Shown piece by piece: positions 1-64,000 of a DNA stretch of 64,000 bases (position 1 is its first letter; every line of letters starts with the position of its first letter). This stretch comes from Symbiodinium sp. CCMP2592. Lineage: Eukaryota > Sar > Dinophyceae > Suessiales > Symbiodiniaceae. The DNA lies in contig CAJNDT010003857.1 in assembly GCA_905221615.1 (NCBI GenBank), forward strand, positions 57,501 to 121,500, written 5' to 3'. The notes beneath the pieces were generated by a model. The model did not search any database. It had not been told where the DNA came from and saw only the letters and a list, made by a program, of their open reading frames with translations. A program made the position numbers and the translations under genes.

Positions 1-1267
1 CTGTTTGGGAGCATGGCCCGGTGTCGCGCCAGCTTTTGGCATGTACCGACGTAGTGGTCCACCCTGACAGCGGGAAAGATCATGAGCCAAGTCATAGAAC
101 AGAATCTGAAACAGTATCGGACACTGTGCCGGATGCTGTCTCCTATCCGTAACCTGCTTGCGACAGCATGGACAGGGCATGCCCTTGACAAGGGTCAGAC
201 CTGATTTGCTGCTCTGTGATGCGGCAGCGGCCCCATGAGCCGCCCATTCGGGCTTGTGGGCCTGCCTGATGTGGGATTTGAGTTTGGTGTTGTCCGGAGT
301 CCAGAACCCACACAGCAAGCAATGAGACATAAGGTCCTGAGACTCATCCAATCTTCCTAGTTCAACAGCTGTGTGTGTAGTCAAGGTGTGTCATGCAAGC
401 GCTGCTGCCTGGGATGCAACCTGGGATTCAGCTGCGAATCTGAGGAAGGGTGCGCCGCGTCATCCAGCTCCTGTAGCCTAGCTGGCTCCGAACAGGCGCC
501 AGATAGCAGATGGTCTTTTAAGCCCTTCATTTGAGGAAATTGCCTATTGCAGGCTGCACACTTGGGGAGCCCTCCTACGGAGAGGGTGTGGGAAAAACCT
601 CGAGGGACATATCTGGGGACCGAGCCTGGATGCTTGCGGGCCTGGTGGGTGCGAAGGCCAACCTCAGTGTCGAAGGCCTGAGCACACGTCGGGCACACGA
701 AAGACGGGGGAGCCTCCTGCTGTGCTGTGTCCTCGGAGAGTTGTTGCAGAACGTCTGCGTAACTGGCAGAGAGCGCCTCTGCTTGGTGAAGCGCCTGCTG
801 TGTCAAAGAGATGTCACCTGCAGGGGTTTTCCGCTGTCGAAGACCTAAGCGCTTAACACGATTGGCTTGTCGCGCCTGCAGCTTACAAACAGGATCCATG
901 ATCTCGTGGGAGGCATAGAGGTCAGCGGTGGATATGTGTGTTAGGTGCACTGGCTTATTCAGGACAGCTCGGATTTTGCGAGCATGCCAAGCCCGCAATA
1001 GTTTGGCTGTCTCCAAGGTCAAGCCTACATCCACCAACCCAGAGGCCACTGTGGCCCAGACAGTACTATGCCAAATGTGCAACCGCGAGCCGTTCGTCTG
1101 TTGTGAACGAAGCGGCGTACCTGCTGCAATTTCACATTGCCCTCTTGCAACCGAAACTTGAGAGTAGCCTTCTCGAAGTTAGAGTAGGAGAGCATGACTC
1201 CGAGATACTTAAAGGTCGTCACCAGCGGAAAGCCTTCGTGAGACTTGGACTCTCCCAGTCGCCACAT
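1..1267 (-). pseudogene. LINE 3' part: RT thumb and C-terminal zinc fingers
   Basis: After the polymerase core comes a thumb-like segment (1267-1025) with the common F-K-Y-L-G-V motif. A 233-codon frame follows (1082-381), with one C2H2 finger at about 695-630 (C-P-T-C ... H-Q-A-R-K-H) and a C-x2-C/H-x-C type finger at about 560-492. In a third frame, starting with ATG at 330 and still open at position 1, there is another C2H2 finger (C-L-L-C ... H-I-R-Q-A-H) and a C-P-C-C ... H-x4-C knuckle. Terminal nucleic-acid-binding fingers occur in several LINE families. Four finger-like units in one C-terminus is more than I would expect. The frame changes between 1082 and 330 show decay. Confidence 0.72.
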
Positions 1268-1283
1268 CTTGTGGCGAGTACCG

Positions 1284-2366
1284 TCAGGCGCGGCGCGCCA
1301 AGGAAATGGCGCGTGGCGCCTGTTGGCCCTCGAGCTTAATCATGACAGTGCATTTCGCACCGTTGACAGCAAATCCATGGCTGCGGACCAACTGCAATAG
1401 CTGCTCAATCAGAGCATGAGCGCGGTCCAGGTCCTCCAGTGAGTGGATTTCACGGTGAACCGTGAGATCATCCGCGTAGCCTGTAAGGTAATCCACCACG
1501 GCTCGAACTCCGACAAGAGCTATGAGCTCCCGAAAGATGGTGCCCGTAAGCATGGAAAAAGTGTGTGGGGGCAAGCTTACAACCCTGTTTTATGCCCGCT
1601 GTGGATTGGACCGCGTCCTCTTCACCCTGGGTGCGAAACGTGTAAGCACTGCCAGCATGTAATGAGGCAACTAGGTCAATGAGGTCCTGTGGGACTCCCG
1701 CGTCCCGCAGGGTGTTGAGCAAGTCTGTCCTGCTCACCATGTCAAAGGCCTGTGACAGGTCAAGGGCGAAGCAGATACCGCCTACCAGCTGGGGGCGACT
1801 TCGCCCCGAGTGAAGCTGATGCCTGGTGCGTCGTGCTTCTTGACAGTTGCTGCGTACCTTATAGTGACATGGCCAACGACCTTGCTCAGTGCATCGGAAA
1901 GACCTCGGTGGGGTTGGTAGGCAAATTGTGGCAGACCCCGGAGATAGTCAGCCGTGTAGGGAGACAGCTGGTCTCTACAAGCCCCCGCCAAGCCTTTGCC
2001 ATCCGGCCGAATGATGCCGAGGGGACGAAGGTTGCCAGGTTTCGTGGCCGGCTTGTTAGGCTTGGGGATAAAACACAAGTCAGCATCCTTTAGAGGCGGC
2101 TGAAGAACCTCAGCAGCCGGAAATGGGCGTTGCCCCCGAGATTGCAGCGTTGCTGCTAGCGCCGCTCCCGCATCTGCCGAGCAGAGCCGCCAGGCAGCCG
2201 CCGGAGCCGAACCCTGCGGGACCGCCTTGTGCGGTCTGATGGAGCCGATGTGCTTGGCCAACAGACCAGCCGGCGAGGCTACTTGGTGGTCGAGGGGCTC
2301 AGAGTGAGAATCCAAAAGCAGGCCATCCGGTCCCTGAAGCTGTGCCTTATAGTTTGCGGCTCCCAT
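1284..2366 (-). pseudogene. LINE reverse transcriptase domain, frameshifted
   Basis: The reverse transcriptase core is split over three frames. 2366-1782 carries the fingers motif F-I-P-K-P-N-K and R-P-L-G-I-I. 1740-1468 carries the first catalytic aspartate region F-A-L-D-L-S-Q-A-F-D just upstream of its first Met, then G-I-K-Q-G-C. 1574-1284 carries G-Y-A-D-D-L (Y-A-D-D codons at 1467-1478). All conserved landmarks occur in the right order and spacing once frames are switched near 2300, 1790 and 1570. The upstream endonuclease lies in yet another frame. The catalytic aspartates are still encoded, so decay is by small indels rather than by loss of the domain. Confidence 0.88.
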
Positions 2367-3934
2367 GGTCGGAGTTTCTTTAGGGTCTTATGTGCGATGT
2401 ACGAGTCGTGTCTGGCGCCCGCCTCGTCCACCTGTGCCTGAAAAGCTCGGTGGCGCTCCTTCTTGGCCAAGTAGAGAGCCTGCTTATGCCAGCGACTCAG
2501 GTCCTCCAAAGACGGATCCAGGTCGGTTAGAGTGGTGATGGAGTCCTCATGCAAGGAGCGAATGTGAGCAACTCGGTTCCACATGCGCAGCGTCGCACGA
2601 TGCTGGGCAGTTTCAGGAGCTTGCTGCGGCCGAGGCTTAGGAAAAAACAAGGCAGAGGCCTCCAGCAGCACCTGATTGACTTCATCAGGCGTGTGGTTCC
2701 GAGAGGACAGGCGCTGGCCCACCCAGTCCTGCATGCGGCCGGCTATCGGCAAACCTGAACGAACTGCCGTCTCTAGAGCTTCCTTATGAAAGGTCAGGGA
2801 AGGGCAAGGGGGCTTAGGCAGATTCCAGTGCTGGGTGGGTCGGAGATAAGCCAAGACGGGAAGGTGGCCGCCTCGCTTCCACCTGCCGAGCTGAAGATCC
2901 TTGCATGGCCCAGACTGTTTTGCCGGGCCCTTGGCCGAAGCTTCTGAGGTTAGCAAAAAGTCTATTTGCGAGCCCTGTCCATTCAAGAAGAAAGTGTGAC
3001 CAGCGCCACAAGACCAAGTGTTAAGAGCTACCAACCTATGGGAGGAAACCAAAGCCTGGAACGGCTCATCCTGCATTTGAGCATGCTCCGGCCTCGTGCT
3101 ACACTGGCCCACCAGACCCTCCTGCGGAGTCAACCGAGCGTTAAAGTCACCTGCCAGGAGAAAGGTATCCCTCGCTGGAATTGCCCGGATCGCTGCTGAG
3201 AGATCGCGGAGCAGGTGTGAGCGGTCTTCCTTGTTCTGCTGAGGAGACTTCTTAGAAGACCACGCATGTTGATAGACCGCTAAGACATGCACGCGGGCCC
3301 CAAGCCACGGAAAAATGACCTGAATGAGCCTGCCGCGGCGTTGCTCTCGCCACCTAATCCGTTTCTTGTCGATTTGAGGAGAAAGGAGAACCATGACACC
3401 GTCCGCTCGACTTGTGTCATGAACAGCTGGCTGCGTGGCAGCGCCTTGCTTGGAGCGTTGTCCCGGAGCGGCTTTACCTTTGGGTGCCCGAGCAGCCCCT
3501 TTGGTGGCGGAGCTTGCGCAGTGCCAACCCTCAACGTCAAACTCTGCTGTCTCACTCCAGTGAGTTTCCTGCAAGACCAAAATGTCGCAGACTGACTTGG
3601 CCTCCGTGCGAAGCCATGTCTACACTTCTGCCCATTGTTGCATGCCAAGGTGCCCAGCGTTCCAGGAGAGAACACGAAGAGACTTGCTGGCACGACCGCC
3701 TCTCGGGCGCGAGCGGAAACTGGCAGAGAGACCTGAGGGACCTGAAGGAGAAATCGTGGAGCCAGGCAGCACTGGGAGGGGGGGAGGGGAGGGCGGGGTG
3801 AGGCCACTGCGGCGCAAATGTTCGGGTGTCAACGCTCCATTCCGGTACGGGATGCTGTCTTGTGTTCTATGTACCTTATTGCAAGCCTTGCGAAAGGCCT
3901 TCTTGCGAATGCTCTCAAAAGAATGCTGGTGCAT
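2279..3934 (-). pseudogene. LINE endonuclease domain with in-frame TAG
   Basis: This is an endonuclease/exonuclease/phosphatase domain of the APE type, which nicks target DNA in LINE integration. Seen in order on the minus strand: S-W-N-A-G at the start, the Q-E-T-H-W metal-site motif just after 3580, G-D-F-N-A-R in the middle, S-Q-I-D-F-L-L-T, and G-G-H-L-P-V where active enzymes have S-D-H. The segments 3934-3620 and 3580-2279 are in one frame and are separated only by a TAG at 3620-3622 and the following short open stretch, so this is a stop mutation rather than a splice. The last roughly 100 residues form the linker toward reverse transcriptase. The altered S-D-H motif and the stop both point to decay. 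Confidence 0.87.
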
Positions 3935-4230
3935 TGGCGATTGCGCCGTCCGCTAGTTTCGCCGGAAAGAGAGAACTCAATCCGACCCCCTTCACCCTGC
4001 GGAAAGGTGAAAACCACTACCGCTTACCTCATGCCAAGGTTGTATAACTGCAGACAGAGGCCCGGGAATTGGGACCCGGCAGGTCACAGCGACACGCGGC
4101 TCCGGGAATAGCTATGGCTCAGAAGGAGGACAGCCCCTTAAGCTTCGCAGAAGGGGGACGTTGCGAGCCTCTAGCGTTGGTACCCAGAGCCTTGTTAGCA
4201 AAGCTACACAGCCTGCTGTGATCCGTAGCG

Positions 4231-4280
4231 GCAACAACAACAACAACTTCTACTACTGCTGCTACTACTACTACTACTAC
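4231..4280. repeat. Trinucleotide array (CAA)n then (CTA)n
   Basis: Short CAA and CTA/CTG triplet runs sit at the outer end of the left SINE-like element. In the minus orientation of that element they form its 3' tail, a position often occupied by short tandem repeats in SINEs. Confidence 0.85.
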
Positions 4281-4660
4281 AGCACTGCTTAAGAAATCAC
4301 TGGTTTAGGAAGTTGAGCCCCTCGGACATCCGTGCGATGAACAAAACAAGCGCCTTCAACATAAGAAATCCAAGGTACCCTGGACTCAGCGTGCCAATTT
4401 CTTATCTTGCTCTTTCTCATTTTGTCTTCACTGGTTTTGTTCGCGCAAAACAAAACACAAGAAACCAAGGGAGTTTCCAAAAGCTCAGTGCCAAACCCTT
4501 ACAAAGCAAACCAAGAAATGAAAGCACGGGAGGATTCGAGACAACAGCACTTTCCACTCAAACTCACGTGCTTATCCACTCGGGCGCGGCAGCCACCAGG
4601 GTCCTGAAACGCCACTATATCAATCCTGTTTTACCCAGCTTGTAAGCAGCCCTACCAGAG
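4281..4660 (-). mobile_element. tRNA-derived SINE-like element, minus orientation
   Basis: The minus strand at about 4594-4523 reads like a tRNA: G-C-T-G-C-C start, an A-box-like CCCGAGTGGATAAGC and a B box TCTCGAATCC. A roughly 240-nt tRNA-unrelated body rich in T-C-T-T follows, then a GTA-type triplet tail at 4280-4231. It aligns over most of its length with the plus-strand element at 4801-5150, with mutations, including the words TTAAGAAAT, GGTACCCT and CTGTA before the tail. The tRNA part is more worn here than in the plus copy. It is probably a pol III-transcribed retroposon moved by a LINE; the mobilising partner is unknown. No target-site duplication could be assigned. Confidence 0.62.
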
Positions 4661-4859
4661 ACCCCCAAAACAAGAAATCGCGCCCCTCAATTTCTTAAGT
4701 TTAAAACATCGAGCCCCTCAATTTCTTGTTTTGGTGGTTTTTTCTTATATGGCAAAGCTTAGAATTTCAGCCCTTACTAAGCCCTTACAAATAAGAAGTA
4801 GAGGGGCTCGATTTCTTATTTTGGGGGGTTCTGGCAAGGGCTGCTTACAAGCTGGGTAA
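4631..4859. repeat. Inner inverted repeat between the two SINE-like copies
   Basis: The left arm 4631-4688 (starting TTACCCAGCTTGTAAGCAGC) and the right arm 4859-4801 read in reverse complement match at roughly 53 of 59 positions. Between them are about 110 nt carrying two further variants of the phrase G-A-G-G-G-G-C-T-C-G-A. The arms are better conserved than the outer tRNA parts. The whole block could fold into a long hairpin. Confidence 0.85.
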
Positions 4860-5150
4860 AAAATTGAATTTTCGATGTAATGGCGGTTCAGGAGTCTTGG
4901 GCTGCCACGCCTGAGTGGATAAGCACATGAACTAGAATGGGAAGTGCTGCGGGTTCGAATCCTCCTGCGCCTTCATGTCCTGTTTTTGTTTTGTATTTTG
5001 CTGCCGTGACAAATTAAGACATTTGGGTTAAGAAATCCAGGGTACCCTCAAAGCCCGAAACGTTTTTTTCTAAAAAGGTGCGCTTCAAAAATGAGAAACC
5101 GAGCCCCCTCTCACGAAAATTTAACTGTTTCTTAACTTGCGCTGTCGCTG
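4801..5150 (+). mobile_element. tRNA-Ser-derived SINE-like element, plus orientation
   Basis: Positions 4901-4971 resemble a tRNA-Ser(AGA). There is an A-box region CCTGAGTGGATAAGC (4909-4923), an anticodon-loop-like C-T-A-G-A-A-T around 4932-4938 and a perfect B box GGTTCGAATCC at 4952-4962. The acceptor and anticodon stems are poorly paired, so it is a derived sequence and not a working tRNA gene. A roughly 100-nt leader precedes the tRNA part. A T-rich body to about 5150 and a TAC tandem tail follow. Being a near mirror of 4281-4660, it is one of two copies of the same family. SINEs with tRNA heads are established knowledge; membership of a named dinoflagellate family is not claimed. Confidence 0.68.
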
Positions 5151-5160
5151 TACTACTATG

Positions 5161-5214
<54 letters not shown>

Positions 5215-5233
5215 TACTACTACTACTACTACT
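5151..5233. repeat. (TAC)n microsatellite
   Basis: About 27 near-perfect TAC triplets follow directly on the plus-strand SINE-like body, so they are probably its 3' tail, expanded by slippage. The poly-Val, poly-Ser and similar open frames through it are artefacts. Confidence 0.93.
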
Positions 5234-7725
5234 CCTGCGTGAGGGTTTGGTACCGATGATACTGTATGTGTGACCCTCACCGAGCGTATTGATGCAGTTG
5301 TGGTTGCCTTGTAAACTTGCAATTGATCTGCAACACCCCGAGCACTCCCTGCAGGCAAACTCAGTCCTATTGTTTTCTCGCCAGGGATGCGCGACGAGTT
5401 GTCTGTGCAGGGGGGAATGGCTCGAATCTTCTTGGTCGTACACAGCCCACTAGCTTCTTGCTTACGGCAGATAGTTTACTATGCCGAAGCATAATCTTGA
5501 GCCAGAGTTGCGTTGTGTGCGGAGCAAGTAGGGTAGGCACTGTCGCAGGGTCCGGCAAGCGGCTAGCGGTTCCATGCACAGGCAAGATAGAAATTATGAG
5601 TCAAGGTCCGCAAAACGGCGCCTTGCTCTATGTACCTGGCAGACCATGACATTGTGCTCATAGCTCACATTGCGACACCTACGAATTGGACTAAGCATCG
5701 AGGTCCGTTCGCAACTACTGCTACTACCACCACTGCTCCTGGTGCTGCTTCTGCTGTCCTGCTTCGACTACCGCTACCCCTTCGACTGCTAGTACCACCA
5801 CCACTGCCCTGGTATGCCCTGGTCGTAACTTGCAAAGAGCTGTGGTGCCTGCGTTTGTTCATGTTTCAAGACTAGTGCCGGCAACAAATCGGCTGTGCTG
5901 CATTAGTTACACCTCGCAGCCTTCAGGTTCTGGAGCTGAGGCATTGATTGATTGCACAGCGTACTGTAACACACGTGCAGCAAGTGTTTTTTGGGCAGAC
6001 CTCCCCCCCTCGGACCCATGCCGTGTCATGCACCTCACAAACCCTGACGGACTCAACCTCTGAGGACTGGACTGCGATGCTGGCAGTGGCTGTGGCCTCT
6101 GCGATGCTCCACCTGCCGTCTGGGGCATCTCAGGATCTTCCACAGGCTCAACAACTCGCCCGACCCCGGCAGGTTACAGTAGCACCCACGACAAGCCAAA
6201 GACCCCCGAAAATGTTGGGATCGGTTGAGTTTGAGCTTTGACCAGCCGGAACTCTCGCGCACACAGTGATGAGTGATTGCGCGAAACTTGGTGGAGCCTG
6301 GTCTGGCTGAACATGCTCCAAAGATTCCATGCCTTAGGAATGCAGGATATGACCCCTGCAACAGAACGTGTAGAGGACTGCACTCCGACCACTTCAGTCT
6401 TCACCAGAAAGTCTCAGTCTTCGGCCAGTAGCGCTATGAAAGGAAGCAGCCTGTACATCAGGAGACCGGCTCTGAATGGGTTGTCGCTGCTTGATCTAGT
6501 AGTCTAGACTTCTGACAGGGCCCTTTTGCAGCTCACAGTTGCAAGATTCGCACCCAAAGCCGAACAAAACCCACCTGACTCTGCGCATCTCGTCCACGGA
6601 GCCAAGCGGACCTCAGATGCGGAAGCCCAAGCGAGACCGGTCAGCAAGATCGCGAACATCACGAAGCTGATCCCTTGCTGGGCTGGCAGCAACACGGCAA
6701 CGCAGCCGGAACTTCAGTCGCTTCGACAGCTGGAGCCGCATTTTCCGGAACAACAACTCGGTCGTGTCACGGACCAGGCAGGCGTGTCTGCAATTTCGGC
6801 ACTTTTTCCTGAGCTTTTGCGCCATTTGCGATGATGCCATGCTGGCTATGATACCTACACCGCCCCAGGCTTCTCGGCAACATACTGCCGATTACTCCCG
6901 AAGCAGCGAACATAACATGACTTCGTCATTCCGGGTGAAACTTCGGGAAGACTGCTAGAGATGGGCAAGCAGGCAGGTCAAAAGCTCTCAATTTCGGAAG
7001 AACAAATGCCTCGAACAGCCATTGTAAACTTGGCCCGGAACCCTCAAGCGGCTACTTACACCTCTGCGGTTTTTAGACCTCTGAAGCACACCTCAACGAA
7101 CTAACAGCCCGTTCGATGAACATGTCGGCACCTCTCAGGTCAGCCGCACTGGGTCACATCTCCCAGTCCTAGCACGGGCAGTGGCTCAGTAGCTTGACTG
7201 CCGCAGACGCACTGGGGGCGTCTTGTGTCTGTGTAGCCATGCAGAGTGCATCATTTAGCAACATACACCATTGACTCTACGCCCAGGCCTCTCTCTCTCG
7301 TGTTGTACCGCAATGCCAGATCATGAGCGACAGACTCCATGTCCTGCAGGGATCCCAACACGGCGAACGGTTACCGTACGACGAACAAATTGTTTGTCAG
7401 AATGTCTCGAGGCAGGCCGACTGACGACGAACTGTTGGTTTAACAGTGCACTCACGCAACTGTCCGGCCTGACATCTGTGCTCGGCTGCAGTCAACTTCT
7501 CCTGCAACGTGCATGTCCACATCGCGACTGCCTAGTGGAACCTCCAACTCAACCAAATGCCAACCACGAAGTGCGAAAGCTTGTCTGTTGCTAGATGTGC
7601 TAGATGACAGCTCGACATTGGCAACTGGCAAGTGGGACCCTAAACCCCAACACCACCATAACAACAATAATAACGAGGATATAATGGCAAGGAGACTGAA
7701 AAGAGTAGCCCTGCGGACCCCGAAC
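5234..7725. other. No confident gene; scattered open frames
   Basis: No domain or splice-supported exon chain could be established. 5700-5820 has imprecise CTACTG/CCACCA triplets. Minus-strand frames at 7667-7452, 6840-6613 and 6695-6504 have protein-like composition (the last ends in a hydrophobic stretch) and might be distal exons of the gene at 7726-8307, but borders are undecidable by eye. Confidence 0.4.
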
Positions 7726-8307
7726 CGCGGCTACGGTGGTTGACGAACCCAGCACTTCCTGAAGGCGCAGCTGGACCTCGAGAACCTGCGGCAGAGTTTG
7801 CTCTTCCCCGGCAGACAAAGCACTCGGTACGATCGCAAGATGCACAAAGTCACGACTACCCATTCACTGACAATCACATACACTTATTGCCATGCACCAG
7901 TTTGTCGAAAGAGACGAAACGAGAGAGAGCGAGAGCGAGAGCGAGAGCGTTAGCGAGTATGTATACCCTCTTTTCGTCCATCGGGCGAAGGTGCCGAAAC
8001 ATCCACATCAATCGTGCCTCAACATGTCGAAGATCGGCGAGGAGGGCAAGCTCATTGGCCGCCTCAGGGTCTTTTTTCCCATGCACTCGACGGAGCAATC
8101 GATGCACATCTCAAGGAGTTCATTTGCGCGTTTCTGCTCTCGCATAGAAGTTTCTCCCCCTGCCTCTGCCATGGCCCAAGCGCGCTGCTCGGCGGCCTTT
8201 GAGATTGCGGGCGGGAGGCGCTCACTCATTATCCCAAGTTTGTCAGCGAGACCCCCCTTTCCTTCACAGGAGTTAGTAAGTAGTTTGAGGACAAAGCCAC
8301 GATCCAT
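7726..8307 (-). CDS. Unknown protein, partial, two overlapping frames plus one exon
   Basis: Product not recognised. The minus strand starts with a clean ATG at 8307 (M-D-R-G-F-V-L-K) preceded by an in-frame stop. It then encodes an Ala/Glu/Arg-rich helical segment to about 8080. A second helical frame, one nucleotide back, continues (K-D-P-E-A-A-N-E-L-A-L-L ... F-R-H-L-R-P-M-D-E-K-R) to about 7930. The frames overlap only between about 8113 and 8008, and the A-AAA-AAG heptamer at 8077-8071 is inside that overlap. A further exon 7785-7726 has an AG|G acceptor, 20 codons (V-L-E-V-Q-L-R-L-Q-E...) and a GT donor. The simplest readings are frameshifting, a homopolymer error in the assembly, or a broken gene. 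That this strand is coding is inferred from composition and open length only. Confidence 0.45.
8071..8077 (-). other. A-AAA-AAG slippery heptamer between two frames
   Basis: In the frame that starts at 8307 the codons here are GGA AAA AAG. A slip back by one base enters exactly the frame that stays open to 7874. This matches the X-XXY-YYZ form known to promote -1 frameshifting. A weak stem (GAGGCGG with CCTCCTC, one mismatch) lies about 4 nt downstream. Confidence 0.4.
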
Positions 8308-10300
8308 TTTCGCATGCGATTCTCACATCGACTCCGACGATTTGGGCTAACTACACCAAAGGGTCACAGCCGCAACCACAGAACCACCGGCTGATTCTGT
8401 TTGGCCCAGTCCTTGAATCTTCTCCTGTGTCCTTCAAGGAGAATAGTAAAAACAACAGACCAGAACTGCGCGATGTTGAGGACAATGGATTACCCTACGG
8501 CTCGGCTGTCCCATATCCCGAGACGACCATGACACTGATACAAATTATAATAATTATTACGCAAAACTTCCCTGTTAAGTCACCATCAACCAACACCCAG
8601 TAAATCATGAACATGGGCCTGCTGAGGCGAGTCTTTGAAACCAGGATTTGGGCACCTACTCATTGACAGATAGGGAACGAATAACTGCTTCGGACGGTCA
8701 GTTTGGAAAAGATATCAAGAAAACTACTGATGCTCTGCGTGCTGGGCTCCCTGGCCCAAGAACGGCTAACAAATCAGTCTTCCACCCCAAAGGCTCAACC
8801 CCAACTCCTACGCAGAACAAACACGGCCTCAGCTTTGGCCGAATATGTCAGCAACTCCTGCTGAGCCTGGCAATGAATTGTGGTCTGATGTCTCACCAGC
8901 TCGCACTGACTCTGGGCACCAGCAGGGGACTTGAGCAGCTTGATCCCTGAGCCCTGAACTGGCCTCGTCAGCCCTGTCGTTAGCTTTGCGACAGCTCTCC
9001 TGAAGCAGACTGGCTGGAAATTATGGGCCCGACCTGCCCCCCCCCCTCCCTACTCTCCCCTTTCACCAGCAGCCAGCGGCAAAACCCCCGACTTCATGTC
9101 TCTTATGCGGGGGCTCTGCCCTCGGTCATCAAAGGAATAGGGATCTGTGACAAATTCTCGCCCCGCTATGACACATTGGTCGTGACATCAAGTTTCGACC
9201 CGATTGCGAGGCCTCCAAATTCGCGCACTTCTGGCGCAATGCCTGCAGTTCCTGCCAGATGCAGCGATGCAAGGCTCGATGTTGATCCCGGGTACCCTGA
9301 CTACGACATCTAGGCATGCGAGTCGCTGATCTCGCAAAGCAGTGAGCAAACCGCCTGTCCTGCTGCAATTGTGTGCCAGCTTGGTCAAACTCATCGTGCT
9401 CTGTCCGCAAGTTGTCGCCAACTCGCATGCAAGCAAGCGATTCAAACGCTAGCCAGCGTGCACGGACTGACCCTTTGGGAATTCGAGTTGCAATGTGCTT
9501 TGGTCACCTGCTGCATCCGCTACGCCGCCCACTGCAGTCACAACGTGTTATTGCAGGAAATGCGCCTGAAGTGTCGACGGCACCACACGTCGGAGTTGTG
9601 ACCGCTGTCTTTGCAGCCTCGACTGCACTGTAGAAGGGACGCGAACGAGTGTGCAATTGGTTAGCGTTGTCAGTGTATTCAATCGTAGAAGACCCGGTAT
9701 CACGAGGACTAAGGAGGTTCGTGTCACGTGATACACACGAAAACTTACATGGATCCGTGCGTGTTTTGATCAATAATGTCATGTTCGAAAAAGAGATGAT
9801 GTGCACACCGCCCCGCCCCACAAAGAAGAGTGGCATGTCAGTGCGAATACTTCTCAGGACCCTTTTACTCAGGACTTCTCCTCAAACCCCTCAAAATCAA
9901 GGGTCTATGCCACTACTCCGACTTTCATTGCAACTATGACCCAGCCGGCCCAGGCTCCGGCTGCCCTCCGATCCTTTTCCTGCTCATGGAGCGCCTTTGT
10001 GTCAGTTGCGGCGGGGTTCGGGACTTGGCTTCGCTGTTGCGGACTCTTATCCTTCTGCCTATTCAGAGATTTGGGTTTTCAAGATTTTGTCGGGCTTTCG
10101 GATCGGTTATTCGGGGGTTTCGGCGAGCACAACTCGAACAAAGGGTTCTTCGACTTGCCTTCTCGACAGGCCGAGTGGGCTTGGACACAGGAGTTCTCGC
10201 AGCTTTCCTCATCTGCAACTGTAAAGGCCTCTGATCGCGGAGTTTCCCATGTATACAAAGAGAGTCGATGCGCACATGAATTCATGAAATCGAAACGGTA
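8308..10300. other. No supported gene
   Basis: Short frames on both strands overlap without domain or consistent splice signals. A run of eight C lies at about 9038-9046. I see nothing that I can name. Confidence 0.45.
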
Positions 10301-10316
10301 TGTATATATATATATA

Positions 10317-10408
<92 letters not shown>

Positions 10409-10412
10409 TATG

Positions 10413-10446
<34 letters not shown>

Positions 10447-10473
10447 TATGTGTATATATATATATAGATATAC
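10301..10473. repeat. (TA)n-(TTA)n-(TA)n compound microsatellite
   Basis: An AT-only array: TA dinucleotides, then about 27 TTA triplets (about 10319-10401), then TA with G interruptions. The poly-Leu and poly-Asn frames across it are artefacts. Confidence 0.95.
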
Positions 10474-13400
10474 AGTCCAAAGCCTTCAGTCCAGTTGACG
10501 CGAGGATCTCTATTGCGAACTCAATCCGTGTCAGTGGATGGAGCTCTTGACATATTCCACACTTGGTGTATGACGCTGACGCTGGTCGTTTGGCGCATGC
10601 AACTGCGGGCCTTTTGGGTTGACAGGTGGCGGAGCTTCCTCGCTGCTGGCGACACCATGAAGCCATCCCAAGCTGTACCTGATGCCTGGCACCTACAACT
10701 GTTTCCGGGAGCCACGCCGCAAACTCCTGCCGGAGAGACTGCGTGCCGACCTAAGCACGGCAAAACGGGCGAGCCAGGGCGGAAGAAGCTGTCTTCAAGC
10801 TCAAGCCGGGGTTGCAGCGCGAGCTCTAAGTACATGACCTCTCAGCACAAAGGCTCAGGGCGAAGGCTTGCAGCACTTCCTATGCCAGCACCAGCTCTTG
10901 GCTCCTTTGCCTTAGACCTAAAAGCTTCGGATCCTCCGGGCCCGGGGCGGAAATCCGTGGCACCCGGCGGCTGAGAAAGTGGGGGATCTGGATCTGTGTC
11001 GCCTTGAGTCATTCCGGAATGCAAGCATTTGCGCTGTGCCAACTTCTGCAGTGCGGGGCTCATGTTGGCTGACAACCATCGGTCGGCTGAGCAACGCGCA
11101 ATCTTCGGATTCCTGCACATCACGCTTCAAGCAAGCAGCTCTGGTGGTCCCTACTTGATGTTTCGTGCGAAGTCCAACCAACTAGCCTATACGAGAGACA
11201 CCAATTCCTTGCGAGGGCACAGAACGTGCTACCACTGCTTCGATTGGCCTTGTGCAGGATCTGAGTCCCCCAGTTATGCAAGAGACAACACAAAACCGAT
11301 ACCGGGAAAGCCCTCAAATGCTTTCCTCGCTTTTCCGTACGACTGTTTCTGTTTGCCTGAATGGCAGGTCGCCCAACTATAGGGATGAACTTGAACTGAC
11401 CGATGCTGCGGATCATCACGACACTACACAACCCACCCTGCAGCGCATTCTACATCTAGCTCCACACCATAAGTGTGGTCTCGAACTCCTTCCAAACATA
11501 CTTCACTTTAGGCTTCCAAGCGCTACTCTCGTTCGCCCCACGAGAGACTAAAAAACGGACTTGACAGTTCAATCATCGCCGAGACGCCAGGCGCTGCTCG
11601 TTTTCCCTCCGCGCAGCCTGGGCTGCAGAAGAGCTTCGTCCCGTTGCATTTGCGTATCTGCATTGTAAATATTAATAAAACCTCTCCTGCGAGTGCACCC
11701 TTATCAATGAGCTTGGTTTGGTACCAAAGCCAACTAGAACTCATGAGCCTGTGTTGGGCATGAGCACTGAGATCCATGCGGTCACGCGCACCCGCAGTTG
11801 GGCACTTTGCCTTAGGAAGGTGTGATGGGAAATAATAGTGGGAAGATGCGGATAAGCAGAAGGATGTTTCAAGACCAATCTCGGGAGGCCTTGAATTGAA
11901 ACTTATGGCTGGCAGCGCAGCTAGCAAGCTGCTTGAACATCGGCAGCAGGTCGCATGGGAATGTCGAATCAATTTCAACATGTGCCACATCAGCGAACAA
12001 CTAGGTCCACAGGCGATCTTGGAAAAGAATCGGCATGCCTGTCCTGCGCGAAGGCCGTCATGCATCCAGCTGCTTTAGCTATTCGTCAGACACACCCCGC
12101 CAAAGAAGGATGCGTGAGCCTTGACTAAGCCACGGGGCTGTTCTGTCGCTGAATAGTCCGAGCTGTTGGCCACTGATTGAGAAGCACCGAGGAAGTCACA
12201 AACATTCGTGCGAGAACCCCTCCTGGTCAGGGACGATCGGCTCTGCACCACCCCTGTGACCACAGCACAGCTTGACCGGGAGGTTGGAATACGTGGACTT
12301 ACTCAGAGCTTTGCGACATTTTTGCGACTAGGATATACGCTGGTTTGAGGACGAGTGGTGGCTACGCATGACATCCATCCAAATTTCTCCGCAGCGAATC
12401 GTGTGTCGTTCGGACGTGGCTACGGCTTCCCGGAACCTCAGGATCTAGCCAGAGCACGGACGGGCACAAGTCTGGGTGCCATGCATGCTTTGCAACAGCC
12501 GGTCCAGCCTCTACATGTTCAGGAAACATGGTCGCTACTTGTCCGTGTCTGATGTGACCGTGCCGATGCAAGAAACGGATACTAGGAGCTGCGTCTTTTG
12601 CACCAAACCTAACACTTATAATAAGGAACCCCCACAACAAAATAGTGCGGGTAACTATTAAGGCCCCTGTATTGGAAAGACCTATCTCCAGCGTGCATGC
12701 AGCATGCGTCTGGCACGCAGCCCGAGGCCGTAGCTGACGGGTGCGGGCCCGCAAGCAGCCCTCGAGCCTCAGGAACTCGGAAAAAAAGACTCCAATGGGA
12801 TTAGACACTGAAGATCCGTCGCAGTAGAGGCCACAGCTGTAGTCGGCTATACTTTCGTGGCTGCTCATGAGGCTTGAGAGCTAGCAGCCGCAAGTCTACC
12901 TCATCTGCAGCTGGTCTTGCTACACAAACAGGTATGTGTCCACACGGCATCCAACTGGGGATTGTCCATCGCTTATGGCTCGAAACTCTTGCGGTTGGAC
13001 AAGCAAGACAGCAGTCCATCTTCCGAGTTCACTGCTGCTCCACTCTGCCCGACAGGTGCCTCTCCTCATCAACTAGGCTCTGTGAACATATCCAACCATT
13101 CATTGGCAGGTGGCACTATGTCAGGCAGTTCAGGCCCCAAGGACTATTCCCAACATTTTCAAGTTTTGCTGCAGGAGGAACAAAGCGCTCGTCTCGCCAT
13201 GGCCGACATTCTGACATCCCACTCGTTGCACTCATCTCGGATACTAATACAAGCCAGCAAAAGTCGGCCTCCTGCTGCTGGGCCGTCAGCTCCTGCCGCA
13301 ACCGGCGACACTCCTTGCAAGACGCTGCGGTGAAGTTTACTGATACTGAATGAGAACACCCTGGCTTTAGCTTCAGGTTCTGGACCGCATTTTTGTCACT

Positions 13401-13848
13401 CTTGTGTACTCGAGTCGTCAGCATTCCGAAGCAAGCTGATGCCGAAGCGGTCGTGCAGCTTGCCAAGCAGCCCCGTCACCATCTCGATGCCTGTTGTTGC
13501 CGACATGAACTTGAAGAACTTTGTTTCAATGTTGCTCGAACTTGTGCAGCAGTTCGTTCGTCGCAGGAAACGGATTTCTCAAACGAGCACAGCCACACAG
13601 GAGGCCAGCACAGCTTCAGCACCTCTCTTGCCGCGAACTGCCCAATGCGGCGGACTGCCCAACTGCACGTGACAAGCCTATGGTAAGCTCACATGCACAA
13701 CCAAGCGGATGGTACTCCTACGGTCCTATGGATCTTCTGCAACGGTGATTCATCCTCGGCTGCTGCTGGGGCCTATGAAGCGGGCGTCTAGAAGGATCCG
13801 AGGACTGTTGCCCTGCATACAAATGTCAACCCATTTCTGCATGGCATT
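10474..13848. other. Mostly unassigned; possible minus-strand exons
   Basis: No family recognised. Minus-strand stretches with protein-like composition include about 13340-13180 (C-K-E-C-R-R-L-R-Q-E-L-T-A-Q, coiled-coil-like) and 10835-10520. The 180-codon frame 12065-11523 has Cys/Ser-rich, unconvincing composition. None could be chained by splice sites. Confidence 0.35.
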
Positions 13849-13983
13849 CTACATCCATCCGCTGTCCATCCGAAGCATGTTGAAGAACACGTGTCCTTCG
13901 TTCTCCCAAGAGGATCTGTGTGAAAGGACGGCGGGCAGTCCGTGACTGTTGCAAAAGGCAAAAGTAGCTTCGCGGAGTGCAGC
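13849..13983 (-). CDS. Possible exon of unknown gene
   Basis: An AG|G acceptor (GCCTGAG|GCT) opens a 44-codon frame ending M-L-R-M-D-S-G-W-M before a stop. Residues such as H-G-L-P-A-V-L-S-H-R and W-E-N-E-G-H-V-F-F-N look like real protein. No family is recognised. The donor is unclear; it may lie before the stop. Confidence 0.35.
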   Translation of the reverse strand, partial: AALREATFAFCNSHGLPAVLSHRSSWENEGHVFFNMLRMDSGWM

Positions 13984-14221
13984 CTCAGGCAATGGCACTC
14001 TGCAGGCGCTTTTCCATCTCGGTTGCTGGCGAGCAGGTGCACTGAGTTCCAATACTGGTAGGCAATTTGCAAAGGACAGGAGAATGAGGGCATATTTGGG
14101 ACTTTTGTCCGAACGACTAGCCGTGCTATGCAACACCAGTTGTATGTGGCACGACCCTCTTTTTCGAAACCTGCTAGTACTACTGGTGGTAATGCAACCA
14201 GTGCCAAGGTTGCGGCTGTCG

Positions 14222-14328
14222 TGGTCGTCGAAGTCAGTGTCAACGCCGTGGTGGTGATGGTGGTGGTGGTGCTGCTGCTGCTGGTTTTTCTAGTGCTGGC
14301 GCCGTTGCTGGTGCTGGTGGTGGCGGCC

Positions 14329-14370
<42 letters not shown>

Positions 14371-14476
14371 CAGCAGTAGTAGGAGTAGTAGTAAGAGTGG
14401 CAGTAGTAGCAATATGTAGCAATCGTAGCAGTATAGTAGCTGTTGGAGCAGTGGGAGTAGGAGCAGTAGCAGAAGC

Positions 14477-14519
<43 letters not shown>

Positions 14520-14580
14520 TGCCACTACTACCACTACGACAACTACTACACCTACTGCTGCCCCTGCTGCCGCTGCTGTT
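14222..14580. repeat. Mixed trinucleotide arrays (GTG, GTA, AGC, CTA)
   Basis: A succession of imperfect triplet runs: GTG/CTG at 14250-14325, TAG/GTA at 14330-14400, AGC at about 14472-14519, then ACTACC and CTG to 14580. Successive GTA, AGC and CTA blocks suggest repeated slippage and point mutation in one old array. Low-complexity frames here (poly-Cys, Ser, Thr, Ala) are not genes. Confidence 0.92.
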
Positions 14581-14584
14581 GCTC

Positions 14585-15359
14585 CTGTTGCTTTCAGGCT
14601 TCCGCACGACTCATATCCTTTCCGTGTGCTTGGATTCTTTTGGACTGAAACGTTGAAACGACATGTTGCTGAAGTTCGAGCATTTCCTGCTACTCTAGTG
14701 GCAGCCCTTTCACACCTGCTCGCCCTCTTTCCACGTTCAATCTATCTTCTGTCGTGTTCGTGCCGGTCTACACCGGCGGTGAAAGCAGATTCTGAGGCGC
14801 TTCGGTCTAGGGATGACCAATGCAGCTCATCTTGGCTCGCTCCGCCATATTGGCTTGTTGCCTTCTCTGCTTGTGTTCAAAACCCCTTCGACACATCCAC
14901 ACAAGTAGTTGTCAGCTATGGTTCCTTACGGGCAGTTGCACAGCCTGCATAGGTTCCAACTTCTCGGCTAAGGCTGCCGAATCGGCTCATCTTTCGCAGA
15001 AGCCCTGCCAGCTACCTTGTCGCACTTCACAGTCATCCCCGAACGTGCAACTTGCAAGCTGATCTGGTAGACTTGCTTGCGGATTTCGCTAGCTTACCAA
15101 CTGACCAAGTCAGGGGTGAGGCAGTGTTCCCAAGAAACCTCAGCATGCACACCACCTCCACTGCTGCCAGTGGGCTTTTGGGAGGCTGGCTCCCTTGTGT
15201 CTTCCACACTGACCACCCATCATCCGCCTGACCGAGCGCCGAAGGGCCCAACATGCACCCTACCAATGCAGGTCGCAAGCCTCTTAGTTTAGTTTGGAAC
15301 CCTGCCAAAAAAGCTCACCATCCTGTCGTAGCTTGACTGGAACAAGCACGGCCTTTGAG
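14585..15359. other. Downstream flank of the MAPK kinase gene
   Basis: It lies 3' of the kinase stop codon on the minus strand. The 91-codon minus frame 15308-15033 has no recognisable motif. No poly(A) signal could be assigned. Confidence 0.4.
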
Positions 15360-17483
15360 TCAGCAGAAGGTTGCCAGCCACGCAGCCAACTGGTCCACAT
15401 CAGGGACATTCTGAGTCACGAATGGATGTGCCTCATGTACCACTCGAACAAAGACGAAAGGTGATGGCCCCGTTCAGCCTACTGGCATACCGTCAAGCCC
15501 CCGGCCAGCAAGTACTCGGTGTCGGCGCGTCTTGCCACATCGCGCGTAAGGCACAGCGCGTTGAACTCGACAAGCTCTGGAGGAAAGTCTGGCGTCAGCC
15601 TACACGATGCATTACGGAATATTGCTGCAAACTTAAGGGATGCTGTGCGATGAGCTGCTTGCTTCAGAACTACCCCGCTACCTACCCCTGCAGGCACAAC
15701 CACCTCGGCTCAGGCTTCTCGCACAAGTGGTCGAAAAGGACCTGAAAAGCTCCAGGTGATTCTTACTCTTCGTGCAGGTACACATCAGCTGCTCGCAGTG
15801 CGCAAGTGGTGCCGTGCGTCTAGCCGGATTCGTGGCAGAAAGACGAATCAGACTTGACAAGTCACAGAACCGAGGGCCACCTCTTGTTTTGGAAGAGATT
15901 CCAGGACCGCCGGCTTGATCCAAAGTTTCCTCTCCCTGCCCCGTTTCTTACAGTTTCCGACAGCTTGCCAGAACTTGCAGGCATGGTGCGGGGAAGGATC
16001 CGATGTCCGCAAACGGATATCTTCCCGTGCTGAGCTCCTGAGATGGTTCCGAGACGTTACTCAACAACAACATTCGAAGGATATCGATAAACATCGGGTC
16101 ACCGAGAGATCCTCCTTACATGTTTGCAACTGGCTGAAGTTTGAAGTCCAAGGCTGCGACAACATGATCCAAGTGAATCTTTGCTGCCACCAAGGCACGT
16201 AGATCACCATTCCTACACTCCAGATGTCCGAAGCGAAGGAATAGTCCTGGCCTAAACAGCGTTCTGGCGACATGTAGGTCACCTCAGGAGGCGAAGCAAC
16301 ACTGACGTGGCCTCGTGTTCGTGGAGACATCTGCTGTTTCTGAACTTCTGCTACCAAGAAATGGGATAAAGGCCTGAGGTCAGGTTTCTTTTAGATCCGA
16401 TGCTTATAAGGGGGTCTGAGCATCTGACCGTGCCAACGAAGGTTCCTGCCATGGCCAAGGTCTTGTCAAGATCCTTGGCAATGCCGAAATCGGTGAGTTT
16501 GACGAAGCCGCTTCTGTTGTGAAGGATGTTCTCCGGCTTGATGTCTCGGTGCAACATCTTCTTCTTGTGCAAGTAGTCGAGGCCATTCATGATCTGGTAA
16601 GTGATATTGGACAGGTAGAACGGGGGCACCCCGCTCCCACCAAGACGCTTCTTGAGGTCTGCAAGACTACCCAAGTCCATGAACTCCAATGCGACGTGCA
16701 CGACGCTGGTACGCTTGGACATGAAGCCTGCGTACCTAGGACAACGAGCCGCGATCTAAGACGCAAACCGCCAGACTGCAAATCCAAATTCAACTTATCA
16801 GGGAAACCACCAGAACGGGAATGGCTGCCAACGACAGGGTGAGCTGCCAGTGGACGAGATTAATGCAGCCGTCCGCTGCGATAAGACCTCGGATCTCGTT
16901 GAGAAGCTGCTCGCGCTTCCCCTTGTCGTCAACTTTTACCGTTTTCACCTTGGCAGGTCATCCTGTCGCTTGCTACCAGTAGCACATCTGCGTTCAAACG
17001 TCAACTGAAGGCAGCTCGGCATGATTTACACGTCTTTCCATAGACCAGGCCACCGGGGTTACACGTCAATCGCTCGCGACGTGATGAGACTGAGGATGGA
17101 ACGGCGACAGGAACTCCCGTCTGCTTGATGACACCCTTCATGACCTCGGCTAGCGGGCTTCACATCTCTGGACGTAAAGCACTGGGCCTGTTGTGCCACA
17201 TGCATTGCATTCGGACATGCACTTTGGGCAGATCCGGAACACGACGAAAGGCTTTGGGATCAAGTGGGCTTGCGAGCGTGTTTGATTATCCCATCTCATC
17301 TTTGCACAGTGCTGCACTGTCAGGGAAGCACATGCTGCAAAGCCACAGGCCAGTTGAATAATCGTCTCTAGTGGCTCATCACCCTTTGCCTTCACGTCGG
17401 CAAGACCCTACGTCCCCCTTTGAGGAGAGGACGACACCGCAGGCCCCAGCTCCGAGATGCGAGTCCGCCTCCAGCTCGATGTC
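15360..17483 (-). CDS. MAP kinase kinase (STE7/MKK family), catalytic domain in nine exons
   Basis: A dual-specificity kinase of the MAPKK type. Exons (minus): 17483-17433, 17144-17103, 16948-16848, 16735-16429, 16282-16199, 16037-15990, 15741-15704, 15599-15506, 15431-15360 (TGA). They sum to 837 nt in one frame (278 residues). Landmarks in order: G-loop G-A-G-A-C-G-V-V, V-A-V-K lysine, helix C E in L-L-N-E-I, H-R-D-I-K-P-E-N, D-F-G, S-P-E in T-Y-M-S-P-E-R, S-D-I-W-S-V-G, E-L-S-T-G-R-Y-P-F and C-L-T-R-D. The activation loop K-T-L-A-M-A-G-T spaces the threonines as S/T-x5-S/T, the plant-like spacing, and has Ala where animal MEKs have the first serine. All nine acceptors are AG|G; donors 3, 6 and 8 are GC. 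Any N-terminal docking region lies upstream. Confidence 0.92.
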
Positions 17484-17536
17484 CTGTGTGCCCGTAACAA
17501 CATGTGTCGATTTTCCCGAAGGACGACTCGTCAAAA
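17433..17536 (-). other. Alternative longer first kinase exon
   Basis: The frame of the G-loop exon stays open upstream of its chosen acceptor (17485-17484) to another AG at 17538-17537, adding about 18 residues (L-T-S-R-P-S-G-K-S-T...). The shorter exon is preferred because its acceptor is followed by G like all the others. Confidence 0.3.
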
Positions 17537-17849
17537 CTGCCGAAACCCAAGCAAACATCTCTCATCCCCGATGCATTTCTGTTTAGTTTCGGTGTGCGGC
17601 GAGGGTTGCTGCTGTGCCAATGATGAAAGAGTGTGTTTAGGAAGGACAAATTTTGCAAACCTGGTCTGGTAGTGTCAACATGACAAGGCCTGCCCGCATA
17701 TGCCCACTTGCCGTTCTGATAAATGCACTCGCTTGCATGTCTTTCTATATTCCATTCTTCTTCTTGCAGGCCCAGCAGGAAGAACAACATAGTGATAGCA
17801 CTCGTCCAGTCTTGCATATATTCCTGCGTCTGCCATAGGTTGTAGTTGC

Positions 17850-18036
17850 CTCCTCTTCGGCATTGCCACTTGCCACGCTGCTTGCGGGCTCTAGTAGCTT
17901 TTCTGGTCCATCTGTCTGCCGGATCCCCTGTAATTAGGTCTGTAGTCTTTAGTTCCGCATCGCAGGAGTTGACCGGGTCCCCTGTCCAGTCCCCGGCCTT
18001 GTTCCGACTGGGCAAAGCGCTCTGTGTGCAGCCCAT
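17850..18036 (-). CDS. Possible small exon starting M-G-C-T-Q-S
   Basis: A 214-codon minus frame starts at ATG 18036 with M-G-C-T-Q-S, the pattern of an N-myristoylated, palmitoylated N-terminus. Only the first 30 to 60 codons look protein-like. It lies inside the interval between the candidate exon at 18405-18520 and the kinase, so it may be an alternative start, a separate exon or chance. The end given is arbitrary. Confidence 0.22.
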
Positions 18037-18404
18037 TCATTTCAGCTTCTGCACTTCTCGTGTTACGCCGGCTTCCTGCAGTGCTTCTTCTATCTTCGCC
18101 CCCACCAGGAGACACTGCATGTCAGGGGGGCACCCTCCCTCTTCTGGGGCGGCCTCAATAGATGCCATGGCACATGTGACCGCCGCGTAAATAACACGCA
18201 CATAAACGAACCCCCGAAACAGAACCCAGTCCTCCGGCGACAGGCGATATTCTTGACCTTCATACCTGCTCTTTCTCTGCTCAGCGGATCAGCGATGCGA
18301 CGTCACGAGGAGACATGCTGGCGAACTTTCTGCACAACGATCACAAGATCACGTTAAACTTGAGAAGCCTCGATGCCTTCACACGGAGGTTTCAGCCGAG
18401 ACAC

Positions 18405-18520
18405 GTGATGCCGGCATCAGTCGATACTTTCGTGCCCGTCTTTTTGTGACGCATCGTTCCAGTGGCAGCGTCAATTTCCCAGGTCATAGAAACCGAATTG
18501 TCGTCGTCCACATCGTCCAT
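18405..18520 (-). CDS. Candidate N-terminal exon of the MAPK kinase
   Basis: ATG at 18520 opens M-D-D-V-D-D-D-N-S-V-S-M-T-W-E-I-D, then G-T-M-R-H-K-K-T-G-T-K-V, acidic then basic, like the non-catalytic lead of many MKKs. GC donor (after S-T-D, ending 18416) keeps phase with the kinase exon at 17483; a GT donor at 18404 does not. The same frame is open upstream of the ATG, so the true start could be earlier. The link to the kinase is by position and phase only. Confidence 0.42.
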
Positions 18521-19997
18521 TTCGAGCCTTGCCCGGCTCAACTTCTGGACTGCTCCGAGCCGGAGCTCGCTAAATCAACGAATCCGGTTTACAACAGCAT
18601 ATATCTCCATAATCACTGTGGGGCAATGGATAGTGATAGTGCGCCAATTTGTGCCGCAACGTGGAACATAGAAAAGATCCAAGGCGCATCATCCCCGGCG
18701 GCATGGTTCTTCAGCGCGTCCCTGAGAGAAGGACACGGAAAGGGCCTCAGCAAAAACAGAACATGCAGGATTGGCCAGGACAAGGAACAAAAGTCATGCA
18801 GCAATGCAGCTTCTGCCGTCGCAGTTGTGCCGCTCAATTAGAGTATGTAGAAAGAAGCGAACAAGAAGGTTGCTGTCTGAGCACTTGGCTTGGAAAAGAG
18901 ACTGTTGCGCATGGCACGGGTGCAAGGCCCCGACCACGCTCTTTGGGCCAGTGCTGCCGGATGGAGCATGTGAGCATGCGTTCAATGGCAATGTCACGTG
19001 CCGACATGTGGCTAGACGTACGAAACTCGAGTCAGTGCTTCAACAACCATGCCCGCAGGCATGGCAGAAGCGCTTCCGGGTCCTCCTTTAAGCGATGGCT
19101 TGCGCAGTCAGCGTCAGGCCTCAGCCAACACTGCCGGCATGGACTCTGGCAAGCTACAGCGTTGTTTCTCCTGCTGTTTCCGTGCTTTTCGGCTGCGAAG
19201 CCAGTGCAGCTCCAGAACATTGCCTGAGCAGCCTCATCCGTGACAAGCGAACAGATTTCTCCGCATGGGCGTCGCGGCATCATTCTGCCCTAGGCACTAG
19301 GATGCCCTGGGCTTGCTTGCCTGTCGCAGCTGGTAGAAGTCAAGACCTGGCTCGGCTTCTGCGAACGGCTGAGGAGCAAAGTTCTGCGGCTGGCATTCGT
19401 TCAGATCCAGTCACGACCATACAAACTGCAGCGATGCTTGGCTCTGCCTCGGACCCTTACCGCCGACTAGCAGTCATGCAGCTTCAGGAAAGGCACTGTA
19501 GAGCCCAAAGAACACGATGTACATACCTCTGGCCACTGACTGGGCTGCCAATCTGAGCTCTGAGTACACTTGTAACTTGTAGACCGCACACGGTTCATGC
19601 TGCCCAGAGGCCGACGGACAGGTACCTTAGCTGCCACTGGGGCCCACCGCAACTCAAAGAACGCTGTTCTGGCGTCGTAAGCCTTTCAGCCAGCACACTG
19701 AGCCAAGCCGGCTATGTCGAATTGGTGCTTTGCTCCCGCGTCCCTGAGCACATGTGAACGAGGGGAAGGGCAAAAACTGTTCCGTTCTCATCGCCCCTAG
19801 TTGGACCTGACAAACGACCGTCGATCACCACTGTCATGCTGCAGCAGCACGGCTTGTCTTCCACGATGTGCATACTTTTTCATTTAGCCTGACGGCATTG
19901 GTCATGCTAGGTTTGTGTTTCTGCTTATGGGGTGGCAGGACCCCTCCCCCTTCTGGCTGAGCTGTCGAGGATTGATACTTATGTCTACGGTTCGTTT
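18521..19997. other. No supported gene
   Basis: A 192-codon plus-strand frame at 18649-19227 and several minus frames overlap. None shows a domain, and the plus frame has Cys/His/Arg-rich composition typical of an antisense or random frame. Confidence 0.4.
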
Positions 19998-20040
19998 CCA
20001 TCCATCCATCCATCCATCCCTCCCTCCATCCATCCATCCA
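19998..20040. repeat. (CATC)n / (CCTC) tetranucleotide array
   Basis: About eleven CATC-type tetramers with two CCTC variants, followed to 20135 by a looser C-A-T-C-rich zone. Confidence 0.9.
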
Positions 20041-20647
20041 CTCATGCACCCATGCACTCAGCACTCATGCATCCAGCCAACTAGCCAACCATCGCATCCC
20101 TCCCTCTCTAATTACCTTCCTCCCTCCCTCAATACATCGATCGATTGCGTGGCATGGCATTGGATTGCATTACCAGGCATGTCAACACGTTAGTTAAACG
20201 ACAGCACATGACGCTATGTTGCAACGCGCTGTCGGAACAAACCGGCCCGCCCCACCCATCACCACAAACGCCGGCCCACCCACTCGCACCCACCCTTAGC
20301 CGCTCCAGCCAGCCTCAGTCATGGCCACCCATCCTGTACCCGCTCATCCACCGACTGCATAAGTAGGGCTTTGGAGCTCATATGCATGTACGATGTTCAC
20401 AAATGCATGGTCGTATGCGCATGCATCACATATGTGATATTTCTTGTCTTCATTTGCACGCGTGTGCTTCCATGTATGTTCACGTGCCTGGACAGATATA
20501 CACGCATGTTGCAGCAGTTATCTACGTATGTATGAACGAGTGTGCCTAAGTACTAATTTATGTGGCAGGTAAATACTTACTTGGTTGGGTACGTAAGCAT
20601 GTAGATGTGCATCTGTGCGTGTGTGTATGTATGTCCGTGTGTACGTA

Positions 20648-20650
<3 letters not shown>

Positions 20651-20678
<28 letters not shown>

Positions 20679-20679
20679 A
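20651..20679. repeat. (TA)n microsatellite
   Basis: About 14 TA units. It directly precedes the dispersed repeat copy at 20686-20780. Confidence 0.93.
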
Positions 20680-20685
20680 ATATCC

Positions 20686-20780
20686 GTCTTTCTTTCTTTC
20701 ACCAGGCTTGAGGGAACGAGCCCTCCACACAGGGGCTGCCCGCTGTTGACTGGGTGCATGGTATTACATGCGAAAGGCTA
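20686..20780. repeat. Dispersed repeat, copy 1
   Basis: It begins TTTCTTTCACCAGGCTTGAG and ends ATGCGAAAGGCTA. It matches 34945-35030 nearly end to end with a few small indels. The middle contains a G-A-G-G-G/C-C-C-T-C type self-complement and CCGCTGTTGACTGGGTGCA. No protein or tRNA signal is visible. It sits immediately after a TA microsatellite. Confidence 0.75.
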
Positions 20781-21569
20781 AACGTACCGTCTCTCTGTAC
20801 GTACGTACCTACGCCTGTATGCATTACGGCTTCGTGAGGTTATGCCATGTAATTCACTGCAACGCTCTTACCTGCCGGCAAAAGTACAAGAATGCAGACG
20901 CATTGCCTGGCCGGATGCAAAGCCTCCGCCAGAGGTGCCGCAACGAACGTGGTCGCAGAGGCGACCGCCTTCCGTATGTGCCACCACTGCCGGACAGAAT
21001 TAATTGCGTGGCGGGACAACATGGGTGTGGACACTCGTCATGGGCCGAGCATGGCCCAGCCACTGACTTACGCGTGCTTGCCTTCAGCCACCTCGTTTGA
21101 CCCACCAGCTGGGAGAAAGCAGGACTCCTGCAGTAAAAGGCCGCATACGTCATGGTGCAGCCTGGCTCAGGCTCAAAAGTCGAAAGAGCAAAGGGTTGAA
21201 ATCGAATGCTGGTTTTGGGGTTCTTCTGCCACTGCTCCAGTTCATTGGGAGCACATCATCCAACAGTCTTAGATGTAATGTCAGCCCTCGGCGTAGCAAC
21301 CAACATCAACATGCATGGTGCAAATACATGGCTAGCCAGTATCTATACGCATTCATGCCTTACCGCTAAGAGCCAATGCGTAACATCGAGCCAAGCAGCA
21401 ATGCAGCATGCATCCCATGAAGAAGAAAAGGGCAAATGCCTGGTGAAGCTTGCCTGCAATAAGCAGAGGACAGACTCACTCACACATAGGGTAGCCCCCA
21501 CAAGCAATCCAACGACTGTCTGAGCAGTATGTCTACAAAGGCCTTCAGTAGACATCGTCGCTAAAAGCA
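20781..21569. other. No supported gene
   Basis: Short overlapping frames only. Nothing recognised. Confidence 0.4.
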
Positions 21570-22060
21570 GAGGTGGTGATGGTGGTGGTGGTGCTAGTAG
21601 TGGTAGTAGCAGCAGCAGCAGGGACAGTGGCAGTGGCTGGAGCAGTAGCAGTACAGTAGCAGTGGCAGCAGCAGTAGCAGTAGTAGCAGTAGTTGAAGTA
21701 GTAGCAGTAGTTGAAGTAGTAGAAGTAGTAGTAGTAGTAGTAGCAGCAGTAGTTGTAGTAGTAGTAGTAGTAGCGGTAGTAGCGGTAGTAGTAGCGGTAT
21801 TGGTAGTAGTGGTAGCTACCACGACTAAGAACACTACCACTACTGCAGCAGTGGTAGAAGTGGTAGTGGTAGTAGTAGTAGTAGTAGTAGTAGTAGCAGC
21901 AGACGTAGCAGCAGCAGTAGCAATAGCAGCAGCAGTACTAGTAGTAGTGGTGGCAGCAGTAGTAGTGGTAGTCGTCGTCGTCGTCGTGGAAAGTAGTCGT
22001 AGATACGTAATGGTAGTGGTGGTAGCGGTCATGGTAGTGTGTGGGTGTGTGTCGTCGTAG
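21570..22060. repeat. Long imperfect (AGT/AGC/GGT)n trinucleotide array
   Basis: Almost 500 nt of AGT, AGC, GGT and ACT triplets in changing blocks, ending in GTCGTC. Long poly-Thr (minus) and poly-Val (plus) frames arise only from the triplet periodicity. Confidence 0.94.
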
Positions 22061-22069
22061 TCGTGGTCG

Positions 22070-22414
22070 TCATCGTATTATGGAATTTCTCTCGCAACTT
22101 CTTGCCGCCTGGGTTCTTTGCACGCTGAGCTCACTGCTCGCTGAGGCAATCTTCTCCAAGATGCCCTGCTCCAGCGTCACGAGGCCTTGACTCGCCTCGG
22201 TTCTTGCATCCGAAACACAACCTTTCGGGACCACTGAATGAGCAGCAAGTGCCAGCAAAACGTTTAAGTCGAGAAGATACAAGGACCTTGCTGGGGAATA
22301 GGACTTGAAGCGCGCTGAAGCGCTGGAGGGAGCACAAAGAGCAATCAATGATGCAATCCTGTCCCGCTTGGATTGATCGGGCGGCAATCGAGCAAGAAGT
22401 GCTGCAGACTCCAA
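22070..22414 (-). CDS. Possible terminal exon, unknown protein
   Basis: A 114-codon minus frame from ATG 22414 to TGA at 22070 with ordinary protein composition (L-L-A-R-L-P-P-D-Q-S ... L-V-T-L-E-Q-G-I-L-E-K-I-A). It contains S-L-Y-L-L-D-L-N-V-L-L-A-L-A-A, a possible membrane segment. It may be a 3' exon of the membrane-protein gene at 22724-23457, but the intervening exons were not resolved. It abuts the triplet array. Confidence 0.4.
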   Translation of the reverse strand: MESAALLARLPPDQSKRDRIASLIALCAPSSASARFKSYSPARSLYLLDLNVLLALAAHSVVPKGCVSDARTEASQGLVTLEQGILEKIASASSELSVQRTQAARSCERNSIIR

Positions 22415-22723
22415 GTCTATGTATTTCTACGTGACAAGAAGCATGTTCTGTCGGGACGCCGCCCCGAAGCTTGCCAAGCAGCCGCCTAGCCAGCCATAGT
22501 ATGCACCTGGGAAACTGGCAAAGGCCCAGCGCACCGCCAAAAACAAGACCCTCTGCGACAGACATGCTCGGGTGCAATCGCACGAAGCTGCTTGAATGCT
22601 GCCAGTACCAACTCCGGCTACTGATACTGCACAGCCACCAGATCAAGCAAACGGTGCCCAGGCACACTGGCCAAAGCCCGCAGCAGTCATCAACGGCGCA
22701 AAAACAGCCGACCAAAGCCGGAC

Positions 22724-23457
22724 GCTGGATGCTAACAGCAATCCTGTCACCAAGAAACCGATCTGGTACAAGGTGTGCTCCTCGGCTACAGAGCGTTTCG
22801 CACTGAAATCACTCCCAAACCCTGCGAGGCATGGCTTAAGCCACTCCTCCTCCCTACCAGGCATGGCCTACCCCACTCCTAGTCCTGGCACGCATGGCTG
22901 AGCCTCCGGAAACCCTGGCCTTGGGGACATTGCACTGCTCTTGTTGTACCCTAGCTGACGCTGACTTTGTTCAAGTGCTGCTTTTTCATGTGGTTTTGAT
23001 TCTTCATCAATGTCTCCAAACGCTTTGCAGCAGATTCAGTCTTGATGTGCTCCCCTGGCTTCAGATTGTACTGTGGCATATCGAATTTTGCTGACCGAGC
23101 CCTCTGTTCGGCTTCACAAGTCTGGGGGTCTGAGTCGGCTACAGTACACAACATGTATAGGATTCAGCTATAGCTCCCGTGCTACAGTGCACTTTGGCCA
23201 ATCGCATGGTACCAGAAATGCTCCTGAGCTCTTCTTTGAGTGGTAGTCTGCGAACTGCATGGCTGCATCGAAGCATCTGGTTCCAGCAGTCCCAGAAAGG
23301 AGATCGGAGGTGTTGTTGAGCCTGGTGGAAGGTGGCCCTGGCTGGCTGCCAAACGGTAGACGCCAGCGATGGTGGCAGTTCCGCAGAATGCACCCAGACC
23401 GGGCACGGCCCAAAGCCACGAGGACTGAGCACAGTCTCGAGCCGACTCTGGCAACAT
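22724..23457 (-). CDS. FRAG1/DRAM/SFK1-like multipass membrane protein, first two exons
   Basis: Exon 1 (23457-23275, ATG start) has a short N-terminus, a first membrane segment (W-L-W-A-V-P-G-L-G-A-F-C-G) and then the loop T-P-P-I-S-F-L-G-L-L-E-P-D. Exon 2 (22780-22724) continues in phase with E-H-T-L-Y-Q-I-G-F-L-V-T-G-L-L-L-A, a second membrane segment. Proline-Ile-Ser, a Gly and Pro-Glu/Asp ahead of an aromatic-x-x-G-F membrane helix are hallmarks of the FRAG1/DRAM/SFK1 superfamily of small membrane proteins. The intron uses a GC donor and an AG|G acceptor. About four more helices are expected downstream; candidates at 22560-22480 and 22414-22070 could not be chained. The family call rests on remembered consensus. 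Confidence 0.55.
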
Positions 23458-25170
23458 GAAATCCGAATGACTGTGATCCTTGCAAGTGGCCATGCGCAGG
23501 GCCAAGTTGAGGACAGGTCTAAGATCGTGTAGCTGCAAAGTGGGTGGACTTAGAATCTCAAGTCATCAGTGCCATTGAGAAACCGAGGCCAACACAGATG
23601 TAGTTGTTAGGATGATGCAGAATCTGAAGTGTTTTGGGAGACCGTCCAGCTCACTCTTCCTAGTTGAGCTGAATGGCAATACATGCGGAGGTGCAGCTCT
23701 GTGGCAGTCAGACCGCTGACAGGATTCGGAGGCAAGTACAAACACAAAGAATCTGCACACGACACAGCTGAGCTAGATTCACGCGCTTCGGGCCCTGGCC
23801 AAGCCCCATCCACAAAGGCTTCGCCAGAGGATCGTCCTCGGTTCGCTCAAGAGAAATCATTTATCCAAGCAGCGGCATGGCGAGCTTTGTATTCAGAGGT
23901 TGAGGATGTGGGTGAGCTCGCATGCGCCTCATGTGAAGCGAAAAACCTTGCTGTCAAAAAATCCCGACCGAGCGCATGCCTTCGACCCAACAAGTCCTGC
24001 TAAGTCTTACTTTGTCTTTCTTCTCGTTGCCAACAGCTCCTTGCTGACTCTGCCGGCCCGATAGTCGCAGATATGCTAGTGCACGAGGAAGCAGTGAACA
24101 AAATTTGCCTACGTGAAACCTAGCCAAGCCACCCACCTGTAGCGCTTCGGGACAGGACCAATTACTCGAATGTCTCTGTCTCGACCAGAAACTTTTACGT
24201 CTGCATGCTGGCCCGTCTCCTCGCGGGGCATAAGCGGCGCTAGCTGCGCGCAAGCCGGGACCTGAGAACGGATGGCACATGAAGAGGTGAGGGCGTTGTA
24301 GTCATGGTTACCTCGAGCATAATACGATTCCAGGCACTGCTCGCACAGCGCCGCTCGCTCTTCCGCCGAGGGCCGTCCTCCAAGAGATTACTGGATATGT
24401 CATAAGACACAACAGCAGCAGTCTTTAATCCATCTTTGTTGGCTTGGCAAACTGGCGTCAATACAGGTGCCCCCAAGCACAGCGGCACAGCCCCAACAGT
24501 CCTCGTGATTGTTGCGATAGATGAATCCACCCCCCACTCTGGCACAAACCTAAAGGCATGTGTGAGCTGTCTCTGCCGGCATTTCCGCAATTCAACCGGA
24601 TTTTGGATGTGATTGATGGCATACACGAGGCATACAGCTGCAGTTGTACATTGAACAAGCTTACTGGGATGCGAGCCGTTTCCTGGGAGTCACGCATTGC
24701 ATGGCCGTCTGCAGGCTTGTCTACTCCTTCAAAATTACTGCCGAGCTTATTTATGCCAACTGAATCTTCGTGTTCCCACCTTGCCGTAGTCATATGCTTG
24801 CTATGATATTTGGGCAATCCTGACTCGGTCATGCGGCCCAATCCTGAAACCCTGGACACCCAGGTCGAACGTTCGTTGCAGAATCAATCTCGAGCCTTAA
24901 ATCCACCATTGATTCCCAATGTGCTGTGACATGGGCGTGGCATTGGCCGATACTGCAGGCTGCAGGCTTATCTTCTCATTGATCCGCGTTAGATCGCGGA
25001 TGCTTGTCAAAACAACCGTGTGCCGCAGAGCGCCGGATAGCTCAGCCTCATACTACAATGCAATGTTTGTGCCCGCATCGTTGTAAACAAATGCCTCACA
25101 AACAAACTGATACATAGCCTGAAGCAACGTTTTATGTATAGTCATGCAGTAGGCTGAGAATTATCTGTAT
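23458..25170. other. Mostly unassigned, one possible exon
   Basis: Apart from the possible exon at 24377-24312 nothing is supported. Several minus-strand frames (24626-24240, 24859-24458) are open but show no motif. Confidence 0.4.
24312..24377 (-). CDS. Possible exon of unknown gene
   Basis: AG|G acceptor (CTTGGAG|GAC), 21 whole codons reading R-P-S-A-E-E-R-A-A-L-C-E-Q-C-L-E-S-Y-Y-A, GT donor GTAACC. The helix-like, Ala/Glu-rich composition and both splice signals favour coding, but the other two frames are also open here. Confidence 0.33.
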
Positions 25171-25171
25171 A

Positions 25172-25202
<31 letters not shown>

Positions 25203-25289
25203 TATATATAGATATGTACACCAACGTCGTTGATAGATGTGTACATGTGCGTGTGTGTTTGGAGATGTACACGTCTGAGTACGCTCAGT

Positions 25290-25347
<58 letters not shown>

Positions 25348-25392
25348 CCACATTAGCGTTTTTACGTACGTATATATACACACAGTAATATA
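25171..25392. repeat. (CATA)n and (TA)n microsatellites
   Basis: CATA units and TA runs at 25171-25216, then long TA runs at 25293-25347, with scattered TATA to 25392. Confidence 0.93.
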
Positions 25393-28300
25393 CATATTAT
25401 ATAAAAGCAAGAACCACTGCGAGGTGCCGCGATGTCGCCATCAATCCTCACGCGTGTAGGCTTTTGGTGTATGAACCAGGCCTATAAGGTTTCGAGGGGA
25501 AAGCATGTGTATAAGTATCGGCAGCTGCCTTCCTTTCCAAGTCGTTGCGACCTTCTGCGAAATTGTTCCGAGAGATAATTCCTGAACGATAAAAATACGT
25601 TCTGTATGAATTCTCGAAGCTCAATATGGGCCCAAGATGGCCCAAGTATCAACTCAACCTTCGCAGTTATCGTATAATGACCTGGAGCCTGACTCCTACT
25701 TCTGAACTACAGCATCTCGAACACTAACCTTGCCATTGCCGGCCATTGCATTGGTCCCAATGTTGACAGTTATGTGTGCTCTCGTGTGCTCTGAGTAGCC
25801 TCCGGATATCCATACTGTCAACCTGAAAAGTCATTCTAGTAATAGCAAAGATGCTGACCCTGATATCACAACTTTATCTGCTGCCCGCCTATGTTCAGCT
25901 TGTTAGCAGTCCTAACACTGGCCTCGCAGTAGTTTGGATAGTCCACCCCCCAAAAAACGCCTGAAAGCTCAACGCAGTAGCTGCTATTGATTCGATTGCT
26001 ATCCCGAATGCTAACCCAGTATTCGCTCGTAACCTGATTGGCACCCCGATAGTGGATACTGAAGTCTCCCTCACAACCCTCATATCCGACTGCAAAGTGG
26101 ACCTTTTGCGCAACTTTGGAGCTTTGCTCGCAAACCAAAAAACACACGTTAGCTATCCCCATTGCTAGCCTTCGCAATGCACTTAAGACTTCCCACAAAA
26201 GCAAACCCAATCATGGCATAGGACAAACGCCTACCATTGGCCTCACCAAGAGTTTATGTACTCAACCCGGATGTATTGATGACCACGATCCTTAACTACC
26301 CAAACAACACGAACCTTCAGATTATTTGGCATTTGTCTTTCTGTCAAAGGCGACCCTAATATTAGCCTTAAGATAAGGCTTTAAGACTGTCCATGCAAGC
26401 CGTAATACCACCCAGCAACTGACTAATGTTTCCCCCATGTAAAACCCAAGTCAGAGCGAGTGGAAAGCGTAAGGATGACAATGATATCTTGGTGCACCCC
26501 GCAGGACTGGCTCCCCAGTAAGCTGAGCCTAACAAGTGCCAATGCACTGCGAAACGATAGATCGCTTTGAACCCTAAGCCAGTGAAGAACTTCCCGCGGA
26601 CGCAGGAGGTTGGACAGCGTTTGCCCGTGACCGGCTGGTGTCGGACCGAACGGATCGATTGGACCGGAGGCGGTCAGACCTGACCAAACACATCGGCTCA
26701 CCAAGATTTGGTCGATCGTCTGATCTGAGTACTGAAGCGACCCATGTCCCCGGAATAACGGAAATCGCCCGCCACAGCACAGATCTATGCAGCAATCGCA
26801 AAAGCGAAGCTCAACGCCTCTGCATCGTCTATTGTAGGGTCCACGACCGGTAGCCCGAGCTCACGCCAGCCATCACAGTGGCATAGTTCCAGGAGGTGCC
26901 ACCAGTACGATCGACCCCCGGCAGAACACTGACAGTTTCCACCCCATGACAACGGGCGCTCACCAGCGAAATTCTGAACCGGACTCCGATCAGAATTTCG
27001 TCACCGGCAAGTATTGCTTTCTTAACACAGATACCCAGGGGACGTCGAGGTAATTAGATTGCCGACGGGTCCCTTATGAGTGCGGCCGGAACGCCTCATG
27101 GGACAGTGCCACTATACGGTTTGCAGTTCGGGAACAGCGACATGCGGAACCTGGATGCCGGAGGTTCCAATGCCTCTTTGCGAGCACGCTAAGGGAGCTC
27201 GCGGTTAGCGAGAAGACCTCCGCTACCAGCCATACTTGGAACGGCTCACGAGAAGTGCCCAAAACCAGGAGTGAACTCTCCAACTCGTTTTCGCGCTGCC
27301 CACCGATCGCTGAATCCACATCTCGACAGGATTGTGCCGACTTTGCTATCACGACGGTGTCCCTGTTTCCGACTCCGTGCTGGTTGGAACTGCCACGAAA
27401 TCTGTCCGGCTTCGGCCGCCCGGATTCTCTCCAGTACCTGTGCGACCCAGCGGAGCGCCCTCCGAGCAATCGACCTGGGGAGGTGCAACCTGGACTGAGG
27501 ATGACTGGAGGGAGGTGGAGGAAACGTCATGACATCCGTGTCCCAGTCCCTAAGCCGGGAAGCTGCATGATCGTAAAAAGTGAGATTCTAAGAGCCACAA
27601 ATGGCCAATTTTTTTCCGTACACGTACATTTGCCGATCTACAGTACCGAGCTGGTCCTGCTTATCCCTACCTACCTAGCTCTCAGCCGGTCACCCATCGA
27701 AGGCAGTGTAAGGTGCTCTCTCTTCTAGTGTCAGCAGAGTATATCCAACCGCCCTCTGGAATCAAAGGCCACTTTTGCTCGCGCATGGAGCATGCCGAGA
27801 CCCGACCAACGTTTCGCGGACGGCCTCACTTGTCCGTTGAACTTGTGCTTGTATCTTCCATAACAGCATGTGAAACTGCCCCTGCCATCACTGGTTCGAA
27901 GCTTCGCGCGCCTGACGGCCGATTCGAAGCGAACGTCTGACAGCAACTTTCCAGAATCACGCTCTGGCACCTGCATCAGGTGGATCCTGTTTTTCGAGCA
28001 GAAATCTGACTGCTGTCTACGTGAAAAGACACAGGAACAAATCCGGGAAATCACTGCATCCGACAAGACCGCTAGGCCTGGGCATGGCCGGTACTGCAGA
28101 GGCAACGAGAAGATTAAGTAGAATGTAGGCTGCATGTGCTTGAGCGTTTGCCACAAGCTAGAACCACACATTCTTGTGAAGGTGCGAGTCCTGTATCAGG
28201 CCGCGGTCAGCTTTGTCTCAAGGTCTAGCGTGTCTCGACCGGAAGTTACAGCCCTGCTCATGGTTTAATCTGAGTGTCACCTCGAGGCTCAGCATATTCT

Positions 28301-28829
28301 TCTGCAAAGCAAAAACGAATGGCCCAAGGGAGCCAACATGCGAAGTCCGAAATTGCGGACATGAACTGCTTCGTACAGCCTTCGTCTGGTGAATGCTGGG
28401 CTTGCGACAGAATAGCACATAGTCGAAGCACTGACAGCATATGGACAAAACAAAAAGCGACAGCCTGCACAACCTCCAGACGATCGGGGCAAATGTGTGA
28501 AGAGACTGGAGAAAAGGGCCACTGCCCAGACGCGTCAATCGACAGCGATGAGCGCAAAGGAGAGGTTTCCGTGAGATGCAAAAGCCAATTTATGGGTGCT
28601 GGCTTTCCAGCCTGATTTCGTTGCCGCGGCTGAAGTTTACATGAGGACCGACTTCTCCTGAACTTGCCGGATTTCTCGAACAAGTGTATCTGCACACTGC
28701 TGCCCCCACACACACAGACAATAAAAATAGATATAACCAAACCAAGCACTCCGAAGCCACTGCGTGGTCAGGTGCCTGCGAAGGCAGAACTCGAAACTGT
28801 TCGGCCATTGAGGCCCCAAGTCTGGGTTT
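25393..28829. other. Gene-poor stretch, AT-richer in 25.4-26.4 kb
   Basis: 25.4-26.4 kb is visibly richer in A/T than its surroundings and lacks convincing exons. The 146-codon minus frame 28171-27731 has fairly normal composition but no motif and no clear splice sites. The plus frame 27255-27728 overlaps other open frames. The 3' flank of the ankyrin gene ends here. Confidence 0.45.
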
Positions 28830-31800
28830 TCAAATCGAAAAGCTCGTTGCATGATGGTGCAACACTTGCTGAACACTTGCATGCCGCGCCAACTGCGCCG
28901 GCGTGCGACCACGCTTGTTAGGAATGTGAGGGTCCGCGCGTACATCCAAGAGATGCTGCACCATGCGGTCTGCACCGAAGAACACAGCATGGCCGAGAGC
29001 GGTTGTGCTGATCTCAGCCGTGTACTTGAGACCCGCCACTGTCTCTTGGCTGTCTCCAGCCGCAAGGGCATAGCCACGACACAGCCACTCGACGACGTTG
29101 AAGATGCCACTCGTTCTGCATGGCTGGTTGATGTCTGCCTGGGTCTCAACACTCCAGGGGCTCCTTGAAACTAGCAGCTAGCACTTCTTCCGATCTCTCC
29201 TGCGAAATCGCTGTTTTCCAAATGTCCGTACCTTGTTTTGGATCAGCAAATCCAACTGGTCCAGGCAGTGAGGGTTGCTACGCGCTGTGCTGGCAAGGGA
29301 TGCCAAAGGTCCCATGCCTGTGCCACCCGCAGACCTCAGGAACCAGCAATCAGAGCAGGTTCTGGATGTCACACGGCCCACGCACATACCTTTGGACACA
29401 CAACTGAAGCGAATCAACAGCCACTCAACAGCCCAACAACCCGAGAAATCCGGCTTCTATGATTTCACCTCTCAACCGAAACAAGTTTTGCCCATGTCTT
29501 GAGGCCAGCTTCAGATTCACCTCCGCACCCAGCCGGATAAGCTCAGCCGTGACCTGGACAAGGTGTTAGGTCAGGAAGCCGTTTGTTGTGCGCGACCCAC
29601 CCACCCGCCTCGAGAGGCTAGCGGCTAACATTCTGCCACAACAAGACGTTGACCACAACTTCGAGACAAGGAGCAGCCACGGGAGCTTGGCGGTTGCATG
29701 CAGCAGCCAATGCAGACTGAAAGAAAGGAGGCGGCCTTGAAAGGGTCTACTGCGCCGAGACTTGCATTCTGATTCTTTTCAATTCTGCAAGATGCATGGC
29801 CCAGGCCCACCTCAGGTTCACATCTGCCCGATGCTCCACCAGCATCTTGACCGACGAGGTCGTGTGGCAAAGTCCCAAGACCTGACAGGCAGCGTAAACA
29901 GCGGGATTTGCTGCACACGTTGCAAGTCATGTGGGTGGTTGTCAACATTATGGTCCTTTTGTGGGTCCTTATTATAATACGGCCCTTAATATTTAGGGTA
30001 CCCAACAAGAGACCATAACTTTGACAACTACCCATGCGAAACCAGGGCACCGGGATCTTCAGGAAGCTGTCTGTGGTGTTGGGATCTGCTTGAAGCTGAA
30101 GTAGCTTTTTCAGAGCCGACTCCTCTCTGCTGAGAATGGCCAGATGCAGCGGGGTCCATCCATTTTCGATGCCAACCTGACTTCAAAGCTGTCTTCCAAA
30201 GAAGGCAGTGGAGGCACAAAGCATTTCGAGGGCAAGCGATTGATTTATTTCCACTACGAGCAAACTTGTTAGACAGAGTGCCTCTGGACTAGTGATTCAG
30301 AGTCAACAGAAGCCTCAATGACCGGGCCTCGGCCATGTCGCGCAAGCGCGTCTGGATGGGCGCACCTTCCGCGGCCAGTCGGCACAGTAGGGCCGCGTCC
30401 TACCAGGTCAGCAAGGTGTGCCGCAGGACAACAACGAACGGACACCGTCCCTCAACTTCGCTGCGGCTGGGCCGACCATGCCGCAATCACGCTCACGCTC
30501 CTGAGCCTTGACTTGTTTGCCTTGCAATCTGCCAACCTTGCCAGCAACCTCCCCCTGCCTTCCCCAGATTTGGGCTGCGGCTTAACGTCAATCTTGCCTT
30601 ATCAATACGTTAACCAACCCCTGCGACTAGACCAAACTAATTCGTATGCCCAGTGACGCCAGAGAGAGCAGCGCAAGCTACAGCCCCCATGCCGCGCCGC
30701 TGGTGTATGGCTGCCTTCACGCCAGTGGTCGTCTAGCAAATGATTGAAAGCCACAGACTGCTCGTGGAAACTGGCTAGTACTGGACGGTCCAATGCCATG
30801 AGCTAAGTGCAAGATGGACCGGGCTTCGGCTTCTGCTACATGCCTGAGTTTGAGGATTGGCGAGAAGATTTTGCCACTGCCCTTCGGTAACAGATCACCT
30901 CGCCTCACTACTCAACTCTACTAGCTCCTGCTCAACAGTCAAAGCAGGCTGTCGGCCAGTTTTGTTATGACGGATCATCTCGGCTGAGCGAAGCTCCGCC
31001 CAAAAGCATGTTGGGGCCCTGCAAACAATAAGCTGCAGAAAAGAGCAGCTCTAGTCTAGTGCAGCAGCGCAGTCAAGCAATAAACAGAAGAGGCCGCGTG
31101 AAGGACTTCGCACCATGCCATCACGTAGACCTGAGCCTAGGCTAAGCTAAATGCCCGCGCGCGACAAAGAAGTGCTGTGGCATGAAACTTGCATCCGCGG
31201 CCATTTTAATGTGGAACCTGACCGATTAAGTACCATTCATCTCCAGCTACTTAATCCTGAAGTGGCCTGCAGCGATGGGAAACGGAAGCGAGACACGAAT
31301 TCATCGATATCACGCTCCGCTGCAGGCAGGCCAAGGAAAACCTGGAAGTGCCACCGTAAGTCTTGGAGTGAAGGCCGCACGGATTAGACTTCGGTTCTTC
31401 AATTCAGCATGGAAGAAACGGGTCCGCTGCCCGACGGAAGCTAGCCTCGGCACCTCAGCGGTGGGATCCTTGACAGCCCATTGTAGCAAACCCTTCCGAA
31501 GTACCTTAATCTTTGCCCAGGCGCTTCATATCTGGCCGCATAGTACCTTGCTTCGCAAAGCATGCCACCGCACAGGGCGCTCAGAATAGGCTTAATGTTC
31601 TGCATTGGTTGATGCGCGGCCAACTGCATCGAGGTGCCTGAACTGTTCAATCTGACCAGAAGCTTGTAGGCGATGCAGCTTGTTGTCGAGTGCGGTTCGA
31701 ACGAAACCAGAAACGCGCTCTCGGTCGGACTGGCAGGTGAACTCACCTGCAGGCACTCCCAACCAATCCAACCCTGTGGACGCTGAAGGGGGCGAGATGG

Positions 31801-33048
31801 ATGCAACTGAACATTCTGACGCAGGCTTGTGGGACTGCAGGTCTTTGTGTCCCGGCCTTCATGCGCAGGGTTTTGCACCCACTGCAACGGAAGCCCAAAT
31901 TCAATCTGGTCCTCTCCGGAGACGACAATAATCGGCACGTCAGCTCTCGACCTGCCGAGAGCAAGCATGCTCAAATCAGCGTCGGGTATGCCCGTGCGAA
32001 TACAAAACATAATATTAGAGAGACAGACACAGAGACAGACAGACAGACAGACACAACCAGCATCTTCTCTGGCTCGCTTAGGGCTCTTTCGATCACTGGC
32101 GCTCTAGGGTGTGTTGTGGGAAGTTTGGCTCCTAGCCGCCGATGCTCAACACCACTTGTACTCGCGAAACACACAGGCCCAGGGACCTATCGGCCAGCAG
32201 CTGACACCACATCTCGGCACGGCACCACCTCAGCGGCCGTGGCCCATGCCACGGTTCACTTGCAATCCTCCTGCTGTTGCGTCATTCCAAGCCCCCGGTC
32301 GAGGGACGAAGAGAAACTAGATGAAACTAGCATCGTGGTGGCCTACCCAAAGCTCAAAACTTTCCAGCTGCGAAAGCCCTTCACGCACCCGGGCTACACC
32401 CGACTACACTCCAACATGTGGCAAGTAAGACCCCACACGACGAGTAGACGACTGACTGCGTGCTGTTGACAAAGGTGAGACAGAGAGCGCACCTGGCATG
32501 AGTTTAGAAACCCGATGAACTCGATTAGGCTTTGCAGTGGCTGTGCAGCTAGCGATGCTTGGCAACTCAGCTCAGCACCCTCTTGACAACCAGCTCGCGA
32601 GATCACAGTCTTGCTGCGAACTGAAGTGGCGCAGAGGCGGCACCAAAGCAACGAAGAGGTGGCACGCTCCCACATAGAATGGGATTGACTGAATGCCCAG
32701 TTCCGCTTTCGAGTTCGGGATCTGCGGGATCGAGAACCAATCAAGCCAAACATATGCATTTGCCAGTTGCGCCCTGTCTTTTTCACCAAGCCGTCTATAC
32801 TGCTGTCGTAGCTGTGATACGACATCTGACTCCACTTTGACCGTGCCATCGATGGTGTTCCGCAGCGCCTTCTGCAAGATCTTCAGCTGCAGACCATCCG
32901 GATCGGGATGCCAGCTGCTCAACCACTGGTGTGACACAAATATCGTCAGCAGGCTAGGCCTCCACTCCACCAAAAGGTTTCGTCTCTGCAATTCTTCGTG
33001 CGAGGGCGCCGGGCCCAAAATTTCCAGCAGATCCGAGACTCTGAGAAC
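28830..33048 (-). CDS. S-H-Q-W domain plus ankyrin-repeat protein, 14 exons
   Basis: Exons (minus): 33048-32579, 32228-32187, 31951-31857, 31746-31638, 31546-31525, 31341-31267, 30714-30658, 30399-30328, 30176-30051, 29881-29811, 29735-29660, 29553-29510, 29334-29232, 29138-28830 (TGA). They sum to 1671 nt without a stop, 556 residues. Residues about 1-280: F-V-S-H-Q-W-L, H-P-D, Y-V-W-L-D-W-F-S-I-P-Q-I, R-G-W-C-R-A-E-M-W-C, P-I-I-V-V-S, then R-Y-Y-A-A-R-Y-E. The rest holds ankyrin-type repeats, e.g. N-G-W-T-P-L-H-L-A-I-L, V-E-H-R-A-D-V-N-L, L-I-R-L-G-A-E-V-N and N-K-R-G-R-T-P-A-Q-L-A. The family is abundant in symbiodiniacean genomes as I know them; function unknown, probably protein-binding signalling. 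All 13 internal acceptors are AG|G and six of 13 donors are GC. The start codon is upstream; the end of exon 11 could be 6 nt further. Confidence 0.9.
31525..31546 (-). other. 22-nt microexon of the ankyrin gene
   Basis: Exon 5 encodes only the end of an Arg codon plus Y-Y-A-A-R-Y-E. It follows an AG|G acceptor (GCAAG|G) and is followed by a GC donor (GAA|GCGCCT). It is fixed by phase on both sides and by the continuity R-Y-Y-A-A-R-Y-E into V-F-L-G-L-P of exon 6. Confidence 0.75.
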
Positions 33049-33292
33049 CTCATCTGGGCTCAAGACGAAGGAAGGACTAGCTGCTCACTAGCTACCTCAA
33101 CCGCTCAGACCGGCTGTTTTCAACCCTTCAACTGGCAGTCTGCTCAAGAGGGTTCACTAAACAAGGGGTCTGCACGTCTGCACGCAAGATTCGACGTCCC
33201 AACCATCGAATGCTCAGACAACACGCAGCTCGAGGGCACAAGTTTAGATGTCTTCTGCTAAAAGATTGGCAACCCGAGCACTGACAGCACAC

Positions 33293-33367
33293 TTCCGCGA
33301 GCAAATGGCAAACCATGCAAAACTCTTCCACGACGACGGCTCCGCTCGACAACAACACATCCTGCAT
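33293..33367 (-). CDS. Candidate first exon of the ankyrin gene
   Basis: ATG at 33367 opens M-Q-D-V-L-L-S-S-G-A-V-V-V-E-E-F-C. A GT donor after codon GAA (33293) would join in phase to V-L-R-V-S-D-L-L of the next exon. The alternative is that the downstream exon extends upstream to S-F-V-L-S-P-D-E; it lacks a usable ATG. The choice is open. Confidence 0.35.
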
Positions 33368-33399
33368 GGCAGGCTGGTGTTTCGATGGAAAGCTAAATC

Positions 33400-34359
33400 T
33401 TTCTTTCGCCAGGGTTGTGGTGTAGGGGTTTTACCCCCTACACCGCGCGCGTCCGCGCCCCCGACTGTTGCGGGACGCTTATGTTGCAAGCATGCCATCG
33501 GCACTGGAAGCTCGAGTTGCAAAGCTTCCCTCGGCAAATCTCTCTTTGCTTTGCTTTGCTCGGGGTTTAGGGCAGGAGCAGTCCTCCCGCCCCGCGCGAG
33601 CGCGCTACCCCCTCCATCATTCGGAATGGAAGGGCTCGGCTGTACAGAACGTGTGCCCTGTTGTTCAGGGCCACGAGTGGGTTGTGCCGCTTTGTCAAAC
33701 AAAACGAGTAGGTAAGATGAACACCACTCCGGCTCCCACTTCGTGCCATGTTTGGTTGGGGCCCCCGGCTGGTGTAACGACAGAAAGAAAAGAGCTACAG
33801 GTGTAGGTCTGAGTTCATGCCGCGGGTGCCCCTGTTTCGCGTGTGCCCTGCCTTGGACCTGTACCCCACCTATTCCCTGCCTTATCCCGAACAGAAGCCT
33901 TATCCCAGCGCAGCACTGCCTTCGACCTGCCACTCACCCCTGAAGCCTCAAGCGGGCGGGTGCCCCTCCCTCTTGTTGCAGCAGACACGAGTAGAACACT
34001 TTAGAGGGCCGGACACGTTGGGTGTGAGACAGGGTGTCTGGGCAGTGAGGCTTGTTGAGTGCACCAGTAACGCAACACGAAGTAGAAAACAGCATGAGGT
34101 ACGGCCAGGTACAACATCGGCTGGTGCCCTCTTTTTACCTCTGGTGCCCCCCGTCTACCCTGTGGATCCCGACCTACCTGCCTAACCCTGCCTTATCCCG
34201 AACGGAAGCCTCATCCCGCACTGCCTCCGACCTTCCGCTCAACCCTGAAACCTCTACCTGCACTTGACCGCCAGGAGGTGTGCTCCCCTTGTGCAAGACC
34301 AGGGTTAGGTAGAAGTAACTGTTCAGACAAAAGGGCGGGTGCACAGGTGAGCAGGGACC
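33400..34359. other. GC-rich upstream flank with degenerate repeats
   Basis: Lies 5' of the ankyrin gene. The 229-codon minus frame 33933-33244 is Gly/Ala/Pro/Arg-rich and shows no motif. Possible promoter and leader region; no elements can be named. Confidence 0.4.
33870..34262. repeat. Pair of degenerate direct repeats about 300 bp apart
   Basis: CCTGCCTTATCCCGAACAGA at about 33879 recurs as CCTGCCTTATCCCGAACGGA at about 34188, each followed by A-G-C-C-T-(T/C)-A-T-C-C-C, C-A-C-T-G-C-C-T-(T/C)-C-G-A-C-C and C-C-C-T-G-A-A. The flanks diverge quickly. Confidence 0.7.
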
Positions 34360-34908
34360 TCAGTCGTCGGCTAGTGCTGCCAGCATCCGCCGGCGTCTGT
34401 GGCTCGTTCTACTGGCTTCGCTCAGTTCTTCTTCCGGCGGGTGCCCCCAGGGTTGCGCAGGTAGTGCCCCCGGCGTTCCCAGGAAGGTCTCGTCTTCTGC
34501 CAGGCTTGTTTGTCCTGGAGACGGTGCGTGCCATGGTACCGTGGCACACTCGGCGTCGTCTTGAGTAGCTGCGGTGTCGTTCACGTCTGTCGTTGACGGA
34601 GCTGGTGCCCCCCTGCTTGGTGCCACGGACCCTTCGAGTCCGGTGTGTTTCCCGTCCGAGCTGTAGTGTGCGGTGCGTCGTCGCCGGTGTCACGGTACGG
34701 TCGTCGTCTGGCCTCGGAGCAATCGGCGGAGCGGGTGCTCCCGTTGCCTGGGCCGGCCCTTGGTCGTCTTGTGCCAGGTCTCCTTGCTGAGGTAGTCGTG
34801 GGTCGGCGTCAGGGGCTGGTCCTCGTGCTCGTTCGGGTCCCTGGCGTTCTTGTAGTAGGGCTCGCTGTAGTGGTAGTCCAGGTTCGGCTTCCGGGGCAGG
34901 TTCAGGTA
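34360..34908 (-). pseudogene. Decayed coding-like frame with extreme GC3
   Basis: Not recognised. From 34908 the minus strand reads Y-L-N-L-P-R-K-P-N-L-D-Y-H-Y-S-E-P-Y-Y-K and on. The first 54 codons all end in G or C, far more than in the kinase or ankyrin genes. The bias fades near 34745. A TGA stops the frame at 34692-34690, after which it is open again to 34360, and other frames look equally plausible there. The combination suggests a fragment of a gene or retroelement with other codon habits, broken by indels. No catalytic or nucleic-acid-binding motif is visible. It abuts a (TC)n array on its 5' side. Confidence 0.35.
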
Positions 34909-34910
34909 AA

Positions 34911-34944
34911 TCTCTCTCTCTCTCTCTCTCTCTCTCGCTCTCTC
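34911..34944. repeat. (TC)n microsatellite
   Basis: About 15 TC units with one GC interruption, directly before dispersed repeat copy 2. Confidence 0.92.
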
Positions 34945-35030
34945 TTTCTTTCACCAGGCTTGAGGGGCGAGCCCCCCGCTAAGGGCCGCCTGCTGTTGGT
35001 TGAGCGCACTGCAGTAAGTGCGAAAGGCTA
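34945..35030. repeat. Dispersed repeat, copy 2
   Basis: It starts TTTCTTTCACCAGGCTTGAG and ends GTGCGAAAGGCTA, the same ends as 20686-20780. The centre G-G-G-G-C-G-A-G-C-C-C-C is self-complementary. As in copy 1 a pyrimidine/AT simple repeat lies directly before it. Confidence 0.75.
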
Positions 35031-35074
35031 GTACTACGGGCAGAGCACCTGACTACCTGCCAACACCCCGACTT

Positions 35075-35077
<3 letters not shown>

Positions 35078-35114
<37 letters not shown>

Positions 35115-35124
35115 TCACTCACTC

Positions 35125-35205
<81 letters not shown>
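35078..35205. repeat. (CA)n followed by (TC)n
   Basis: About 16 CA units, a short CACT stretch, then some 40 TC units to 35205. Confidence 0.95.
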
Positions 35206-35211
<6 letters not shown>

Positions 35212-38200
35212 GACCGGGAAGTTCGGAAATTCGACGGGGAGACAACCGTAACCGAGGGGGCCATGGTTTCAAACCATACGCCCAGCGACCCACATTGTAT
35301 AGAGTTTCTGATGCCGCCAATTCATCGCACAGCCCACAGTAGTATGGCCCACTGGCCGGGATTCATCCGCAACAGCTGGAGCTCGAGATGTGCAGGCTCC
35401 CATTCTCGACGCGATGGGAGGTTACTGCAGGGAATCTCACGCGGACAACCCAGCAACGCAAGATGTGGAGAATGGCTGCTGAAGACAAGCTTGGTGGCAC
35501 TGATGCAATGCGGTGAGTGTAGATCATCCCCTACTGGCCCTACTGCTGAAAACTTGAGCCGTCATTAAGCAAGGCGTCGAAACGCTGACCTCGGCGGAAA
35601 CTCTTCAAAGCCTACGTCAACCGCATGGTCTGATGGAGGCGAGCTACTCCGAATGCAATGGTCAATCATATCATGTCCTGGCCACCTGGTAGCACACGCC
35701 CTGAGACATTTGCACTGCTCGGCCGGGCAGTATGCATCAGGTGGCAGCGCGCCTTCTCATCCTTCGCCTTCCAGACGTGGCAAGTAGTTGATGCCTAGGT
35801 CCAATGCGCAGCTACGTGTTTGATGGTGTTTGATACCCTTCACTTTACACGTTCTAGATTATAGAGGATAGCTGAACCAGCAACCAGAAACTAACAAGAA
35901 GTGGACTCTTCTACTTCTTCCTGAAAGACTGGCAGGTGCCGGGTGCCGCTTGCACGTCCCTTGACAGAAATGCAGCTGCAATCGATAAAAATCAAGCCAG
36001 GACAAGATCCCGTCAGAGTCTCTCTCGTGTCTTGGTCAGGGACTCAATACGATGGACGCCGCAGAGAGAAGGAAAGCGCAGGAGACCCACCTCAAGGCTT
36101 CGCTGTCGAGTCAAAGCTTCTCTGGGCAAGAGGCTCAGACAAGAGCACCGGAACAACTAAGAACTAGCACAGCAGGAGTGCGGCAGCATGATGTCGCACC
36201 GCTGACATTGGGTTTGACGGCAAATCTGGCTCAAGAACCGAAGCTGTGCTGGCCAGGGCCGCAGCTGGTTGGAGCTGGTAGCAGCAACGAAACGTTCCTC
36301 AAGCTCAACCAGAAGAAGAGAACATCAAACTGAGTGGACTCTGCCCACAAGAGTCAAGCATGATGCATGCACTGACCTTGCAAAAGATAGTACTGTACTT
36401 CTCTGATCGATGTGTGCCCGAACTAGCTTTGTTTTTTAAGCCCGGTAGTTCGGAGTCATCTTGTGCCGCCAGTGTGACAATGACTCGCTCGCAAAGCAAC
36501 ACTAGGACCACGATTTGGCCGTTCCAGGGGCAGGACTCAGGTCAATGCCCCACCTGCCTGACTGCGCTCCTACACCCGGTTGACGGCAGAAACACAGTGT
36601 GACATTTAGGGCTTCTCGCTATCACTGCTGTGCTACTAGACGGCCGCCGGAGGTTTTGTTTGCAATCCACCGGTGGAGCTGCACGCATTCTGCCACAGTT
36701 CTTGTAACGTCTTCAATAGCTGCCGTGGACAGCTGGCCCTCGCATCCACTGCAACCAGTGCCAGAAAGCAACCCCCCTTGCAACTGTTCAACTGCCGCCA
36801 CTCGGCTGTTTGCGCAACGCGCACAAGCAGGCAAGGCTCCAAGCGTTTCCATGCTGCAACGACATGACTTGCAACCCCGAACTAGTGCCGAAACCATGAC
36901 CAGAAAAGACGACCAAGTTCGGAGCTTAGCTGGATTGAAGATTCCCTACCAAGTCTTGCGCCTTGTCTAAATGTACTTTCGAGCGCAACTTTTCACTGGT
37001 GGAGACAGTCAGTGCATCGCGTGCTCGTGCACCTATAAAATACTAGTGCCGCTTCGGGCAGGCACGAAGGCCAGACGTGTTGTTTCTGCGGAAGGCAAGA
37101 TGGCGGGTTTGGAAAAGTCGCCCCAGTCTTGAAACTGGTGAGATTCATCAATGCTGCATCAATGGTTCTGTTGGTAAGTCTCCGGCTGCAGACAGCCAGC
37201 TAGCTTGATATTTCGAGGCGGTTCCCAACACAGCGGTGCCGTCGCACTTTCGTTCTGTATGCCATGACAGTAGGCACGTATCTCTTTGTGGTGACTGCAG
37301 GGTGAGGTGTGGAGACCAGCTCCCAGAGCGTGATGATAGCTGAGAAGCTTTTTCGCTTACAGCTGCGATCACAGCCACGAAGGCTTGATCTTGACAACCG
37401 CGACCTTGTGCACCAGTCTTGTCTGTGATTTTGGCTGCCCCCCCAGTATACGACAACAAAGAAGGTATCATTTCTGTCTTTAACTTTCCTCGTGGCCTCA
37501 GTGCTTCTGATTGTGTGACATCGCCTTCATTCCGCAAGCCGCGGAATCAAATGTCTGCGTGTGATCTGCACTGTTCGCACGGTACATCACGGTACCAACC
37601 AGGAATGGCCCACGTCAGCGCCAACAAAATGTTTCCGAGAGATTGTAACTCTCAAGCACAACTCGGTGCGGCACCCATCCGGGTGGAGCGGCACGTGCTT
37701 CTCTGCTATCGAAAGTCGCCACCATCATCACCTGGAGACAAGCTTGGGGGCAAGTTCGCGTGATCTTCCTTGAGACTCAGCAGCTTACCAACCTACTGCA
37801 ACTCATGCGGCACGTTGAATACCTCAAGGCGCAATGCTGAGGGCCAACTCCCGCGAGCACCAGCAGCGCAAATCCACCTTGAGACGGGTCACAAGCTCCT
37901 GTTCCCGGAAGGAAACAGCCTTGCCTTGAACACTAAAGCTAATCCAGAAGCGGACGAAGTCAAAACCGCGGAGCCAACAACAGGGGAAGAAATTGCGGCA
38001 ATGCATGACGCCAATTAAAATGTCGTGAGCGTTGCCAGATCTGAAGCAGCAGCTGTTCTTGGCTTTCTGCTGTCCAAAAGCCGAAAGCCAAATCACCCTG
38101 TGGCATCGTCGTTTTGTCTCGATCTCAAATCTCAAAAGCACAACGAATCTGTCTCGAACAGTTGTTCGTGCACACGCGATGAATGTTCGTTTTTCGTTGC

Positions 38201-40070
38201 ACGACAGGAAACAAAAATGCCAACCCACGCAAGCGCAGTTTGTGTGCACTCTCAGGTCGGGTTTTGGAGCCTCCAAGACCACGACAAGAAAATCGGGCCA
38301 TGCGAAGCAACACACTCCGTGCATGCCTCTTCGCACTTTCCGAAGTTACAAAGTTCCGGATCGTGAAGCGCACCTTTTCATTGCGAAAATTGCAGTTTCT
38401 GCGACAGCCACGGCGAAAGACCTTTTCCGCACTATTCACACTGGGAGCGCGAAATTTGCAACGACGAGAGTGTGAGTTTGGCAGAGTTTGGAAAGGGTAT
38501 TACGCCTCGAGTGACTCGAGTACGTGAGGCCTGTCTGGAGGCTGTGTGCAATGCTCACAGACACTTCGAAGCGACCTTGTTGCGTCCCCACTTGTCAGCG
38601 CGAAAGCGGCTGCAAAGGGTGTGCAATGTGGCTGAGTATGGGATAAGAGTCCGATGGGATCGACATCGTCGGCAAAAGCACGTCACTTTGAGGACACACG
38701 CCGCCCTTGCTGCATGTGCGACCACGGGGCATAGAAGCACGTAGCCCGACCTCCAGAAAGCACAAGGCAAAGAGCGGCCAATCAAAAGCGGGGTAGACAG
38801 GAGGAATGATCACCTACTTGCTTTGCGACTTTGCGTAGCAGACCGTCATGCTAACCTTTGCTTGAAGATTGAGGGGCTGTAAGATTGCACGGGCGACAGG
38901 ACGGCATCAAGCTACCTTCCTGCAAAATGTCTGAAGTCTCAGTCCGGAGCTTGAAAGAAGCACAGCAATCCACAGCTGATGTCACACAGACTCTCCATAC
39001 GCGCCAGCGCATGCCTTCCAGAATGAAGGAAGTTGAAGAAATTGGAGACCACGGAGTCGCGAGCTGCCGCTGCCTGGGTAAAATGCGTGGGCAAATCCGG
39101 CCTTATCACGAAACATCAGCCCGAGAAGACGACATGAGCAATGATGCGCACTGCCATGGCTTGGCCGGTGGCTATGCGGCTGTGTACAAAGTCGCGGTTG
39201 GAGCATGCAGAGTCTTCGACTTTGAAGGGTTGAGGTAGAGGTCGGGCGGGGAGCTGTGCTTGACCGGAGGACGACTTCACGATCATGCTTCCAGGCGGCA
39301 CATTCCTAAATCCTGTCCATGCTGGCTTGAGATGAAGCCGGAACGCACCAAATGGCATGGAATCGAGATGGCGTTTTGTGGGAGGACCTGCCAAGAGTCA
39401 ACAGCCGAGCCATTTGCCAACCGTCGAACAGCCGCAACACCTTCCGCATTTTTTGTCATGAGCTCGCGGTTGGCTTCATTTTTGCGGCGGGTGCTCGGAA
39501 CAGCCAATCCTCGATCAGAACATAATCGAGATCCTGGGCTCGGTGGAACGACAGCCCACAACCGCAAAAATTGAACCGGGAGCTACTCAACAGTGCAACA
39601 ACTGCCGCCGCCTCGCCTATGAAGGCTGCGAGGCATGCATCGAGTTTCCATGCCTACTAGTCATATCTAGTCATCAGCTACCTGCTTCGTCGCTGCACAG
39701 GGTCTGGGAATCTGGATATCCCTTGAGTCTGATCGGCTGATAGAAAATCAGGGCACAGGCATCTCTTCGAGCATCTTGAGACAGTCCTGCAGTGCAAGCC
39801 GTCCAAACTGCAGAACCTCTTGCCACAGTGCACATGAAGCATCCGCAGCGTTCACTTCCCACCTGGCCTGTTCTCTGCTTGCATCTGCTACTGTGTCGCA
39901 TGACATGAAACAAAACTAATCCGAATCTGAAAACAGGTGCCTGTCCTCTGCACGGTTGATGATGGGTTTGCCTTTGGTGTTGAAGCTCGTGTTGATGAGA
40001 GCCTGAGCATGTCAAACCGACACTGCTGCACGTTCCAAGGCATGCTACCTGATATTTTTAAGTTGGTATT
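35206..40070. other. Largely unassigned; possible minus-strand exons near 39.3-39.6 kb
   Basis: 35.2-38.9 kb has no exon I can support. At 39570-39390 on the minus strand two frames are both protein-like: one reads L-D-Y-V-L-I-E-D-W-L-F-R-A-P after an AG|G acceptor, the other N-E-A-N-R-E-L-M-T-K-N-A-E-G-V-A-A. 39360-39190 has another normal-looking minus frame (P-P-G-S-M-I-V-K-S-S-S-G-Q-A). The product is unknown. Confidence 0.35.
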
Positions 40071-40077
40071 GAGATGA

Positions 40078-40099
40078 TGGTGTGTGTGTGTGTGTGTAC
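40078..40099. repeat. (GT)n microsatellite
   Basis: About ten GT units inside a minus-strand intron, just 3' of the exon at 40114-40249. Confidence 0.9.
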
Positions 40100-40113
40100 G
40101 TGCGAGCCTGAAC

Positions 40114-40249
40114 CTGTCAGAAGCGAATGAGGAAGAGCCAGCGCTCCAAAGCCTTTTTGCATCCAGCTTTCCCGATCCTTCCTGTCTCATTGCCTGCGCA
40201 CTCTGTTCATCAAGCTCTTCTTGTTCCTCCATACCTATGCCGTGGAAAC
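40114..40249 (-). CDS. Exon of unknown gene
   Basis: AG|G acceptor (GATGAG|GTT), 44 whole codons and GT donor (GACAG|GTTCAG). It encodes F-H-G-I-G-M-E-E-Q-E-E-L-D-E-Q, a Glu/Gln-rich helix, then K-R-L-W-S-A-G-S-S-S-F. An upstream exon probably lies at 40450-40300, where two frames compete. No family recognised. Confidence 0.5.
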
Positions 40250-41099
40250 CTCATCTGCTCGCATCGCGTAATTATTTCGGGATAGGCAACCCTTATACTT
40301 CCTAAGCCTCCTCGAGCCTTGGAGCTTGCCACTCTTGCTCCAATACCATTACAGCCCACTGTGAGCACTTGGCGGACTCCGGCTCGAAGCAACCAGATTT
40401 GGAGTCCAGAGCTGTCTCGCATTGTCTCGCACCAGGCGGGCAGTCCAAGCAAGGTTTGCGAGGCCGTGCGTCGAGCTTAGGGCTCTTGGGGTTTAGTTTC
40501 CGTCTTTGAATTTGACAAATGCAGCTTCCGGAAAGTATCTCTGAGCCAAGGAACCGCTAGACCGGTCCGCCGGCCAACCGCCAGCAGCAGCGCATGGATC
40601 CAAGGCTCATCCTCCCGGCTCACCTCAGGCGGAGACATCTCATCTCATGATTCAATGCTACTTTCAGCACGACAACACAATCACGCAATAGAGTCGAGTC
40701 AGAAACTGCAGAAAATGCCACTACTGGCATTGCAAACTCGCCACCAAAAAAGCAAACTGCTCAGAAGAGCGCTGTCAGTAGAGTGACACACACATAAACA
40801 AAACGGGAAACATATCAGCAACGCCGCGCGGGGTAGCCTCAAGGTATTGAGCTGGAAGGCACAAGGCAGTACGAGACTCTTGCATTCTGGCAAGTAATTA
40901 CTACTTTACATCTCAAAGCACTGAAGATGTCGGGATACGGACTGGTGCCGCGCAGTGCCATCCAAATGCGAAAGGGCTGGAAACTTTGCCAGCACCTTTC
41001 AATGCAGGGCGCAACACAGACCGCCCTCAAGTCGAACAGATTCACCCAGCTCTTACAGGCACCCTCAATTCGACAATAAGACAGTGTGAATTTGTGCTC

Positions 41100-41172
41100 C
41101 CAACAAGCGCAGAAAACTCCCCCACGCCTCGGGGCGGACCTTCGGGGCCATGCTCATGTACGTTGACTTGAC
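41100..41172 (-). CDS. Possible exon of unknown gene
   Basis: AG|G acceptor (CGCCCAG|GTC) followed by V-K-S-T-Y-M-S-M-A-P-K-V-R-P-E-A-W-G-S-F. The 3' border is approximate. Same gene as the neighbouring minus exons is likely from spacing. Confidence 0.42.
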
Positions 41173-41329
41173 CTGGGCGATCCGCGCCAATGAATCAGCT
41201 TGGCGGGTTCGTCCGCACCCTACTGGCACTGCTTGCATGTGCGCTCGAGGCCCTGTAGCCCCCAATATATAAGGATTCATATAAGGAACACTAATAAGGA
41301 CCCAAACCCGACTGGCGAAAAGCGACTGC

Positions 41330-41430
41330 ACTTCGGCCCAGCAGCTGGCCGGCCGAAGACCTCTTCCAGGGCCTCCTCGGCGATCATCGGGGCCACAGGC
41401 CGGAACCACTGCCGAAATTTCAGCCTGCGC
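41330..41430 (-). CDS. Possible exon of unknown gene
   Basis: After an AG|G acceptor the minus strand reads W-F-R-P-V-A-P-M-I-A-E-E-A-L-E-E-V-F-G, helical and with GC-ending codons. The donor is uncertain, and a second frame through the same segment is also open. It may belong with 41100-41172 and 42015-42075. Confidence 0.4.
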
Positions 41431-42014
41431 TCATGGGAAGACGTGGCTACCGGACTCAGAGATGTTAAGGGACGCTCGGCTGTATACACGAGATGTACAG
41501 TATGATGGCACCCCATGCACTCACTGTTGGCCTTTACAACCAAAACCCTGCAGCTGAAGCAAAAAAGATCAACAAAGTGGCAAGCATGGCCTGTTCATGC
41601 GATCTCGGATTTCCACGGAGTTGGGCACGGCTAGCAGAGATCTGTGGCCCAGTGCCCTGGGCCCGAACTCCTCCCGCAACAGAGGCGACACCACATGACA
41701 CACTGTGTGCTCTCCATCGACTTAGCGTCCTGACGATCTCGCACAATCCCGATAATGGGTGTGGCTGCTTGGTGGCCTTCGGGGCAGTCCGGAATGCTTG
41801 ATGCTATGGCTGTGCGTGTGGTTGAAATGAGATTTCTGTGCCCTGCCTCGTTCGGCCAGCCAAGCAGGCCCACCAGATAACAACTCTGCCAAATATTCCA
41901 CACCACCTCGGGAAGTCTGCAACGGGTCTGTCGGCTGTTGGTGCGAAAACCTGCAGTATGTGAACTCTCCGTCTCTCTCGTCCCTCATCCACCAGTTGTT
42001 ACACCCTCGCCGGC

Positions 42015-42075
42015 CTAAGCTGTAGAAGTTCTTGGCATCCCAGGTCTTCACGTGGTCAGGCAGGAAGGGCGTGTC
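42015..42075 (-). CDS. Exon of unknown gene
   Basis: AG|G acceptor (CTTGAG|GAC), 20 codons D-T-P-F-L-P-D-H-V-K-T-W-D-A-K-N-F-Y-S-L plus one base, GC donor. It joins in phase to the exon ending 42869 (K-P-R-H-P-E then D-T-P-F-L-P). No family recognised. Confidence 0.5.
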
Positions 42076-42381
42076 CTCAAGACAGGCGCGGCGGGACGAC
42101 ATACACGAAGTGCCAGTCACTCACAGACACATGTGCTTGAGATCTACACCACCTCTAGAAAGCAGCAGCACTGCAGACAAAAGAACTTGCTCTCACGGCC
42201 GAGGAACCCACAGATGGAAGCCAATCTCAGGTTGCGGATGCTTGTGGCTTGGAGATTGGCTTGGAGATCGGGAACACCAAGGGCAGTCTCAAGAGTGGAG
42301 TGAGGTGGGTGAAGATCGAGAGACTTAACCTGAACCATCCACAAACACCCGTGCGAGGTGAAAGGTGTCTGGCCTGCACAC

Positions 42382-42477
42382 ACAGCTGAAGTTATGTACG
42401 GCCGAACGCGGGGTTTTCGGAATAGCAACACAGCCGAAGTTATGTACGGCCGAAACGTAGGGTTTTCGGAACAGCAG
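42382..42477. repeat. Tandem duplication, two 48-bp units
   Basis: ACAGCTGAAGTTATGTACGG at 42382 and ACAGCCGAAGTTATGTACGG at 42430 start two 48-bp units. Each contains C-G-G-C-C-G-A-A, G-G-G-G/A-G-G-G-T-T-T-T-C-G-G and ends near a C-A-G/A-C. A looser third echo (C-A-G-C-C-G-A-A-A) lies at 42560. It sits in a presumed intron. Confidence 0.8.
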
Positions 42478-42868
42478 CCGCCCAAAGACTGGACGATATT
42501 GCTGCTTCTGCAAGAAGACCAACCGTCCAGCTCAGGTGCTCCTTTGCTTTATAGAGCATGTCAGCCGAAATTCTGTGTTCCCCGAAGCGAAAGAGCACTG
42601 GTAGTCCAAGCCCTGCATACCCCAGAACTATCTCAGCTAGGGGGAGCATCATTGGGGCTCCATGACCGGCTAATGAATCCCAACGCACATCGTGCCGTGG
42701 CTGAAATGCTGCATACACTGCAACTATGCAGCATTTACAGATGTGGAGGGGTTGCAGGTACTGTAAAGTACAGTAGATGCTTTCGGTGTTACACCGACTT
42801 ACGCGTTGCAAAAACTGTAAATGAAGTATTCGGAGCTCTGGAAAGTCTGCAGCCACTGAAAACATAAC

Positions 42869-42987
42869 TTCCGGATGGCGGGGTTTCGAGACGAAGGAGT
42901 GCCTGGGAGCCTCGTAGACCGTGTGGCCCTGGTAGTCACGGGGCTCACGGAGCACGATTCGCACTAGAGTAGGGAGCGCCAAGTATT
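42869..42987 (-). CDS. Exon of unknown gene
   Basis: The minus strand reads L-A-L-P-T-L-V-R-I-V-L-R-E-P-R-D-Y-Q-G-H, then V-Y-E-A-P-R-H-S-F-V-S-K-P-R-H-P-E with a GT donor (GAA|GTTATG). An in-frame stop lies shortly upstream; the acceptor given (after CCAG) is not followed by G, so the 5' border is tentative. Confidence 0.48.
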
Positions 42988-42999
42988 CTGGATATTACA

Positions 43000-44711
43000 A
43001 TGAACGCGGCGTATCCAGCAGTTTCGACCAGGCCCTTAGAAGCCGCGAGACCGTTCGGTGCACTTCGCGCTTGCACCCACCAACCACTTCCAATGTAAGA
43101 ACCGCAGCCACCGCACTAGTTGTGGAACCATGGGCAATAGAGTTTTCCGGAACTCCCCACGCTGGGACATGGCCAGACAACAAACATTGGCACGACCCAC
43201 AACTTTGCAGAATCACACATTTTGAGAAGAGGGGCGTACTGAAGCGGCTGCCATTGGTTAGGGGGAACGATGGCCCAGCTGCCGCCCACTGTCAGGCCCG
43301 AGTCATTGGGCGCGGCCGTGACGTGCAAGCCCTTGGAAACTTGCTGTGCGTTTTCTTCTTTCCTGCATGCTGCAATGTCCATCTCCGCGCTTCTTGCCGA
43401 ACTTCTGGCCAAGCTTTGTGGGTTGAAGACAATAGGTGCTCAAGGCTGACATATTGGACCCACTGTTTAATTTGGAAACGAAGGCTTTCGGAGCTACTAG
43501 TAGCACACAGTGGCTAGTTATGTTGCCGTCAATGGGGCTCAGGTAGAGACGGATGTTCAGAAAAGTCATAGACGACAGGTCAAACCGAGATGCGGTGAAA
43601 CCTTTGACCAAGTTTGGGCTCCTTCCTTCATCTTCAGGAGACCTTCGCCCTTCAATCTTTGAAAGATGACCAGAGCCTTGCCGAGTTGAGCTCAGCGTCC
43701 ATGTGCTTGTCTGGTGCGCGAGTTTCCTGGCGCAAACGCAGCTTCTGCGGATGCCAGCATGTCACGAAGGATAGATGCATATCCAGATGTGAGTTGTCAG
43801 GACAGATAACCCTGAAGTATCCTGAAATCATAAATGCACCAAGAGTCCAACACTTCATCCAGGATGCGCTGATTCGTCCGAACGTTGAGGGCACATCCGC
43901 CTCGCACATGCAGTGGCCAGCGGCACGGCTAAACATTGAGCACAACTCATCAGAAGAACGACAGGCAGACAAGCTTGTTGAAAAAACTGTGCTGAAGTTG
44001 ACTGCTGCATCTAAACTTTTTACTTGAAGGCCTGCCAGAGGCATGCAAACGAGTGTTTGGGTCCAGCTCACGGGTTTCGCCAACGTTCGAATCACTTCGG
44101 AACGGGATTCTGAACTGTACCAGCCTACGTTGTGCAGGCAAGCTAATTTCGCTCCAAACTTTGTCCAAATGAACCCACTGCAATTCCTGCCTGACAGTAC
44201 AAGCCCCTCCGGGTCTGGAATTCCCAGGTCACCTCATTGGGGAGATACGCTCGCCATAGCACAGCTTCCGGCATTGAGTGAAGCTGACATTGTCGTGGAC
44301 TGCTCACGTTCCACAAGCAACTTCTTTACCAGTATAACAGCAAAGGCTTTCAGAGAACGCCTCCAGATGAATCGCATGTAAGCCCTGTCGTGACTGTCGT
44401 GGCCGGTGGGCAAAAGCTCAACGTCAGCACAGGTCAGACCACAAATGTCACCCTTCTACGGTTCAGCCGAGGTCACTTACCTCTTGTATGATGGCCCGCA
44501 CCAGATCCAAGACGTAATCCTCAAACTCGGCCTGGATGTCGGATCTCACTCTCATAGTCATTCAAAAACTCTTTCGCTTGTCAGGTGCCAATGTGTCAAA
44601 TAAGCATGAAACCTCTCCTCGCTGACACCAAAGCATCACCAAGAACCGGCAAGTGCATGCCGGGTTCAGCAGCAATGCAGAGTATCTATACCAAACTTTC
44701 AATTCACTAAC
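43000..44711. other. No supported gene
   Basis: The opposing frames 43614-44027 (plus, 137 codons) and 44095-43652 (minus, 147 codons) are both open. Neither has a motif or splice support. Confidence 0.4.
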
Positions 44712-44836
44712 GAACATGCCCGTGCAAGGCATGGAACTTTTCAGATGCGTAGCCTGTGCTGCAGCCGCAATGGCCCGCTGGCCCTCCAGGGAAGCACAGG
44801 CACCACGGATGAGCTCGGCCGGGACGTAGTCTGAAC
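44712..44836 (-). CDS. Exon of unknown gene
   Basis: AG|G acceptor (CTGCAG|GTT), 41 whole codons and GT donor GTTAGT. It encodes S-D-Y-V-P-A-E-L-I-R-G-A-C-A-S-L-E-G-Q-R then an Ala-rich helix and M-P-C-T-G-M-F. Codons are biased to G/C in third position like the confirmed genes. No family recognised. Confidence 0.5.
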
Positions 44837-47800
44837 CTGCAGCCGAGAGCCGACCGAAGGGAGACCCTCTGCGGCTTCGCTTCAAAGGTGCCTGCAGAGC
44901 TGTTCCGGTAGTACCTGAGCAGTCCACAGCACTGCACACGCAAAAGAAATGTGTGAGGCCGGCTCAAAATTACAGATCGTGATAAGAGAAACAACCCGCA
45001 CACTCGACGACATTCCAGCATGCACCATGAACGAGCCTGCGTAATGCAGCTTCATGCCCTCTTCGGTGAATCTGTGCTGCTGTCCATTTCTACTCGGTGG
45101 GACTCCAATAACTTCAAACTTGCGTGGCTTCACAGACTGGCAGCCATCGAACCAGCTCGTCCATCTCCACAGAGCGAGGGCCCAGGGCCTCAAATGATTC
45201 GTGCCGTCTGCACCTGCTCTATTGCTACTACTACTTTTTTTGTCGCTCACACTCGACATGATATCTACTTACATAGCAACCGTCATTAGAACATCCAATT
45301 CTGCAGGGCTGCTGCGTAGGCCATCATCTTTCCAGCCCAGCCTTCATGATCAAGCCTCGGACAGGCGTCCGGCAACCGGTGTAGTATGTGTAGTCCATGC
45401 AATCCGGCGATGGGACTTTCCAGACATGGAGCGGCTGATAAGAGCTCCGACAGGCCTAGAACGCGCTCAAAATCAGCTAGCAGCAGAGTGAACTTGTAGT
45501 CGTGAAGATTGACCAGCCATTGCGGCGCGAAGGACTTTGCTTCGGCCTGTTCATGAATTCATGGATCGCCAACTCCAATAAAGCAGCGTGCACAGAAAGA
45601 ATCCATGAGCTGTGTAACCGCATCCAGGCCACTGTTTCAGTGAAGTTCTTGCAGCGAACGTCTAAGTTGTGCTGCGAAATTTCGGTCCTTGCTTTTCAGG
45701 CGTCTGCAATAAAGATTTCTTTTCAGTCCCAACACGTGGCACTTCGTGCTCCAGTGTGCCCGAGCTGTCTGCAAGCGGATTGAACCCAGCCAGTGTTGTT
45801 TCAGAACTTGTGAATGCAGCTGAGACCTGTTCCTGTCCATTCCTGCGGCTCGCACTTCGGACCTCAACGTGCTGCGGCTAGACCAGCTAATGCAGCCGTG
45901 CGTCAAGAATGCCGCCAGGGTTATGTATCCTCGGCTACTTGCACGGGCTAGACCAGACCTGCTCCGGAATGCGTCCTGGCACCTTGAGAACAGCTGTTGG
46001 GCGACCCACACTCGGGGAAAAGACTAATCGCTTTGTCCTCCAAAGCTTTACTGGCCGAGTCTCGAAATCCAAGCTGGAAGCCGAGCTGTCCCAGTCGATA
46101 CAGCTGCCGACCATTCCCAAAGTAAACATTGAAGGTGCCTTGCGCCGACTGCTCAAGCAGGCATCTTCGGAAAAGCGTAGCAAGCCCAACAAATTGCTGG
46201 AGGGATCGCTGGGCGTTGGCTTGCCCCGGACACGTGGTACCACTCGCGATTTGCAACCGTATGAGACCGTATGGTTGGATGCAACTGCGGGCCGAAACTG
46301 CTACTGCTGCTGCTTGCGTGCATGCACTGACACGCATGAACAACACTGGGCCACATAGAACGATCCACAAACTCAAACACGAGCTGCTTTCTTGCAGCTT
46401 GGCTTGGCACCCTTACAAATCTTGGCCACGCTGCCATCATTCCCACTGCCGTCGAAGCTCACGACAACTGCAGAACTGAAACGCGAATCGTGGAAACCTC
46501 AGGCATCGAAACCCAGGTTCGGCAGTTTCTCTCCAAGTTTGGTTGACTGTGGGACCGGGAGGATTCGCGCTCTCCTTGCCGTGATTGCAGTTGTTGTCGT
46601 ATCACCGGGCAACTGCAGTTGCCCGACCTGCTCTAGCTGAAGAACTGCTCAGGGTTTCGGCTAATTGGTACGCTGTGTCCAAGAAGCTCATTCGCGCATG
46701 AGCTTCGTGATGGTCAACAAGCCGCCACCGGCGAACTTCGAAGACCTCCAGTGCTTTTCAGATTTCGAGCCGCTGCGGCCCTCCCCTTGCTTTTCTCAGA
46801 ATTGTCTTTAGTTCTGGAAGGGAGCTCGGGAAGACCGAGGTGTCGGCATCCTCAACGATGCGAGGCAGCTGAGAGTATTCCGCCCGATCCGTGCTGGGAT
46901 CTGCCGAAAAGAGGACTACAGCGCCGTAGTCAAAGCCTCAGTTCGCTCCTCCCTGAGGTGCATTCGACTCTATGTGGAGCCGGGCGTGTGAATAAATGCA
47001 GCTCATCAGCTTCAATATGATGGGCGGAACACACACGCAAGAGCAAAAAGCTGCTGGTGCCACTAGGCGTCTCGTCGGACATGGCTGTGGATCGCAGAAA
47101 CACCGGTCTCGCACAAAGTGTAAGGCCATTCTCCACACCTTCCGTTCTTCCTCAGCACAACCATATCACATGCGTCCAGAAGCTTTGAGGTGCGGAATGT
47201 TATACAACCGGAGCGGCTGGACGGGTTAATCAAAATCTCTGCTTACGGGCAGCTGACGTGCCTCGGTAAGGCTGCTTGTTGCTTGCCAGCTGTTGGGTTG
47301 TCATGCTTGGAAATCGTGACGGTGTGAAGGCAACATGCAGCTGAAAATCATCTTGGCCCGGGCTAACTCTAAACCCCCGGCCCCAGTCAATCCCTCAGCC
47401 CTCATCTCGACAAGTCCTGCCGACTCCGGCCACGGAGCCTCGAGGGTTGGCCAGAAATACCGTCGAGCAAACAGCCTCTCCAGCTCTAGCACGCACTGGA
47501 TGCGTCCATCAACGCCTTAGCTGGCCACTCAGCACTCGTTACCTTGTCACAAACCGGCCCGGCCATTAGGTCAGAGTCACCATCTTCATTGAACTTTGAA
47601 CACTTCTTCGAGCCGTCTTTGGAGACAGGTTGCTGACAGCCACGCTTGAATCATGTGCGGGGTAGATGACGAGGGCAGTGCCGGTTCTGGGCCTCATACA
47701 GATCAACGGAATTCTGCCGCAGCTTTCGAGGAAGCTCCCATCGAGAAACCCTAATACCTGGGCCAAACCGACCTGGACACTTCAGCAAGCCGTACCCTTT

Positions 47801-49816
47801 GAAGCATGACAGGGCGTGGCAAAAACACAGCCCACACAGTCTGCATGCTGCATTCTGCTTACTGAGCAGCAACTCCGCCTCCTCTGCCGCACCGAAGCCG
47901 GTCTGAGCTGCGCAAGACTCATGAGACGTCGCGCTGATAGTCTCTCCGAACTCTGACTGTGACTTCGTAGGCACGCCGAACCTCCCGAACCTGCAAAGTC
48001 TGCTCTAGACTCTTAACAAAACTCTGCCTATCACCAACTCTGTCACGTTCCGTTCTCTCAACCCCACGCCCTTACGGGCTTAGAGCCCTCTAAAACTAAC
48101 AAGCTGCACCAGTGACTGTCCAATTCCAACGAGGATGCCCAACACCAAATCCTGACCAAAACCTCTACCCAGCTGCCGGCACTGCCAGTGGTGAGTGCGG
48201 CCGCCAGGGGCGGCTGCCAGCCTAGCCCAGGGCCCAGCTCAAGATGGTGCCTCCCGCCTTCGCCTCTACACCTTGGGACGTGCTGGGCTGCTGGCCTTCA
48301 GGGCCCGGCGCTTTGCTCCGATGATCTGAGCCTGTCCGAGACAGTCTTCGGATGCGACGGCAACGCCGAACCCTGGCTCGCAGGATGCGGCAGCTGACAT
48401 CTCCCGCACCAAGTCAAGATGTACAAGTTCAAGTTCAAGGAAGATGCGCCGGGGTGCCTGCCATGCCGCAGACACCGCACTGGAGTTGCCGAAAACCGGC
48501 TTCTGCAGGGCCGACGGACATGTGAGCATCACCGGCTGACTGGCAGCACATCAGATCCCCAGAAAGCACCACAACCGCTTGCATGAGCTCAAAAAAGAGT
48601 CACGTACGCTGTCTGCTTGAACATGCAGGCAGTTCTGTGGCTCGTGCTCTCAGAAGCATTACCGACACAGGCTCGACGAGTTTCTCCCTCTGTTGCTGCT
48701 TTCCAACCCTCTCCCATTCGTGCCTGCGAACGTTCAAGTGCCAGATGCGGTATCAGTGGATATGCTTGCTCGCACTGCAGAAGCACCACATACCTCGAAA
48801 CACACTTTGAGAGATTAACCGGAGTGCCTTGCTGACAGATTCCCTCTATGCTTTGTCGTTGCATCAGTCAGCACAGCCTGAACTAGGAGGTGCTTGTGCC
48901 ATCCGTGACGCCTCTGCCACCGAGGTGGGTTCGTGCGGCGATGCTGCTGCGACCAGCAGTGCTTTGATGTCTTGTGGGCCAAGCACATCCCGATGTTGGT
49001 CTAGCAGTCTAACACAGTTCGATCCCGGCCACAGAAACGTAAAGCAGCTGCTGCGGCAGCCCAAACTCATGGCTCCGACATCTGCCGAGATAGATCTGTG
49101 TCGAAGTTTACAGTTTCATCATGATAGAATACCAGACGGATTGGCTGCAAGATCAGGGCCGAATGTATCATGATCCGACAAACCTCCACCTGGATTTGAC
49201 CTGCTTCTGCGGGGGATTGCGGAGACCTGCGGGCAATGGACAAATCAAACTCTGACCGTTTTCTTCCAAACCCTGAACCATGAAACCCACAACTAAAATA
49301 CATCAAAATCGCATCCTGGAAATTCCTGGATATGAACAATCGAGCTGCGGAACACTCAAGACTTGGCTGCATTCACATCTTGTACGTGGTGACCCAATTC
49401 AGGGCCGAGGCTGAGAAATCTTCGTGATGTCTTTGGTGCAACATGCGTGCACAAGGCTACCGCGTGCTGCTTGCCGCAGCCAACATCGCATGCTTTGCTG
49501 CAAGTCTTTTGAGCTGCTCGTGCTGCTGGTCTTTATGGAAGTGATGGGAGGACCCCATGCATTCACCGAAGTACAGCAGCAAAAGCGCCCTCACGGGCGG
49601 CCAGCATCGGAGGCAGCTCCTGAGTAGACGGCTTTTGAAGAAATGTCCTAGACAGCGACCACTTACAGCTCCATTGAGGTTCTTCACTTGGGCGGCTGCT
49701 CTCCAGCATTGCTGCTCTTGCACCCACATCTCCGTAAAGTTGGAGGCCTGCCGGGGAAAAACAACCAGCTGAAGGAACCCTGAGGCGGGTTTTGATCGTC
49801 GCATGCGGTGCCACAC
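44837..49816. other. No supported gene; weak candidates
   Basis: Protein-like but unproven frames: minus 45259-45000 (F-E-V-I-G-V-P-P-S-R), plus 46030-46240 (V-S-K-S-K-L-E-A-E-L-S-Q) and minus 49020-48880 (Q-H-R-D-V-L-G-P-Q-D-I-K-A-L-L). None has a clear pair of splice sites. Confidence 0.38.
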
Positions 49817-49990
49817 CTGTGCACAGCAGATTCTCCAACTTTCGAAGAGTAGGGAAACTGTTGTGGCTGTGACTCGTGACAGGTGCAGCCGGCGCCTCTT
49901 TTTTATGGCTCCCACCCATGACGAAGATGTTGCCCTGGCTGCGAACTGCGTCGAACCGTCCCGTCTCACCGTCAGGATTGAAAGGTTCGA
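49817..49990 (-). CDS. Possible Kelch-like exon
   Basis: The minus strand reads F-N-P-D-G-E-T-G-R-F-D-A-V-R-S-Q, then N-I-F-V-M-G-G-S-H-K-K-E and later L-R-K-L-E, ending at a GT donor (ACAG|GTGTGG). F-x-P ... R-x-x-A-V ... I-F-V-M-G-G is the Kelch blade pattern. Only one blade is visible. An internal AG|G at 49936-49935 could be a later start. The 5' border is approximate. Confidence 0.38.
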
Positions 49991-52900
49991 TCATAACGCT
50001 TGTTTTCAATTTCAAGCATCATTGGTTCTACGATGACCATGCAATGCTAGGGCCGCTGCTTTCGAAAACGGATGCGACCGGACATGCTTCACAGATTGCC
50101 TGCCTCGCAAGAAGTTATGACTGCTGGCGCCAGGCGAGGTATCCTGCGGCGAAAGAGCAGGGATCACCTGGACCTTGCCAGTTTTAACACCAACAATGAC
50201 AAGATCTGGTCTGGTTGTTCCAGGCCGTGCTGCAGCACCAACAGAGTAAGGTACATGTACATTCATTGGAGTCAGTCAATGAGTTACCTCCAACGCCAGG
50301 CCGTCCATTTGCTTAAGTTTCCATCGTCAGAACTTGTCGGATTCTGACTCCCGCGATTCCGTTGACCTGAACACTCCAGTTCGGACTGCTGCGAACGTGC
50401 CCTTGGCTAGCAGAACATAGCAGCGTAGCAGAATCTGATGGCCAACATGATTTCGGCAAAGCGTCCTCCAGCTCGGAATCTGCAGCCACAGAGTCGCTCC
50501 GTGGCGCTGCAGCGTCAAGCCTCAAGCCATGCGACCACTATGGATTCCGTCAAAAAGTTCCTCTCCTTCCATGGCTATGAGAAGGCTATGCCAGAACACC
50601 CTGTGGCTTCTCGGCGCGTCCTACCCTTGGGTGCAACCTGGGCATGCTGCACTCTGTACAGGCCGTTGGGCAGGATTGCCCTCCAAGCACACCGCCGATC
50701 GACACCTGCCAAAGATGACAGTGTCACGGCTTTCTCTGCGAAAGTCTCAAAAACTTCTGCTGCCTACTGCCTGCCGGATGGGTCCTCTGCTGAATTCATG
50801 CTACGACGCTTAGGGCCGAACCAGACCTTGAATGCTCCACACCTTCAAATGGCCGTGCTGGATATGAAGTTAAGGCCTTCTAAGATCGACTGAGACTGAG
50901 CACTGACTCTTGAGAAGCAGGCCAAGGTTGCTCCCAAACGGACAGGCACCTCCCAAGCAGGATATCTTAAGTTACAGACCAAAGTCACAACTAGCCGAAC
51001 ACTACCTGCGATCACGTGATTTTGGTACACCCGGCTGCCTGTGGCAGGACTTTCTCAATGGTCCAGCAGCTTGCCTCAGCACAGGAAGTTCAAGCGTCAA
51101 GCCTGCAGCAACAGACCCGAGAATGACGCGCTGAAGTGGTGCAACTTCTGAAGCAATTCGTAGTGCGCTAGACAGGCCGTCATGGAGGACCGGCTTGGCA
51201 AGCAGTTCCAGCAGGAATTGGCAACCCTTGTGATTGAGAGATGCCTCCACTTTTGTCAAAAACACCTGAGACTCCCAGAGCTTGCGTGCCTCCACATCCA
51301 AACGCTCAGCCGTCCATGTCATCTCGGAGCCGGTGCTGCCTGTGACGGGTTCGGAACTTTTCGCATCCACCCAAAAGATGAACCCTGCATGCTGCTGTCT
51401 GACAGCACCCTGGAAAAAACAGCAAAACAGAAAGGCACCGCAGACCATCTTGCATCACGGTAATGATCTCGTCTTGGACAGCAGAGCTAAGATGCTGGCT
51501 GAATTAAGACGTGGACTGCTTTGCAGTCTTCGCACGATACAGCCACCAGAGAGAGAATGAGTTGCTGGCTTAAGGGCTCCGGACTACAGTCGGGAAGCCT
51601 TGCCTTGCACAAGAGCCTACGGACCGGCTCACTACAGCTCCTCCATGCCCTCTTCTACACCAGAGTTTGCTCGCCGCATTTCCTGTCAAGTTGAGACTTA
51701 GCTTTCATCCATCATCTCCGCAGCACCTACCTCGGCGAAAAAGGCTGAAACATGGTGGTGCGCTGTGCGTTCTGCCCCCCCCCCCCCCCCCCCCGCCCTC
51801 GCGCCTTTTTCAATTATACACGGGTCTGGAGCCTTATGAAGGCCCCCTGGTCCAGAGGGCGCATGATCACATGCACCAAACCACCCAACCATTCCACAAA
51901 GCAGTTCCACAGCGGGCGGGGGAGGGGGGATGACCAAATGCAAAGGAGGGGGTGGGGCAACCAGAAAAGTGAGGAAAATGTCTACAGAAACAGCGAGGAA
52001 GGCATGGAGGAGCAAGAATGAACAGACAACACATGTGTGTACACACAAACCGAAGGGGTGTGGGCGCAAAAATGCTGACCTGTAACTGACAGACAGACAG
52101 ACAAATAGACAGACAGATCGACCGGCAAGCAAGTAAACAGATAGAAGCACAAACATCCATCGGTATGTGCTCGGGCGTCGCTGTCTTCCGTTGCACGACG
52201 CACACTCTGTGCACATCTGCACCGTCCTCTGATCTCGAAGTTAGTAGACCTCCCCGCTTTGCCTGAAAGGTCGCAGCTCATAAGGTCTGGGCAACCAGGC
52301 AGCACAAGTCTTCAGCACAGGTACTCTTTGCTGGCTATCAAACATTGCATTTGCACTACATGGCTTTCTCGAATGTGGATTTCTCGTCGGAGGCGGCAGC
52401 GGCCCGCCTGCCGCTTGCGTGCACATGCATAGCAGATCGCCCCTGCAGTCGAGACTGTGAAGCCGGCAACCTGGCATGCTTGCGGGCGTGGCGCATCAGA
52501 TCAACCTACTAGAACACCTTCTGTTACAGTTCTGCCGGTCGCAAAATCTTCCAAAACTCACCTACATCCAAGCCTTCAGCCCACAACCGCGAGATCCACT
52601 TGACGACAATGGGAAACCGAGCCCAGGACTGTGACGGCTGACTGATCTCTCACACTAAGTTCGAACTTGCTCACTCAGGAACGTCTGTGAGGCCGTGGCC
52701 TGCCCAGTGCTCATCCTCTCCCCCGTGAGTGTGAAGAAAACGACGATCACTACGTTGTGCATGACCCCGAGCACAGACCTCATTCACATCCACATTACCG
52801 ACATGGATGTTAGTGAAAGACAAATCGTCAACTGCAGATAGCGACTTCCGCGGCCCGCACACTGTGAGTGGAGACGTCAGCTCGGTCAGAAGCAGCTCAA

Positions 52901-53585
52901 AAACCAAAATGCCCGTGGCACAGATCCCAACGACCACGGTGGAATCCACGGAGGGAAGCGCGAAATTGCTTTCGAAGAAAGGTAAGAACAGCAGACTCAT
53001 CAAACCTGCGCAAACACGGCTCATCGCACATGCAGCAACAAGAGAACCCTACCGCGCGCAAACCTAGCAAGACATGAAGCACGTCAACAAGAGCTCGGTA
53101 TGGCAATCCACATGAAGCTGCCAGCCTGTGATCGGGTTGACCACAAAGGCTATCTGCACTTTCGAGGGAGGGAGAGAGCCTGGGTCCACACCCGTAGCAT
53201 TCTGCGGATCGCCGGAATTGAACCTGGTCATCAAGATTCATACTTCCTACTATCGGTCATGCTACCCTGCACGGAAAAGATGCATTTCAGCACCTGCCGC
53301 CTAATGGACAACAAGAGGACACTGATGTGCGTTCCATCCGGACTGACGACTTTGCGACGACAGGGGTGCCAGGTTCATGGTGCTCCACACAGAATTTATT
53401 GTCGCAACTGCGTGAGGCTTTGCTATGCATTGCTTGACATTGCCGATGGGAGGCAGCATCTTCGCAACCGCAAACTTGAGGGCGTAGGCCACACTAGAGG
53501 CGACCTCGTGGGCCAAGCAGCAACTTGTCGAAATCCTTCCCCATAGATCTGCTGCGACTGTTTGAACTCCACCCCCACACAATGT
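49991..53585. other. No supported gene; poly-C and CAGA tracts
   Basis: The overlapping frames at 51448-51002 (minus) and 51182-51463 (plus) are both open and neither is recognised. (CAGA)-type tetramers lie near 52088-52120. No domain seen. Confidence 0.4.
51775..51794 (+). repeat. 20-nt poly-C tract
   Basis: Twenty consecutive C, on the minus strand poly-G. It is a likely length-variable and sequencing-error-prone site. Confidence 0.97.
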
Positions 53586-53900
53586 CTACCTCTGGCCATG
53601 TCCGCCGTCTGCACAGCAGCTCTCTCTTGAAAGTGCCTGCAGGAAGACGCCCAGAAGGTCACCATGCCAGGAGTCACCTGACGAGGTCAGCAGCTCGCTC
53701 CTCGGATCCTTTGCTTCTGACCATGGGAGGCCTGTACCATCGCCGATGGCTGCAGTAACTATGGATCCCGCAGCAATCAGGACGAGCGCGAGGGTCAACA
53801 GCAGGTTCTTCCCGCAGCCGCACCTGCAGCGCAGGTCGCTTTGCGGCTCTGGGCTCTCCCCGGTTCCGCTGTGGTTCTTGCATCTGGGTGATTCTAGGAT
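53586..53900 (-). CDS. Possible exon encoding a membrane segment
   Basis: A minus frame is open from just after TGA 53903-53901 to a stop at 53586. It reads Cys-rich C-R-C-G-C-G-K-N, then a hydrophobic run L-L-L-T-L-A-L-V-L-I-A-A-G-S-I-V-T-A-A-I, then a Ser/Gly-rich tail. A single transmembrane helix is likely if it is coding. Splice sites and family are unknown. Confidence 0.42.
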   Translation of the reverse strand: MLESPRCKNHSGTGESPEPQSDLRCRCGCGKNLLLTLALVLIAAGSIVTAAIGDGTGLPWSEAKDPRSELLTSSGDSWHGDLLGVFLQALSRESCCADGGHGQR

Positions 53901-56400
53901 TCAAGACGGATTGAACTCGAGAGCTTCTTGAGAGCAGAGAGGACGAAAGCTAACTGGGGGTGGAGAAGGCACAGCTCGTTCCTACCGCAAGAACCAATAA
54001 AAATGCTTGTTTCCCCTCCTACAAACTAGGCCGACGCTTTGCGTATAGATGTACGCTGTGGCCTTGTTGCCGAATGATTGCACCTCTGATGTTTACCCCA
54101 TTGGGGAGGGCGCCTCAAGGAGGGGCCCTTCCTACTGCTGACGCCGATTGCTTAGATCCCTGGTGTATCATGTGCTAGGGCCCCCTGAACTCTCGCTTCA
54201 CCCAAACTAAACCTGTAAACATCAACTCCCGCCAGCTCCAAGGGAGCCAGCTTTCCTGACACGGCACTGGCCAGCGGGTCAGTTTAAATGGCTGAATCAC
54301 GGCACGGGTTCGGAGCTTGCACGATGCAGCATAATGTCTTAGAGTGCGGTGCAAATTCTCGGAAGCGGGGTCGGGAATACCTACAGAACCCGAACCCTAT
54401 CAAGTTAACTTCGAGGCTGCGATACGGGAACTGCCTATCTCTTTCGTCCGGAAGGCTCCCCTTTCAAGCGGGTGACCCCAAGAGGCAGCTCCGTCCGAGA
54501 TCGTCGACTCCGCACAGTGCCGCCATGAGAAAGGCCAATGGCACATTGAAGCCGTGCAGGGCGGTTTTCAGCGAACCTTGCGCAGAGCATGATGGGCATC
54601 AACTCACATACATAGTTCGCACTGTTTACCACTTGATTCGAGGTTTGCTTCCGATTCCTGCTCCATGTAGCAGTGCTTTCAGCTCTAAGAAGGTCTAACG
54701 TACATGGTTCCATATGGTTCCTAAGCACGTCCAAATCAGCGTTGAAGACGGACATGGCAAGTCGGACTCATGCTGCCTCCGATCTTGTAAAGGGAAGAAT
54801 TTGTCAAGTTCCGCTCCAGCCCAGCGAGGATTGCGATTGCCATCACTTTGCCTTTGTTCAGAGGTTTGTGGCGGAAGAGGCATGGCAAAGATCGTCACGA
54901 CTGCACGTCTGTCTCTCTATCTCTTCTGTCTCCGACTGTAAGCCCTTAGGACACTCGCAGTTGCGTGGTTTCCATGAGCTGCATGTTACGTCTTAACCCT
55001 CGCAGCCTTCGGGCTACTGCCAGTTTCTTCCGGCCCGACTCCGTTGGCAGGGCTGCTGGCGCCACAAGTGTATGTCTGTGCCACCGCGTTGCTGAAATGG
55101 ACCCGCAGATTCCGTAATCCTTGCCAGCAAGCAAGCGGTGCAACCAATGGCCAACCAATGGCCAAGTTGGCGACACATGTCCTTCGCTGCAGGCTGTCGG
55201 CTATGCAGCTACATCTGTGGCTCCTGGATGACGCAGGCAGTGGTTATGTTGTGCCCCGTGTACATTCTTTCACGACCAGGTTGCAGCATGGACTTGTGCT
55301 TCTCGCGCTTGACAGCAACGACCTTGTCATGCAGCATTAGAATAATCATTCCGTTTTCCATGCTGCAGCTGCTGCTGCTGCTGCTACATGATGCTACCGC
55401 ATCGTGTTGTGCCGCAGCCCAGCAGCCACAGCAACAGCGCAAAAATACCACCCGATCGTCATGATCCACCACCTGAGTGCCGGATGTGGCGCCCCCGACT
55501 TGGACACTGTAGCCCTGCGTTATTGGCAAATTGCGAAAGTCCAGTCTGATGATAGCACAGGCCACCATCTACGCAAGTAGCTTCCCTGTGCATGTACTGA
55601 TACTCTAAGTAACCCTGGTATCGCTGGCAGACCAGAACGATGCTACACTACGTCTGTAGTTCAAATCGGGTCGAACCGCTTCTGAGAGCCTGGCTGACTG
55701 AATATCCACTTCCATACATTCTTCATGTTGTGCCTAGGTCATCAAAGCATGCCGAATTCCCTCCGTGCATCAAGCTCTGAAGAAGCTCTCCTTGAGTGGT
55801 AGATTTGCTGTCAGTCGCCTGGGGAATTGAGCGTCGTCGAAACTCTTTGGTCTCCTCCGCTCCCTCCAACGCCTGACCAAGGCCACACGAGGCTTCCGTT
55901 GCTTCTGTGACATTACAGACCACGGCGGCATTCCCTCGCCCAAAACCAAGGCCCATGTTGACAAGCATGGAGTCTCGCGGCTGTGCCCCACGAGCCTTCT
56001 GAGCCCCCGCAAGATCGCAGCGCCACGATCTGCAAGGCGCCGTTCAATCGGGCGAGTGTGTGTGAGCACGGGACTTCCGATTGCAATCATGGGGAAATTG
56101 GGACTCGACAGACTTAATTTGCCATGCGAGCAAGTGGGTAAGGTCTACGATTAGGGGATGCCAGGGACATCTGCTAGGTGACTTTATCCTCCGCCTTCTC
56201 TCAGTGACCGACTGACACACAGGTCCCATAGTCATGCCGGAGTTTTCGCAGCTGAGTTTCCAGGCCTTCTGTCGTTGTGGTAATTGTGGGGGCGCAGCAG
56301 CCACCCCACCCACGGCCCACGATCACCCGGAGCCGAACTGCTAACGAAGGTTCTCTGCGAGAGACTGGGACAGTGTGCAGCGGGCAGGAGCGATTCTGCG
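53901..56400. other. Unassigned; may hold 3' exons of the Kelch gene
   Basis: Minus frames at 56090-55770 and 55968-55723 contain G-G-S-E-G-S-W-G and N-A-A-V-V-C-N, faintly Kelch-like, but no exon chain is supported. A (CTG)-rich patch lies at 55362-55385. Confidence 0.38.
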
Positions 56401-56409
56401 ATCATCACA

Positions 56410-58506
56410 TGCTCCGTGAAGTGTGGCCCAACCTCCCATCACGAAAAGAGCACCATCGAGGACCTGGGCTCGAAACACATCTGCACGGCAGCGTACTGGC
56501 CTAGATTCCTAGGAACCCGGCGGCTGCTGCTGAGTGGGCCCTGCGCTGGATCAAAGGCGGCGCCTTCGAGCCGGATGCGCGTTCAGTGTGACCCTTTCGA
56601 CCGCGAAAGCTTCAACCGGCTCCGAGACTGGAGCTGTCTGCCAGCAGCGGTCATCGGCTGTTGAACTGGCGTGGCACGCAGGAACGTGGTGAAGGGAAAT
56701 CGTTGGTCGCAGTGTTTCAGAGTCAAGGAGTTCGGCCAGCTGGGAACGGTTTCATGCGGATTTCAGACCGGAGCCATGCAGCGATTTGGCAGGAGCAGAC
56801 TCTGCCTTCGGCGTTTTAGCCAACATCGCGCCTTGGCAACTTCTCGCAGCTTCGGAGTGTCTCCGTGTCACTGCAGCCACCCATCACAAACACCTGGCTG
56901 CCGGAGGCTGCATTCGAGCACGGCAAGGTCTGCCGCGAGATTAGACGGTGCGTGGCCTGATCTCCCAGCTGCCGTGCCGCCGCACCCCAGCGAGGAGTAG
57001 CCAGGGCCGGCCTCGGTGGCTTTGATTGCTGTTCTGATTCAATACAATGACCATACCCAACTCCGGCGGCTGAAGGAAGAAGTGCACTCAACCAACTAAA
57101 TCGACTCAAAATCGCATCCGAAGAGTTTGAGACCCACACGCACTTCTCCACACATGCGTTTCTGCACAGTACCTAAAGTCTTCGGCGATGGCGCAGCAGC
57201 ATGCAACACCTGGTGGCTTTATATGCGGGCCAACCTGGGAAGCTATCGTGGGCTTGCTTTGCACATCTGCTCGAAAGCACACCTGAAGCCGCATCCTGAA
57301 AGGCGCACTCCTCCACCGAAGCAAGGGCTCGGTGTCCATCCTGTCACAGGGAGCAGATCCGCTCGTTGCAAAATAAACCGAGCGATGACTGATAGCTGCT
57401 CGAAGTATCGCCACAGTTACCGAGCCAAAGCACGCTTTTCTACCAAGCGCCGCAAGCATAAAACCCCTCGCCCAAACAACGAAGAATAAAGACTCACAAT
57501 TGCTGACCCTGGTGGCCTTACCACCAATGACATACACCACGCCAGCACTGCACACGACGGCAGCATGCCCTGGCAGTCACTATAAATCATTCCAAACATG
57601 CAGCTTCCCCATTGCACAGTGCTTGAAATCCTCTCTGTGCACGGACTCACAACCTGACATTGCGTCTGTACTAGACGGTCTGCTCGTCTGCACCCATGCC
57701 TCGAGGTTCCAGCAACGACGGCCCGGCTTCCCAGGAGCCGTGCCTTGGGTCAAAGACCTGCAAAGGTCTCTGCGAAGTTCGTGCAAAGCGCACCAGTCCG
57801 ACCTGCTTCCTCTCCATGTACAGTACCGATCGATTTCTATGTTTCGTACCGATCTATGCATCTGCTCGCCAAACATTACCGGTGACCGCATGAGCTCGCA
57901 CGCGTACAACGAGGCATGCACCCACAAAGGTCGCACCGATGCTGCGGCAGAAAGAATCGCGTCAGTATGCTATGCTATGCGTGCTGCCTGGATCTCCAAG
58001 GTCTCCAACCCCCTCTCCCACAAGTCCCTGGACTTTGGGCCTGTCCACTGCAGGAACAGCCTTTCGAACCCCAACTTAGTTGTGGGGTTCCCCGGGCTGG
58101 CACCACCACCAAAGGCGATGCCTCTTCCGAATGCCCAGGTCTTTACACGTGGTTGCGGCTTCGGTCTTGCAGTTGATGGAGCTTCATCGTCCAACCCACG
58201 GATGCGAGCCCGTGCACGTGCCCCAACATGTAGGACGTAGGTAGTAAAGATCCCAGGGCCACAAGCCTTGACTTACTTAATGTCTTCACTGTATCGCATG
58301 GGGCCTCACTCAGTAGCAAAACATAGAATAGACAGGTGCAGCTGACTTTTGGCTCCCAGTCTGTGGCGTCCTGAATGTCAGAATGAAATGCTTTGTTGGT
58401 AGAAGAAAAGCTGGACCCATTTGACACTGCCAATGCCTCGGTTGACGACAAGCTGTTGGCAGGATTGCTGGAAACGCCACCCATCACGAGGACCCGCGAG
58501 GGAAAC
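56410..58506 (-). CDS. Kelch-repeat protein, internal exons
   Basis: Exons fixed by phase: 58506-58437 (V-L-V-M-G-G ... L-S-S-T-E, GC donor), 57757-57700 (V-F-D-P-R-H-G-S-W-E-A-G-P ... E-P-R, GC donor), 57569-57494 (G-H-A-A-V-V-C-S-A-G-V-V-Y-V-I-G-G ... S-N-C, GT donor) and 57340-about 57173 (E-M-D-T-E-P-L-L-R-W ... V-A-C-C-C-A-I). Less certain: 56893-56841 (V-F-V-M-G-G-C-S-D-T-E-T-L-R-S-C-E) and 56463-about 56415 (V-L-D-G-A-L-F-V-M-G-G-W). Each blade has di-Gly, then S-x-E, then W, split at conserved points. Kelch blades form beta-propellers that bind partners; catalytic partners are unknown. At 56480-56463 a blade (Q-Y-A-A-V-Q) and the next strand are out of frame by a 17-nt insert, so some exon or decay remains unexplained. 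Confidence 0.72.
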
Positions 58507-58732
58507 CTGACAGTACTGCATTCTCGCTCCTACTGCTGCGCAGCGTGTAGCAGCGTAGCTGAAGAACTGTGCAAGTGGGTCAAACCTTTGCAAGCTGGGG
58601 TTAAACGATGAACAATAATCATCTATCCCTCCCCTGGATGGCCTCGCCACTCATCGCATATCACAAAAAACCATCTTCATAACTATCTGCTGCAAAAATT
58701 CTCTTGCGCGAGGACATAACGTGCACACTATG

Positions 58733-58772
58733 AATGTATGCATGTATGTATGTATGTATGTATGTGTGTGTG
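58733..58772. repeat. (ATGT)n microsatellite
   Basis: About eight ATGT tetramers followed by GT. Confidence 0.92.
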
Positions 58773-59029
58773 GCATATACAAGATGCGAATCCAGACGCA
58801 GATGCCACCACGGAGCCACTGACGGAAGGCGAAAGCTGCATCCTTCACAGCCCGCGACAGTTCCAAGCAGGTGAAGGCGGTCGCCATCGTCGTACAAAAG
58901 CCTGCCTCAATTCTGTTGTTCTTATTTGGAAACCAAAAAGCCGCAAGCACCACCATTGAGTCACGAACCGGCATAGTATGCTCAGTTTCCGGGCTATGGT
59001 TCTTAGATTCTGACCACTACGATGACGAC

Positions 59030-59225
59030 ACCGACTACTACTACGACGACTACCACGACTGCAGCATTGTTCCGCCTGCCAATACAGCTAGCAGCGACAA
59101 AGATCCAGGATCGTGTGGTGTGCTATTGATGTTTGACCAAATGTTTGTTCCAATCGTGTGTTCAGAGGTAGTGGTGGTAGTGCTGGTGCTGGTGGTGGTT
59201 GTGATGGTGGTGGTCGTGGTGGTAT
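59030..59225. repeat. Triplet-rich stretches (TACGAC and GTGGTG)
   Basis: Imperfect CTACGACGAC at 59030-59062 and GTGGT(A/G) at 59165-59225. The poly-His/Thr tails of minus-strand frames across it are artefacts. Confidence 0.8.
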
Positions 59226-59437
59226 GAGCGGCCCATGAGCGTCCAGCACAGGTTCGGTTGTGTTGGTTTTTTGACACTCGCTCTCGGACAAGCCTGGCAA
59301 GGTCTGCAGAAGTAGGTTAGTGTTCGCGAGGGGGGGTAGTCGCCATATAGCAGGCAAGGAGCCGATTGTAGCAAAGCGGCGAGGGAGTCCCAGGAGCGAA
59401 AGGTTGCTGTGAAGCTGGTACTGGTAGGTGGACTGAC

Positions 59438-59917
59438 GCGAGAATTCTCAACATCCATCTGCACCTCGATGTCGTCGTCCTCATTCTCCTGCCGATCCTC
59501 ATCGATCGCCTCTTCAGGCAAGTCGTCGAGAAGGTCGATCGCATCCATGCACACGTCTCTGCCCTCCTTCGGTTGTGCCGTCAGCGGCGCTGACTGCTGA
59601 CTCTCCCTGAGCTGCGGCATGGCTTTCGCCAGCCTCTTGGAGAGTGGCTCGGCGACTGGTGGAAGTGCCGATGCTTTCGCAGGGGTGGCAGACTTCACGG
59701 ATTCTAGAGAAAGTCGTGGACCATTGCTAGCTCGTCCAGGAAGATCGGATTCGTGAGCCTTGGGCTCATGCAAAGCCTGGTCCTGGCCACGACTTTCCAA
59801 GCCATGGAGCTGCTGCTCTAGCTGCGAATGTCTTTCAAGAAGTCGTTGGATTTCACGGCCTTGTTCTTCAATGGAGGCCCTCAGCTGCTGGATGGCCTCA
59901 AGGCTTTCATCAGCCAT
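59438..59917 (-). CDS. Coiled-coil protein, first coding exon
   Basis: ATG at 59917 opens 160 codons to a GT donor (TCTCGC|GTCAGT). Residues 1-45 are a strong coiled coil (heptad-like L-R-A-S-I-E-E-Q-G-R-E-I-Q-R-L-L-E-R-H). A low-complexity Pro/Ser/Lys middle follows, then an acidic segment L-L-D-D-L-P-E-E-A-I-D-E-D near residues 125-155. An upstream frame to 60058 is open but less protein-like, so the inner ATG is chosen. Sitting 0.9 kb upstream of the first Kelch exon on the same strand, it may be the N-terminus of that gene; the joining exons were not found. Confidence 0.62.
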
Positions 59918-60648
59918 TGCTCGTCGACGAGTCTTTCCACTTATTAAATCACCTGACACACTCACGCCGCAATTTCTGAAGCGGACTGCTCCATCCCGAC
60001 ATGCTGGAACCCCCTTAGGAGGCCATCCTGCGGCTTGAATTTCGGAGTTTTGCGGCATGTTCTGGCATGTTGCAGATACGGTTACGGGTGCCTGACAACT
60101 ATGAGAAGTCAGTCACATCTGAACTGCTACTGCTAACCCTACAGCTTGAGCTTGGAGACGCGCTCAAGGCTTGGCATGATAGGCGGGCAAGCAAAGTTCA
60201 TCACATGTGTTGGGATCTGCATGGGCACTTGAAGCCAAGCTGTCGTCAATCGACCGCTCTTGATTTTGCCATGCTCAGCCGATGAGGCAAACTCAGGGAA
60301 AGCATGCCTTGGTCCAGTTGAGCAGTTTGCGCGAAGCTGATGCGTGCACTGTCTGCTTGTAGACTATAGCATCCTAGAACTACGAGGAGCAGCAGCCACG
60401 GATCCAACCTTTTCTGCGGCCCAGGAACACGTAACCGAGACAGTCCTCTGGGTGTGGCCTAGGTTGCGAGACGCTTCGACACAGCCGAGCAAGCTAGCAA
60501 AACCAGACTCAGAAAGTTCTCGCATCCCGAGCAGAGAGAATCGAATCCCCGTTGCCTGTTCGTAGCTCCCTTGCCCCCAAGCCATCCATACATGCACAGG
60601 GCGAGAGGCAGTTCGCCGGGATGCCTCTGAAAGACTTGCGCCTGGCAC
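59918..60648. other. No supported gene
   Basis: Upstream flank of the coiled-coil exon. Short frames only. Confidence 0.4.
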
Positions 60649-60730
60649 GAATTGAAGAGCAAGCGTCATTGGGTACGGAAGGTAGAGCACGTACATGAAG
60701 GCTTCGCACAGAGCAAGTCGTAGGATCTGC
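60649..60730 (-). CDS. Possible exon of unknown gene
   Basis: AG|G acceptor (GGCAAG|GCA), then Q-I-L-R-L-A-L-C-E-A-F-M-Y-V-L-Y-L-P-Y-P and M-T-L-A-L-Q-F with a GT donor (TTC|GTGCCA). Hydrophobic and possibly membrane-associated. One other frame is also open. Confidence 0.37.
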
Positions 60731-61018
60731 CTTGCCTGTGTCACCCGCGATGCACTCAAAGCCTTCAAGTCCTGGCGAAGAGTCGACAGCAGCCGCTTAA
60801 AACCAAACCTGGCAGCTACGGCATCATGGCTCCTGTGCCATGGCCCCTGCTTCAGGGCCTGATAAAATCGGAGCTGACTGCAGCATCTGAATCTGCAGCT
60901 TGCGCCTCACACGCCTTGCCTTTTGAGGCCTCTGAGGGCTCTGCCAGCCTCGCCGCGCGGCTCGCTGAGCAGCCAGTCCTCGAGCGGACTCATGGCCACC
61001 TTGCCAGGCTCAGGGCTT

Positions 61019-61640
61019 TCACACAGGCTTTGGCTTTTCGTCCTCCGGTTTGTTTCGGAGGATCTCCCTCGGGCTGTGCCGCAGCTCAAGGCTGGGCGCC
61101 TGCAGGTAGCAGGCTGACAGGATCTTCATGTTGGTCTGCTTCCACTTGCCTTCGCACGAGAGGTTCCAAACAGATGGGCCATGAAGCCAGCGCTTGATTG
61201 CTGCCAGGGAACGGGGGAGGTGACGCACCTGCCTCGGAGGAATCACAACACCACCGACCAGAACCTGCAAACTAAACTCATTCACCTTGAACGTCTGTCC
61301 GCTGCCCCGTCAAACAAATCCGTGAACTTGCTTCTACCCAGCTACGGCAAGCCACCCTTCGGCAAGCTTAGCGGAACCGACCCCCGAAAAGGATAAACGA
61401 CACACAACACTCCCGGTCGCATACTGGCTCCAAGTGGCTTTTTCATCAGCTTGAGGATCAGCCGGTGCACAGGGGAGCCAGCTGACTTTTGCAGTCCTCG
61501 TGCGGATGTTCCGAAGCTTTCCCGCGAGATCTCAGGGCGTGTGATGCAGGCTCCGGGAGCCCGGCGTTTCAGGATGAAGGACGCCCTGTACTGAACAAGA
61601 TATTTTCGCACGCGGTCAGGGCCTCGGTGCTCAGGCATGC
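61019..61640 (-). CDS. Unknown protein, two C-terminal exons
   Basis: Exon 61640-61411 (AG|G acceptor, 76 whole codons, GT donor GTGTTG) encodes M-P-E-H-R-G-P-D-R-V-R-K-Y-L-V-Q-Y-R then S-P-V-H-R-L-I-L-K-L-M-K-K. Exon 61264-61019 (AG|G acceptor) continues in phase: G-A-S-M-R-P-G joined to V-L-V-G-G-V-V-I-P-P-R, then A-A-I-K-R-W-L-H-G-P-S-V-W, ending K-P-E-D-E-K-P-K-P-V and TGA. The composition and phase fit are convincing but I know no family. With the membrane-segment exon just upstream it could be a lumen-facing enzyme; this is inference. Confidence 0.6.
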
Positions 61641-61708
61641 CTGTCCAATCCCCGAAGCTGGATGCGCAGGCCAACCAAGAAAGTACGTCTTCCAGAATCC
61701 CCGCGAGT

Positions 61709-62154
61709 TCAGCTCAGCCACACGTTTTGCAGAGCATGTGAAGCAGCTCTAGCAGGCGAGCATTGCCACACTCCTGGCAAAAGAACAGGCACCGGCAGAC
61801 ACGGGAGCGGCGCATCTCCACTTTGAAGATGCCGTCTGATTAAGCTTCCCGCGGTTGGAGACACAGATTTAAAAAATGTTTGGGCCGTTCGAGGATGGCG
61901 TTGCTTCGACGAGGCTAGAATCGCGGCTAGAACCACGAGAAACACAAGAGGAGCACCAAGTTGCACAAAAGGCTCACAATATCTCACCCTGTTCAAGTCG
62001 GAACCATCGGAACCGGGCCTCACGGTATTTCGAAGATAGCGGGAAGTGCGCACCTCGCCAGCCGAGAATGACAAGCTTCGCGCGTCGACGATAACGCTTG
62101 GAAAAGGTTGCTCTGTCCACGACTTCCCATTGCAGGCCGAAGACAAGGCAGCAC
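61709..62154 (-). CDS. Probable upstream exon with transmembrane helix
   Basis: AG|G acceptor (GCCAAG|GTG) opens a 148-codon frame. About 62 residues are polar, then F-V-Q-L-G-A-P-L-V-F-L-V-V-L-A-A-I-L-A-S, a membrane helix followed by basic K-Q-R-H-P-R, then a longer polar part before TGA at 61709. The donor must precede the stop but was not fixed, so its join to the exon at 61640 is tentative. An N-terminal anchor ahead of the 61.0-61.6 kb exons would make a type II membrane protein. Confidence 0.48.
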
Positions 62155-64000
62155 CTTGGCAGGTACTAGTACCAGGATTGCAGGGAGGCCAAAAGCTGCC
62201 TCAGAGGATGTCGATCAACTGAGTTTACAGCCGGCGTAGGCGGTGCAGTCTCGGGCGGAGGATCCTGCAAGTGGTCTCAACCCGTGATCTGAGCCCTTGA
62301 GTGGAGTGCTCGGTGTTGAATGCCACGAAGCCTATGCCACCTCAGAACAATCTGGAAAGTCGTACAAGAACCACAGCCTTCTACAGTATTCTGCTGACCT
62401 AGCCGTATCTATACCTCAAGAGCTGTATGCTGCACGCTGCCACGGTCACCGCGGTCCGTATTCAAGACCTTCAACACCACAATGGCCCCTGCCATTGCAC
62501 GTAAGTCTGCAGCATCCGGCTTCATTCTGCATTCTGCCTCTGAGACTCTGGCCGTTGAGCCCGAGGCCGTGGTGGTCAGACAAGACATGCGTGAGAAAGG
62601 CGTAGTCCTCGCACGACTGGCCTTAAGCTTCGGGCGACATTCCTAAGCACTCCACTATAGTACTTCTCGCGAGCGAGCAAAGAATCCACATGAACCCACG
62701 CTCCTCCGCATCGAAGCGTCTGGCAGACTTGATCAGCAATAGCAATATGCCTTTCGGGCACAACTTATTTGCAATCTCTGGCATCCATCCAATCATATCC
62801 AATCCATAAGGGAAGGCATGCCCGAAGCTTTCGCCATACCAGTCTATACACGCATATGATACATGCCGAATGCTTCGCTGAAGGTGTGGCACAGCGCAAA
62901 CTACATGTCTCTACCCACGGGCAGGAAACCTCCAGCGCCACAAGCGAGGAGCTGTCGGTGCCGAAGGTCCTCCCAGGACGACACGCAAAGCATTGCCGCC
63001 TTTGACTCATCCTACTCGGCCACGATTCTTATCAGTCGTGAGCCTTCAACTGGAACAGTCTCGCATTATCACTGTTCCGGTGCTTGCCCGTGCGAACCTC
63101 CACCGGATCTGGAATCTCCAGCTCGCCGGGAAAGGCCAGGCCCTAGATCGCGGTCAGGGCAAGAACAGGGTAAGGCGAACAAGGAGCAGTCTTGCTGCTC
63201 GATTTATGCTAGTTTGCGTGAAGTCCGTGGTGAAAGATTCCCTCTTCAGACATGCTAATTAATTACTCCTTTCGCGACGACGACCTGTCCAGCTGTCGTC
63301 TGCTGGCGCGGTCCGAGCCCTCGGTCAGTCTGTCAGTCAGTCGGTCGGTCGGTCATACGCCGGGCGGTGTGTCGCAGATAAGACCTGGCACACTGTACCA
63401 TTTGTACAGTGGCTTTCAACGAATGGGTATGCTCCGTCCCTCACATATACGTGACCTCGTCTCCATCCAAGTGGATGCATGAAGATCTCAGTCAGCACTT
63501 TACCCAAAAGGAGCTGTCGTTTCAAGAGCATTTCTGTCGCAGCAGGGGGGGCAAGATCTTCGCGGAGCTTCGGTACTTGGCACTCTCGAGAAGAATGCAG
63601 GTGGGATGCCAAGAGCACTTCGTTTCACGGATAAGCATAAGCAGCTCAGGGAATACATCGGTTTCGGACTTGCACCTGCTGATCGTGCGACTATGGGCTT
63701 CGGCCAATCTAGGATCCAGGATGGACGGACTCACCGTCACTTGACTCGTCTGTCATTATGTGTCTCATCTATAGACAGGGCACCCAAGTCCCACTTACGT
63801 CTGCTCCACAAGCTCCGAACCGTGCTAGCGACGGCGCACTTTACAGACTGCCTGTCCGATCCTTCAACAGTGCTTGCTCAGGCCTCGTGCATGTCAGCAG
63901 CACGCCGCTCTCGCCACAGGTCGAGCACATCGCACACGTTGATGACGTCGGTGCAAACACCTCAATGACTCAATCACACTGCATCCCATGGCGTAGGCGT
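62155..64000. other. Unassigned; protein-like minus frames
   Basis: At 62892-62576 two minus frames are both plausible (A-D-Q-V-C-Q-T-L-R-C-G-G-A-W-V-H-V and D-M-I-G-W-M-P-E-I-A-N-K). At 63600-63390 another reads M-L-L-K-R-Q-L-L-L-G-K-V-L-T-E-I-F. None could be resolved. The plus frames here look antisense. Confidence 0.38.

Follow-up and report, generated by a model that had tools for sequence, protein, structure and literature searches.

A dinoflagellate gene model joining a divergent module, TIR-like at the superfamily level and with relatives in bacteria, to ankyrin repeats

Within a stretch of 64,000 nucleotides from the dinoflagellate Symbiodinium sp. CCMP2592 (contig CAJNDT010003857.1, positions 57,501 to 121,500; hereafter the window), an earlier note, made from the DNA letters alone, had drawn attention to a chain of exons in which a module with the string F-V-S-H-Q-W near its start is followed by ankyrin repeats, and had likened this module to TIR and HET signaling domains. 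The locus raises the question of what the module is, whether it belongs to the same protein as the repeats, and what such a protein might do. Dinoflagellates include symbionts of corals and, to our knowledge, only a small number of receptors for immunity or cell death have been described from them.

On the minus strand, 14 exons between 33053 and 28830 splice to one open frame of 565 residues and a stop codon, numbered here from a Glu codon at window position 33051. The single open frame claimed earlier was recovered in this way, but its length of 556 residues was not, presumably owing to different choices of junctions and start. All the strings quoted in that note occur in the spliced frame in the order given there; together with HPDP (residue 48) they are located at residues 38 (FVSHQW), 102 (WLDWFSIPQ), 133 (FVALVP), 157 (RGWCRAE) and 178 (PIIVVS), and the ankyrin repeats come after them, with GWTPLHLA at 323. 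The 13 junctions were all set at AG acceptors, while the donors comprise six GT, six GC and one GA.

Exon 1 (32579..33053), which is supported by the profile of bacterial relatives described below, encodes an N-terminal extension, FVSHQW-x4-HPDP, WLDWFSIPQ and FVALVP, and ends with ...WLSR(GG). Its frame is open from 33084 and contains no ATG ahead of the module, i.e. no start codon was found there, and a further exon upstream is likely; no relic of a spliced leader was found within the window. Exon 2 (32187..32228), (G)WCRAEMWCQLLAD, supplies the W and E of an invariant R-x-W-x3-E motif, and exon 3 (31857..31951), SRADVPIIVVSGEDQIEFGLPLQWVQNPAHE, a putative later strand. Exon 4 (31638..31746), GEFTCQSDRERVSGFVRTALDNKLHRLQASGQIEQF, resembles by eye the F-x4-D-x3-V region that follows the module in three of the bacterial relatives (L001, L009 and L017). 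Exon 5 (31525..31546) is short and its donor choice is uncertain. Exon 6 (31257..31341) encodes the linker VFLGLPAAERDIDEFVSRFRFPSLQATS and ends at a GA donor as drawn; a second donor, GT, would end it at 31251 and also keeps the frame, yielding 567 residues and a stop codon. Exon 7 (30658..30710), IHQRRGMGAVACAALSG, is the first ankyrin-like piece, and the best stretch for Ank_2 (residues 289-387) starts nearby. Ankyrin sequence continues through exon 8 (30328..30399), exon 9 (30068..30176; repeat GWTPLHLAILSREESALKKLLQLQADPN, Pfam Ank at residues 322-353), exon 10 (29811..29910), the ankyrin-like exon 11 (29654..29735), whose acceptor choice is less certain, exon 12 (29510..29553) and exon 13 (29232..29334), to exon 14 (28830..29138), which carries the last repeats (Pfam Ank_5 at residues 509-547) and the stop codon.

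The C-terminal half of the spliced protein, residues about 285-565, consists of ankyrin repeats, with five Pfam models above the cut-off (Ank_2, E-value 1.1e-14; Ank, 5.3e-11; Ank_3, 9.3e-10; Ank_4, 1.2e-9; Ank_5, 2.4e-7), and the reported joining of repeats to the S-H-Q-W module holds in this frame. Up to an E-value of 10, the 565 residues matched only ankyrin families in Pfam, and neither a NACHT nor an NB-ARC NTPase was among the matches; the protein was accordingly not classified as an NLR or STAND receptor. In the same genome, eight other ankyrin loci of ~3.3 kb each (L023-L030) contained none of the module motifs that were tried.

Exons 1-6, which encode the module, and exons 7-14, which encode the repeats, probably constitute one gene, a join made on the grounds of reading phase and splice sites. 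The recovery of Ank_2 at such an E-value from the spliced product, and of the module by a profile built from bacteria only, indicates that the model is more than a product of chance. It is nonetheless conceivable, if rather improbable, that two genes on the same strand are involved, one (exons 1-6) encoding a module-only protein that stops just past exon 6, the other (exons 7-14) a separate ankyrin protein. If exon 6 were left unspliced, a stop codon would follow ~20 bases further on, and the join between exons 6 and 7 spans 546 bases with no homology across it; moreover, an ankyrin gene could begin at an ATG that lies in frame within exon 7 (RRG-M-GAV), for which reason we gave this alternative additional weight. 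On the other hand, exon 6 runs into exon 7 in phase with either the GA or the GT donor, and the residues of exon 7 ahead of the ATG follow a proper AG acceptor and stay in the same frame.

Searched alone, the algal module gave no match in Pfam, NCBIfam, PADLOC or the PDB (phmmer), and tblastn with it reached at best an E-value of 0.8 among plasmids and 7 among phages; IMG/VR, queried with the module as protein and by motif, yielded nothing useful. Elsewhere in the window no paralogue of the module was detected, the best E-values outside the gene being 1.0 with the whole protein and 1.3 with its first 290 residues. Relatives emerged from a motif scan of GTDB, which returned 18 stretches and whose search pattern did not include the D and Q of the D-x5-Q motif. 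In 17 of them a bacterial frame contains, in this order, Fx[ST]HRW-x4-HPDP, D-x5-Q and RxW-x3-E, the last lying 42-54 residues beyond the D motif at the 15 loci measured; the remaining stretch (L007), with a frame of only 58 residues and without RxW-x3-E, was left out of the counts. In an alignment of the family (A2), each of the 18 rows has this D and this Q. One more member, found by tblastn and without the help of the motif, is encoded on a Pseudanabaena plasmid (E-value 6e-8) and contains FISHRWGSQDDPDP, FWYDFSCLPQ and RGWCFAE. A plasmid search with L001 gave no match, nor did IMG/VR when queried with the module of L018 or with the TIR neighboring it.

A profile of the 17 bacterial modules scored 55.9 bits against the algal module, compared with 5.5 for the best of 2000 shuffles; when profile and query were stripped of everything up to HPDP, so that the motif used in the scan was gone, the score was still 24.3 bits, compared with 8.1 for the best of 5000 shuffles. 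In the light of these scores it is extremely improbable that the motifs are fortuitous and no domain is present, as the failure of the algal module alone to match any database might suggest. The algal module also has Fx[ST]H[RQ]W, D-x5-Q and RxW-x3-E in the family order, and on this sequence evidence it is shown to be homologous to these bacterial proteins, here termed the SHRW-HPDP family. The bacterial members (17 GTDB loci and the Pseudanabaena plasmid) are uncharacterized. They differ from the algal protein in having R where it has Q in the SHxW motif, and no ankyrin match was seen in the six full or partial bacterial frames that were scanned, whereas the alga has the repeats.

The earlier note had suggested looking for a conserved Glu among paralogues. 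In bacterial relatives, used in their place, such a residue is present: E163 of the algal frame is invariant in all 12 sequences of an alignment of the alga with 11 of the 17 bacterial members (A1). The Glu of W-C-x-x-E is the catalytic residue of TIR NADases. A profile from the family alignment A3, which draws on eight of the 17 bacterial members, found two matches in the PDB up to an E-value of 10, SNC1 (0.032) and TLR15/TLR2 (0.77), both TIR domains and both aligned on W-C-x-x-E, which in SNC1 corresponds to WCLNEL. Against a TIR-like reading, the stretch from FVALVP to RGWC is longer in the algal module than in the eight bacterial rows of A3, and hhalign against five TIR proteins gave weak agreement (probability 8.9%, E-value 0.0037, 47 columns). 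Pfam TIR, TIR_2 and related models matched none of the 18 A2 members at E-values up to 10, in searches where HMMER's filtering removes the majority of hits beyond an E-value of ~0.1. Four weak single-member matches were obtained in Pfam, the best to HET (one of 18, E-value 0.035); in L004, the D..Q block aligned with a portion of the HET profile (PF06985) at 13.3 bits and an E-value of 0.11, compared with a cut-off of 22.5 bits. The other three (0.14 to 0.24) make no sense for the module. With scores below the curated cut-offs, the module was assigned neither to HET (PF06985) nor to Pfam TIR, and DUF4062 matched neither the algal protein nor the 18 A2 members.

The structure predicted for a bacterial member (L016; mean pLDDT 76.0, pTM 0.72) exhibits an alternating strand/helix fold, in which FVSHRW lies within a strand, a second strand stops just ahead of D82, and a helix at 128-140 contains W129 and E133. 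In the helix that follows the third main strand, the invariant Glu is located close to the beginning, with W-C-x-x-E at the start of helix C, the position that the Glu of TIR NADases occupies. In a Foldseek search with this model, every entry from rank 1 to rank 28 was, judged by its title, a TIR domain or a protein or complex that includes one; most are plant or SPARTA TIRs, some in complexes with NAD or NADP (6o0w, 7s2z). Arguing against the likeness, no match had an E-value of 0.001 or better (rank 1: probability 1.00, E-value 1.3e-3); for ranks 1-28 TM-scores normalized by query length were 0.28-0.34, those normalized by target length did not exceed 0.44, and rmsd was 6.5-15.8. Two nucleoside 2-deoxyribosyltransferases, at ranks 31 and 44 among the 50 matches listed, had TM-scores of 0.44 and 0.46 by target length and rmsd of 5.3 and 4.0, over fewer columns. 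The model of L016 has a TIR-like topology with low TM-scores, and deoxyribosyltransferases are as close to it by TM. The structure check proposed earlier gave this ranking for the bacterial member, but algal exon 1 alone yielded a model too poor to judge its fold (mean pLDDT 57.6, pTM 0.42), and for this reason the fold of the algal module, which is presumably shared, is carried over from its relative. Taken at the superfamily level, the proposed TIR/HET likeness is supported by sequence profile and by fold.

We consider it fairly probable that the product of the algal gene is a protein of two parts. A divergent TIR-superfamily domain would span residues ~35-235 and belong to a subfamily, present also in scattered bacteria, whose hallmarks are Fx[ST]H[RQ]W-x4-HPDP, D-x5-Q and RxW-x3-E; the ankyrin part would most likely bind a ligand or a partner protein, and binding would alter the assembly of the TIR-like part, which may then cleave NAD or a related nucleotide via E163 or signal by TIR-TIR contact. 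By this scheme the algal protein may have enzyme activity, serve as a sensor and act in immunity, stress or cell death.

Two alternatives concern the nature of the module. It may be TIR-like in fold but no enzyme, i.e. an adaptor or scaffold comparable to the TIRs of Toll receptors in animals, with its conserved residues structural. This is a possible, though clearly less probable, reading: of the two matches to the PDB by profile, one is an animal Toll-like receptor TIR, and known NADase TIRs give low TM-scores, but the Glu is conserved throughout A1, in bacteria and alga alike, and the Foldseek ranking is led by mostly plant or SPARTA TIRs, some of them bound to NAD or NADP. It is unlikely that the module instead represents a different alpha/beta family close to TIR, for instance one resembling nucleoside 2-deoxyribosyltransferases, and owes its TIR likeness to related folds. 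The two such structures equal or exceed any TIR by target-length TM with lower rmsd, and on their account we gave this alternative more weight and the two-part sensor less; however, by E-value they come after 28 TIR entries, and the PDB profile matches are to TIR only, on W-C-x-x-E.

Compared with characterized TIR domains (RPS4, RUN1 and SNC1, TIR-APAZ of SPARTA, a Toll receptor), the bacterial model has the same order of strands and helices and W-C-x-x-E at the same place, and TIR domains lead the PDB matches both in the profile search and, ranked by E-value, in Foldseek; the SHxW-x4-HPDP and D-x5-Q motifs are additional, and differ from TIR along with the longer algal stretch before RGWC, the low TM-scores and the lack of a reported Pfam TIR match noted above. 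With HET of fungal incompatibility proteins the likeness is confined to the D..Q block of L004, and we know of no SH[RQ]W or HPDP among HET motifs. HET has been reported to be related to TIR, in a study whose alignment spans stramenopiles, haptophytes, choanoflagellates, green algae, bryophytes and a bacterium (PMC4986451), so that some SHRW-HPDP members may already be counted there. The TIR-like NADases DUF4062/Swarozyc and TEP1 (PMC13174449) were likewise divergent and at first of unknown kind, and combine a conserved catalytic Glu with added sensor domains; the algal protein differs from the former in having no Pfam DUF4062 match. NLR/STAND receptors with TIR or HET and ankyrin also have an effector at one end and repeats at the other, but with a NACHT or NB-ARC switch that Pfam does not report in the algal protein. 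SARM1-like TIRs have already been reported from dinoflagellates, by means of Pfam TIR models that do not report the present module (PMC13142454). Among the literature matches listed, no title or abstract opening described this module.

It is a tentative, rather doubtful extension that the family constitutes a TIR-superfamily subfamily unlisted in Pfam and shared by bacteria and a dinoflagellate, whose algal members, perhaps numerous, would be switchless receptors that cleave NAD in immunity or cell death, with the TIR-like effector set directly on the ankyrin sensor and no NTPase between them, and would derive from bacterial defense genes. In bacteria, the members may represent a TIR-like family so far without a name, possibly with a role in defense. 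Ten genes neighboring them, picked by eye at six of the 17 loci without a control set, serve as anecdotes only, and PADLOC gave two weak matches among the 18 A2 members, in one member each, on which we do not build (PD-Lambda-5_B, 0.0031; ZorF, 0.044). Should the module prove to be an active TIR, the invariant Glu offers a direct handle on it, together with an intron-free bacterial family to express and a repeat domain that can be deleted.

On sequence grounds, the N-terminal SHQW module of the algal protein (exons 1-6) is a real, divergent domain with bacterial relatives. Residues 1-282 have no direct match in Pfam, NCBIfam, PADLOC, the PDB, IMG/VR, plasmids or phages. The DNA pattern F-x-[S/T and a few others]-H-[RQ]-W-x4-H-P-D-P matched no IMG/VR contig and 18 stretches of GTDB genomes, 17 of which have R-x-W-x3-E downstream in frame; the other (L007), whose frame lacks it, was left out. 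Going by record title, the 17 bacterial members belong to Myxococcales, Chloroflexi, Burkholderiales, Lentzea, Variovorax, Verrucomicrobia, Nitrosomonas, Streptomyces, Bradyrhizobium (three), Mesorhizobium, Aureimonas, Rhodocyclaceae, Schlesneria, Nocardioides and Chromatiales. When these modules were aligned with exon 1 of the window (alignment A2), the D and Q of D-x5-Q, absent from the search pattern, were found to be invariant in all 18 rows; in an alignment of 11 bacterial sequences with the spliced algal module (A1) the invariant residues besides those of the pattern are D104, Q110, R157, W159 and E163. The distance from HPDP to the D motif ranges from 18 to 159 in the bacterial members, some of which are longer there than others by about 70 to 140 residues. 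A further member, on a Pseudanabaena plasmid, was found by tblastn with a Bradyrhizobium sequence (L018) as the query (E 6e-8); it has FWYDFSCLPQ, RGWCFAE and FISHRWGSQDDPDP, the last of which indicates that HPDP can lack its H.

Against a profile of the 17 bacterial modules alone, the algal module scores 55.9 bits (E 8.6e-16), with 5.5 bits for the best of 2000 shuffles and 8.5 bits for the best frame of the window besides exon 1. Because the search pattern had been derived from the window, everything through HPDP was removed from both profile and query; the remainder of the algal module still scores 24.3 bits (E 6.8e-6), as two pieces, one at the D motif (16.7 bits) and one at RGWC (6.7), and the best of 5000 shuffles reaches 8.1.

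The module most likely belongs to the TIR superfamily. Searched against the PDB, A2 has one match at E 10 or below, the TIR domain of a Toll-like receptor (E 1). A3, in which the spliced algal module is aligned with eight compact bacterial ones, has two: the TIR of plant SNC1 (E 0.032) and, again, that of the Toll-like receptor (E 0.77). In both cases the alignment falls on W-C-x-x-E. However, Pfam reported no TIR match for the 18 members of A2, and the HMM-HMM comparison proposed in the earlier note, for which five TIR proteins were used here, gave a weak result (probability of 8.9%, E 0.0037, 47 columns). HET, itself reported to be distantly related to TIR (PMC4986451), was matched in Pfam by one of the 18 A2 members (E 0.035) and, over the D motif, by the whole frame of the bacterial member L004 (E 0.11); three senseless families also matched one A2 member each, at E 0.14 to 0.24.

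The predicted structure of another bacterial member, L016 (mean pLDDT 76.0, pTM 0.72, blocks of 80 to 94 across residues 11-140), has the main order strand 44-49, helix 62-74, strand 78-81, helices within 94-113, strand 115-119, helix 128-140 and strand 145-148. FVSHRW lies in strand 44-49, D82 just after strand 78-81, and W129 and E133 in helix 128-140, which follows the third main strand (115-119). A Foldseek search of this model against 350,542 PDB chains returned 395 matches up to E 10, none of them at E 0.001 or better. Among the best 50 of the 395, judged by title, ranks 1-28 are all either TIR domains or proteins or complexes that include one (RPP1, SPARTA and ThsB entries count as TIR by title, not by the part aligned). 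The top entry is the RPS4/RRS1 TIR heterodimer (E 1.3e-3, prob 1.00), and unrelated entries begin at rank 29. TM-scores of the 28 TIR entries nevertheless lie only between 0.28 and 0.34 when scaled by query length and do not exceed 0.44 when scaled by target length; by the latter measure two nucleoside 2-deoxyribosyltransferases (ranks 31 and 44) score 0.44 and 0.46, and their rmsd is lower than that of the TIR entries. Of the TIR/HET likeness that had been proposed from motif order, the TIR side is favored by the SNC1 and Toll matches and by the bacterial model, in spite of low TM-scores; the algal exon 1 fragment itself modelled poorly (pLDDT 57.6). SARM1-like TIRs in dinoflagellates are mentioned in an atlas of eukaryotic TIRs that was compiled with Pfam models (PMC13142454). 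Among the papers listed by our literature searches, none describes the module, as judged by title or the start of the abstract.

The union of the module with ankyrin repeats in one open frame was borne out: fourteen exons on the minus strand, from 33053 to 28830, when spliced in silico, encode 565 residues and a stop with no internal stop, and the C-terminal half consists of ankyrin repeats (Pfam Ank_2 1.1e-14, Ank 5.3e-11). The two parts are linked in one frame-consistent gene model, as read from the genomic sequence. Exons were joined at AG acceptors after translation of the three minus frames; the 13 donors are six GT, six GC and one GA. Junctions 5/6, 6/7, 9/10 and 10/11 were picked from alternatives by frame, which at 6/7 is kept with either a GA or a GT donor. 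GA-type splicing would fit a dinoflagellate, since a Symbiodiniaceae genome study adapted its gene finders to allow GA donors (PMC8045281). The frame of exon 1, open from 33084 only, contains no ATG upstream of the module, and no start codon was found; nor was a spliced-leader relic found in the window. By eye, intron 9 contains an imperfect inverted repeat of ~110 bases (about 29925-30045; GGGTGGTTGTCAACATTATGG... / ...CCATAACTTTGACAACTACCC), which may be a small intronic mobile element.

Proteins that combine a similar SHQW module with ankyrin repeats are numerous in dinoflagellate proteomes. The genome itself (assembly of 1,098,105,373 bases in 5,383 contigs, with the window at 57501-121500 of contig C3857) is rich in ankyrin, with at least 251 matches from 150 of 4,173 candidates scored. 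Unlike NLR receptors, which have NACHT or NB-ARC, the algal protein stands apart because a Pfam scan of its 565 residues reported neither.

The catalytic Glu of TIR NADases, of which DUF4062 is a recent example (PMC13174449), lies at the site where the module family has its invariant Glu. A conserved Glu, for which the earlier note had proposed a check across paralogues, is present among the bacterial relatives, E163 being invariant in A1. The TIR-like fold of a bacterial relative and this Glu are supported; for the algal protein we infer a putative activity, trigger and biological role. In the simplest model, the ankyrin part would bind a ligand or partner and so control assembly of the TIR-like part, which once assembled would cleave NAD or a related nucleotide, or else recruit other TIR-like proteins.

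The surroundings of the bacterial genes are a hint only, because the neighbor set (10 proteins chosen by eye from 6 of the 17 loci) has no control. Four of the 10 match PADLOC at E 0.01 or better, two in L018 and one each in L003 and L002. The L018 neighborhood (1434-5342, minus strand) comprises the module gene, a PfkB kinase, a TIR_2/TGT-like protein, an Ogg-HhH glycosylase and QueC; its PADLOC-matched proteins, the TIR_2 protein (Pfam 2.2e-12; also PADLOC TGT) and QueC, adjoin the glycosylase and the kinase. The kinase and TIR pair was seen again in three rhizobial plasmid stretches. In L003 a TPR-S protein matches PADLOC as a TIR effector (1.6e-8), a second neighbor has no match in Pfam or PADLOC, and the L002 helicase matches DpdF, PsyrT and many further PADLOC helicase models. 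By Pfam, a RES domain lies beside the module gene in L012 and a patatin near it in L010; the L011 neighbor is PhoD-like. On the Pseudanabaena plasmid (5887-12605), the module gene, an adjoining tetratricopeptide protein, an ATP-binding protein and a TIR-domain protein, the last about 5 kb further, lie within 7 kb.

Elsewhere in the window, all on the minus strand, are pieces of a non-LTR-like retrotransposon at 381-3619 (an endonuclease, Exo_endo_phos 7.4e-12; a reverse transcriptase, RVT_1 6e-7; and a frame with a C2H2 zinc finger), a 316-residue open frame at 59162-60112 with no Pfam match over the cut-off, and a protein kinase exon at 16351-16755 (Pkinase 8.6e-24), in which HRDIKPENIL and DFG are visible.
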